From: an archaeon 13_1_40CM_2_52_13
Lineage (GTDB): Archaea; Thermoproteota; Bathyarchaeia; 40CM-2-53-6
Length of the DNA: 39,751 bases
Reading direction: 5' to 3'
NCBI GenBank assembly: GCA_001919285.1
Contig: MNHO01000007.1
Span: forward strand, 1 to 39,751
The notes under the pieces are model-generated. The model saw only the letters and a list, made by a program, of their open reading frames with translations, was not told where the DNA came from and searched no databases. The position numbers were made by a program, and so were the translations under genes. This document shows, one piece after another, positions 1 to 39,751 of this stretch; the first letter of the stretch is position 1, and each line of letters begins with the position of its first letter.

Positions 1-267
1 GGCCCGATTAGTCCGACTGCGCACTGGACAGAATACGTACTGACGAAAAACGGCAACCATACCCAGGTTCAAGTCTCGTACAGTGATGGACAGGTGAACA
101 CGGAACAGATACTCTGGCTGGATTTCGACAATAGGACCGCGGTCTACAACTATTTCGGCTGCATCCCCTCAATGCCTGGCTGCACACTCGACGGCTGCGC
201 TTTCACAGTCCTCAACGATACCGCCACGGAATATCGTGTGAAAGTTTACTGCGAACCCGGTGCCTGA
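1..267 (+). CDS. C-terminal part of an unknown, probably secreted protein
   Basis: An open frame runs in from the left edge in frame 1 and stops at TGA 265-267, giving the last 88 residues of a protein whose start lies outside the window. The fragment is polar, rich in Thr, Asn, Tyr and Asp, and carries five Cys, four of them clustered within about 15 residues and the last near the C-terminus (segments GCIPSMPGC, DGC, VYCEPGA). It has no membrane segment. The composition and Cys pattern suggest a beta-rich extracytoplasmic domain held by disulfides, but I recognise no family. It points toward the minus-strand HAD gene (convergent, 25 bp apart). The coding call rests on the unbroken frame and plausible composition only. 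Confidence 0.55.
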   Translation, partial: GPISPTAHWTEYVLTKNGNHTQVQVSYSDGQVNTEQILWLDFDNRTAVYNYFGCIPSMPGCTLDGCAFTVLNDTATEYRVKVYCEPGA

Positions 268-292
268 GACCTTTGCTGAATATGAATGTCTA

Positions 293-994
293 TCAACGAA
301 CTCGGCGGATAGATCTTACAAGTCCGGGTAGCGCGCGTAGATTAGGGACCCGATAATCGGGCGCACCTCCCTCGTTTCCCTTGCGATGAACGATCACAGA
401 GGTCATTCCGACAGCCTTTGCCCCTTCGATATCGGTTCTAGGATTATCGCCGATGTAAATACTGGATTTCGGCTGAACTCTGAGTTTTCTCGCGATAAGA
501 CTGAATGATTCATGGCCAGGCTTGACCCTAGGCGTGTCCTCACCTGCCACCACAATGGCTTCGAATAGGTTGTGGAAAGGGAGCTGTCGTATCCTCTTCC
601 TCTTCATCCCCGGTGTCCCGTCACTATCCGAGACGATACCAAGCTTGTAGCCGGCACGTTTCAATTCGCGCGCGGTCGGCTCTGCGTCTCGAAAGGGAGG
701 ACTATTCCCTGCATAGACTCTCCAGTACTGAAGGGTTAGATCGTGGATCCATTTTGGGTCCATCCGTTTCAGTCCGAGCTCTTTGAACAGTGTCTTCCAC
801 CATACGTCTCTGTTGTATCGGAATTTTCGCCCCAGCATCTCGTGGTCGATACGTCGGAGATGTTCGAATAATGGGATATAGCCGATGGAGTAGCCGTTTT
901 TCTTCAGCTGCTTTGAAACAAGTTTCGCGACGGTAAGCAGTGCCAGTTTGGCTCCAATCAATGATCTGAGCATGGTGTTGTCTAGGTCGAACAC
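293..994 (-). CDS. HAD-superfamily phosphatase
   Basis: A haloacid-dehalogenase-type hydrolase of about 233 residues, probably a phosphoglycolate/pyrophosphatase-like small-molecule phosphatase. Motif I is FDLDNT (nucleophile and acid/base Asp) at the extreme N-terminus. Motif II is the Ser in GIVSDSDG, motif III the Lys in RVKPGHE, and motif IV is IGDNPRTDIEGA. A helical cap lies between motifs I and II. The start is a problem. GTG 994 cuts into the beta-strand before motif I, yet coding sequence (EIEAVV) continues upstream in frame to the TAG that ends the nitrilase gene, with no ATG, GTG or TTG in between. An ATT codon at 1021-1019 would give a normal N-terminus. It is the last gene of a minus-strand run with coaBC. 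The substrate cannot be told. Confidence 0.85.
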   Translation of the reverse strand: MFDLDNTMLRSLIGAKLALLTVAKLVSKQLKKNGYSIGYIPLFEHLRRIDHEMLGRKFRYNRDVWWKTLFKELGLKRMDPKWIHDLTLQYWRVYAGNSPPFRDAEPTARELKRAGYKLGIVSDSDGTPGMKRKRIRQLPFHNLFEAIVVAGEDTPRVKPGHESFSLIARKLRVQPKSSIYIGDNPRTDIEGAKAVGMTSVIVHRKGNEGGAPDYRVPNLRALPGLVRSIRRVR

Positions 995-1033
995 GACTGC
1001 TTCGATCTCTCGCGCTGGAATGGCTACTGCCTT

Positions 1034-1810
1034 CTAGTTGTAGGTCTCCGGTCTTCTGTCAGCGAACCGCTCTCTACGGAGACGGTTATGGAGAGAGAGA
1101 TCGATCTCCTGGATCGCAATTCCTTCTCCCATTCTAGAGATTGACGCGATCTTTGGAAAAGAGATCTTGGTCCTAGGATCCTCTCTCAAGCTAATGATCA
1201 TGCTGTGGCCGTTAAACCATGGCGGCGCGTATACATTTGGCGCGACTATCGGAATGCGATTCTCCAAGCACCGAACAGTAACGTATTGTTGCCAGGGCGC
1301 GATTCCAGGTTTCACAATTCTCGACGGGCAGAGTATCAATTCGACACCATTCAGAGCGTAGATGCGTGACGGTTCGGGAAAATCAACGTCGTAGCAGACG
1401 AGTATTCCGATCTTGTAGCCCTTCACCTCAAAGACTGGGTAGGAACTCCCAGGCTCAGCGTACTTTCTTTCAAAGCGGAACAAGTGGACCTTGAACTGTC
1501 GTCCAATAATTTCCCCATCTTCTCCAATAACCGGGCTGCTAAGGCGCACCTGTCCCTTGACCTTTTCATAAAACGCCCCTCCGACAACAGCCACTCCGTA
1601 CTCCTCAGCCAACGACTGCAGGCCCGGCAGAGGACTCATAGGCGTCGGAATCGTCTTCTCCGGCAACCAGTGTTCCGGTAGACATATGATGTCCACCTCT
1701 TTCTCTGCGGCTTTCTTCGCAAGCTTTATCGCGTAAAAGATTGTATCCTCGACCGATGTCTCAATTGGTTTGACCTGCACGGCTGCGGCTTGGATAGTCT
1801 TCTTCGCCAC
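1034..1810 (-). CDS. Carbon-nitrogen hydrolase (nitrilase superfamily)
   Basis: A 258-residue amidohydrolase of the nitrilase/omega-amidase superfamily, the usual single-domain length. The Glu-Lys-Cys catalytic triad is visible: Glu in CLPEHW (about residue 46), Lys in QFKVHLF (about 108) and Cys in ILVCYDVDFPEP (about 139). These enzymes hydrolyse amides or carbamoyl compounds in the cytosol; the substrate is not predictable here. The start is GTG at 1810. The frame upstream is closed by a stop only a few codons away, so no longer start exists. It lies 18 bp downstream of coaBC and is probably co-transcribed with it and with the HAD gene. Deaminated glutathione amidase or pantetheine-related hydrolysis are possible; the coaBC neighbour makes the latter tempting but unproven. 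Confidence 0.88.
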   Translation of the reverse strand: MAKKTIQAAAVQVKPIETSVEDTIFYAIKLAKKAAEKEVDIICLPEHWLPEKTIPTPMSPLPGLQSLAEEYGVAVVGGAFYEKVKGQVRLSSPVIGEDGEIIGRQFKVHLFRFERKYAEPGSSYPVFEVKGYKIGILVCYDVDFPEPSRIYALNGVELILCPSRIVKPGIAPWQQYVTVRCLENRIPIVAPNVYAPPWFNGHSMIISLREDPRTKISFPKIASISRMGEGIAIQEIDLSLHNRLRRERFADRRPETYN

Positions 1811-1828
1811 TAATGGAACAGTCCCAAG

Positions 1829-3082
1829 TCAGTCTCTCATTCTCTTGACGGCAAGGTCGACTAGCTGCCGCGCAACCTCCCGCTTCACAGCTAGAGGAAT
1901 ATGCACCACTTTCTTTCGCCCATCTACAACATAGAGTTCGTTCGTATCCGCTTGGAACCCTACGCCTTCGAGGCCAACATCGTTTGCAGCCACGAGGTCA
2001 GCGTTCTTCTCATGTATTATCTTGAAGGCTTCATCAATCAGCTCTTCATTGGACACTTTGTGTTCCGTTTTGAACGCTACGAGGAATGTCTTCGGGCTCG
2101 CTCTTCGGATCTCCTCCAATATCTTGGGAGTCGCGCGAAGTTCGAGGTTTATTTGCGGTTTCTCGCGGGTCTTGATCTTCTTCGGAGCGACCGTTACGGG
2201 TCTGTAATCGGTTGGAGCTCCTGCAGCGAAAACTAGATCGGGCGCAGTCCCCTTGAGTTCGCCGAGAACGGCTTCCAGAAGCTCACTGGTGCTTTCAACT
2301 CTGATCGTCTTAATGTTGGAGGGCGGATTTACCGTCCCGGGACCCAGAATCAACGTCGTTTCCGCGCCACGAGAAGCAACCTCCTCCGCGATGGCCACGC
2401 CCATCTTCCCAGAACTCCGATTAGTTACGACGCGGATGGGATCGATGTGTTCAATTGTTGGACCTGCGGTCACTAAAACTTGTCGACCCTCCAAATCCCT
2501 ACTTTGATGACCGGACAAGCGCGCGATAACCAAACGAACTATCTTCTCGGTCGACGCAATCTTTGCCTTTCCTTCCAAGACCTCTGGCTCGATGAATTCC
2601 ACTCCAATCTTCTTGAGCCTTGAGATGTTCTCTTGGACGATGGGATGGTCGTACAAGGGCTCGTGCATCGCAGGCGCAATCATCACCGGAATTCGTGAGC
2701 CTATGGCTGTCGCGGCAACCGTGGTGACAGGAGTGTCGTCGATTCCGGAGGCCAATTTTCCTATCGTATTCGCGGTAGCAGGCGCAACCAGAACTAAGTC
2801 TGCGTGGCCCTCGCTTTTCCCACCGAGAGCAATGTGTTCCAACTTGCCTGTGAGATGGGTGACTACAGGGTTTCCCGTTGCCCATTCGATAAGATCCGCG
2901 CCAATCATCTTCTCGGTCGAGGGAGAAATGACCGCGTAGACATCCGCTCCGTAGCGCATAAGCTCGCGAGCAATCTCCGGCGCCTTGAACGAAGCAACAC
3001 TACTAGTCACGAGGAGTGCGATCTTCTTACCAGCCAGTTCTCGACCCTTGGAGGAGATGATGTCCTTGGACGGATGGCTCAT
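1829..3082 (-). CDS. coaBC: Bifunctional phosphopantothenoylcysteine decarboxylase / phosphopantothenate-cysteine ligase
   Basis: CoaBC makes 4'-phosphopantetheine for coenzyme A: the CoaB domain joins Cys to 4'-phosphopantothenate (CTP in most prokaryotes) and the FMN-dependent CoaC domain decarboxylates the product. Length 417 residues, normal for the fused protein. The N-terminal flavoprotein domain shows LLVTSSVASFKAPEIA, the active-site His in LEHIALGG, APATANTIGKLASG and APAMHEPLYDHP. After a short linker near residue 195 the CoaB domain shows VLVTAGPTIEHIDPIR, TNRSSGKMG, AAGAPTDYRP and the Lys-rich PKKIKTREK segment. In place of the bacterial catalytic-loop Cys there is EGKAKIAS, a form I recall from archaeal homologues. 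Starts at ATG 3082, 15 bp after a small unknown gene. Confidence 0.95.
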   Translation of the reverse strand: MSHPSKDIISSKGRELAGKKIALLVTSSVASFKAPEIARELMRYGADVYAVISPSTEKMIGADLIEWATGNPVVTHLTGKLEHIALGGKSEGHADLVLVAPATANTIGKLASGIDDTPVTTVAATAIGSRIPVMIAPAMHEPLYDHPIVQENISRLKKIGVEFIEPEVLEGKAKIASTEKIVRLVIARLSGHQSRDLEGRQVLVTAGPTIEHIDPIRVVTNRSSGKMGVAIAEEVASRGAETTLILGPGTVNPPSNIKTIRVESTSELLEAVLGELKGTAPDLVFAAGAPTDYRPVTVAPKKIKTREKPQINLELRATPKILEEIRRASPKTFLVAFKTEHKVSNEELIDEAFKIIHEKNADLVAANDVGLEGVGFQADTNELYVVDGRKKVVHIPLAVKREVARQLVDLAVKRMRD

Positions 3083-3097
3083 GGTTCGATGTGTCGC

Positions 3098-3361
3098 CTA
3101 TCTCTTCAATTTCCCTGTTTCGTAAGCCGAATCTAATAGTTCGATTATTTCGTTGAGAGTGTACTTGCCGGCACTGGCTGGTATTCTGCGCAGAATGTCA
3201 GGCAGTGCGGGTAGCATAGGTCGAATGAATGCCGGGATCTTCTCGTACATCGACTGGACCCCAGCTACTATCTCATCTGCATCCTTTCCTTGGATGCTGG
3301 TCCCCTTCGGTTTTGCCCTGGTCTTGGCACTCAATATCGTCACAGCCTGACTGCCGCTCAT
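3098..3361 (-). CDS. Small conserved-looking protein upstream of coaBC
   Basis: An 87-residue soluble protein using ATG 3361. A TTG at 3472 in the same frame would add 37 residues of less convincing sequence. The N-terminal third is basic and polar (KTRAKPKG). The rest is predicted helical, with AGVQSMYEKIPAFIRPM, LPDILRRIP and NEIIELLDSAYETG. I do not recognise the family. It ends 15 bp before coaBC, so it is likely translated from the same message. The position suggests a role tied to coaBC expression or CoA synthesis, but the sequence gives no direct support for that. Confidence 0.6.
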   Translation of the reverse strand: MSGSQAVTILSAKTRAKPKGTSIQGKDADEIVAGVQSMYEKIPAFIRPMLPALPDILRRIPASAGKYTLNEIIELLDSAYETGKLKR

Positions 3362-3481
3362 AGCCTTACCATATAATGGGTTCTCGCTAGAATGAAGTTG
3401 TCCATTCGGGCCGTTTGAGCTAGGTCTCCATCCTGTACGAACGTCTCTAAAGATTCCGTGGAAGTTCAGCAAGTCTCTCAG

Positions 3482-4570
3482 TCAGGGAAACAGTGGAGCA
3501 GGCGATTCTCCAAAGCCCGGGAGACCGGTCTGTATCGCAGAACTATGAATCAGAGTCCATTGATGCCATTTCCTCCAGAGCCGACGCGAGAAGAGGACGA
3601 AGAATAGATCAGCGACAACTATCAGCACGTTGCCAATCCCAATGCTTGCTATGAAACCAAAGACGACAATTGGGAAGAGTAGGCCAATGCTAAACCCTAC
3701 TTTCTGCTCTTGGTTGTTTGCTGATCCCATCGATTTGAAGGCTCGGGTCAGTATGAGGATTGCGAAGATTATGTCGAGTATCATGGGGATTATTGGAGGA
3801 ATGCTTGCTCCTGCAGCAATGCCTCCAGTCAGCAAGGTCGCCGGAAACAATAATGCGCCTACTACCGCGAACTTTCGGGGACCCCAAGCAGGCTGAGACG
3901 GTTTAACCTTCAGGAAATTTCCCGGAAGTTTTCGGGCCGTGATTATTAGCATTGCTATGACGAGCCCGCAGAAAAGCAACAATCCCGCACCGGGAGTATA
4001 ATTCGGATAGATAACAGACTCCAGAACGAATAGGGCAAAGCAGTCGATTGTAAGACCGAAAATGCCGAACGTTAATCCTGCCCCAGAGACTAGGCTCTTC
4101 GATTTTAATTCTGGGAAGACTAGGCCGAAAAGGAAGATTGGAAGGCCGATACTGTAGACGGAATGGAATATCAGAAGCCCTACAGTCCAGACCCAGTTTA
4201 CGCCTAGCCAGTGACCGTAGAAGCCGAGATTGCCGACCGGTTGCGCTAAAGGATTGAACAGGGTCCACAGTGCTATTCCTTCCTCGACGATTCCATAAGC
4301 GACTCCAAGGAGGAAGACCGAAGCCCAGCCTTTTTTCCAACGGATCATTGCTTCTCGTATCAATATGACACCCGAGCCGTAGAGTCCAAGATTTGCCGCT
4401 AGTAATCCGAAGAAGATTAGAGGGCTAATCACCAGCAACGTAAGCTGACTGGAGGCCGAGAGATACTCAGGAATACCGGGCGTTAAGAGAAGCAGGAATA
4501 GTAATGGATGAGACTTGAGAAACCGGACTAGTCTGGAAACCAGACTCGTGGACTGCGGACTCGGACTCAT
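3482..4570 (-). CDS. Polytopic membrane protein of unknown function
   Basis: A 362-residue integral membrane protein from ATG 4570; a GTG at 4603 would add 11 residues. I count about eight to ten hydrophobic segments, from FLLLLTPGIPEYL near the N-terminus to the last near LIVVADLFFVLF, with a short cytoplasmic-like tail. The most characteristic stretch is IREAMIRW followed by GVAYGIVEEGIALWTLFNP, with a Glu-Glu pair inside a helix. This superficially recalls the EExxxR motif of CPBP/Abi proteases, but the Arg and a matching FxxxH/His set are not convincing, so I do not call it a protease. It lies just upstream of the coaBC run, 120 bp from the small gene if that gene starts at 3361. Confidence 0.8.
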   Translation of the reverse strand: MSPSPQSTSLVSRLVRFLKSHPLLFLLLLTPGIPEYLSASSQLTLLVISPLIFFGLLAANLGLYGSGVILIREAMIRWKKGWASVFLLGVAYGIVEEGIALWTLFNPLAQPVGNLGFYGHWLGVNWVWTVGLLIFHSVYSIGLPIFLFGLVFPELKSKSLVSGAGLTFGIFGLTIDCFALFVLESVIYPNYTPGAGLLLFCGLVIAMLIITARKLPGNFLKVKPSQPAWGPRKFAVVGALLFPATLLTGGIAAGASIPPIIPMILDIIFAILILTRAFKSMGSANNQEQKVGFSIGLLFPIVVFGFIASIGIGNVLIVVADLFFVLFSRRLWRKWHQWTLIHSSAIQTGLPGFGESPAPLFP

Positions 4571-4669
4571 TGAAGGGGGCAACGACAAAGACTTGGACCT
4601 CACAGAGGCGACAACAAGTCTGGGGCATTCTCAGAATTCAACATACTGTTCCCAGCGCTGGAAAGCGCC

Positions 4670-5461
4670 TTGAACAAGAAAAATGTCGACTGGCCCCAGC
4701 AGCTATTCATCAAGCGCGGAAACCTATTCCTAAAGCTATTGGAGAATAGGACTGACTCGACGAAGCTCGAAGTCGATGGACTTGTCCGAATCTTTTGAAG
4801 AGTTCAATGTCCCAAAGCATGTTAGGATCCTTGACGTTTCTTGTGGAATTGGCCGCCACTCGATCCCACTAGCTGAAAGAGGGTATGATGTTCTCGGTCT
4901 GGACCTTTCTCCTCTCTTCATTGCCAAGGCGAATGCGATATCGAAAGCGAGAAAGGTCAGCTCCCGAGCAAAGTTTCGTGTTGCAGATGCGAGAGAGATC
5001 GCGAGCGTCCTCCATCGTGAGGATTTTTTCAATGTGATTCTGAACCTCTGGAGTTCACACGGATACTATGGCAAAGAAGAAGATGTTCGAATGTTCACCG
5101 CTCTCAGGAATCGAGCAACACGAAACGGTTTGCTAGTGGACGACACGGTGAACCGAGACTATCTCGTCACGAACCCGCAAGCAAAAACGGTCGACACTGA
5201 TGAAGACCTGGAACTCCATGAACGTAGAAAGTTCGACCCAGAGACCTCTTGGAATGAGAGCAACTGGTCTTTCTACGTGAGAAGTGGACCAGACCTCGAA
5301 CTAAAGGCAAAGCTGAGAATCCACCAGTTGTCTACTCGGTGCATGAGCTGAGAGCTTTGCTTGCAAGCGCGGGGTGGCGATACGTTAAGAGCTATGGCGA
5401 ATTCGACCTCGCGCCTTTCAGGCGCGACTCCAAACGGATAATCGCCTGCTGTCGAGCCTGA
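4670..5461 (+). pseudogene. Class I SAM-dependent methyltransferase broken by two frameshifts
   Basis: Three pieces in two frames join into one ordinary methyltransferase. Piece 1, frame of 4670 (TTG start), reads NVDWPQQLF...DGLVRIF and hits TGA at 4796. Piece 2, frame of 4776, begins EEFNVPKHVRILDVSCGIG (SAM motif I), continues LDLSP and LNLWSSHGYYG, and stops at 5351. Piece 3, back in the frame of piece 1, reads VVYSVHELRALLASAGW...RIIACCRA and stops at 5461. Removing one T from TTTT at 4793-4796 fuses pieces 1 and 2 as VRIFEEFNVP, exactly the family pattern. A second, one-base loss lies at about 5300-5326. Motif I and the helical N-terminus are intact, so the gene was functional until recently or the breaks are assembly errors. 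Substrate unknown. Confidence 0.8.
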
Positions 5462-5495
5462 CAGCACTGGGTCTTGGCTTCCTGAGGCTCCGAGT

Positions 5496-6314
5496 TCACA
5501 GTCCGTGTTTCTCTAGGGGTTCTGCAAGGAGTTCCTGGAATCGTCTATGTTTCGCTCTCCCTCCAAATTCGTCCCTTATGAGACGGAGGGTTTCTTTGCA
5601 GAGTCTCGATGCTGATCGGTAAACCTTCGAGGTATCTGACGTCCCTCGTATTCCCAGAGCTAAGGGATAGTCAGTTCTTAGGTGTCGGGGTCTCCTATCA
5701 GCCTTCAGTACCTGATGCCAAACGTAGTTCTCGCTGATAATCGAAATGTCATTCAACACGATGAGGGCCCTTTCTACACACTGCGCAATGATTCGAGCCG
5801 AGTGTCTTGTCATGTAATCGTCTTGTTTGCGCCAACCGTTCCTCATCTTGCCCGAATACTCGATCAAGTAATAATATGTGTCCCAGAGAGATTTTTCTAG
5901 TACCTTGTGCGGAGGCTTCGCTCTTCTCCAGCCTAGCAAAATCCTTCGAATGATGCCTTCGGGGTCGTAGAGGACATTGGTTGCTCGTGCGCTGCCACGA
6001 GCCCAAAAGAAAGCCTTCGGATCAGTGAACTCCTTCTCCAACTCAGCAGTCTTGAGAAATCCTACTCCAACGTGGATGTCTCCGTCGAAGTATGAGAAGT
6101 CTGACGGTTTCTTTCCACGATTCAGCACGGCTAACATGTCAATATCGCTGAAGGGTCCCGGCTCTCCCCTGGCGACGCTTCCATGAACTAGAACGCCGAC
6201 CACACTCGGGTATTCTCGCCTCACAAATGAGGCAGCACGTTTTGCCGTCTCGTCAAAAAGTCTCTTCAGCTCATTTCGTGTTAGGCTTTCCAGCGCGGTC
6301 AAGATTCCTTTCAC
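5496..6314 (-). CDS. Nucleotidyltransferase-domain protein
   Basis: A 272-residue protein of the polymerase-beta-like nucleotidyltransferase fold. The signature is VHGSVARGEPGPFSDIDMLAVL at about residues 43-64: GS, then two metal-binding Asp in SDID; a third acidic residue is probably in the DGDIHVGV strand. The C-terminal half is helical (DTYYYLIEYSGKMRNGW, RHSARIIAQCVERALIVL), like the helical domain of KNTase/HEPN-type partners. Such enzymes transfer a nucleotide to a drug, metabolite or protein; some are the toxin or antitoxin of MNT/HEPN pairs, but here both halves are in one polypeptide. Start GTG 6314. It ends convergently with the broken methyltransferase and lies 13 bp after the ABC permease gene, so it may be co-transcribed with the transporter. 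Confidence 0.8.
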   Translation of the reverse strand: MKGILTALESLTRNELKRLFDETAKRAASFVRREYPSVVGVLVHGSVARGEPGPFSDIDMLAVLNRGKKPSDFSYFDGDIHVGVGFLKTAELEKEFTDPKAFFWARGSARATNVLYDPEGIIRRILLGWRRAKPPHKVLEKSLWDTYYYLIEYSGKMRNGWRKQDDYMTRHSARIIAQCVERALIVLNDISIISENYVWHQVLKADRRPRHLRTDYPLALGIRGTSDTSKVYRSASRLCKETLRLIRDEFGGRAKHRRFQELLAEPLEKHGL

Positions 6315-6327
6315 TTGAAGAGAGATG

Positions 6328-7074
6328 CTAGGGTTGTCGCCATCTAGCCACTCGCGAGGTTACTGCTAGGGCGATTGCCAGTGAGAGTATGATCAGGATC
6401 CAGCCTGTCAGGGGAGACCAGTAGGGTAGGGTCGGAGTGCCGCCCATGGCGTCCCGTATGAGAAGGGCGGCGTTTGTTGTTGGAATTGCATAAGTGACTA
6501 TCAGAATGTTGCGTGGGAGAATCTCGGCCGGGTAGAAGACAGGCGGTAGAATTCCGACGAGGACGCTCAGGAGGAGTCCCGACTGCCACCCGTTTCGCAG
6601 ATTTGAAGTGAAGGTTGAGACGAGGTAGCCGATCGCTGATGAGAAGAGCCAGACTCCCACGAGCGACAACAGTACGAGGGGGAGAGTGAATAGAGGAAGT
6701 CCGATGTACACTAGTAGTGGTAATAGCACTACTAGTGCTGGGGACGCGAAGAATAGTCCCGCGAATGCAATACCTAGCAGGTAGCCAAGCTGGTTGACCG
6801 GGCTCGCGACGAAAAAGTCCTGAAGCTTCGTCTCCAGTCGATACCATGTTGCGTCTCCTGCTAGTCCCGTTCCCACAGTTGACAGGACCAGTAGGAGTGA
6901 GCCGATTACTCCTAGCGGGAAGGATCGACCGCCCGTTGTGACTGTTATGATGAATAGTAGGCTGAACGGAGTTGCGAATAGCCAGACTAGGCTGAGCAGG
7001 TTCCTTCGGAGCCAAGTTATCGATAGCATGTAGCCTATGATTACCGCGGCGCGGAACTGTTTTGCACTGTTCAC
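6328..7074 (-). CDS. ABC-2 type exporter, permease subunit
   Basis: A 248-residue membrane protein with six predicted helices, the standard size and layout of an ABC-2 permease: segments near LVWLFATPFSLLFIITV, SLLLVLSTVGTGLAG, FAGLFFASPALVVLLPLL, LVLLSLVGVWLFSSAIGYLVS, GLLLSVLVGILPPVFYPAEILP and GWILIILSLAIALAV. The FYPAEILP turn before helix six is typical of the DrrB/NodJ-like branch. Its ATG overlaps the stop of the ATPase gene by four bases (ATGA), indicating translational coupling. Together they would form a 2+2 exporter for a lipid, drug or polysaccharide; the cargo cannot be inferred. Confidence 0.92.
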   Translation of the reverse strand: MNSAKQFRAAVIIGYMLSITWLRRNLLSLVWLFATPFSLLFIITVTTGGRSFPLGVIGSLLLVLSTVGTGLAGDATWYRLETKLQDFFVASPVNQLGYLLGIAFAGLFFASPALVVLLPLLVYIGLPLFTLPLVLLSLVGVWLFSSAIGYLVSTFTSNLRNGWQSGLLLSVLVGILPPVFYPAEILPRNILIVTYAIPTTNAALLIRDAMGGTPTLPYWSPLTGWILIILSLAIALAVTSRVARWRQP

Positions 7075-7976
7075 TCCTCAACCCTCCCGACGAGGTCTAC
7101 GAACAGGTCTTCCAACGACACTCTGGCCAGAGCCACATCCGAGCCTCGTCTTACTGCTTCGTCCGCAAGTTCCTTGCCTCTCCGATCATCAGTCAAAACC
7201 CTGAATCTCTCAGCTAGCTTGACCACTCGACCATAGCTTTTCAATTCCTCGGGTGAGAAGCTTGAACCTACGATGTCGACGCGGACCCGTTCCTTCACGT
7301 TCCGGAGAAGCTCCGCCGGGCTCCCTGACACAACCAACCGTCCACGATCAATTATCGCAACATTATTCGACAATATCTCGGCCTCGTCAATATAATGGGT
7401 CGTCAGCAGTATGCTTCGTCCCTCCTTCTGAATTTCGTTGAGAACGCCCCATATTCTGCGACGGCTAACCGCGTCAAGTCCCAACGTAGGCTCGTCAAGA
7501 AAGATGAAGTCTGCATCCGTGGCCACAGCCATCGCGACACGAACCCGCTGTCGGAGTCCTCCGGATAATGAGTCGGCCGGCTGGTTCCGATATTCTAACA
7601 GCTCCAACTGCGCTATTGTCTTCTCTGCTCGCTGGCGAGCCTCGTTGCGAGATAACCCTCGGGCTATGAGTGTGAGGTAGATGTGGTCCCATGGGGTTAG
7701 AGGTCCTATCGTGCTGCCTTCTTGAGGTACGACCGCGATCTTACTCCTGATCTCTAATGGCTCATCTCTGACATCATGTCCCAGAACTGAAATTCTGCCC
7801 TTAGTGGGCATTAGCTGTGTTGCGGCGATTCTCAGAAAGGTGGTCTTGCCCGCGCCGTTGCGGCCGAGGAGGGTGAAGATCTCGCCGCGACCAATTGTTA
7901 ATGTGATGTCCGAGAGGGCTTGTGTCTTAGAACGGTGGTAGATCTTTGATAAGGAGACGGCTTCTATCGCGTTCAA
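7071..7976 (-). CDS. ABC transporter ATP-binding protein (DrrA/CcmA-like)
   Basis: A 301-residue ATPase with every motif of an ABC-2 exporter NBD: Walker A GRNGAGKTTFLRI (about residue 38), Q-loop VVPQEGSTIG, signature LSGGLRQRVRVAMAV, Walker B FIFLDEPTLGLDAVSRR and switch His in LTTHYIDEAE. The extra C-terminal regulatory region of about 80 residues (from VKERVRVDIVG) is typical of the DrrA branch. The start codon is TTG 7976, with GGAAGG upstream as a possible ribosome site. It is transcribed away from the alpha/beta hydrolase. It energises the permease encoded immediately downstream. Confidence 0.95.
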   Translation of the reverse strand: MNAIEAVSLSKIYHRSKTQALSDITLTIGRGEIFTLLGRNGAGKTTFLRIAATQLMPTKGRISVLGHDVRDEPLEIRSKIAVVPQEGSTIGPLTPWDHIYLTLIARGLSRNEARQRAEKTIAQLELLEYRNQPADSLSGGLRQRVRVAMAVATDADFIFLDEPTLGLDAVSRRRIWGVLNEIQKEGRSILLTTHYIDEAEILSNNVAIIDRGRLVVSGSPAELLRNVKERVRVDIVGSSFSPEELKSYGRVVKLAERFRVLTDDRRGKELADEAVRRGSDVALARVSLEDLFVDLVGRVEE

Positions 7977-8126
7977 CGTTATGACCTTCCATCTGATCCA
8001 CCGCTACTGCGGACCCTACTGCCCTCGCTTGAAAGCGACAACCAGTCTGGATTTCAGCTTTTGCCCATGGCCCTGACCTCGGTCCCTTGGGTTGAAGTGC
8101 GAGAAACCTGCACCAAGTTCGCTGAT

Positions 8127-8140
8127 TTTTCTTTAATAGA
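8127..8140 (+). promoter_or_regulatory. TATA-type promoter of the alpha/beta hydrolase
   Basis: TTTTTCTTTAATAG is an AT-rich box in otherwise balanced sequence. It would place the start of transcription near 8160, just before GTG 8172 and after the upstream ATG 8061, so it supports the shorter gene model. Confidence 0.4.
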
Positions 8141-8171
8141 CACAGTGGCTTTCGACGCTCTGTGGATCGTA

Positions 8172-8999
8172 GTGGAAACTGGCTATGCTGAAGTAGACGG
8201 TGGAAGATTGTACTATGAGACGAGGGGAAAGGGTCCCGTCCTGGTCTTGATACATGCTGGATTCCTGGACAGCCGAATGTGGGACACGCAGTTCGAGCTG
8301 TTTTCAGAGAACTACCGGGTCATCCGGTATGATGTTCGTGGTTTCGGCAGGTCTGATATCGCGCGGACGAAATTTTCTGATTTCAAAGACCTCCGCGGAA
8401 TCCTAGATCACCTGAGAGTGAAAACAGCCTCTCTTATCGGTGTGTCGAACGGGGGGAGGATAGCCTCGGACTTTGCCGTCGAATACCCGTCAATGGTAGA
8501 CCATCTAGTACTGGTTTCTCCAGGAATGAGCGGCTACAAGTCCTCCGGTCCGGAAGAGGAGAAGCTGTGGGAAGAGTTTGACAAGCAGATGAAACCTCAG
8601 GAAGACGCGGACAGAGAGGGTAGGGCAGCAGATGCGGTAGAAATGGACGTAAACGCATGGGCGTCCGCTCAGACACCAGCGGATCGAGAACGCATTACGA
8701 AGATCGCAATGGACAACTTCCATGTCCATGTTGATAATCCATGGAAGCTCCAAGTTCCTCCCGAGCCACGAACCTGGCAGCGCCTATCCCAGATTCGCAT
8801 CCCAACACTCCTCATAATCGGGGATAGAGATGTCCCGGCGCAGATACTTATGGTCGACAACATTCACACTCACATTCCCGGCTCCAAGAAAGTGTTGATT
8901 CAGGGAGCGGATCATATCGTTAACATGTCGAAGCCCAACGAGTTCAACCGAACTCTTCTCGAATTTTTGAAACAGCAAACCCAAGAGATACAAGCATAG
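8172..8999 (+). CDS. Alpha/beta hydrolase
   Basis: A 275-residue alpha/beta-fold hydrolase when started at GTG 8172. The frame is open back to ATG 8061, but the extra 37 residues match nothing typical and contain the probable TATA box. The protein opens with GYAEVDGGRLYYETRG, the usual first strand. The catalytic triad is Ser in GVSNGGR, Asp in IIGDRDVPA and His in GADHIVNMSKP, and the oxyanion region is LIHAGFLDSRMWD. It resembles haloperoxidase/epoxide-hydrolase-like esterases; the substrate is not predictable. A short-chain dehydrogenase follows 92 bp downstream on the same strand. Confidence 0.9.
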   Translation: METGYAEVDGGRLYYETRGKGPVLVLIHAGFLDSRMWDTQFELFSENYRVIRYDVRGFGRSDIARTKFSDFKDLRGILDHLRVKTASLIGVSNGGRIASDFAVEYPSMVDHLVLVSPGMSGYKSSGPEEEKLWEEFDKQMKPQEDADREGRAADAVEMDVNAWASAQTPADRERITKIAMDNFHVHVDNPWKLQVPPEPRTWQRLSQIRIPTLLIIGDRDVPAQILMVDNIHTHIPGSKKVLIQGADHIVNMSKPNEFNRTLLEFLKQQTQEIQA

Positions 9000-9091
9000 G
9001 ATTAGACGCGGATCAACAATCCGAAACATTATTCCCAGCCGTTCCACTAATTCTGAGAGCGAACAGACTCTTGGATGCCAGTAACATCGAT

Positions 9092-9934
9092 ATGACCGGC
9101 AGAGTATGCCTGATTACGGGAGGCAATTCTGGAATAGGCAAAGCAACGGCTATGGGTCTAGCCAAACTGAACGCTTCCGTCGTGATAGTCTCTAGGGACA
9201 AAGACAAGGGCGAAGCGACGCTCATTGAGATGAGAGCCAAGAGTGGCAATCGAAACGTTGACGCGATGACAGCGGACCTATCGTCCCAAGACTCCGTCCG
9301 CGAACTAGCGCATGACTTCACGGGTAGATACAAGAAGCTCAACGTACTAATCAACAACGCCGGCATCTTCTTGCCAAGGCGAGTCCAGACTGTCGACGGA
9401 CTCGAGGCAACATTTGCCACAAACCACCTAGGACACTTTCTATTGACCAATCTACTCTTGGACCTGTTGAAGGCCAGCGCCCCGTCCCGAATCATCAACC
9501 TAACATCTTCAGCCCACTACGGAACCGAGATGGACTTCGAGGATCTACAGGGCGAGAAAAAATACAGCGGATATCACGCCTACAGCCAGTCAAAACTGGC
9601 CAACGTTCTCTTCACGTATCAGCTGGCAAAACAGTTGGAGGGTACAGGGGTCACAGTCAACAGTCTCCACCCTGGGGTTGTCAGAACCGGCTTTGGAAAA
9701 GACCAGGGCGGCCTCATGTCGATTCTCGTCACGGTAGGCCGTCCTTTCATGATTAGTCCAGATAGGGCTGCTAGAGCTGCAATTTATCTCGCAACGTCGC
9801 AGGAATTGGAAGGCGTTTCTGGAAAATTCTTCTCAAGACGGAAAGAAAAGAAATCATCCAAAGAATCCTACGACGAGGCTTCCGCTGAGAGACTATGGAA
9901 GATAAGCGAAGAACTCACAAGACCGAACTCCTAA
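9092..9934 (+). CDS. Short-chain dehydrogenase/reductase, retinol-dehydrogenase-like
   Basis: A 280-residue SDR from ATG 9092; a TTG at 9071 adds seven residues. Cofactor motif TGGNSGIG at about residues 8-15, NNAG at about 87-90, catalytic Ser in LTSSAHYG and YSQSKLAN (the YxxxK pair). The long DLQGEKKYSGYHAYSQSK insertion is typical of the WWOX/retinol dehydrogenase branch, which usually prefers NADP. LHPGVVRT follows the active site as expected. The C-terminal tail is Lys-rich. It probably reduces or oxidises a lipophilic alcohol or ketone. It lies downstream of the alpha/beta hydrolase and may share its message. Confidence 0.9.
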   Translation: MTGRVCLITGGNSGIGKATAMGLAKLNASVVIVSRDKDKGEATLIEMRAKSGNRNVDAMTADLSSQDSVRELAHDFTGRYKKLNVLINNAGIFLPRRVQTVDGLEATFATNHLGHFLLTNLLLDLLKASAPSRIINLTSSAHYGTEMDFEDLQGEKKYSGYHAYSQSKLANVLFTYQLAKQLEGTGVTVNSLHPGVVRTGFGKDQGGLMSILVTVGRPFMISPDRAARAAIYLATSQELEGVSGKFFSRRKEKKSSKESYDEASAERLWKISEELTRPNS

Positions 9935-10009
9935 ATCGGCCGTCACCCAGAGCAGAGAGTCACCGGTCAACAAATACGCAACTTCCGTAGATGGATAAAG
10001 GGTCGAAGA

Positions 10010-10342
10010 ATGGAAGACGAGTCTTCCACATACAAGAGCTTGAGGGCCTGGATATTACAATTGCCCGGAGTAAAAGAGGCACCTCATAGAGTCGGAGGGA
10101 TCGAATTCCAAGTAGGTGGCGTGGAATTCATGCACTCGCACGGACCCACATCGCTGGACATTCGACTCTCGAAGGAGGACCAGGCTTCAGTATTGAAGAC
10201 CGGACTGGCTTCTCCCCACCGAGCACTGGTGCACAGCCAAGCTGGATGGGTTACCTTCCAAATTGAGAACTTGCAAGATCTGGTGAACGCAAGAAGTGTA
10301 ATACAGCTAGCCTACGAAAACGCAAAGAAGAATGCGGGTTGA
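10010..10342 (+). CDS. DUF5519-like (luciferase-associated) small protein
   Basis: A 110-residue soluble protein. The pattern LPGVKEAPHRVGGIEFQVGGVEFMHSHG, then LDIRLSKED, then HRALVHSQAGWVTFQI and a C-terminal helix matches what I know as the DUF5519 family, small proteins found next to, and sometimes named after, luciferase-like genes. Its biochemical function is unknown; the family is rich in positions that could bind a small acidic ligand (conserved His-rich FMHSHG). ATG 10010. The last four codons overlap the start of the 56-residue membrane protein, so the two are translated together. Confidence 0.7.
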   Translation: MEDESSTYKSLRAWILQLPGVKEAPHRVGGIEFQVGGVEFMHSHGPTSLDIRLSKEDQASVLKTGLASPHRALVHSQAGWVTFQIENLQDLVNARSVIQLAYENAKKNAG

Positions 10343-10502
10343 CTATGAATCGACAGCCGTTCCTCCGACCTATACGCCACCTCGTCCGCCGCCGGCCGGA
10401 AAACCGCTTACCAACCGCCAGAAGCTTACGTTAGCAGCTACTCTTCTAGTTATCATCTTGATCGTCCTATTGCTAGGATTATTGTTACAACATCGTCTCT
10501 AG
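10332..10502 (+). CDS. Small tail-anchored membrane protein, 56 residues
   Basis: ATG 10332 lies inside the end of the DUF5519-like gene (11-bp overlap, different frame) and the frame runs to TAG 10500-10502. The N-terminal 27 residues are polar and Pro-rich (AVPPTYTPPRPPPAGK), followed by a basic NRQK. One 20-residue hydrophobic helix follows (LTLAATLLVIILIVLLLGLL), then a short tail. This is the layout of a tail-anchored or bitopic protein with a cytoplasmic Pro-rich arm. No family recognised. The translational overlap and the clean Pro-rich-plus-helix organisation argue that it is real, although it is short. Confidence 0.65.
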   Translation: MRVDYESTAVPPTYTPPRPPPAGKPLTNRQKLTLAATLLVIILIVLLLGLLLQHRL

Positions 10503-10576
10503 CCCTCATCTTGGTCCCGAGAGATGGGATCTTTTCAAAAAATGAACTGTCCAAAAACCCGGTTCCGCTTAGGCGT

Positions 10577-10588
10577 TTTCTTAGATAA
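10577..10588 (+). promoter_or_regulatory. Candidate TATA promoter of the cupredoxin gene
   Basis: TTTCTTAGATAA occurs here and, identically, at 13215-13226 before another plus-strand gene; a variant (TTTCTTAATG) occurs on the minus strand at 15248-15238 before the coiled-coil gene. The repeated form suggests the local BRE/TATA consensus. Transcription would start near 10610, leaving a leader of about 30 bases before ATG 10643. Confidence 0.4.
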
Positions 10589-10642
10589 CGGGAATGAAGA
10601 CTTCGTATTCTGGAAATGATGTTGGAGATGGGCTCGTAGCAA

Positions 10643-11092
10643 ATGTCAGCTCCAAAGCCTAGCCGTAAGAGGCTCTGGATTATTCTAGGGGTCGTAGGCA
10701 TCATCGTCATTGCCGTCGCTTCAGTTGTTGCCATCAACCTCCTATCCCCCAAGGCCCCGGCCCCGCCCAGCGGGCCAAACGTGACGATATGGAACGGAAG
10801 CTTCTGTTCGGACAGTGGAAGCTGCGGGTACAGTCCGACAGTCAAGAATGTCGCCGTAGGGACCACGGTCACTTGGACAAATACTGGAATAACACATACC
10901 GTGACGGCCTGCGATTCGGCTCATTACAGTTCAGGTGGTTGCCCGGCGCGGGATGCTGCGGGTCTCGACGGCTTCGATTCAGGCTCAATGGCCAATGGGC
11001 AGACTTTCTCGCATACTTTCACGGCTGCCGGAACTTACTACTACTATTGCACGCTGCACCTCTGGATGCGCGGAGAGATAGTAGTTCAGTGA
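10643..11092 (+). CDS. Membrane-anchored blue-copper protein (plastocyanin-like)
   Basis: A 149-residue cupredoxin. A basic N-terminus (PKPSRKRLW) precedes one helix at about residues 10-31, then a Pro-rich linker, then an extracytoplasmic beta domain. The type-1 copper ligands are His in TGITHTVTA, and Cys, His and Met in YYCTLHLWMRG at the C-terminus, the standard order with a tight Cys-x-x-His...Met loop. Two extra Cys pairs in SFCSDSGSCG and VTACD...GGCPA may form disulfides. It should shuttle single electrons on the outer face of the membrane, plausibly to the heme-copper oxidase 5-8 kb away. A T-run just after the gene may end its message. Confidence 0.92.
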   Translation: MSAPKPSRKRLWIILGVVGIIVIAVASVVAINLLSPKAPAPPSGPNVTIWNGSFCSDSGSCGYSPTVKNVAVGTTVTWTNTGITHTVTACDSAHYSSGGCPARDAAGLDGFDSGSMANGQTFSHTFTAAGTYYYYCTLHLWMRGEIVVQ

Positions 11093-11127
11093 ACAGGGAG
11101 CAAGCCGTTTCCCTAAATTAGATGAGA

Positions 11128-11556
11128 CTATTTTTTCCGCGCCTCAGCAGCTTCCGCGATTTTCTCTAATGCTTCCCGGGTGCCTTCTTCAAGCCGCGCT
11201 CTTACAAACCCCTGAGCAAAGACTGGAATCTCGGAAAATTGGATATCCCACGAGACCTCAATCCGGGTTTTTCTCGCCCCCAACTTGGACAGCTTGATGG
11301 CTCTTGACCCTCTCAAAGGCCCTGTGACTAGGGTCATTTGAACCGACTCCTTTGGGTTCAGGATGATTCTCTGTGTCCCTTTTCTTCCCATGAATCCAAC
11401 CACGACCTCCCGTTCTGTCAGATTTCCATCCTTTCGGATATTACGAATTGAAGATAGTCCACTCCAATATTCAGGATCCCTGTCTACATCCGATACTATC
11501 TCCCAGATCTGGTCAAGTGAGGCATCTACGTCGCGGGCTTCGTCGATCGATGTCAC
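11128..11556 (-). CDS. SRPBCC-family (START-like) protein
   Basis: A 142-residue single-domain protein with the helix-grip pattern: ARDVDASLDQIWEIVSDVDRDPEYWSG at the N-terminus, GRKGTQRIILNPKESVQMTLV mid-way, VSWDIQFSE, and a long C-terminal helix (RARLEEGTREALEKIAEAAEARKK). Such proteins bind lipophilic ligands or act as cyclases; the RatA/polyketide-cyclase-like branch is nearest by eye. No catalytic residues are assignable. The start is GTG 11556. It is convergent with the upstream cupredoxin gene and divergent from the regulator gene at 11720. Confidence 0.75.
   Translation of the reverse strand: MTSIDEARDVDASLDQIWEIVSDVDRDPEYWSGLSSIRNIRKDGNLTEREVVVGFMGRKGTQRIILNPKESVQMTLVTGPLRGSRAIKLSKLGARKTRIEVSWDIQFSEIPVFAQGFVRARLEEGTREALEKIAEAAEARKK
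11131..11136 (+). terminator. T-run terminator after the cupredoxin gene
   Basis: Six T residues 38 bases past the stop, the usual archaeal oligo-T termination signal; no hairpin. It sits inside the 3' end of the convergent SRPBCC gene. Confidence 0.3.
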
Positions 11557-11681
11557 AAGACGTTACCACCCATCCAAGCACGATCTTGATACATCGTCAA
11601 GGGCACTGGCGAGCACATGCGAACAAAGACTCACTGCTGGTTCCTAAGCCAGACGCGAAGACCATTAGGGTTTTTGGACAG

Positions 11682-11688
11682 TTTATAC
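11682..11688 (+). promoter_or_regulatory. TATA box of the Lrp-type regulator
   Basis: TTTATAC lies 32-38 bases upstream of TTG 11720, implying transcription from about 11712 and a leader of fewer than ten bases if TTG is used, or about 40 if ATG 11753 is used. Confidence 0.4.
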
Positions 11689-11719
11689 GAAGGAGCGCAC
11701 CCGCTCGAAGAGAAGCAGT

Positions 11720-12688
11720 TTGTCAGGCCGGGACAAGGCCTACTCGGACCTCATGAGAGAACTATGGGGTTCACCGGACGTTTGGAACACAAGAAAGTCC
11801 TATGTTGAAATTGCCGCGAAACTTGGCGTGGACGAAGAGACTGTCAGGAATAGAGTTAGACATCTGAGAGATAGCGGATTCCTACTTGGCTATCGCGTCG
11901 TTCCGAACCCTGCTCTACTCGGACGCACATTTGCTTCGCTTCGCATAGAGTTCAGAGACAGAGAGTCCAAGCAAGCTGCAATCCCACTCCTCGCTAAGGT
12001 CGAGGGGGTCATCAACATTGGAAGCACCTATGACAAGAGCGTACTCGTCACGATTCTCGCCGTCCAAGAACAGGATTTCTCCAAGCTCATAACGGGCCTG
12101 GGAGTTGAGGGCGAAGTTTCATGGGTTCCTGGACTGGGTCTTAGGACTACGAACTTTCGCATGACCGGAGTCGACTGGGAAATAGTCGGCCTCCTATTGA
12201 GGGACGCTGAAAGGAGGCTGGACGAGGTGGGCAAGCAGCTCAAGGTCTCGACGAGGACCGTGAAACGGAGGCTCAGCATGATGATGAAGGAGTCTGCAAT
12301 CTTCATCATGCCGATGGTCGATTTGAGGAAAACTGAGGGCATATCCTATCAACTGAGAGTGCAGAGTGAGCGGGGCAAGAAGTCGGAAGTGGAGAAATCT
12401 GTCGTCGCGAAAATAGGCAACGTAGTCTTCAGAGCCTCCGACTCGCAAGACGGCTCGGTCTTCGGATTTACCGGGGCTAACGTTGCCGAGGGAAACGATC
12501 TTCTCGAATGGGTCAAACAGCAACCGGGCGTGATATCTGCCAGTATGACCATTGCCGAGAGGGTTGTGCAGGTCTTCGACTGGATCGAAAGTGAAGTCGA
12601 TATGCGCGTGAGGACGATATCGATTAACGCGCCTCGCTCTGAGAGGAATATGCTGGAGACAATAGAAGTACAGCAGTGGAGAGGTTAG
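11720..12688 (+). CDS. Transcription regulator with two helix-turn-helix domains (Lrp/AsnC-related)
   Basis: A 322-residue DNA-binding protein from TTG 11720 (ATG 11753 is an alternative losing 11 residues). The first HTH is SYVEIAAKLGVDEETVRNRVRHLRDSGFLLGY at about residues 27-58, with an AsnC-like wing and a following alpha/beta domain (VEGVINIGSTYDKSVLVTI). The second HTH is DWEIVGLLLRDAERRLDEVGKQLKVSTRTVKRRL at about 152-185, followed by another ligand-type domain. Two tandem HTH-plus-sensor units in one chain are known from archaeal regulators near oxidases and metal genes. Its place among copper and oxidase genes suggests control by oxygen, redox or copper, which is an inference. Its stop overlaps the convergent CtaA-like gene by four bases. 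Confidence 0.8.
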   Translation: MSGRDKAYSDLMRELWGSPDVWNTRKSYVEIAAKLGVDEETVRNRVRHLRDSGFLLGYRVVPNPALLGRTFASLRIEFRDRESKQAAIPLLAKVEGVINIGSTYDKSVLVTILAVQEQDFSKLITGLGVEGEVSWVPGLGLRTTNFRMTGVDWEIVGLLLRDAERRLDEVGKQLKVSTRTVKRRLSMMMKESAIFIMPMVDLRKTEGISYQLRVQSERGKKSEVEKSVVAKIGNVVFRASDSQDGSVFGFTGANVAEGNDLLEWVKQQPGVISASMTIAERVVQVFDWIESEVDMRVRTISINAPRSERNMLETIEVQQWRG

Positions 12689-13095
12689 GCTTGCGGCCCA
12701 ACACTCGGAACTGACTGCTCTCTAGAGCGGTAGTCCAGTCTCATTGACATGAAAGTTCCCGCAATCACCATACCGTAAATGCCCATAGCAACCAGCAGAT
12801 GAACCCATGCGATCACCAGATTGCCAGTGCTCAAAGTAGTGAATCCGAGAATAATCTGCACTATGATCAATAAGACTAATCCAACGGAGAGACCCTGTAG
12901 CGGCCTGAAGGGCGGTTTCAGAGTCTGAGCCACAACCAGTGTAACTATCGCAAAGGCGAGGACTGCAAATCCAACGATGATATGCGGTAAAGGCGTAATG
13001 AAGCTGAATGTTAACAGTCCGCCAAGCGCGATCTGCAGAAATACAATGATGGAAGTTACTCGAAACCAGAGATGAATCTTCATCTTCATTTCCAC
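12685..13095 (-). CDS. Four-helix membrane protein resembling half-size heme A synthase (CtaA/Cox15)
   Basis: A 136-residue protein with four helices and a clear internal twofold repeat: helix 1 has FLQIALGGLLT and helix 3 IVQIILGFTTLST (both QxxLG), while helix 2 begins PHIIVGF and helix 4 AWVHLLVAM (one His each). CtaA/Cox15 has eight helices made of two such halves with paired His heme ligands; some archaeal forms are half-size and dimerise. The neighbouring aa3-type oxidase needs heme A, which supports the idea. A cytochrome b561-like or DUF420-like role is the alternative. ATG 13095. It lacks the external ExxHR segment of full CtaA, so I am unsure. Confidence 0.5.
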   Translation of the reverse strand: MEMKMKIHLWFRVTSIIVFLQIALGGLLTFSFITPLPHIIVGFAVLAFAIVTLVVAQTLKPPFRPLQGLSVGLVLLIIVQIILGFTTLSTGNLVIAWVHLLVAMGIYGMVIAGTFMSMRLDYRSREQSVPSVGPQA

Positions 13096-13214
13096 GAACC
13101 CTTAGCATGGTTGAACGTCTCTTCTGATTCTTAACGAATCCCCCAAGCCTCTTCGCGTTCTTGGACAGGACCTTCCGGACAGAGTTGTCCCAAACCGCGA
13201 CGAGTCCTAGGAGC

Positions 13215-13226
13215 TTTCTTAGATAA
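13215..13226 (+). promoter_or_regulatory. Candidate TATA promoter
   Basis: TTTCTTAGATAA, identical to the element at 10577. Its centre is about 25 bases before ATG 13248, so the transcript would be nearly leaderless. Confidence 0.4.
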
Positions 13227-13247
13227 TCCCGCCATAGTAATCGCTGC

Positions 13248-13742
13248 ATGGGAATAGAAACGGAGACGATACAAACGCAAACGAAAGCAAATCTAAGAGC
13301 GAGGTCGTTACTCATAGTGGTTCTAGAACTCATCGTGGGCGGAATCGTCCTGCTCGGAGGGGTGGCACTGGTCTACTTCTCGACTGACACGATCGGAATG
13401 TCTCTAGGTGTCGTCCACGCAATCCTCGGACTAATGGCCTTTCCTGCAGGCTACTTGCTTTTGACGGGCAAGCCTGGAGCACGGACCTTAACTCTTGGAG
13501 TCGACGCGGTAATTATCGCATTCAGCATCGTATCAGAAATCATCTTGTCCACTGTGGGTTCTCTTCCGAGTGGACCCTTTCTTGACTCCATTGTTGGAAC
13601 AGCTGTAGCAGTTCTCATCGCCGCCATAATCGTGTACGAACTCATGATTACGAGCTTCAAGCCCGTGCGAGTAGCTCACACTGAGTCCGCTGGACCAGGC
13701 ACCCCGAGTCTAGCCGGCAAAATAGAGGGACGTTCAGTTTGA
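13248..13742 (+). CDS. Four-helix membrane protein, unknown
   Basis: A 164-residue protein with a polar N-terminus (TETIQTQTKAN), four hydrophobic helices between about residues 20 and 135 (LLIVVLELIVGGIVLLGG, VVHAILGLMAFPAGYLLL, LGVDAVIIAFSIVSEIIL, IVGTAVAVLIAAIIVYEL) and a polar Ser/Gly/Pro-rich tail. A Glu in helix 1 and the GxLxxFPAGYLLL turn in helix 2 are the only marked features. No family recognised. Its stop overlaps the TTG start of the following dehydrogenase by four bases (TTGA), so the two genes are translationally coupled. Confidence 0.75.
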   Translation: MGIETETIQTQTKANLRARSLLIVVLELIVGGIVLLGGVALVYFSTDTIGMSLGVVHAILGLMAFPAGYLLLTGKPGARTLTLGVDAVIIAFSIVSEIILSTVGSLPSGPFLDSIVGTAVAVLIAAIIVYELMITSFKPVRVAHTESAGPGTPSLAGKIEGRSV

Positions 13743-14574
13743 CCGCTTCGAAGAGTCTCTTAGAAGCGCCGGGGACACGGACAGCGGATGAGAAGCGGCA
13801 TCCCTTCGCCGATCTTCGTTCGAGCGGTCTCTTGAACGGAAAAGTTGCGATAATTACAGGTGGAAGCCGCGGCATCGGCGCGGCGAGTGCTCGCATCTTC
13901 GCAGCCTCAGGAGCGAGGGTCGTGCTAGCCGCTCGCGACAAAAACGCGATAGCAACGGTTGCTAAGGATATTCTCTCAGCAGGAGGCCAAGCAGTCGCGG
14001 TGCCGACGGATGTTGGCGATCCCGTGTCAGTTGAGCGTCTGGTCCAGCAAGCCCTTGACGCTTACGGTCGTCTAGATGCTGCTTTCAATAATGCGGGAGA
14101 CGCCCATATGCCCACGCCACTGGCCGACGTTAAAGTTGAAGATTTTGAACGGGCTATTCGTGTCAACCTTACGGGTGTGTTTCTCTCGATGAAATATGAG
14201 ATCCCGGCAATGCTGAGGAATGGTGGTGGTGGAGCGATCGTCAACATGTCCTCAACCCCGGGACTGAACGGGGTCAAGGGTATAGCGGGTTATGTGGCCG
14301 GCAAACATGGCATCATCGGCCTAACAAAGTCCGCGGCGTTAGACTATGCTCAGCATAACATTCGGATCAACGCCATTGCACCAGGACCCATCTTGACCGA
14401 TCGGCTCAAACAATTGAAGAACCGCGACCAAGTAGCGTTGGCCGTTCCAATCCGACGGATAGGCCAGCCCGAGGAGGTAGCCTACACAGCGGCCTGGCTC
14501 TGCTCGGAACAAGCCTCCTTCATAACTGGGGCAACGATCCGATTGACGGTGGAAGGATGGCTGGAATTGCGTAA
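13739..14574 (+). pseudogene. Short-chain dehydrogenase with a C-terminal frameshift
   Basis: A classical SDR: cofactor motif TGGSRGIG at about residues 40-47, NNAG, catalytic Ser in NMSSTPG, YVAGK (YxxxK), INAIAPGPI, and IGQPEEVAYTAAWLCSEQASFITGATI near the end. At 14539-14540 the frame slips. The reading frame as given continues through 40 unrelated residues to 14665, running into the convergent coiled-coil gene. One base over, the sequence reads PIDGGRMAGIA and stops at 14574, the textbook SDR ending. Adding one C to the CC at 14539-14540 restores a 278-residue enzyme (if TTG 13739 is the start). The catalytic core is untouched, so the product could still be active with a wrong tail. It may instead be an assembly error. 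Confidence 0.8.
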
Positions 14575-14650
14575 TCTAAACGCGCCCCGTCGTGGTCGCG
14601 CTAGCAGATATCCAGTTTCCACTGGCTCTAGGATAGATTCTGGACTGGCC

Positions 14651-15205
14651 CTAGCTTCGGGTTGACGTCTTCTTGGCCGCCGGAGCCTCTCTTGTGGGCT
14701 CTTCGGGGAAGAGATCTTTGGGCATTCCTGACATTACATCGGCGAACGAGTCTCTTCCAGGTCCGGAAATCCCGGGATTGTGGGTCCTGATTCTGTTGAA
14801 GAGGTCGTCTATCTTATCGCCTATCTTACTCTTCTCCTTGATCGTCTCATCAAGCTCCTGACCATCACTCTCCAATCGCTGCAATCTAGCAGCCAGACCC
14901 TCAATTCCTTTCGAGACTTCCAACATCCCATTGACGGTTGCTAGAGACGACTTCAGTCCGGAGAGCTCTTTCTGGAGAGCTTCTCGATAGCTGCGGAGTC
15001 TGTCGAGTATCGGCTGGTAGAGTCTCAAGAAGTCGGTCATGAGATTCTCAAACTGTCTAATCGCCAAAGTGTACCTCTCTTCTTTCTTCTTCTCTGCAAA
15101 CCCTTTCGCCGTCTGAATGAGTTTCTCGCGGAGAGTTACTCTCTCTATTACATCATCCAAGACTTCTCGTATGTTGTAGGAGTCGTCGAACATCGTTTCG
15201 CGCAT
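14651..15205 (-). CDS. Coiled-coil protein, unknown
   Basis: About 184 residues from ATG 15205 (ATG 15226 and 15193 are alternatives). The likely TATA element at 15248-15238 favours one of the two inner starts. The protein is almost entirely helical and charged, with heptad-like runs at REVLDDVIERVTLREKLI, FENLMTDFLRLYQPILDRL, LQKELSGLKSSLATV and LAARLQRLESDGQELDETI. The tail is disordered and ends in a basic KKTSTRS. There is no membrane segment or enzyme motif. A structural, cytoskeletal or chromosome-associated role would be guesswork. If the neighbouring SDR ends at 14574 as proposed, the two genes do not overlap. Confidence 0.7.
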   Translation of the reverse strand: MRETMFDDSYNIREVLDDVIERVTLREKLIQTAKGFAEKKKEERYTLAIRQFENLMTDFLRLYQPILDRLRSYREALQKELSGLKSSLATVNGMLEVSKGIEGLAARLQRLESDGQELDETIKEKSKIGDKIDDLFNRIRTHNPGISGPGRDSFADVMSGMPKDLFPEEPTREAPAAKKTSTRS

Positions 15206-15237
15206 TAGGAACCGAATACCCCACATTCTATCGGGAG

Positions 15238-15248
15238 CATTAAGAAAT
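15238..15248 (-). promoter_or_regulatory. Candidate TATA promoter of the coiled-coil gene
   Basis: On the minus strand this reads ATTTCTTAATG, a variant of the TTTCTTA element at 10577 and 13215. It predicts a transcript start near 15217. Confidence 0.3.
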
Positions 15249-15314
15249 CCGTCACCATCGATTCAGCCAGCGGGTAATCAAGGACCCGACAGAGAGTGAC
15301 TCCAGTTCGGAAGA

Positions 15315-15954
15315 TTACGCCTGTCTCTGAGGGCGGGTGAGAGGTGGAATGGTTCGTCCATTCTCAGAATCCTCTATGAGCCGGTTAAGCCGCTTCAGCC
15401 TAGTATCGTCTTTCTTCGCGCTTACAACCCAGAACGCAGCTGTTCTTTGGTACCACGGAGCTTGGGTGCGGAAGAAGTTCCAAGCTTTCTTGTTGGCACG
15501 AAACCGCGTCTCAAAGACTCCGCTCAGTGTAGCGTTCCGTCTCTGCTCATACGAGTAGATCGAGGATCTTTCATCTGTTCGTTGCTCGAACGCTTTGAGT
15601 CCGGCTGGTCGCATGCGGCCTAGGCGGATGAGTTCCTTGGCGCGTTTGATGTTTACTGCGCTCCAAGTGCTGCGGGCTTTCCTTTGGGTGAACCGATTCG
15701 CATAGCTGGAATCATTGACGCTCTTTCGAACACTATCGATCCAGCCGAAGCAGAGCGCTTCGTCAACAGACTCCGCCCAGGTAATGCTCGGTAGGTCGGA
15801 GCTCTTCTTGTGAAATCCTACCCAGATCTCCTGGGCCTTATCATGATTCTTCTCAAGCCACTCGTGGAATTCCGAGGGTCTGGCGAAAAAATAACGGGTT
15901 CGGACGCCTTTCGGTCAGTCTATTCTTAATCCGGTCGCTCGTTGAATTCTTCAA
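15315..15954 (-). pseudogene. YdeI/OmpD-associated family protein with an N-terminal frameshift
   Basis: The frame ending at 15315 is open far beyond its first Met (15614), back to a stop at 15917. The upstream part is plainly coding: ARPSEFHEWLEKNHDKA, then EIWVGFHKKSS, SITWAESVDEALCFGWIDSV and RSTWSAVNIKRAKELIRLG, all hallmarks of the YdeI family (DUF1801/DUF1905-like bacteriocin-protection proteins). No start codon exists in that stretch. Dropping one A from the six at 15886-15891 joins it to a second frame reading RRPNPLFF, which continues to TTG 15954-15952. That TTG overlaps the stop of the preceding cupredoxin gene (TTGA). The intact protein would be about 213 residues. Function in this family is not established. 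Confidence 0.75.
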
Positions 15955-16385
15955 GGCTTGACGATTATGACTCCTCTCATCCACATAGGATGGAAATTAC
16001 AGTGATATGTGTAGAGTCCCGGAGTAGTCAGCTGGACGAAGAAAGTATTACCGCTATCCAGTTCTCCTGAATCAAACTTGGTAGCGCCAGGAGGGACGAG
16101 TGTAGCGGTGGCGGTGTGCGGGGACTCGTCATGGTTCTTCCATTGGACAAAGGTTCCCGCCGCAATCGTCACATTCGACAATACGAAGTTCTTACTGCTG
16201 TCGAACGAGACTCCGAATGGAATGTCTATGCAGGTGGCGGTCGGGCTTGGACAGACGATGGGTTTAGGCTTGGCGGGGAAAACTAGTACATAGAACATCG
16301 AGCCGCCGAGGACTAGCCCGACAAGGAGGAGGGCTGACAGGACGACGGTGTCCGGCTGGTACGAAGAGGTTGTCAATCTTCTCAC
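15951..16385 (-). CDS. Membrane-anchored blue-copper protein
   Basis: A 144-residue cupredoxin downstream of the oxidase genes. One helix at about residues 14-37 (VVLSALLLVGLVLGGSMFYVLVF), then an extracytoplasmic domain. Type-1 copper ligands: His in DESPHTATA, then Cys, His and Met in YHCNFHPMWMRG. Start GTG 16385 abuts the TAG of the subunit IV gene with no gap, so it belongs to the coxB-coxAC-coxD operon and is probably the electron donor to the CuA site or an accessory subunit. Two more Cys in IVCPSPTATC may form a disulfide. Confidence 0.93.
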   Translation of the reverse strand: MRRLTTSSYQPDTVVLSALLLVGLVLGGSMFYVLVFPAKPKPIVCPSPTATCIDIPFGVSFDSSKNFVLSNVTIAAGTFVQWKNHDESPHTATATLVPPGATKFDSGELDSGNTFFVQLTTPGLYTYHCNFHPMWMRGVIIVKP

Positions 16386-16652
16386 CTAGTGTCCTATCGA
16401 GCCCAACGCAAGAACCACGGCAAGGACAGCGAAGAAGAGGGAAGCAGCAGCAATGCCAACGATTCCACGGGGCTCATACTTGAGGCGGAGGAATACCATG
16501 GCCACGGTCAGGATCTGGCTCGCGGCGAGCGCCGCTATGAGTATGTTGGAGTAAATGGTGCTCAGGCTCAGAAAGTTCTTTGCCAAAGCCCATTCAAAGA
16601 GAGTTGCAACAACCAGGTAGGACCAGACTGCTATGGGGGTTGTGTTGTTCAT
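16386..16652 (-). CDS. Small cytochrome oxidase subunit (CoxD/subunit IV-like)
   Basis: An 88-residue membrane protein with three helices (AVWSYLVVATLFEWALA, ILIAALAASQILTVAMVFLRL, IVGIAAASLFFAVLAVVLALG). ATG 16652 follows the CoxA-CoxC stop by five bases. Prokaryotic subunit IV proteins are of this size, have similar helices and sit in this position. The sequence is too generic for a firm family assignment, so the call rests mainly on context. A longer frame upstream runs over the coxAC end and is not coding. Confidence 0.65.
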   Translation of the reverse strand: MNNTTPIAVWSYLVVATLFEWALAKNFLSLSTIYSNILIAALAASQILTVAMVFLRLKYEPRGIVGIAAASLFFAVLAVVLALGSIGH

Positions 16653-16657
16653 CTTTC

Positions 16658-18997
16658 TCACAACAGATAGAAGAGGGGAAAGACGACGAGCCAGACACAG
16701 TTGACGAATGACCAGTATAGGTTGAAGTTCTCTACCGTTCCGTAGCGTTCGGCGGAGAATCCGCCGGTTGCAGCTCTCTTCACTAAATAGATGATCAGGA
16801 ACATCCCTGCAAGAACATGAGCGCTGTGTATTCCGGTTGTTACGAAGTAGCTGCTCAACGGGAGCCCAATCTGAGCGCCGGGCGCGAGACCCTGCACGAG
16901 CCCATACCATTCGCTACCCTTTATCGCAAGGGAGAGTATTCCCAGCAGAAGAGTTACTCCCAGCCAGCCAATTAGGCCTCTCTTGCTGCCGGCTTTTATC
17001 GACTGGAGCCCGAGATAGGCTGTGAGGCTGCTCGTAATGACGATGATAGTGTCGACTGATCCAACATTGATGTCGTGAAGACTGCCCGGTGCGGGCCAAT
17101 AGGGAAAGTTTACTCTTATGAATGCGTAGCTTCCTAGGAGGACACCGAAGAGTACTGCCTCGGACCCCAGAAAGGTCCACATGGCCAGCTTGTCCTTTGG
17201 CACCTTGCTGAAGGGCCAGCGCTCGCCCTCCTCCTCTTCGGGAAGTCTGAATCTGCCTCGGTAGTCGTCCCAGGCCCAGCCCACGACTCCCCCGGCGAGA
17301 ATGACAAGGCCGACGATAATTACTGGTAAGCCGAACGCAAGCCCTGCCATGCTCACCGCGAAGCCGAGACAGAGAATTATCGGTCTCGTACTGAGGGGAC
17401 TTGCCTCGTGCACGGATTCGGATGCTGAGTGAGGAACACCATTTCCAAGACCATTCCCGATGCCATGACTTGAAGCTCCGACAGCATGGGGCATACTTGT
17501 GCCGCTAGCCCATTCCCTATCTGTCGAATTCCAAGGATTCGCAGGGGCACGCGGACCTCGCAGGGTCATTCCCATATTATAGACGAGGAGAAGCTGAGAC
17601 GGGATGAAGATGAATGCCCCCACGGTAGCGATAAAGTTGGCCGGGCCCCACCCTGTCGAGGCGGCATACGTAACGATGCGCCTCGGCATACTTTCTAGGA
17701 AGAACATCGGGAAGAAGATGAGGTTGAACCCGACGAAGGAGAGTATGAAATGGATCTTTCCAAGGGTCTCATTATACATCCTCCCAGTCATCTTGGGAAG
17801 CCAGTAGTATATTCCTGCGAACAGCCCAAACTCTGAGGCTCCCACCATAACGTAGTGAAAGTGCGCCACGACAAAATACGTGCCCCTCAGGGCGATGTCG
17901 AGAGCCAGTGACGAATTGAAGACGCCTGACAATCCACCAATCACGAAGATGACGACGGAACCCAATGCGAAGAGCATCGGGGTCGTAAGCTTGACAGCTC
18001 CCTTGTAGAGAGTTCCGATGAAAGATAGCATCAAGACGCCGAAGGGAACCGAAATCATCTCTGTGTTGATCGTAAAGACTTCACGCTCTGTTAGACTGAT
18101 TCCCGTCAAGAACATGTGATGACCGTACACCATGTAGCTCAACAGCACGACAATTCCGACCGCGGCGAACAGCGGCTTCCTCGCATAGACTGGTCTCCCG
18201 GAGAAAGTCGCGATTATTCCGGCCACGATTCCGAACGCGGGCAGCAAGACGATGTAGACCTCAGGATGACCAAAGAACCACCAGACATGGTCCCAAAGGA
18301 TCGAACCACCGGCCGTGGAAGTAAAGAAGGAGGTCCCGAGAAGCCTATCGGCCTCGAGCATTATCAGGCCAGCGATGAGAGAGGGGAAAGCCCATAGAAA
18401 CTGGAGCATTGTCCAGAAAGTGAACATCGTAAACATGGGCAGCTTGACAAAGCTGACACCCCGAGCTCTATGCCAGAGGATAGTGACCAATATGTTCACG
18501 GTGCCGACCGTGTTGGAAGCTGCCAAGACGATGAGGGCTGCCGCTCCCAGGGTCTCGCCAGAGCCGGGGCTAAACTGGAGCGACGTCAGCGGAGAATAGT
18601 TCGTCCACCCCGATGCGGGAGATCCTCCCGGGACGAAGAAACTGGCAAAAGCGGTTATTCCACTGAACACGTACATCCAATAGCTTGTGGCGTTGAGCCT
18701 GGCAAACGCCACATCGGCGGCTCCTATCTGGAGAGGAACGAAATAGTTCGCAAAGGCGATTCCCAGCGGCGAGAGGAACCAGAGTACCATGATCAGACCA
18801 TGCATCGTAACGGCCTCGTTGTACTGTGGAGGCTGAAGGAAGGTCTCAGATGGGAAGGCGAGCTGTGTCCGCATGAGAAATGCGAGAATCCCGGCCAGGA
18901 AGGCGAAGTAGAACGATGTTACCAGATAGAGAATACCAACGTCCTTATGGTTGGTTGTAAACAACCACCTCTTCAGCCAGACAGTATTCAGGCTCAC
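16658..18997 (-). CDS. coxA: Heme-copper oxidase subunit I fused to subunit III
   Basis: A 779-residue CoxA-CoxC fusion. The CoxA part (to about 570) has heme a ligands His66 (TMHG) and His381, heme a3 ligand His379 (VVAHFHYV), CuB ligands His244 and His293-294 (GHPEVY, YGHHMF), and the cross-linked Tyr248. D-channel residues Asp95, Asn102 and Glu246 are present, so it looks like an A1-type oxygen reductase. The K-channel Thr and Lys positions (VPTGIK in model enzymes) read VPFGVL, that is Phe319 and Leu322. A linker with two helices leads to CoxC, recognisable by FLGSEAVLFG and GIHSAHVLAG. The start is GTG 18997 five bases after coxB. GGAGGT abuts the GTG with no spacer, which is unusual. 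Together with CoxB it reduces oxygen to water and pumps protons. Confidence 0.95.
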   Translation of the reverse strand: MSLNTVWLKRWLFTTNHKDVGILYLVTSFYFAFLAGILAFLMRTQLAFPSETFLQPPQYNEAVTMHGLIMVLWFLSPLGIAFANYFVPLQIGAADVAFARLNATSYWMYVFSGITAFASFFVPGGSPASGWTNYSPLTSLQFSPGSGETLGAAALIVLAASNTVGTVNILVTILWHRARGVSFVKLPMFTMFTFWTMLQFLWAFPSLIAGLIMLEADRLLGTSFFTSTAGGSILWDHVWWFFGHPEVYIVLLPAFGIVAGIIATFSGRPVYARKPLFAAVGIVVLLSYMVYGHHMFLTGISLTEREVFTINTEMISVPFGVLMLSFIGTLYKGAVKLTTPMLFALGSVVIFVIGGLSGVFNSSLALDIALRGTYFVVAHFHYVMVGASEFGLFAGIYYWLPKMTGRMYNETLGKIHFILSFVGFNLIFFPMFFLESMPRRIVTYAASTGWGPANFIATVGAFIFIPSQLLLVYNMGMTLRGPRAPANPWNSTDREWASGTSMPHAVGASSHGIGNGLGNGVPHSASESVHEASPLSTRPIILCLGFAVSMAGLAFGLPVIIVGLVILAGGVVGWAWDDYRGRFRLPEEEEGERWPFSKVPKDKLAMWTFLGSEAVLFGVLLGSYAFIRVNFPYWPAPGSLHDINVGSVDTIIVITSSLTAYLGLQSIKAGSKRGLIGWLGVTLLLGILSLAIKGSEWYGLVQGLAPGAQIGLPLSSYFVTTGIHSAHVLAGMFLIIYLVKRAATGGFSAERYGTVENFNLYWSFVNCVWLVVFPLFYLL

Positions 18998-19002
18998 ACC
19001 TC

Positions 19003-19659
19003 CTAGGTGACCACGAGCTTTGCGATCATGAAAGCATGTCCGGCTCCACATAGCTCGTAACATAGGATCCGGTATGTCCCTGCCGTGGACACTTGGAACC
19101 ATATCAGGTTGTATTTGCCCGGGATCGCGTCTGCCTTTACTCGAAGGTCGGGGATTCCGAACGAATGAAACACATCTATCGAGGTTATGTTCAGAATAAC
19201 GATCTTGTTCCGGGGCACAGTCAACACAGCAGCAACACCGCAACCGCTGGTACAGTTGAAGCTCCACGAGAAGCGCTGGCCAGTGACATTGACGTGTAAC
19301 GCGTTTGGATCATTCCAGCCATTCGGCGGGTTGTTATAGACGCCTATGGCATGGAAGCTTGCATAGCCCGCGCCTGCAAGCACGGAAGCCATCACTATGA
19401 CAATTACGAGAACAGTTCGAACAGGAATCTTCCTATCCTCGTCATGCTGGACCGGACTGGAACCGGGTCTAGCCCGGTACTTTGTTACGAAAAGCACTAG
19501 GGCTCCTATTGTGATTGTACCGGCAGCGACAGCCAGAACCCAGTATAGGTCGTAGAGAGACTGCCAAGTATCCGCCGTGGGCGCTGAGATCGCCAGCAGA
19601 CCGTGCCTCAGAAGGGAGCTTCGTCCCCTCCGATCGAGATTTAAGCTTAGTGGGCACAC
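19003..19659 (-). CDS. coxB: Cytochrome c oxidase subunit II (CuA)
   Basis: A 218-residue subunit II with two N-terminal helices (YWVLAVAAGTITIGALVLFV, TVLVIVIVMASVLAGAGYASF) and a CuA domain. CuA ligands: His in DVFHSFGIP, then Cys, Cys, His and Met in CYELCGAGHAFM, including the Glu between the two Cys. The aromatic electron entry patch is QRFSWSFN. No heme-binding CxxCH is fused, so the donor is likely a cupredoxin. GTG 19659 is the only canonical start before the first helix. It opens the minus-strand operon coxB-coxAC-coxD-cupredoxin and is divergent from the CuA-like gene at 19788. Confidence 0.94.
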   Translation of the reverse strand: MCPLSLNLDRRGRSSLLRHGLLAISAPTADTWQSLYDLYWVLAVAAGTITIGALVLFVTKYRARPGSSPVQHDEDRKIPVRTVLVIVIVMASVLAGAGYASFHAIGVYNNPPNGWNDPNALHVNVTGQRFSWSFNCTSGCGVAAVLTVPRNKIVILNITSIDVFHSFGIPDLRVKADAIPGKYNLIWFQVSTAGTYRILCYELCGAGHAFMIAKLVVT

Positions 19660-19787
19660 CGGGACCCGAGCGCAAGCGCTTAGTTCGAGTGGTCAGTGCC
19701 AGACTCTAGGCTCCCCAATATTGTATCGTTCAAGTGGCCGAGTGCGCACGCCGTCTATTATGACGGTCTTGTGGGGTCAGGTAAGTC

Positions 19788-20216
19788 ATGCTGATCAGCA
19801 GGACCCTGACGATTCTCGCAATATCAATTACGGCCTTCTCAGGGTTCATCGCCCTCCAATACGTCCACTTGCCTAGCGCCGCCTTCAACGTGTCCCTTGC
19901 CCAGAGCTGTGAAAGACCCCGAGGCTACGTCCTGGTGATTCTAGACGACAAAGGATTCAACGACAGCATTCACAGAGGCCAGCCAACCATCGAGTTTCAA
20001 CGAGGCGACACTGTTAACATTCTAGTCTGCAACCTCGACCCAATCCAGTCCCACGGCTTAGCAATCGACCACTATTTTCCCACTGGCGCCACTTTGAGAC
20101 CGGGCGAAGCATACAAGGTATCCTTTGTCGCTAAGGAACCCGGTAGCTTCACGATCTACTGCAACGTCTTCTGCACAGTCCACACATTCATGAAAGGCAG
20201 ACTGGTAGTGAACTAA
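19788..20216 (+). CDS. Stand-alone membrane-anchored CuA-type cupredoxin
   Basis: A 142-residue protein: one N-terminal helix (about residues 5-25) acting as signal anchor, then a cupredoxin domain with a binuclear CuA pattern, His in PIQSHGLAI and CNVFCTVHTFM (Cys-x3-Cys-x3-His-x2-Met). The Glu usually found between the two Cys, which binds through its backbone, is Val. The domain resembles those of CoxB and nitrous oxide reductase, but there is no second helix and no catalytic domain. It could be an alternative electron-entry subunit or a copper-loading chaperone for the oxidase encoded divergently. ATG 19788 lies about 30 bases after a CTATTATG box, giving a very short leader. Confidence 0.85.
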   Translation: MLISRTLTILAISITAFSGFIALQYVHLPSAAFNVSLAQSCERPRGYVLVILDDKGFNDSIHRGQPTIEFQRGDTVNILVCNLDPIQSHGLAIDHYFPTGATLRPGEAYKVSFVAKEPGSFTIYCNVFCTVHTFMKGRLVVN

Positions 20217-20248
20217 CGGAAGGGTTTCAGCTCTCGAACATGAACTAC

Positions 20249-20257
20249 TATTATATA
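20249..20257 (+). promoter_or_regulatory. TATA box before the 232-residue cupredoxin
   Basis: TATTATATA, the strongest TATA match in the window, centred about 33 bases before ATG 20286. The predicted transcript start is near 20279. Confidence 0.5.
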
Positions 20258-20285
20258 CTCTGAAAGGCTGGTCTCGCATAGGAAG

Positions 20286-20984
20286 ATGTCACAATCCCAA
20301 ACAGCATCGTCAACAGGTCGCACAGCGTTGGCGTTAGGAGTCGTCGCGCTCATCATCGGTGCTTCGGCCCTAGGCTACGCGGTCTACCTTGGTCTCAGCC
20401 AGTTGCCATCCCAGCTATCCGCAATTACCGTAAACGTCCCATGCTCGACAAGTCAGCCATGCGCGGACAAGACATTCCGAATCGACTGGTTCAACGATCC
20501 AGCCAGCGCTCAGGACAGATTCTATCCTTCAGACAGTACCTTCATCCAGGGGGACAACATCACCATCATTTTCGTTACCAACGACACTACCGACGCCCAC
20601 ACCTTTACCCTCGGCTTGGGACTCCGCGGCCTACCTAGCAGCGCGGTATTCCAATTGAATAACAGCTGGATAGGCTTGTCAGCCGGCCCATTCGTTACGA
20701 ATCCAAATGATAATTTCACAGGAAAACCTGACGGATGCAAGGACAACAATGGCAACGATGTCGCTTGCAATACGCAGAGAGCCGCCTCCGATCCTACCGG
20801 AAATTGCGACAATAAGCTCGAAAATCCCCCAATCTCAAGCGCTCCCCCATGCAACCTCTGGTCCACCGGCTATCTCGGCGTAGTCAATACCCCAGGCGTC
20901 TACAAATTCTTCTGCTTCTACCATCAAAAAGTGGGCATGTACGGCTATATCACGGTGCTTCCAAACAAAGGATTCACTGCCTAA
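20286..20984 (+). CDS. Membrane-anchored blue-copper protein, large form
   Basis: A 232-residue cupredoxin with an N-terminal helix (ALALGVVALIIGASALGYAVYLGL) and an extracytoplasmic domain. Type-1 copper ligands: His in TTDAHTFTLG, then Cys, His and Met in FFCFYHQKVGMYGYI. Between the first His and the Cys lies a long, Asn/Asp/Cys-rich insertion (about residues 135-185: NDNFTGKPDGCKDNNG, VACNTQ, GNCDNK, PPCNLW) with four Cys, likely two disulfides, larger than in ordinary plastocyanin. It is expected outside the membrane as an electron carrier. It has its own promoter and ends in a clear T-run, so it is a single-gene unit. Confidence 0.9.
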   Translation: MSQSQTASSTGRTALALGVVALIIGASALGYAVYLGLSQLPSQLSAITVNVPCSTSQPCADKTFRIDWFNDPASAQDRFYPSDSTFIQGDNITIIFVTNDTTDAHTFTLGLGLRGLPSSAVFQLNNSWIGLSAGPFVTNPNDNFTGKPDGCKDNNGNDVACNTQRAASDPTGNCDNKLENPPISSAPPCNLWSTGYLGVVNTPGVYKFFCFYHQKVGMYGYITVLPNKGFTA

Positions 20985-20996
20985 CCCTCTCCCCAA

Positions 20997-21010
20997 TTTT
21001 TTTCTTATTC
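20997..21010 (+). terminator. Oligo-T terminator after the large cupredoxin
   Basis: TTTTTTTCTTATTC begins 12 bases after the stop; a classic archaeal intrinsic signal without a hairpin. Confidence 0.55.
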
Positions 21011-21107
21011 TGTCCAGAACAAATCTATCGTAGAGGATAGGGTGGAAGGAACCCTACGTTCAGCAATAACGTAGCGCTGAGGTAGGGGAAGAAAAGTATA
21101 GCAAGTG

Positions 21108-21115
21108 TTTATTAG
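21108..21115 (+). promoter_or_regulatory. TATA box before the VOC gene
   Basis: TTTATTAG, about 40 bases before ATG 21151 and about 32 before GTG 21142; the predicted transcript start is near 21137. Confidence 0.4.
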
Positions 21116-21150
21116 ACCAATTTCCCGCCGGCCCTTTCACAGTGCACAAT

Positions 21151-21543
21151 ATGCATCACACTAGGGTCGTACACTTTGAGATACCGGCCGACAACGAGGA
21201 GCGCGCAAAGGCCTTCTATCAGAAAGTTTTCGGATGGGATATCAGCCAGTACCCCGGAATGGAGTACCACATGGTTGGAACCACAGAGGTTGACCAGAAG
21301 ACTCAGATGCCTACAGCGCCCGGAGCCATCAACGGCGGACTGACAAAACGCAACAACGAAGTCAAGAACACTGTCATCACAGTCGATGTTACTGACATTG
21401 ACGCTGCATTGAAGAACATTGAGAAACTAGGCGGCAAGACAGTACGGAAGAAGCAGCCAGTTGCTGACATTGGCTTCACAGCCTACTTCAAGGATACCGA
21501 AGGAAACATCGTAGGTCTCTGGCAGAGCGCCCGCCGAATGTAA
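21151..21543 (+). CDS. VOC-superfamily (glyoxalase-like) protein
   Basis: A 130-residue protein from ATG 21151; GTG 21142 adds three residues. Two beta-alpha-beta-beta-beta modules are seen: VVHFEIPADNEERAKAFYQKVFGWDI, then VITVDVTDIDAALKNIEKLGGKTVRKKQPV with AYFKDTEGNIVGLWQ. Metal-type positions include His in VVHFEIP and Glu in KDTEGNIVGLWQ. This branch (often annotated glyoxalase/bleomycin-resistance) has no fixed substrate. It has its own promoter and a T-run after the stop, so it is monocistronic. Confidence 0.88.
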   Translation: MHHTRVVHFEIPADNEERAKAFYQKVFGWDISQYPGMEYHMVGTTEVDQKTQMPTAPGAINGGLTKRNNEVKNTVITVDVTDIDAALKNIEKLGGKTVRKKQPVADIGFTAYFKDTEGNIVGLWQSARRM

Positions 21544-21575
21544 GACACGATTCCACGCGTCGGACCGGACCCTTC

Positions 21576-21581
21576 TTTTTT
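21576..21581 (+). terminator. Oligo-T terminator after the VOC gene
   Basis: CTTCTTTTTT 33 bases past the stop, in a 69-bp gap before a convergent gene. Confidence 0.4.
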
Positions 21582-21612
21582 CAAATAAGTCCGGGCAGAC
21601 TATCGTCAGTTC

Positions 21613-22458
21613 CTAATTTTCAAACGAATCCTCATTGAGTTTCCTAACAGTAGGGATCAGAAACCTACTCGGGATCAATCTGGTTACAGTGGTTAGGGTT
21701 CTATTTCTGATGCCCGGCACGACCACCCTTTTTCCTTTCATGAGTCCCTCAAATCCAGCGAAGGCGACCGTTTCAGGGTCCATTACCGCGCCTCTGAACA
21801 GCCGAGAGTTTTCTGTCCCGAAATGTGACGCGAATTCTGTCCTAGTCGGCCCGGGACACAATGCTGTGACCTTGACGCCCGTGTTTCTCAGTTCGTCTGC
21901 GAGGGCTTGGGAAAAGGAGAGGACGAACGCTTTGGTCGCGTAGTAGACCGCCATCAAGGGTCCTGGTAGGAAAGCAGCTGTTGAGGCAAGATTCAGAATT
22001 CCTCCATTTCCTCTCTTGACCATATCGTCAATGAAGAGACGAGTCAGGCTTACCAGGGCTATCATGTTCACCTGCATCATACTCAGTTGCGTCTTCAGGT
22101 CAGCCTCCTGGAAGAGTCCGCGCACTTGAAAACCAGCATTGTTCACCAGGTAATCGACAGGAACAGACTCTTTCGACAGCACTTCACGTATTTGGCCTGG
22201 AGTAGAAGGGTCAGACAAATCGGCCGGAATAACCACCGCAGATATCGGGTGGTTCCTCTGAAGCTCCTTCGCGAGGGTCTCAAGCGCACCTTGGTTTCTA
22301 GCGACCAGAACAACATTATGGCCTTCCTTTGCGAAGGTCTTCGCAAGTTCGTACCCAATTCCACTTGAGGCCCCTGTCAGCAGGGCGGTCTTTCGATCCG
22401 AAGACGAAAGCTTCACACTCAGCTTTCTTCTCCCCTCGGTTTCTTGCTTCCGCACCAA
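21613..22458 (-). CDS. Short-chain dehydrogenase (DltE/YqjQ-like)
   Basis: A 281-residue SDR from TTG 22458; the GTG next to it is equally possible. Cofactor motif TGASSGIG at about residues 28-35, ADLSDP, NNAG, catalytic Ser in NLASTAAF and YYATKAF (YxxxK), CPGPTRTEF. The region after LFRGAVMDPETVAFAGFEGLMKGKRVVVPG and the RLIPSRFLIP tail is typical of the SDR branch named DltE or YqjQ, whose substrates are largely unknown. An upstream basic segment of about 20 residues is not part of the fold. It is a single gene, convergent with VOC. Confidence 0.9.
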   Translation of the reverse strand: MVRKQETEGRRKLSVKLSSSDRKTALLTGASSGIGYELAKTFAKEGHNVVLVARNQGALETLAKELQRNHPISAVVIPADLSDPSTPGQIREVLSKESVPVDYLVNNAGFQVRGLFQEADLKTQLSMMQVNMIALVSLTRLFIDDMVKRGNGGILNLASTAAFLPGPLMAVYYATKAFVLSFSQALADELRNTGVKVTALCPGPTRTEFASHFGTENSRLFRGAVMDPETVAFAGFEGLMKGKRVVVPGIRNRTLTTVTRLIPSRFLIPTVRKLNEDSFEN

Positions 22459-22537
22459 GGCGTTAAGCTTGCGGTTCTCGATGTCCTAAAACTGTTTTCT
22501 GGTCGGTGGAACAAGTTCCGAAGAGTATTGGAATTGG

Positions 22538-23551
22538 CTATCTTAGTCCCGCTGCCGAGAGCAAGTAATACATTGCACCAGCAATGGCAGCGGCAGCGGG
22601 TATCGTGAGGACCCATGCATAGACAATTCGTCTAGCGACGCCCCATCTTACTGCGGACAAGCGGCGCGTGGAACCCACTCCCATTATCGCACCCGCGATA
22701 GTATGGGTCGTGCTTACAGGAATTCCGAGTGATGCGGTTGCGAAAAGGGTTGTGGCTGCGGCGGTTTCGGCGCTGAATCCTCCGAAGGGTTGCAGTTTGG
22801 TTATCTTCATTCCCATGGTTCGAACTATCCTCCAGCCTCCAAAGTATGTTCCGAGACCCATGGCTGTTCCAGCCATCAAGATCACGTAGAACGGAACAAA
22901 AAAGACCGCTCCGAGCAACCCCTGTGCGAACAGCAAAGCAGTGATTATTCCCATAGTCTTCTGAGCATCATTAGTGCCGTGACCAAGACTGTAGAGGGCC
23001 GCTGATACTAGTTGGAGTCGACGGAAACCGTGGTCCGCCGTTGAACGTGAAAACTTTACCCCGATTCTGCTCGTCAATAGCACGAGACCAATAGCAAGTA
23101 GTAATCCTATCAATGGCGATAGCGCGATAAAGAGAACAATCTTACTCACACCTGAGACTTGGATGACTCCCCACCCTCCTTTGACCACGCCCGCTCCGAT
23201 CAGTCCGCCCACCAGAGCATGCGAGGAGCTAGTGGGCAGACCGAACCACCAAGTGATGATATCCCAAGCAATCGCCCCGATTAGAGTCGATAGGAGAAGC
23301 CAAGCGGTTACGATCGCCGGGTCGATCGTTCCCTTACCAATAGTGGACGCGACGTTTACGCCGAATACAAAGGCTGCTACAAAGTTGAAGAAGGCGGCCC
23401 ATAGAACCGCTATTCGCGGCGACAGGACCCGAGTAGATACAACGGTAGCTACTGAGTTGGCCGCGTCATGGAAACCATTCAAGAAGTCAAAGACTAACGC
23501 GACAAGAATTACAAGGATAACTACGCCGACTGGGACGATAAGCGATGCCAT
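22538..23551 (-). CDS. pit: Low-affinity phosphate transporter, Pit family
   Basis: A 337-residue Pit/PHO4 carrier with ten or so helices and the duplicated family signatures: FLNGFHDAANSVATVVSTRVLSP in the first half, and GTNDAQKTMGIITALL with GGWRIVRTMGMKITKL in the second half. TSSSHALVGGLIGAGVVKGGW and IPVSTTHTIAGAIMGVGSTR flank the two helical hairpins. It imports phosphate, probably as a metal complex, with protons or sodium. It lies 13 bp downstream of the DUF47 gene and forms the widespread DUF47-pit pair. Confidence 0.95.
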   Translation of the reverse strand: MASLIVPVGVVILVILVALVFDFLNGFHDAANSVATVVSTRVLSPRIAVLWAAFFNFVAAFVFGVNVASTIGKGTIDPAIVTAWLLLSTLIGAIAWDIITWWFGLPTSSSHALVGGLIGAGVVKGGWGVIQVSGVSKIVLFIALSPLIGLLLAIGLVLLTSRIGVKFSRSTADHGFRRLQLVSAALYSLGHGTNDAQKTMGIITALLFAQGLLGAVFFVPFYVILMAGTAMGLGTYFGGWRIVRTMGMKITKLQPFGGFSAETAAATTLFATASLGIPVSTTHTIAGAIMGVGSTRRLSAVRWGVARRIVYAWVLTIPAAAAIAGAMYYLLSAAGLR

Positions 23552-23564
23552 ACGAGCTCTTGAC

Positions 23565-24224
23565 CTAAGAGTATTCGAGAATGATGTCTCGAATCACCTG
23601 GACCACATCCTCACACTTGTCCGTGATAGTCTCCATCAACTCGTAAATCTCCTTAAGCTTAATTATTGAAATTGCATCATTCGTCTTGAACAGGTCCGCG
23701 ACAGCTTCGTTGAGAACAACATCAGCCTCGTTTTCCAACCGGTCGACCTCGATGATCCGACTCTCAACTTCGGGTGCCTTGATTTTGTGGATGCTTGCAA
23801 AGGCAAAATCGATCTCCTGAACAGATTTGACCACGAGTTCGGTGAATCTCCTCATCGGCTCAGTGGGAGAGCTGATTTCGTAGAGGTAGAGACGGTTTAC
23901 TGCGGCGTAGATGTAGTCTAAGACATCATCGTAAAGGGATGCTAGCTTGCTGATATCTTCCCGATCGATGGGCGTAATGAAGGTCTTGATGAGGCGGTCG
24001 TAGATCGAATGGACGATGTTATCGCCCTGATGTTCGATATCCTTGATCTTGTTCCGCTTATCGGCTAACTGGTCATAATTCTGCACGAGGTCATCCAGCG
24101 CAAGAGCGCCAGCCAGAACGTTCTTGGACTCTTGTTCCAAGAGTTCAAAGAAGATCTTCTCTCGCGGAATCAGTAGTTCCCTGAGGCCCAACTCAATCGC
24201 GTGACGATTCGTGTACTCAAACAT
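23565..24224 (-). CDS. DUF47 (PhoU-like) regulator of phosphate uptake
   Basis: A 219-residue all-helical protein from ATG 24224; a TTG at 24242 would lie inside the apparent TATA box. Family features: REKIFFELLEQESKNVL, IEHQGDNIVHSIYDRLIKTFITPIDREDISKLASLYDDVLDYI (metal-binding ExxxD-type positions), and EVDRLENEADVVLNEAVADLF with YELMETITDKCEDVVQVIRDIILEYS. It occurs next to Pit carriers and is thought to gate phosphate uptake, as PhoU does for Pst. First gene of a two-gene operon. Confidence 0.93.
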   Translation of the reverse strand: MFEYTNRHAIELGLRELLIPREKIFFELLEQESKNVLAGALALDDLVQNYDQLADKRNKIKDIEHQGDNIVHSIYDRLIKTFITPIDREDISKLASLYDDVLDYIYAAVNRLYLYEISSPTEPMRRFTELVVKSVQEIDFAFASIHKIKAPEVESRIIEVDRLENEADVVLNEAVADLFKTNDAISIIKLKEIYELMETITDKCEDVVQVIRDIILEYS

Positions 24225-24240
24225 AAACTGTTCCGTAATC

Positions 24241-24248
24241 AATAAAGC
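24241..24248 (-). promoter_or_regulatory. TATA box of the DUF47-pit operon
   Basis: GCTTTATT on the minus strand, about 20 bases before ATG 24224. It implies a leaderless or almost leaderless message and decides against the TTG start. Confidence 0.4.
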
Positions 24249-24519
24249 GTCAGCATTTCAAAGGCTTCCAGCTGGGTCTCGCGGATATCTATGGCTAACT
24301 AGGGAGATGAGGCTATTTGGTCGCCGCGGCCACCTAATCAACCTGCAATTGTCTTAGGCGTCTAGCCAAAAGCGTAGTCGGCGGACTCACAGAGGACCTC
24401 TTTCAAGGATACGAAGGTATGGTTCTTTCAGGCGATTTTGCTACCTAGGAATAGAGAATTCGAAATGCTTGGCTCGCGCCATCACACATCTTGGCATAGG
24501 CGACATGGGTTTTTACGAT
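24249..24519. other. Intergenic gap after the purine cluster
   Basis: A 271-bp stretch between the 3' end of purM and the DUF47 promoter. Short plus-strand frames here have no start context or family features and overlap the antisense of purM. I see no tRNA, hairpin or repeat. Confidence 0.4.
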
Positions 24520-25554
24520 TCAATTTACGCGCTTCCCTTCAATTCGAACCCCTTGTTTTCTCTCGATTCGCCCTATCCTCATTGCGTCTTGTCCATGCTG
24601 ATCGAGAATGCGAATGGCAGGATCTGCTTGGGACTCTGGGCAGATTACGACGAACCCTACACCCATGTTGAATGTTCGGTACATTTCTGAATCCGATACA
24701 TGTCCCTCTCGCTGTATTATTTGGAATATCTCGGCTGGAGCCGGAAGTTGATGTAAGTTCACTCCAAGATTCGCTTCTCCCGCGATTCTGTCAAGCTTCG
24801 AGAAAGAACCGCCAGTAATGTGCGCGAGCCCGTGAACTTCCAATCTTCGCATCAGTTCCCTTACAGGTTTCACGTAGATTCTGGTTGGTTCCAAAAGCTC
24901 TTCTCCTATTCTTCGCTCGAATCCTGGCAATTTCTCTTTGACGTTGTGGTTTCTCAACAGAATTTTTCTTGCAAGTGTTAGCCCGTTCGAATGTATTCCC
25001 GAGCTTGCCACTCCAATGACCGTGTCGTCCTCTTGAACCTGGTCGCCCAGAATGAGTTGTTCTTTTCGACAGATTCCCGCGGCCATCCCTACTAGGTCTA
25101 ATCCGCCGCTTTCCCTTAGCAGATCTGGGACGATAGCCGTTTCTCCCCCTACAATTGCCAGTCCAGCCTCTTTAGCACCTTTCGCGAGTCCGATAGCGAT
25201 CGCTTTAACAATGGCCCGGTCCGGTTTAGACATGGCGAGGTAGTCTAGGAGCGAGATAGGTTCTGCGCCCGTGCATATCAGATCATTGGCGCACACGGCC
25301 ACACAGTCTATCCCGATCGTATCGTACTTTCGCATCATCTGAGCGATGAGAACTTTAGTCCCAACATTGTCGATATGCAGGCTCAGTACTCGACCATCGC
25401 CTATGTCTACCAGTCCCGCGTAGTGGCCGATTGGAAAGATGGGTCGGCCAACTTTTCCTCTACGGGTTGCAAATGTGGACTCCAGCATATGTGCTAGAAG
25501 TTTATGGGCTTCCCTTTGGCCGTGCGGGTCCGCCCCTGCCTTGGCATAGGTCAT
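24520..25554 (-). CDS. purM: Phosphoribosylformylglycinamidine cyclo-ligase (AIR synthetase)
   Basis: PurM closes the imidazole ring: FGAM plus ATP gives AIR. It has 344 residues from ATG 25554; a TTG at 25569 adds five. Family features in order: MTYAKAGADPHG at the N-terminus, HIDNVGTKVLIAQ, IDCVAVCANDLICTGAEPI (Mg-ATP site), GLAIVGGETAIVPDL, VIGVASSGIHSNGLTLAR, HITGGSFSKLDRI and FNMGVGFVVI. It is the last gene of the purine cluster, 17 bp after purC. A complete, normal-length enzyme. Confidence 0.96.
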   Translation of the reverse strand: MTYAKAGADPHGQREAHKLLAHMLESTFATRRGKVGRPIFPIGHYAGLVDIGDGRVLSLHIDNVGTKVLIAQMMRKYDTIGIDCVAVCANDLICTGAEPISLLDYLAMSKPDRAIVKAIAIGLAKGAKEAGLAIVGGETAIVPDLLRESGGLDLVGMAAGICRKEQLILGDQVQEDDTVIGVASSGIHSNGLTLARKILLRNHNVKEKLPGFERRIGEELLEPTRIYVKPVRELMRRLEVHGLAHITGGSFSKLDRIAGEANLGVNLHQLPAPAEIFQIIQREGHVSDSEMYRTFNMGVGFVVICPESQADPAIRILDQHGQDAMRIGRIERKQGVRIEGKRVN

Positions 25555-25571
25555 GCGAGGCGGGGGCAAGT

Positions 25572-26423
25572 CTACAACTTCAGTCCGGTCAAACGCTCAT
25601 ACGCGATAATGTATCGTCTACTCGTCTCTAGGACAAGATCCGATGGAAGGTCCGGAGGACGAGGCGTGGGTCGTCCCTCTCTTCTCGCTTCGTCAAGCGT
25701 TTTCTTGTAGCCGACTTTTCCAAGCCAGTCCCGGATCGGCTGCTTGTCATAACTCTCCTGAATCTTCCCAGGCGAATAGTCAGCCTTAGGCCATAATCTG
25801 AACTCGTCGGGTCCAATAGAATCAGCCAACACAATGTTCTCTTGCTTGTCAAAACCGAATTCCAGTTTGAGATCAGCGAGTATGAAACCAGCCTTCTCAG
25901 CTCTCACAGCCATCTTGTTGTAAATCTCGAGCGTCTTGCTTCTAACTGCTTCCAACTTTCCCGAGTCTAACCAACCCTCCTCCTCAATCTGCTCAACTGT
26001 CACCGGCTCATCCTTCACATCAGACTTGGTTGTAGGATCAAAGTATGGCTCTGGAAGCTTCGCGGCCAATACGGGTTCTACAGGAAGCGAGATCTCGCCC
26101 TTCATCAATCGCTCAAAGAGGCTCCCGTAAAGATATCCCCGAACCACGCACTCTACAGGAATCATCTTCAACTTTCTAACAACCATCCGGTTCGTATCCT
26201 CGACGCGGACCATGTGGTGTGATGTGTTGAGGTTGTTGAACCAGAAGGCAGCCAGCTTACAGAGAACTTCGCCCTTCCTTGGAATAGTTGAGGGGAGGAC
26301 CACGTCATAGGCCGAGACCCGGTCGGTGAAGATGAAGAGTAGTTGGTCGTGCCCTAGGTCGTGGACGTCTTTGACTTTTCCCCGTTTGAACGGGGCCGAA
26401 GGATTCTCCATGGACTCTTGCAT
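25572..26423 (-). CDS. purC: SAICAR synthetase
   Basis: PurC ligates aspartate to CAIR with ATP, giving SAICAR, step 7 counting IMP synthesis from PurF with AIR carboxylation as one step. It has 283 residues. Features: KRGKVKDVHDLGHDQLLFIFTDRVSAYDVVLPSTIPRKG, the substrate segments IPVECVVRGYLYGS and LKLEFGFDK, then LADSIGPDEFRLWP and YDKQPIRDWL. ATG 26423 follows the purE stop after one base. The next step enzyme, PurB, is not in the window. Confidence 0.96.
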   Translation of the reverse strand: MQESMENPSAPFKRGKVKDVHDLGHDQLLFIFTDRVSAYDVVLPSTIPRKGEVLCKLAAFWFNNLNTSHHMVRVEDTNRMVVRKLKMIPVECVVRGYLYGSLFERLMKGEISLPVEPVLAAKLPEPYFDPTTKSDVKDEPVTVEQIEEEGWLDSGKLEAVRSKTLEIYNKMAVRAEKAGFILADLKLEFGFDKQENIVLADSIGPDEFRLWPKADYSPGKIQESYDKQPIRDWLGKVGYKKTLDEARREGRPTPRPPDLPSDLVLETSRRYIIAYERLTGLKL

Positions 26424-26424
26424 C

Positions 26425-26868
26425 TTACAGTTGTCCGCTCCGATACAGAATGAGCTTCTTGGATATTTCTGAATCTGACAGGGCCAGGATCTGCGCAGCT
26501 AACAATCCAGCGTTTGTGCCGTTGTCGAGACCAACGGTTCCAACAGGGACTCCGGAAGGTAGCTGGACGATTGCGAGGATCGAGTCGAGGTTCAGTTTAC
26601 CAGAAACAGGGACCCCGATAACAGGCTTCGTTGACAGTGATGCGACAAAGCCCGGGAGAGCCGCGGAGAGACCCGCGATCGTGATGAACACATCAGCTTT
26701 CGAAGTCTCAACATACTTGTCAAGTTCCTTATGATTCCGATGGCTAGAGAGGACCTTCGTCTCATACGGGACCCCAAGTTTGTCCAGAATGATCTCGGCT
26801 TTCTTCGCGATCTCCCTGTCGCTCTCCGACCCCATAAGAATACTGACACTTCTTGTCAATGACGACAC
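26425..26868 (-). CDS. purE: AIR carboxylase / N5-CAIR mutase
   Basis: PurE makes CAIR from N5-CAIR (class I, with PurK) or directly from AIR and CO2 (class II). It has 147 residues: ILMGSESDREIAKKA, VLSSHRNHKEL, TIAGLSAALPGFVA, PVIGVPVSGKLNLDSILAIVQLPSGVPVGTVGLDN and NAGLLAAQILAL. The class I AGAGGAAHLPG loop His is absent; the loop TIAGLSAALPGF looks closer to class II forms (TIAGRSNALSGF). No purK is present in the window. Direct carboxylation is therefore plausible but unproven. The start overlaps the cycloligase stop region by 13 bp. Confidence 0.93.
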   Translation of the reverse strand: MSSLTRSVSILMGSESDREIAKKAEIILDKLGVPYETKVLSSHRNHKELDKYVETSKADVFITIAGLSAALPGFVASLSTKPVIGVPVSGKLNLDSILAIVQLPSGVPVGTVGLDNGTNAGLLAAQILALSDSEISKKLILYRSGQL

Positions 26869-27452
26869 CGTATCACGCGGGACTCCGTCACAACCATGTC
26901 TACCGGTACATCAAATTGATCCCGCGGCACCTTGCCGATGAGTTGCATGTTGAAAGCCAGACCCGCGGAACGGACGTGTGGAGGCAGATTCTTGATGACT
27001 CGGTCAAAGTATCCTCGTCCCCAGCCCAGCCGGTAGCCTTCACGGTCCCAGACGATGCCTGGAACGAAGATCACGTCCACGTTATCAAGGTTCACCGGAT
27101 GGACATTCTCAGGTTTAGGCTCCAGAATGCCGAACGTGCCAGGCGCTAGTTCGCTTCCCAAGTCTTTGATCTCAGAGAAGAAGAGCTCTATGTCTCCCCT
27201 CTTTACGACTGGAATGATCACGCGTTTTTCTTGGTCAAGGGCCGCTCGGATCAGCGGTCTGGTGTTGACCTCACTGTCCTTGTTAACATAGCAGGCGATT
27301 CCTCTGGCTCGAACATATTCGTGGAGATGTAATACTTGGTCGATAATGTCTTGGCTCTTCTGCTCAATCTCTCCAACTGACTGGCGGTCCCTCAAACGAA
27401 GCATGTACCGTCTCAGGTTCTCTTTCTCGACAGCGATCTGAGCCTCGGTCAA
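26856..27452 (-). CDS. 5-formyltetrahydrofolate cyclo-ligase
   Basis: Converts 5-formyl-THF to 5,10-methenyl-THF with ATP, returning a storage or inhibitory folate to the pool used by FolD and PurN. It has 198 residues from TTG 27452. Motifs: KENLRRYMLRLRDRQS at the N-terminus (ATP/folate site Lys and Arg), IACYVNKDSEVNTRPLI, GTFGILEP and the signature DREGYRLGWGRGYFDRVI, then VPVDMVVTE. It overlaps purE by 13 bp. Its presence among pur genes fits a self-contained formyl supply. Confidence 0.93.
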   Translation of the reverse strand: MTEAQIAVEKENLRRYMLRLRDRQSVGEIEQKSQDIIDQVLHLHEYVRARGIACYVNKDSEVNTRPLIRAALDQEKRVIIPVVKRGDIELFFSEIKDLGSELAPGTFGILEPKPENVHPVNLDNVDVIFVPGIVWDREGYRLGWGRGYFDRVIKNLPPHVRSAGLAFNMQLIGKVPRDQFDVPVDMVVTESRVIRCRH

Positions 27453-27510
27453 ACCATCACACCAGTTCTCTGAACTGCAAAGCTACAAAATAGGAATGTC
27501 CTGCGTATGA

Positions 27511-28401
27511 TCATGCCCGCTGCATCTGAAGATACTCGCACTCAATCCTGCCACCAGACTTGAGGTACAACAAGGCTCCCGGTGCAAGACTGTCCAAGTA
27601 TGAGAAAGTGTACACGGTCATCTTGTGCTGACCATGTGTCTTCGCCCAGTCTGAGACTTCGTTCATGAGTGTTCGACCGTAACCCTTTCCTCGATATTCG
27701 GGAAGCACGTATGTTCCTCGAAAGCGCGCTTCCCCTTTCTTGTAGTAGTCGGGCATCAGACCTGCAAATCCAACCAGCTCCTCCCCGACGTGACCGGATA
27801 GCCATCGTTCTCCTCTCTTTAGACCATCTCTGAAATTGTGAGCGACAGCTTCCTCGCCTCCCTGTTCCTCCGTTCGCCAGTCCCAGTAAGGACGGAGGGA
27901 CTCAACAAATCTCTTCTCAATTTCTCGAGCTGTCTTCTCAGACACCTCGTTGATCTCAATGAGTTTACTTGGCGAGTTTGAAGTGTCTCCCAGGTCCCAG
28001 GTGATCCGAAAGTCCCTTCGCAAAGGCTTGAACCCGAAGCCCTTGTAAACATCAACATAGGGTTGAATCGCCGGAGTCGTAGCTCTCAAGAACTCCGCCC
28101 GTCGCGTCTCTACATATTCGAGGGCTCTCTCGAGCAACTTCTCTACTACGTCAATTCTCGACATCGCATGTTTCGCAGCGAGATATCTTATGAGTAGCCA
28201 GTTCTTCCGAGGCAGACTCGTAACAGCTATACATCCAACAACTGCGCCCTTCTCTCTGGCGAGAAAACAACCCTCTGGATCGAACGCGTCTGAGGATATC
28301 AGCTTCCGTGTTCCCGGCATGTCCACAAATTGACCGAGGGACTCACTGAGAATATTGAGAAGAATTGTGTGTTCGTCTGATCCGAAGCTTCCAATGGTCA
28401 T
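27511..28401 (-). CDS. GNAT acetyltransferase, tandem-domain
   Basis: About 296 residues from ATG 28401; TTG 28410 adds three. The C-terminal half is a clear GNAT domain: ELVGFAGLMPDYYKK, then the acetyl-CoA motif TYVLPEYRGKGYGRTLMNEVSDWAK, and a terminal strand ALLYLKSGGRIECEYLQM. The N-terminal half repeats the fold (KGAVVGCIAVTSLPR, LLERALEYVETRRAEFLRATT, DVYKGFGFKPLRR) but lacks the RGxGxG loop, so it is a degenerate copy that probably shapes the substrate pocket. Nothing indicates the acceptor. It sits between folD and the cycloligase in the purine cluster, 58 bp before the latter. Confidence 0.85.
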   Translation of the reverse strand: MTIGSFGSDEHTILLNILSESLGQFVDMPGTRKLISSDAFDPEGCFLAREKGAVVGCIAVTSLPRKNWLLIRYLAAKHAMSRIDVVEKLLERALEYVETRRAEFLRATTPAIQPYVDVYKGFGFKPLRRDFRITWDLGDTSNSPSKLIEINEVSEKTAREIEKRFVESLRPYWDWRTEEQGGEEAVAHNFRDGLKRGERWLSGHVGEELVGFAGLMPDYYKKGEARFRGTYVLPEYRGKGYGRTLMNEVSDWAKTHGQHKMTVYTFSYLDSLAPGALLYLKSGGRIECEYLQMQRA

Positions 28402-28423
28402 ATCGGGCAACGCTTGCTGCCTC

Positions 28424-29281
28424 CTATGCAGCCTTTGTCTGGAGGGTGGCTGCTTGGACCGTGTTCTCCAGCAAGCATGCGACTGTCATGGGCCCTACTC
28501 CACCCGGGACGGGGGTAATGAATCCCGCTAGTTTGCTGACAGCTTCAAAATCCACATCACCGCGGAGTTTCCCGTCGACTCGCGTCAGACCTACATCAAC
28601 GACAGCCGCTTTGGGCTTAACATGTTCTGGTTTGATCTGGAAGTGTTCTCGTCCCACTGCGCTGACTAGAATGTCAGCTGTTTTTGTTATCTGGGTGAGA
28701 TTAGGCGTCTTCGAGTGGCATATCGTTATGGTCGCGTCCCTGTTGAGAAACAGGTTCGCGAGGGGCCTGCCAACCAGTGTTGTTCGATTGATAATGGTTG
28801 CTCGCTGCCCGGCAATAGGCACCTTGTAATGGGACAATAGTTTGATGATTCCCTTGGGGGTGCAAGGCACGAGTTCTTCCTTGCCAGCTGCCAGCTTTCC
28901 CTGGTTGATCGGGTGGAGTCCATCTACGTCCTTGTAGGGAATTATTCTCTCAATCATTCTATCCTCATCAAAACCCCGTGGCAGGGGAAGCTGGACAAGG
29001 ATCCCGTGGACCCTGGGACTGGTGTTCAGCTGGCCGAGCAGAGCTTCAACCTTGTCTTGAGGCGTATTGGCGGGCAGATGATGGTTCTCGGACTGAATTC
29101 CAACTTCATCGGCGGCCTTGTGTTTCCCTCTGAGATAGCTAGAGCTGGCAGGATCATCTCCGACCAGAATAGTCGCGAGGAGCGGCTTGATACCCCGCTT
29201 CGACAACTGTCCAACTTGGAGTGCGACTTGTTTCTTGACCTCAGAGGCAACCAGCTTCCCGTCCAGAATCACAACGGTCAA
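28424..29281 (-). CDS. folD: Methylene-THF dehydrogenase / methenyl-THF cyclohydrolase
   Basis: FolD interconverts 5,10-methylene-, methenyl- and 10-formyl-THF and so feeds PurN. It has 285 residues. Active-site YLRGKHKAADEVGI (Tyr and Lys), HGILVQLPLPRG, KDVDGLHPIN, PCTPKGI, the dinucleotide-binding INRTTLVGRPLANLFLNRDATITICHS, and PVPGGVGPMTVACLLENT. ATG 29281 overlaps the purN stop by four bases, indicating coupling. Confidence 0.96.
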   Translation of the reverse strand: MTVVILDGKLVASEVKKQVALQVGQLSKRGIKPLLATILVGDDPASSSYLRGKHKAADEVGIQSENHHLPANTPQDKVEALLGQLNTSPRVHGILVQLPLPRGFDEDRMIERIIPYKDVDGLHPINQGKLAAGKEELVPCTPKGIIKLLSHYKVPIAGQRATIINRTTLVGRPLANLFLNRDATITICHSKTPNLTQITKTADILVSAVGREHFQIKPEHVKPKAAVVDVGLTRVDGKLRGDVDFEAVSKLAGFITPVPGGVGPMTVACLLENTVQAATLQTKAA

Positions 29282-29901
29282 GTCTTGAGCACGACTCTCC
29301 TCCCTTCGATTTTCAACTGGTCTTCAGTGAAGAGCCGGATCGCTTCCGGGTAGAGCCGATGCTCCTGTCGTAGGATTCTTTCTGATAGCGTTTCAACTGT
29401 ATCCTCATCTCTGACTGGGACATGGGCTTGGAGGATTATCGGCCCCGCGTCCACCTCCTTTGCGACGAAGTGGACAGTGGCTCCTGAGACTTTCACTCCA
29501 TGTTCCAACGCGCGTTTCTGAGCTTCGATGCCGGGGAAAGCGGGAAGCAGTGCCGGGTGTACGTTCATGATTCTATTATGATACTGGTCGACGAATTGTG
29601 GGCTGAGGATTCGAAAGTAGCCTGCAAGAGCGACGAGACCATTCTGTGGAGTAACACCGTGAGCTTCCAAAGCGGCTACGGTCTTCCGATCGTACTCAGG
29701 GTCCATCTTTGGCAGTCCCTTATCGTCGAGGACGACAGTCGGTACGTCATGTTTCCTAGCTATTTCAAGCGCTCCTACGCTTGGCTTGTTACTGACAACA
29801 ACACTTACCTGGCCCTTCGTAATGTACTTTCTATCGACAGAATCCAGGATCGACTCTAGGTTGGAGCCGCGTCCCGAGACCAGGACGCCGATAGGAACCA
29901 A
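29278..29901 (-). CDS. purN: Phosphoribosylglycinamide formyltransferase
   Basis: PurN transfers a formyl group from 10-formyl-THF to GAR. It has 207 residues: VLVSGRGSNLESIL (phosphate loop), VVVSNKPSVGALEIARKHDVPT, ALAGYFRILSPQFV, the catalytic Asn/His in IMNVHPALLPAFPG, and catalytic Asp in ATVHFVAKEVDAGPIILQ. Complete. It uses folate, unlike the formate-dependent PurT of many archaea, which explains folD and the cycloligase next to it. Confidence 0.96.
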   Translation of the reverse strand: MVPIGVLVSGRGSNLESILDSVDRKYITKGQVSVVVSNKPSVGALEIARKHDVPTVVLDDKGLPKMDPEYDRKTVAALEAHGVTPQNGLVALAGYFRILSPQFVDQYHNRIMNVHPALLPAFPGIEAQKRALEHGVKVSGATVHFVAKEVDAGPIILQAHVPVRDEDTVETLSERILRQEHRLYPEAIRLFTEDQLKIEGRRVVLKT

Positions 29902-29903
29902 GA

Positions 29904-30750
29904 CTATCTCCCGGTTCCTGTCTGGCTCTTTCTAAGATATGCGGTCTTTTGTCGACGAGAATCTAATGCGATGTCGAAAGCGATCACTCGGATAGACGCG
30001 AATCCAAGAAACTTCCTCGCGTCTCTTTTGAGTACTGTGCGGTCCTTCCTATCTGCAATTCCCTTGTATGTCTTGATGGCTGACTTGATAACTGGTTTCC
30101 AGCGAGATGGGAGGCTCTTCAGAGCCCACATAGCCGCGCCCATCTTCGACGCGACGATACTTCCTCTCTTGAAATCGTAGACGAGCCTGCAGAGATTGAG
30201 GACGGACCACCATGGATCACTGTCAATGATCTTCCTCGCGTAGACCAGTTGTCGATAAAGTGCGCTTCTGATTTCCGGCCAGTTTGCTCGTGAGAAGATT
30301 CTGCTAGCCCTAGGGCCGTAGAGTCGAATGTATGCCGAGTGGGTGAAATGTTCTCGGTGGATGGCCCATGCATCGTCGGAGGCTCCGCGATGGAGTCTGC
30401 CGTGGGCCCCGTAGACAAGATTTTTCGGACTCTCCCGCCTCCCAGCCAACACGGTTGGAATGTAGAATCCGTCGAGCTTACTTCCGAACTCGAACCTGGC
30501 TGCCAAAGCCCGGTGTAGATGATCTAAACCCTTGATCTCTCTCGCATTGAGAGATCGACGAACTACAACATAGAAGTCTATGTCTCCAGCTCTAGGCTCG
30601 AATTCTGGAAAGGCTACGGAACCGTGCAGGTATGCGCCCGCGAGGTTGCTGCCAAGACTCATCAGTAGCCCCTCTCGATAACTCTCGACGAGGTGCTTGA
30701 TGTCCGGTGGGAGACTGTCGAGTCGGGAAGTCGAGAGTCAGCACATCCAT
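29904..30750 (-). pseudogene. AadA/DUF4111-like nucleotidyltransferase with an N-terminal frameshift
   Basis: From ATG 30662 to the stop at 29904 there is a 252-residue protein with GAYLHGSVAFPEFEPRAGDIDFYVVV (nucleotidyltransferase core), a DUF4111-like middle (RRESPKNLVYGAHG, SAYIRLYGP) and a helical C-terminal half (LVYARKIIDSDPWW, LCRLVYDFKRGSIVASKMGAAMWAL). The upstream sequence is also coding (DSLPPDIKHLVESYREGLL), as expected for this family, but has no start. Removing one G from GGG at 30725-30727 joins it to a second frame starting at ATG 30750, six bases after the HIT stop, an ideal operon spacing. The ATG 30662 product could still be made without its first helix. Acceptor unknown; drug modification is only one possibility. 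Confidence 0.7.
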
Positions 30751-30756
30751 TCCATT

Positions 30757-31173
30757 CTACTCGGCGTTCGGTCCATGGAAGCCGTTTCTGATTTTTTCTG
30801 CAATTCTCTTCATCTCTTCTGTTGGTACGTCCTTGACGTTCCGTGCGTTCACGAATTCTTCATGACCATCTCCTGGAAATCTCGGGATCACATGGACGTG
30901 CGCATGTGGCACGCCCATTCCTCCAATATCAGCGACCACCCACTCCGTGTTCATGGTCTTCTGAAGAGTCTTTGCAATCATGCGAACTGTCTCGAAGTAC
31001 CTTCCAGCTTCCGGGATGTCCCAGACCCAGCGATGATGCTTCTTCGGGGAGACCAACGTGTGTCCAGGGTTTAGTGGTCGAATGTCGAGGAAGGCGATGA
31101 AATTCTCGTCCTCAAAGATCAGATAGGAGGGCAATTCCTTTCTTACGATCTTACAGAATACGCAGTCTTGCAT
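30757..31173 (-). CDS. HIT-family nucleotide hydrolase/transferase
   Basis: A 138-residue protein with the zinc-type CVFCKI start, [15 protein letters not shown], and the histidine triad HAHVHVIP near residue 96. Such proteins hydrolyse nucleoside phosphoramidates, AMP-lysine or dinucleoside polyphosphates; the Hint-like branch works on adenosine phosphoramidates. It lies six bases downstream of purD, so is part of the purine message, and may deal with AMP adducts. Starts at ATG 31173. Confidence 0.92.
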
Positions 31174-31179
31174 TCTGTC

Positions 31180-32469
31180 TCACGTTTTGATGGGTTCTAG
31201 TTGCCTGCGACGCATCTGGCTGCTTCCGATATCAGTTCGGTAGTGCATTCCTGGGAAGTAGACCGACTTGCCGATGACCGAATAGGCGTCCTTCCGGGCT
31301 GACTCTACGCTGGGTCCCGTTGTGGTCACGTTGAGGACCCGTCCGCCCGCGGTTACGAGTTGCCCGTTTGGGTTTCGGGCAGTTCCTGCGTGGAATACGA
31401 CAATGTTGCTATTGGCTAATGGTCGAAGCGCGATCAGCTCTCCCGTTGAGGGATTTTCCGGGTATCCTTTGGACGCGAGGACAACTACTACGGACGCGGA
31501 CTTGGAAGATTCTGGTAGCGGTGGTCTGTCCGAATTGGCCGCAACAGCGCTCAGGTGCGCGGATAGTCCGTCCTTTACTAGTGGGATTATCCCCTGAGTC
31601 TCAGGATCTCCGAAGCGGGCGTTGAACTCCAACACGTACGGGTCTTCGGTCCCGTGCTTGACGATGACATTCAGGTATAGAACTCCCTGGAAAGGGGCAC
31701 CTTCCTTCGCCAGCGCGGCGACTGCGGGGTCCAGAATCTTCTTCCTGACCCTCTCGACGATCGACTGGGTCACTGACGGGACGGGCGCATAGACGCCCAT
31801 GCCTCCCGTGTTTGGTCCAGAGTCGCCGTCGAAGGCTGGCTTGTAGTCCTGGAAGACGGGTGCTAACCATTGGACCCGATCCGCCGAAACGGTTGCGGTG
31901 AAGCTTGCTTCCCATCCGTCGATGAACTCTTCCATCACGATTCGCTTGGGCTCTCGGACTAGTTCCCGTTGAATCGCGGCTTCAGCCTCGCGCCTATCTC
32001 GTGTGACGGTCGTTCCTTTGCCCGCTGCGAGCCCGTCTGCTTTGATTACCCAGGGTGGGCCGAGATCGTCGAGGGCTCTGTTCGCTTTGTTCTTGTCTAT
32101 GAAGGTCTCCCAGTGCGGTGTTGGTAGGGCGTATCTAGTGCAGAGGTCTTTGGCGAAGCTCTTTGAGGTTTCAATTCGAGCCGCAAGCTTGTCAGGCCCA
32201 AAGATCGGGAGCTTCTTTTTTCTGAACGTGTCGACTATTCCCGCACCCAATGGAGCCTCGGGTCCGACGACAGTTAATTCGATTGCGTGTTTGGTCGCGA
32301 ACGAGGCGAGCTCATCAATATTGGTCGAGTTAATTGGGACGCAGGTGGCGATTTCGGCAATGCCTGGATTGCCTGGGGCCGCGTAAATCTCGTTGACGTT
32401 CCGATCCTTCGAGAGCGTCCAGGTAAGAGCGTGCTCTCGGCCGCCGCTTCCCACAATGAGGATCTTCAT
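31180..32469 (-). CDS. purD: Phosphoribosylamine-glycine ligase (GAR synthetase)
   Basis: PurD joins glycine to phosphoribosylamine with ATP. It has 429 residues, standard length. N-domain ILIVGSGGREHALTWTL, AAPGNPGIAE, VGPEAPLGAGIVD; ATP-grasp FAKDLCTRYALPTPHW, PPWVIKADGLAAGKGTTV, VMEEFIDGWEASFTA, FQDYKPAFDGDSGPNTGGMGVYAP; metal-site EFNARFGDPETQGIIPL; C-domain VVLASKGYP and GGRVLNVTTTGPSV. ATG 32469, 23 bp after purF. Confidence 0.96.
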   Translation of the reverse strand: MKILIVGSGGREHALTWTLSKDRNVNEIYAAPGNPGIAEIATCVPINSTNIDELASFATKHAIELTVVGPEAPLGAGIVDTFRKKKLPIFGPDKLAARIETSKSFAKDLCTRYALPTPHWETFIDKNKANRALDDLGPPWVIKADGLAAGKGTTVTRDRREAEAAIQRELVREPKRIVMEEFIDGWEASFTATVSADRVQWLAPVFQDYKPAFDGDSGPNTGGMGVYAPVPSVTQSIVERVRKKILDPAVAALAKEGAPFQGVLYLNVIVKHGTEDPYVLEFNARFGDPETQGIIPLVKDGLSAHLSAVAANSDRPPLPESSKSASVVVVLASKGYPENPSTGELIALRPLANSNIVVFHAGTARNPNGQLVTAGGRVLNVTTTGPSVESARKDAYSVIGKSVYFPGMHYRTDIGSSQMRRRQLEPIKT

Positions 32470-32492
32470 GCGGCTACAGGTCGGATCGAGTG

Positions 32493-34034
32493 TCAGGCCT
32501 TCATTTCTTCTCGGGTCCGCAGCACTGGGTTCTTCTTCAATCCAAGATACTCACCAGTCACGCAGGCGAAGCACATCTCGGCCTGTTTGAGCCCGATTCC
32601 CTTGCTCAGTCCTTCGATGTCATTGTAGCCGAGACCATCTACGCCGATCTCGTTCCCTACCTTCGCGTTCAATTCTGGAATCGACATCGTGTCACCATCG
32701 ACCTTGGTTGCGAGGAGTTCGTCGTGTGTTGGGAAATCTATGCCCATATAGCATGGGTGGCGTATGGGTGGATAGGTCACGACCATGAAGACTTTCTTGG
32801 CGCCTGCGTCGCGCAGAGCTCGTACGATGTTCTTGCTGCTTGTCCCCCGTACTATGCTGTCGTCGACCACGATGACGTTCTTCCCGTCGACTACGGGTCT
32901 GATGGTTATGATCTCTCTGACGATCTCTTCTCGACTCTCATCAGTAGGTTCGATGAAGCTCCTGAGGCTTCCCTTCCGCCGATACCGGTCTTTCATCAAG
33001 CCCTCTTCCATAGGTATCCCACTCTCCTCCGAATACCCAAGAGCGGCCGGTCGGGCGGAGTCGGGGACAGGTATCACCACGTCTGCCTTGAACGGATACT
33101 TCCGAGCCAGGACTCTACCTAGTTGTCGTCGTGCCTCGTAGACGTAGTGGTCTTCGATTTTGCTGCTTGGATGCGCGAAGTATGTGTATTCAAACGCACA
33201 GTGATGGTGAGGAGATTCTGCAAACTTTGTGACTGTTACACCGTCCTGGTTGAAACGTACGAGTTCGCCCGGCTGAACGTCTCTGACGAGATCAGCATGC
33301 AGAGCAGTCAGAGCACAGCTTTCCGAGGCAACAATGTTCGTCCGGGCCTCCTCATCCCAGCCTAAGCACAATGGTCGGAAGCCTGACTCATCCCTGGCAG
33401 CGAGCACTTCGCCCTCGTGTGTGACAATGACGAAGCTGTAGGATCCACTGATCTCCTTGGCCAGCCTGGTGAAGGCTCGCGTCCAGTCATGCTCTCGACG
33501 ATAGTGCTGCAGTAGCCGGTATCCCGCCAGCTTGGTATCCGAGTTTGGGTCTATGATCGGAAATTCGCCTTTGACCAGGGGCTCGAGGTCTTCCGTGTTA
33601 GCGATGGTCCCGTTCTGGGCGATAGCAAACTCTCCATGAATATCCAGTGGGTGAGCGTTCTCGAGGTTTGTCCGTCCTCGAGTGGAATAGCGAATGTGTC
33701 CGATCCCTCGGTTACTCTCTAAACGCAGGATTTTCCGGGCATTAGCTGCTGCTCCTACGCCGATTAGCCCCAAGCCTTTGATGATGGGCTCGTTAGGCGT
33801 GGCCAAGCCCCAGGATTCCTGGCCTCTATGCTGAAGCGCAGCCAGTCCTTTGACGATGCGCTCGGCGATGGGTTCCTTCTTTAACGAATAGATTCCAATA
33901 ACTCCGCAATGCTCCGTTACTGAGCGGCTTCCACTTTCGAAGTCGATTTGTGGAGTCTGGATTCGCTCCGGGCGAGCGAGGAAATGACTCTTCGCTCGGA
34001 CGATGGGATCGGTATTGAAGCCCCTCAGGTTCAA
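32493..34034 (-). CDS. purF: Amidophosphoribosyltransferase
   Basis: PurF makes phosphoribosylamine from PRPP and glutamine, the committed step. It has 513 residues from TTG 34034. The glutaminase Cys lies at about residue 43 in HCGVIGIYSLKKE and would become residue 1 after removal of a leader. That leader of 42 residues is much longer than the roughly ten usual, and no ATG, GTG or TTG lies nearer. Other motifs: LQHRGQESWG, HIRYSTRG, AQNGTIAN, PRPP loop VIVVDDSIVRGTSSKN. Four Cys for a [4Fe-4S] cluster are present (HCAFEYTYF, HPCYMGID, CFACVTGEY), the B. subtilis-type enzyme, oxygen sensitive. A 124-bp gap before it may hold its own promoter. Confidence 0.95.
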   Translation of the reverse strand: MNLRGFNTDPIVRAKSHFLARPERIQTPQIDFESGSRSVTEHCGVIGIYSLKKEPIAERIVKGLAALQHRGQESWGLATPNEPIIKGLGLIGVGAAANARKILRLESNRGIGHIRYSTRGRTNLENAHPLDIHGEFAIAQNGTIANTEDLEPLVKGEFPIIDPNSDTKLAGYRLLQHYRREHDWTRAFTRLAKEISGSYSFVIVTHEGEVLAARDESGFRPLCLGWDEEARTNIVASESCALTALHADLVRDVQPGELVRFNQDGVTVTKFAESPHHHCAFEYTYFAHPSSKIEDHYVYEARRQLGRVLARKYPFKADVVIPVPDSARPAALGYSEESGIPMEEGLMKDRYRRKGSLRSFIEPTDESREEIVREIITIRPVVDGKNVIVVDDSIVRGTSSKNIVRALRDAGAKKVFMVVTYPPIRHPCYMGIDFPTHDELLATKVDGDTMSIPELNAKVGNEIGVDGLGYNDIEGLSKGIGLKQAEMCFACVTGEYLGLKKNPVLRTREEMKA

Positions 34035-34041
34035 TTACAAT

Positions 34042-34126
34042 CCTGTATCAATTTCAGGCCGTGTATAGGTCTTTCTTGACACGATCCATCTAAAGGGGTT
34101 CGGACAAGAAGGTCGGACCTGTATCA
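34042..34126 (-). repeat. Pair of CCTGTATCA repeats upstream of purF
   Basis: CCTGTATCA occurs at 34042-34050 and again at 34118-34126, in direct orientation, 76 bases apart, in the only sizeable gap of the purine cluster. A TATA-like CTATACA on the minus strand lies between them. A regulator site for purF is possible; chance is not excluded. Confidence 0.3.
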
Positions 34127-34158
34127 GGGGTTTCTTTGGGTTGGGCGGCTTTCGGTAT

Positions 34159-36375
34159 TCACGTGGCAGAGTCCATCGTCTTGGATAGGGTCTTGGACCA
34201 GGCTTCGGCCGCGACTGACAATGGGATTGTAATGAGAGGGTCTTCGTGGGACTCTAGTTCGATTTTGCTGCCTTGAACTCTACCTATCTTCGCGGCCTTA
34301 ATCCTCGCGGCCCTCAGTCTTCGCATTATGCGGGGCGTGTTTCTCGGCCGTGACTCCAAGATGAATCTAGGCTTCGATTCTGAAAACAATAGATGAGCAA
34401 TATTTGTCGTCTTGGTCGGGACCTTGTCTAGATCTAACGTGAATCCTTTCTCGCCTTGGATGGCCATTTCTGCCAGACTTACGGCCAATCCCCCTTTGGA
34501 TATGTCGTGAGCGGCTTCGACCACCCCGCTTTCGATAATCTTCGTGACGGCTCGGAGGAGTTGTCTCTCTGTTTTCAGATTGACCTTCGGGACCCGTCCA
34601 CCAACCAGCCCCTGAACGCTCTCATAGTACTCGCTTCCGCCGAGCTCTGGGAAGGTTGCTCCAACGATCAGTAGGTCATCTCCCTCCTTGGCGAGAGCCG
34701 ACTCAATCTTCGGGGCTCTGGCATTCCGGAGTCCTAACGCCGCAATTAGGGGCGAAGGTTTGATGGCAGTTCTTGTCTGAGTGTCTTCGTTGTAGAAACT
34801 GACCTTTCCCCCAACACACGGGACTCGTGTAGCCTTGAGATAGTCTCGGATAGCCCGTATTGCTTCTTTGAAGGTCCAGAAGACCTCTGGATTGCCCGGA
34901 TCACCATACTGAAGATGGTCGACAACCGCGATTGGCTCGGCCCCAGTAGCGACGAGGTTGGAGAAAGCCTCGCTGAGAATTCCAACCGTTCCCCAATACG
35001 GGTCCAGGTAGACTTGTTTGCTGCTGCCATCAGTCGTAATTGCCAGTGTTCGACTGTTGGGAAGTCTAAGGACTGCACTGTCTGCCTGTCCCGGTTTGAT
35101 GATTGTTCGTAATCCTACTTCGAAATCGTACTGGCGATAGATCCATGCTCGACTGCAGATGTTCGGGCTGCCAAGAAGTGCTAACAGAGTAGCGTTGAGG
35201 TCCTCCGGAATCGTAGGTTCAGGAGCGTCGGCTAATTCGTCAATATAGGAGGGCTTTCTGCTAGACCGCGGAGACAAAGGCGCTTCTGCAACAAACTTGG
35301 CAGGAGCCTCCGCAACCACCTGGTTATGGTGTCTGATGCGCAGTGTGCCGTCCTTTGTGAGATGCCCGATGCGTGAGTAGCCGAGTTCCCATTTGTCTAG
35401 GATCCGAGTCAGCTTCTCTTCATTTTTTGGTTTAACCACGACTATCATGCGTTCTTGGGATTCACTGATCATGATCTCACCAGGGCGCATGCCGGGGTCG
35501 CGGGTCCGAACGCTGTCGAGGTTGATCTCCATGCCCATCCCAGCCTTCGACGCCATCTCCGAGAGTCCACAAGCTAGGCCTCCACCTCCGAGGTCTTTCA
35601 TTCCCTGAACAATGCCTTCATCCACCGCTTCTAGGATCGCTTCGATGATCAGTTTCTTGGTGAACGGGTTAGGGACTTGGACGGCAGATCTTTCGCTATC
35701 CGATCTTTCTGTTAGAGTTCTGCTAGCGAAACTGGCGCCTTGAATCCCATCGCGTCCGGTGCTTCCTCCTACAACATACACTAAGCTCCCCGGACGACTC
35801 GGTCCGCCGAGAACGAGCTCGTCCCTGCGGCCAAGGCCGAGACACACAATGTCCACGAGACAGTTTCGTTCGAAGGACGTGTCAAACTCTACTTCGCCTC
35901 CAACCGTCGGTACTCCAATGCAGTTCCCGTAAGAGCCGATTCCACGGACCACATTGTCGAAAAGCCAGCGACTATGGCTGCTGATCATGCTGCCAAACCG
36001 AAGTGGATCGAGTAGCGCAATAGGACGAGTCCCTAGTGAGAGGATGTCCCGAACGACACCTCCGACGCCGGTGGCCGCACCGCCGTACGGGTCGATGGCG
36101 CTCGGATGATTGTGAGACTCGATGTGAAGAGTAACCACCCAACCATTTCCGACATCGATGACTCCGGCATCAGACCCAGGCCCAAGAATTACTCGGGGTC
36201 CTTTGCTGGGCAGGAGCCTCAGAAGTGGCTTGCTGGACTTGTAGCTGCAATGCTCGCTCCACTGCGCCTCGAGCATCGCCCATTCGACTTCGTTGGGCTC
36301 GCGACCGAGCCTCTTGACCGCGTAGCGAATCTCTTCATCAGTCAGGTTCGGTTTCTGAACTTGGACCGTTGTCAT
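34159..36375 (-). CDS. purL: FGAM synthetase, synthase subunit (small PurL)
   Basis: A 738-residue small PurL, the synthase part of the three-piece FGAM synthetase (PurL with PurQ glutaminase and PurS). Features: EWAMLEAQWSEHCSYKSSKP (His-Ser loop), VTLHIESHNHPSAIDPYGGAATGVGGVVRDIL, STGRDGIQGASFAS, GVVEAAHDISKGGLAVSLAEMA and, late, a second ATP-like half. Complete. ATG 36375 overlaps the stop of the small membrane protein gene by four bases. In most archaea purS, purQ and purL are adjacent; here three small membrane genes intervene. Confidence 0.96.
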   Translation of the reverse strand: MTTVQVQKPNLTDEEIRYAVKRLGREPNEVEWAMLEAQWSEHCSYKSSKPLLRLLPSKGPRVILGPGSDAGVIDVGNGWVVTLHIESHNHPSAIDPYGGAATGVGGVVRDILSLGTRPIALLDPLRFGSMISSHSRWLFDNVVRGIGSYGNCIGVPTVGGEVEFDTSFERNCLVDIVCLGLGRRDELVLGGPSRPGSLVYVVGGSTGRDGIQGASFASRTLTERSDSERSAVQVPNPFTKKLIIEAILEAVDEGIVQGMKDLGGGGLACGLSEMASKAGMGMEINLDSVRTRDPGMRPGEIMISESQERMIVVVKPKNEEKLTRILDKWELGYSRIGHLTKDGTLRIRHHNQVVAEAPAKFVAEAPLSPRSSRKPSYIDELADAPEPTIPEDLNATLLALLGSPNICSRAWIYRQYDFEVGLRTIIKPGQADSAVLRLPNSRTLAITTDGSSKQVYLDPYWGTVGILSEAFSNLVATGAEPIAVVDHLQYGDPGNPEVFWTFKEAIRAIRDYLKATRVPCVGGKVSFYNEDTQTRTAIKPSPLIAALGLRNARAPKIESALAKEGDDLLIVGATFPELGGSEYYESVQGLVGGRVPKVNLKTERQLLRAVTKIIESGVVEAAHDISKGGLAVSLAEMAIQGEKGFTLDLDKVPTKTTNIAHLLFSESKPRFILESRPRNTPRIMRRLRAARIKAAKIGRVQGSKIELESHEDPLITIPLSVAAEAWSKTLSKTMDSAT

Positions 36376-36578
36376 TTGTCCTGTTCTCTTGCCCTGTTCA
36401 TCAGGAGAACGGTTCGTGAGCCCACTATTGCTCCGGCGATGAACCCGATTATCAGCCCCAGGACGCTGTTTATGACATAGTAGCTGACGAGTCCTGCGGC
36501 CATTCCTGCAATCAGACCAGCCAGGACCGCGCGCGGAACCGGACTCGGCCTCCGACCCTCTCCTGTCGAGCCACTCAT
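36372..36578 (-). CDS. Small glycine-rich membrane protein C in the purine operon
   Basis: A 68-residue protein from ATG 36578, which shares one base with the preceding stop (TGATG). A basic Ser/Pro-rich N-terminus (GEGRRPSPVPR) is followed by two helices with small-residue zippers (AVLAGLIAGMAAGLVSYYV, VLGLIIGFIAGAIVGS), then a charged tail (RAREQDK). GxxxG/AxxxG spacing favours tight helix packing, so it may oligomerise with its neighbours. No family recognised. It is coupled by ATGA to purL. Confidence 0.75.
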   Translation of the reverse strand: MSGSTGEGRRPSPVPRAVLAGLIAGMAAGLVSYYVINSVLGLIIGFIAGAIVGSRTVLLMNRAREQDK

Positions 36579-36769
36579 CAGTAAACCGCCTCCTTCTTTG
36601 CTATCAGAGCTACACCGAGTGCTATCATAACTGCGCCGTATGCTCCGCCGAAGATTCCCAGCCCAAAGTAGTAGCTGGTGCTTGACAACCCAACCAACGA
36701 GACGCATCCCATGATTATTGCGAAGACTCCGAGGGCAATTCTACCTTTGGAACGGGCTGGCTCGCTCAT
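36578..36769 (-). CDS. Small two-helix membrane protein B in the purine operon
   Basis: A 63-residue protein from ATG 36769, overlapping the previous stop by four bases. A short basic N-terminus (SEPARSKGR) is followed by two helices (IALGVFAIIMGCVSLVGLSS, GLGIFGGAYGAVMIALGVALIA) separated by a Tyr-rich turn (SYYFG), then KKEAVY. Positive charges at both ends predict both ends inside. No family recognised. Same size class and coupling as its two neighbours, suggesting one small complex. Confidence 0.75.
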   Translation of the reverse strand: MSEPARSKGRIALGVFAIIMGCVSLVGLSSTSYYFGLGIFGGAYGAVMIALGVALIAKKEAVY

Positions 36770-37020
36770 CTAGCCGGTTGGCTCCTTTCAGCCAGGTAAA
36801 AGTAGAGACCCGCCGTTATCAACGCTCCTCCCGCGAAACCTAGGAAGAAACCCTGCAAGGTGAAATCTGGGCCGGACAGCAACCCAACAACCAATCCAGC
36901 CAGTAGTCCGACGACGATAATCCCAAACACGGAGGGCGGAGGAACACCGGCATATGATCCAGTTGAAGGATCTCTATTCTCTTCGGACGAAGCGTTGAAC
37001 CTTGAACTGAGAAAACTCAT
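36766..37020 (-). CDS. Small membrane protein A in the purine operon
   Basis: An 84-residue protein from ATG 37020. GGAGGT lies seven bases before the ATG, a good ribosome site, and the purQ stop is one base upstream. A polar N-terminal arm of about 30 residues (FNASSEENRDPSTG, GVPPP) is followed by two helices (VFGIIVVGLLAGLVVGLLSG, GFFLGFAGGALITAGLYFYL) and a basic end. The arm could contact cytosolic partners. No family recognised. Its strong ribosome site contrasts with overlapping starts downstream, so it may set the translation level for the trio and purL. Confidence 0.75.
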   Translation of the reverse strand: MSFLSSRFNASSEENRDPSTGSYAGVPPPSVFGIIVVGLLAGLVVGLLSGPDFTLQGFFLGFAGGALITAGLYFYLAERSQPAR

Positions 37021-37021
37021 T

Positions 37022-37735
37022 TTAACCTCCGGTCCCACGGAGCGCTCTAATCATAGAGTCGAAGATGACTCGACCGTCTGCTTGGTTATCTGGCGACAGC
37101 ACTTCTAGTGAAGCCCTTTCGGGATGCGGCATTAGACCCATCACATTGCCAGTCTGGTTGCAGATGCCTGCGATATTATCGACAGACCCGTTGGGATTGG
37201 CATCGTCCGTCGGCTCTCTCTCCTCATTCACATACCTGAAGACGATCTGCTGGTTTCTCTCCAGATTAGGGACTTGGTCTTTGTCGAGATAATAGCGTCC
37301 CTCATTGTGCGCTATTGGAATTTCCAATACCTGTCCTCTCTCGGCTCTATTCGTGAAGGGCGTACGTGTGGTTTCGACTCTCAATCTGGTCCATGCGCAT
37401 ACGAAGCGAAGCGTGCTATTGCGCAACACTGCTCCTGGTAGAAGTCCAGCCTCTACCAATATTTGGAATCCATTACATATTCCCAGAACCGGCTTGCCCC
37501 CCTCAGCCGCCTCCTTGACAATTCTGAGGCTGGGACTGGTAGCTGCAATCGCGCCGGCTCGAAGATAGTCGCCATAGCTGAATCCGCCGGGAAGAACGTA
37601 CGCACCATAATCGTCATGTGCCAAATCCTTGTGCCAGACAAGATCTGTCCTTGCCTTGAGAACGTCCCGGAGAATTTCTAGGGCGTCAAGGTCACAGTTG
37701 CTTCCCGGGTATTGGATTACTGCGACCTCTCCCAT
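37022..37735 (-). CDS. purQ: FGAM synthetase, glutaminase subunit
   Basis: PurQ releases ammonia from glutamine for PurL. It has 237 residues of class I glutamine amidotransferase: VAVIQYPGSNCDLDALEIL, VLPGGFSYGDYLRAGAIAA, nucleophile Cys in VLGICNGFQILVEAGLLPGA, IPIAHNEGRYY and the His/Glu pair in LMPHPERAS. Complete. ATG 37735 follows purS by seven bases. Confidence 0.96.
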   Translation of the reverse strand: MGEVAVIQYPGSNCDLDALEILRDVLKARTDLVWHKDLAHDDYGAYVLPGGFSYGDYLRAGAIAATSPSLRIVKEAAEGGKPVLGICNGFQILVEAGLLPGAVLRNSTLRFVCAWTRLRVETTRTPFTNRAERGQVLEIPIAHNEGRYYLDKDQVPNLERNQQIVFRYVNEEREPTDDANPNGSVDNIAGICNQTGNVMGLMPHPERASLEVLSPDNQADGRVIFDSMIRALRGTGG

Positions 37736-37742
37736 TACTGGG

Positions 37743-38006
37743 TCATCCTACTACTCTGATTTGGATTGTGTGAGCTGCTGGGTTGTAGATTCGCAGATCA
37801 TCAGAAAGCTTGCGAACAATCGCACGGGCGTCTTCCGGACTGTTGGCTTCGACGTTCATCCGTAGGAGTTTGCCCGCGCGCACTCCGACTACTTGGTTGT
37901 AGCCACCTTTCAAAATGAGATTCTGATGTATCGTCTCCCCTTCAGGGTCTCGGGCTAGCGGCTTGTTCTCGACGATGACCTCGACCACATAGCTGCCGGG
38001 AGTCAT
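37743..38006 (-). CDS. purS: FGAM synthetase subunit PurS
   Basis: PurS bridges PurQ and PurL in the FGAM synthetase complex. It has 87 residues, standard length: YVVEVIVENKPLARDPEGETIHQNLILKGG, then VVGVRAGKLLRMNVEANSPEDARAIVRKLSDDLRIYNP, the expected beta-alpha-beta pattern. It is the first gene of the 13.5-kb purine cluster. ATG 38006 lies about 22-27 bases from a TAAATAG box, so the message is probably almost leaderless. Confidence 0.95.
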   Translation of the reverse strand: MTPGSYVVEVIVENKPLARDPEGETIHQNLILKGGYNQVVGVRAGKLLRMNVEANSPEDARAIVRKLSDDLRIYNPAAHTIQIRVVG

Positions 38007-38027
38007 AACAAGTTCGTATTAATTTCC

Positions 38028-38063
38028 GTAGCTATTTACCCCTTCTTTAGCATATTCATGCTA
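38028..38063 (-). promoter_or_regulatory. Purine-operon promoter with an upstream inverted repeat
   Basis: The 72-bp gap between purS and the methyltransferase holds TAAATAG (minus strand, about 38028-38034) as a likely TATA box and, just upstream, a perfect inverted repeat TAGCAT-ATTC-ATGCTA at 38048-38063. The arms are only six bases, so the repeat could be chance, but its position fits an operator. Confidence 0.35.
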
Positions 38064-38078
38064 GTGAGGTCCCTTGGA

Positions 38079-38963
38079 CTATCCTTCTTTCCTGAAGATC
38101 AAGCAGTACTGGTGATGCCTATTCCCGACCCAGGCGTTGAAAACTCCTAGCGGGAGGAGCTTCTTGTCATCCTGACACCACACCTTCTCATCTTTCGGAG
38201 TCCAAGCAAAGGGTTCTCGAGAGAGGGTTGAGACTGTATCAAATGCTAGCGGGTACATTCTTCCATCACTGAAGACATTGTTCGTAATAATCGTCAGGTA
38301 GCCCTTCGGTTTCATGACTTTGTAGACTTCGTCGAACGTACGTTTCAAAGCACCCAAGAAATCATGATAATCTTCTATGTTGCCGATCTCGTTAGGATTA
38401 TCACTATAAGCGGTGTCTAGTCCTTTCTCGGCGCGACCCTTTTGTCGCATATGGCTCTTTCTCAGTTGGTTCCAGTATGGCGGCGAGGTGATGCAATAAT
38501 CGGCCAGAGGGAAACCTTTCTCTCTCCAAATCTTCGATAACCTTGCTGAATCGGCCGTAATGATCCTGGCCCAGGACGATTTGCTCTCTGTCGCTTCTTT
38601 ATGCGCCATTCTTCGAGCTAGTGCATCTTGGACTCGCTCCTTCGATATGTTGGCATACTTTATGACAATCTCAAATCCTATTCCTGAGCGCCCCGTTTCC
38701 AGTGCCGCAACTATGGTGCTTCCGGTTCCGACAAAGGGATCGACTACTATCTCGCCCTTCTTGGTGAAGAAGGAAACAAATTCCCTAACTAGGGATTCAG
38801 GAAAAGAGGCAGGATGTCGAATCTTCTGGTCTCCCCTAGGCTCAGGCCTGTGGACGAACCATGATTTTGTGAACTTGATCCAGTCCCTTCCGGAAAGCTC
38901 GTTCATTTTGTTCTTGTGAGTCACTTGCGCTGATGCTTGGCGATGAACAGTCTCAGTCTCCAT
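38079..38963 (-). CDS. DNA methyltransferase (N4-cytosine/N6-adenine family)
   Basis: About 294 residues from ATG 38963, preceded by AGGGGG; a further ATG at 39035 adds 24 residues. Motif I is VVDPFVGTGSTIVAALETGRSGIGFE, preceded by HPASFPESLVREFV. Motif IV is CITSPPYWNQLR, the SPPYW form usual for N4-cytosine enzymes. Motif I precedes motif IV, the alpha/gamma order. C-terminal part: GALKRTFDEVYKVMKPKGYLTIITNN. There is no restriction endonuclease nearby, so it is an orphan or regulatory methylase. Convergent relationships are absent; it lies upstream of purS on the same strand. Confidence 0.88.
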   Translation of the reverse strand: METETVHRQASAQVTHKNKMNELSGRDWIKFTKSWFVHRPEPRGDQKIRHPASFPESLVREFVSFFTKKGEIVVDPFVGTGSTIVAALETGRSGIGFEIVIKYANISKERVQDALARRMAHKEATESKSSWARIITADSARLSKIWREKGFPLADYCITSPPYWNQLRKSHMRQKGRAEKGLDTAYSDNPNEIGNIEDYHDFLGALKRTFDEVYKVMKPKGYLTIITNNVFSDGRMYPLAFDTVSTLSREPFAWTPKDEKVWCQDDKKLLPLGVFNAWVGNRHHQYCLIFRKEG

Positions 38964-39067
38964 CACAGTCCCCCTTGGAGAGAATACGTCAGGGTAAAGA
39001 AGCACCGTACTTATGAAAGCACGCCAAACAGACATCTGACAGGAAGAATTGATCCGTGTCCGTCCCT

Positions 39068-39751
39068 ATGCTACGAAAGTTTACCCACGAAGGTCGGTTG
39101 AGGATCGCACACCAGATTTCAGACCGTATTGTCGAGAAATATGGGAACGATATTCTGGCTGCTTATGTCTGCGGCTCAACATCAAAAAAACTCGACCGTC
39201 CTTTTTCCGATTTAGAACTGATTGTCGTAGTCCGTGATGGTATCGAGGTTCCCATGAAGTATTATCTTGGCAACGGCCTCATCATACAGATCGATTACCT
39301 ACAATCTTCTAGTTTTCTTAGAGCCGCCGAGCGTTTTACTGACAACTGGCACATGGAGGGTGACCAGTACCGGAATAGGATCGAGCTCTTCGAGCGAGGC
39401 AGGTGGTTCAGTTCGCTCGACAAAGCGGTTTCGAAGAACGAGAAAGCCGACCCAAGAGAAGTGATCAGGAAGGCGTTCTTGATGATGACCGAGTCGAGGG
39501 CCGTTCTCAAGAATGCAGTGTTGGCAAACGACAAGATCGGAATTCTTTCTAGTTCACGAGTGTTCGCAGAAGATGCTGCACGAATAATCTTCCTCGTGAA
39601 CCGCACTTATGTCACTACTACGAGCTGGTTCTGGAAGATGGCGTTCGAAGCGGCTAGGAAACCGAAGGACTTTCGAGTTCTCATCGAGAAGATTTGTGGA
39701 TTCACACCAGGGACAATTAGAGAAGTCGTTAAGGCCTCAGAGAAGCTCTAC
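39068..39751 (+). CDS. Kanamycin-nucleotidyltransferase-like protein, 5' part
   Basis: An open frame from ATG 39068 runs off the right edge, giving the first 228 residues. RIAHQISDRIVEKYGND is followed by AYVCGSTSKKLDRPFSDLELIVVV: a nucleotidyltransferase core with CGS and two acidic residues, though the second is Glu (SDLE). GLIIQIDYL carries the likely third carboxylate. A helical C-terminal domain follows (REVIRKAFLMMTESRAVLKNAV, VFAEDAARIIFLVNRTYVTT). This is the KNTase two-domain layout. It may modify an antibiotic or a cellular metabolite. It is divergent from the DNA methyltransferase. Confidence 0.75.
   Translation, partial: MLRKFTHEGRLRIAHQISDRIVEKYGNDILAAYVCGSTSKKLDRPFSDLELIVVVRDGIEVPMKYYLGNGLIIQIDYLQSSSFLRAAERFTDNWHMEGDQYRNRIELFERGRWFSSLDKAVSKNEKADPREVIRKAFLMMTESRAVLKNAVLANDKIGILSSSRVFAEDAARIIFLVNRTYVTTTSWFWKMAFEAARKPKDFRVLIEKICGFTPGTIREVVKASEKLY

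Follow-up and report, generated by a model that had tools for sequence, protein, structure and literature searches.

A gene at positions 19788-20216 (+ strand) of the window, which is the whole 39,751-nucleotide stretch of soil-archaeon DNA analysed here, encodes a small membrane-anchored cupredoxin. On good evidence, its family descends from a CuA domain that lost one residue between the second cysteine and the histidine of the ligand loop. Its genetic linkage to the second aa3-type oxidase of its lineage is likewise well supported. We suggest, with about even confidence, that the protein is a tethered copper relay, a loop-contracted CuA descendant that would form part of this second oxidase module. 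The features that bear on this proposal are the following.

15951-16385, - strand: type 1 cupredoxin of the amicyanin/plastocyanin kind, last gene of the oxidase operon (Copper-bind 3.1e-8; amicyanin 1.5e-8; synteny)
16386-16910, - strand: subunit IV-like; the frame partly overlaps CoxA-CoxC and the real gene is probably shorter (COX4_pro 8.1e-7; synteny)
16658-19267, - strand: subunits I and III of the second oxidase as a CoxA-CoxC fusion, the frame probably too long at its N-terminus (COX1 3.9e-127; COX3 2.6e-9)
19003-19659, - strand: CoxB (subunit II) with a canonical CuA motif, start uncertain (COX2 1.3e-16; CoxB 2e-42)
19788-20216, + strand: the target, a CuA-derived cupredoxin with a contracted ligand loop (open reading frame, model, fold matches, family and dN/dS)
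19908-19910, + strand: Cys41, which probably forms a structural disulphide with Cys81 (20028-20030), paired from cysteine co-occurrence
20052-20054, + strand: codon of His89, putative copper ligand (QSHG), in 60/62 rows
20160-20192, + strand: ligand loop C125-x3-C129-x2-H132-x2-M135, each ligand in 59/62 rows
20286-20984, + strand: plastocyanin-like cupredoxin with C-x2-H-x4-M, next gene after the target (plastocyanin model 1.2e-4, below its cut-off; synteny)

A stand-alone cupredoxin with a contracted ligand loop

The target frame begins with ATG and encodes 142 amino acids. It contains a single N-terminal hydrophobic stretch (best 19-residue window beginning at residue 6), which is a single-helix membrane anchor, and one cupredoxin domain, recognized in both the AlphaFold2 model and the fold matches. 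Searches with Pfam and curated models found neither an oxidase domain nor a NosZ propeller domain in it. These results bear out an earlier sequence-only reading, which had described a stand-alone, single-helix protein with no oxidase or N2O-reductase domain. The AlphaFold2 model has a mean pLDDT of 79.3; values stay below 50 over residues 1-30 and exceed 90 through most of the domain. Compared with two orthologues, the gene gives dN/dS ratios of 0.21 and 0.18, and the orthologues compared with each other give 0.16; the gene is thus under purifying selection.

The ligand loop reads Y-C125-N-V-F-C129-T-V-H132-T-F-M135-K-G, that is C-x3-C-x2-H-x2-M, and the full spacing is H-x35-C-x3-C-x2-H-x2-M. 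The canonical CuA motif, as given in PMC6189053, is H-x34-C-x3-C-x3-H-x2-M, from which the target departs. The sequence-only reading had credited the protein with the full Cys-x3-Cys-x3-His-x2-Met pattern, a miscount by one, as the second cysteine and the histidine lie two residues apart rather than three. One possible interpretation is that the target is an ordinary canonical CuA protein: the five side-chain ligands are present within the cupredoxin domain (two Cys, two His and one Met; H89, C125, C129, H132 and M135), and the nearest profiles are NosZ CuA domains. However, C-x3-C-x2-H-x2-M in the target and in 53/60 relatives refutes this interpretation at the motif level, and we regard it as very improbable. 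Since the loop is one residue short, a normal CuA centre should not be assumed. A sequencing slip as the cause of the short loop is ruled out by the same spacing in those 53 homologous domains.

The ligands are nearly invariant across 62 aligned rows, with H89 conserved in 60 and C125, C129, H132 and M135 in 59 each, and this conservation extends down to about 30% identity. The three exceptions are a mis-cut row (L106) and two ligand-less copies, in which all ligands have gone together, save the first His kept in one. In 50/62 rows there is exactly one extra cysteine close to the N-terminus and exactly one more within the domain, the latter at position 73, 81, 83 or 108 in target numbering. 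It looks as if a structural disulphide has migrated within the family, the pairing being judged from co-occurrence.

If Cys129, conserved as it is, binds copper, the simplest reading would be a binuclear, CuA-like site carried by a shortened loop. Alternatively, the site might be mononuclear, with His89, Cys125, His132 and Met135 forming a type 1 centre that is green or perturbed and Cys129 in a second-sphere or auxiliary position, and the protein might act as an electron carrier or oxidase stabiliser; we consider this unlikely. The half-motif CTVHTFM has the amicyanin spacing, C-x2-H-x2-M, but the target reaches 18 bits with the amicyanin model, whose cut-off is 110.2. If Cys129 is not a ligand, Cys125-x6-His132 would equal the unusual C-x6-H of AcoP, which PMC4059628 describes as a single-domain membrane-anchored cupredoxin of Acidithiobacillus bound to cytochrome c oxidase. 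By that description, the target resembles AcoP in layout, as an anchored single cupredoxin of an oxidase cluster with C125-x6-H132. However, Acidithiobacillus ferrooxidans AcoP, as described there, has one loop cysteine and H-x4-M, whereas the target has two and H132-x2-M135. Type 1 loops grafted onto the Thermus CuA scaffold also yield distorted mononuclear sites, according to PMC7480511. These chimeras (5U7N and others) carry shortened or swapped loops on a CuA scaffold, as the target does, and 5u7n is among its PDB sequence matches (E 0.044); they are, however, engineered and have a single loop cysteine in that account, whereas the natural target retains both. Moreover, Cys129 is as invariant as Cys125, and it would be superfluous for a mononuclear site.

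Descent from a CuA domain

Profile-profile comparison (hhalign) of the family with seven canonical archaeal CuA domains gave a probability of 99.6 and an E-value of 5.6e-24. Alignments to NosZ and to the canonical archaeal CuA profile both place a one-residue gap between the second cysteine and the histidine. The best curated models for the target are NosZ CuA domains, at 5.6e-12 (TIGR04246) and 1.6e-11, followed by nitrosocyanin (1e-7) and, far weaker, amicyanin and CoxB (0.003); all score under their cut-offs. NosZ models match 12/12 members of set A3.

With the target model as query, Foldseek ranks N2OR first (6rl0, 1.9e-8), and Thermus CuA (2cua) is found at 1.1e-7. VIA-align gives Z 12.3 for N2OR (1fwx; rmsd 2.1 over 101 residues) and Z 12.2 for nitrosocyanin (rmsd 1.8 over 88 residues). 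For the predicted structure, the CuA and nitrosocyanin folds thus appear indistinguishable by Foldseek and VIA-align, with tied Z values. Nitrosocyanin is red and mononuclear and uses ligands other than those of CuA, and the target scores 31.8 bits against its cut-off of 142.85 (TIGR03096).

The NosZ CuA domain is the best match in both sequence and fold (PDB 2iwf, 1.6e-7) and has the same five side-chain ligands. Unlike NosZ, the target stands alone, is membrane-anchored, lacks the propeller and has a loop one residue shorter; at 142 residues, it reaches only 44.7 bits against the NosZ cut-off of 625. The CuA domain of CoxB, as in Thermus 2cua, has the same ligand types, and the target gene adjoins coxB; in comparison with CoxB, the target has one helix and the contracted loop. 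TIGR02866 (CoxB) gives 17 bits against 147.7, and PF00116 (COX2) gave no match at E <= 0.1. With no extra domain and scores far beneath the cut-offs, a remnant of CoxB or NosZ is ruled out. Pfam Cupredoxin_1 is sub-threshold (17.4 against 27), and the amicyanin score, also below its cut-off, likewise does not assign the target to the amicyanin/plastocyanin group. PmoD/AmoD, according to PMC6189053, is a stand-alone cupredoxin with a CuA-type centre that is tied to a membrane copper enzyme. Its centre is described there as forming at a homodimer interface with a ligand set different from that of the target.

A family of contracted-loop domains

Counting domains at E <= 1e-25 to the family profile, with motifs read in the fetched loci, we obtained 60 distinct domains after dropping a spurious 27-residue second match in L106. 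They comprise 53 with C-x3-C-x2-H-x2-M, three with C-x4-C-x2-H-x2-M, two with C-x3-C-x2-H-x3-M and two without ligands; none of the 60 has the canonical C-x3-C-x3-H-x2-M. Among 37 weaker profile rows, 15 are canonical, four carry His or Gln in place of the Met, and C-x3-C-x2-H-x2-M does not occur. Because the counting profile was built from contracted-loop members, this split is partly by construction. In a tree of 72 rows, which excluded L106, CoxB and L112 and included the loop columns, 61 family rows stand apart from 11 canonical-spaced rows with support of 100/100. Three distant rows (L064, L079 and L111) also have C-x3-C-x2-H but no Met at that place.

The ligand-less copies L024, L030 and L023 (in G006, G005 and G014, respectively) lie in the same clusters as other members, and their entire loop is swapped for one of the YEPIxTTIYVxEKAELDV type; the frame of the G014 copy holds an internal TAA. 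Four archaeal stand-alone CuA-like domains (L110, L112, L063 and L076) have canonical spacing with the Met changed to His in two and to Gln in two.

A search of related genomes gave matches in 21/61, all but one of them in f1, the window's own family. Across 398 genomes of the phylum, strong matches were restricted to f1 and one genome of a different family, f68; the motif was read in a minority of the weaker matches. A search around that f68 genome added many further f68 copies and one in f80. A scan of contigs from named genomes with one narrow peptide pattern, which may have missed others, returned 28 stretches and 10 relatives: eight from Candidatus Bathyarchaeota or 'archaeon' entries (soil-type MAGs) and two from Thaumarchaeota. 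Viral contigs yielded 59 matching stretches and no relative, and for plasmids (28 records) the rows among the matches listed were NosZ-type or unannotated, all below 60% identity. In the open-licence literature, no description of the contracted-loop family was found among the matches listed, which does not establish its absence in print. A literature search by motif strings matched the canonical string only, on PmoD, and none of the matches listed carried the contracted string.

Linkage to a second aa3-type oxidase

The target gene is divergent from coxB, whose product carries the canonical CuA motif CYELCGAGHAFM. The earlier description of a gene divergent from an oxidase operon that already has its own CoxB was therefore accurate. 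A single 869-residue frame encodes both CoxA and CoxC, and this fusion is common to the second and the main oxidase types.

COX1 was found in 17/21 f1 genomes. Typed by best match, their oxidases fall into a main type, with 17 loci in 15 genomes, and the second aa3-type to which the window belongs, in six genomes. A target orthologue lies within 2 kb of the second-type oxidase in 6/6 f1 cases, whereas no family member was found near the main-type oxidase in any of 15 genomes, within the stretches fetched. This association has a Fisher p of 1.8e-5, computed on related genomes that are not independent. The untypable fragment L164 of G019 was omitted, and L166 (G020:C309), a second-type fragment with no copy on its 3 kb, was counted as the other half of the G020 oxidase.

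The gene order is amicyanin-like, CoxIV, CoxA-CoxC, CoxB, divergent target and plastocyanin-like in the window, G003, G009, G014 and G017. The G020 contig is cut, and its plastocyanin-like gene lies on the opposite strand. In f68, the G467 genes run target-like, CoxB, CoxA-CoxC, CoxIV and amicyanin-like along a single strand; in G476, CoxB and CoxA-CoxC are accompanied by a contracted-loop copy 0.8 kb downstream. These f68 loci were found via the cupredoxin itself and so do not give the frequency of f68 second-type oxidases without a copy. The six f1 oxidase-linked copies form a clade (98/87), and the f1 and f68 oxidase-linked copies fall within one 24-row clade (97/88) alongside 15 other f68-type rows and L088, whose 5.9 kb contig showed no oxidase. 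The tree is thus compatible with a single origin of the oxidase-linked copies. Adjoining the G476 oxidase with its contracted-loop copy, a single frame (L142:6513-7778) has three cupredoxin-type domains, of which two carry canonical CuA motifs.

The electron chain and a proposed relay

Cytochrome c (PF00034, a model that does not span every cytochrome c) was found in 0/21 f1 genomes, while Rieske proteins were found in 21/21 and cytochrome b (PF13631) in 15/21. In 14 control genomes, the same searches found Rieske in 10, cytochrome b in eight, cytochrome c in eight, Sco in six and PCuAC in three. A stand-alone canonical C-x3-C-x3-H-x2-M protein sits beside cytochrome b in 13/18 fetched f1 regions (L174-L184, L186 and L187), and may stand in for cytochrome c in linking complex III to the oxidases. 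CuA carriers outside CoxB are thus normal in the f1 lineage, which agrees with a relay role for the target. In archaea that have oxidases and no detectable cytochrome c, electrons seem to be brought to CoxB by copper carriers, including free-standing CuA proteins encoded beside cytochrome b.

Alternatively, the target might do the work of Sco or PCuAC and load or assemble the CuA site of CoxB, binding copper through its CxxxC and its His and Met ligands before passing it on. In favour of this are the scarcity of Sco (PF02630, 1/21 f1 genomes) and PCuAC (PF04314, 0/21), although 17 of these genomes have COX1, and the position of the target gene next to coxB. A CxxxC with a distal His also resembles the ligands of Sco. 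However, Sulfolobus acidocaldarius, a COX1-positive control, likewise has no Sco match, and the missing Sco is therefore not special to the f1 lineage. The main oxidase, CoxB included, has no nearby copy in 15 genomes. The target keeps all five ligands including the Met, as in a stable electron-transfer site, and its predicted fold is a cupredoxin rather than thioredoxin-like. The sequence-only reading had named loss of copper binding, or placement in an Sco- or PCuAC-type family, as what would count against it; the ligands are retained, and neither PF02630 nor PF04314 matched the target at E <= 0.1 in Pfam. We judge a loading role to be doubtful.

Given that no cytochrome c was found in any of the 21 f1 genomes, the target most likely serves as a copper relay to CoxB. 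We then propose a mechanistic model for this relay. The target would be a membrane-anchored, outward-facing, single-domain cupredoxin whose metal site is a distorted CuA-like centre using His89, Cys125, Cys129, His132 and Met135. It would pass electrons between the CuA of CoxB and either the small type 1 cupredoxins of the neighbouring genes or a Rieske/cytochrome b complex, in a chain that works without cytochrome c. Copper binding, nuclearity, the direction of electron flow and the contact with CoxB are inferred. The electron relay or accessory role put forward earlier is reasonable from the oxidase linkage; sequence does not decide among entry subunit, relay and loader. Several points argue against the relay. 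The C-x3-C-x2-H loop may be incapable of holding a Cu2S2 core. The family spacing, as read from its sequences, is looser than in canonical CuA (C-x4-C-x2-H in 3/60 and H-x3-M in 2/60). Cytochrome b was found in only two of the six target-bearing genomes (G014 and G017), four of the six being 52-80% complete. Finally, most other family copies lie away from an oxidase, and membership of the family does not in itself make a protein part of an oxidase.

Propeller-linked branches and a possible wider class

Among 30 distinct f1 copies that are not by an oxidase, a Vgb/lactonase-type propeller gene lies within 2 kb in 22 and within 300 bases in 15. As propeller-linked copies are common in f1, the contracted-loop domain is a module with different partners, and this pairing speaks against a family function confined to oxidases. 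It is tempting to speculate, though only tentatively, that these roughly 60 archaeal proteins form a natural class of loop-contracted CuA centres, binuclear or of a new mixed kind, in which one branch would be the tethered carrier of a cytochrome-c-free oxidase and others would work with beta-propeller partners. CuA loop spacing is usually taken as fixed, and loop length is a main engineering tool for copper centres. A natural family with five side-chain ligands on a shorter loop offers a direct way to ask whether a Cu2S2, a mononuclear or an intermediate site forms, and bears on how CoxB receives electrons in archaea that have oxidases and no detectable cytochrome c.

The pairing of a propeller with a contracted-loop domain recalls the N2OR plan of propeller plus CuA. 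A NosZ split into propeller and cupredoxin appears improbable: the best matches of the four propellers tested are Vgb-type streptogramin-lyase models, L-NosZ matches one of the four weakly (1.8e-4, 20.2 bits against 700), and two sequences inspected by eye have few His. The propeller genes paired with L041, L042, L044, L046, L047, L017, L019, L020 and others encode membrane-anchored proteins of the Vgb/lactonase type.
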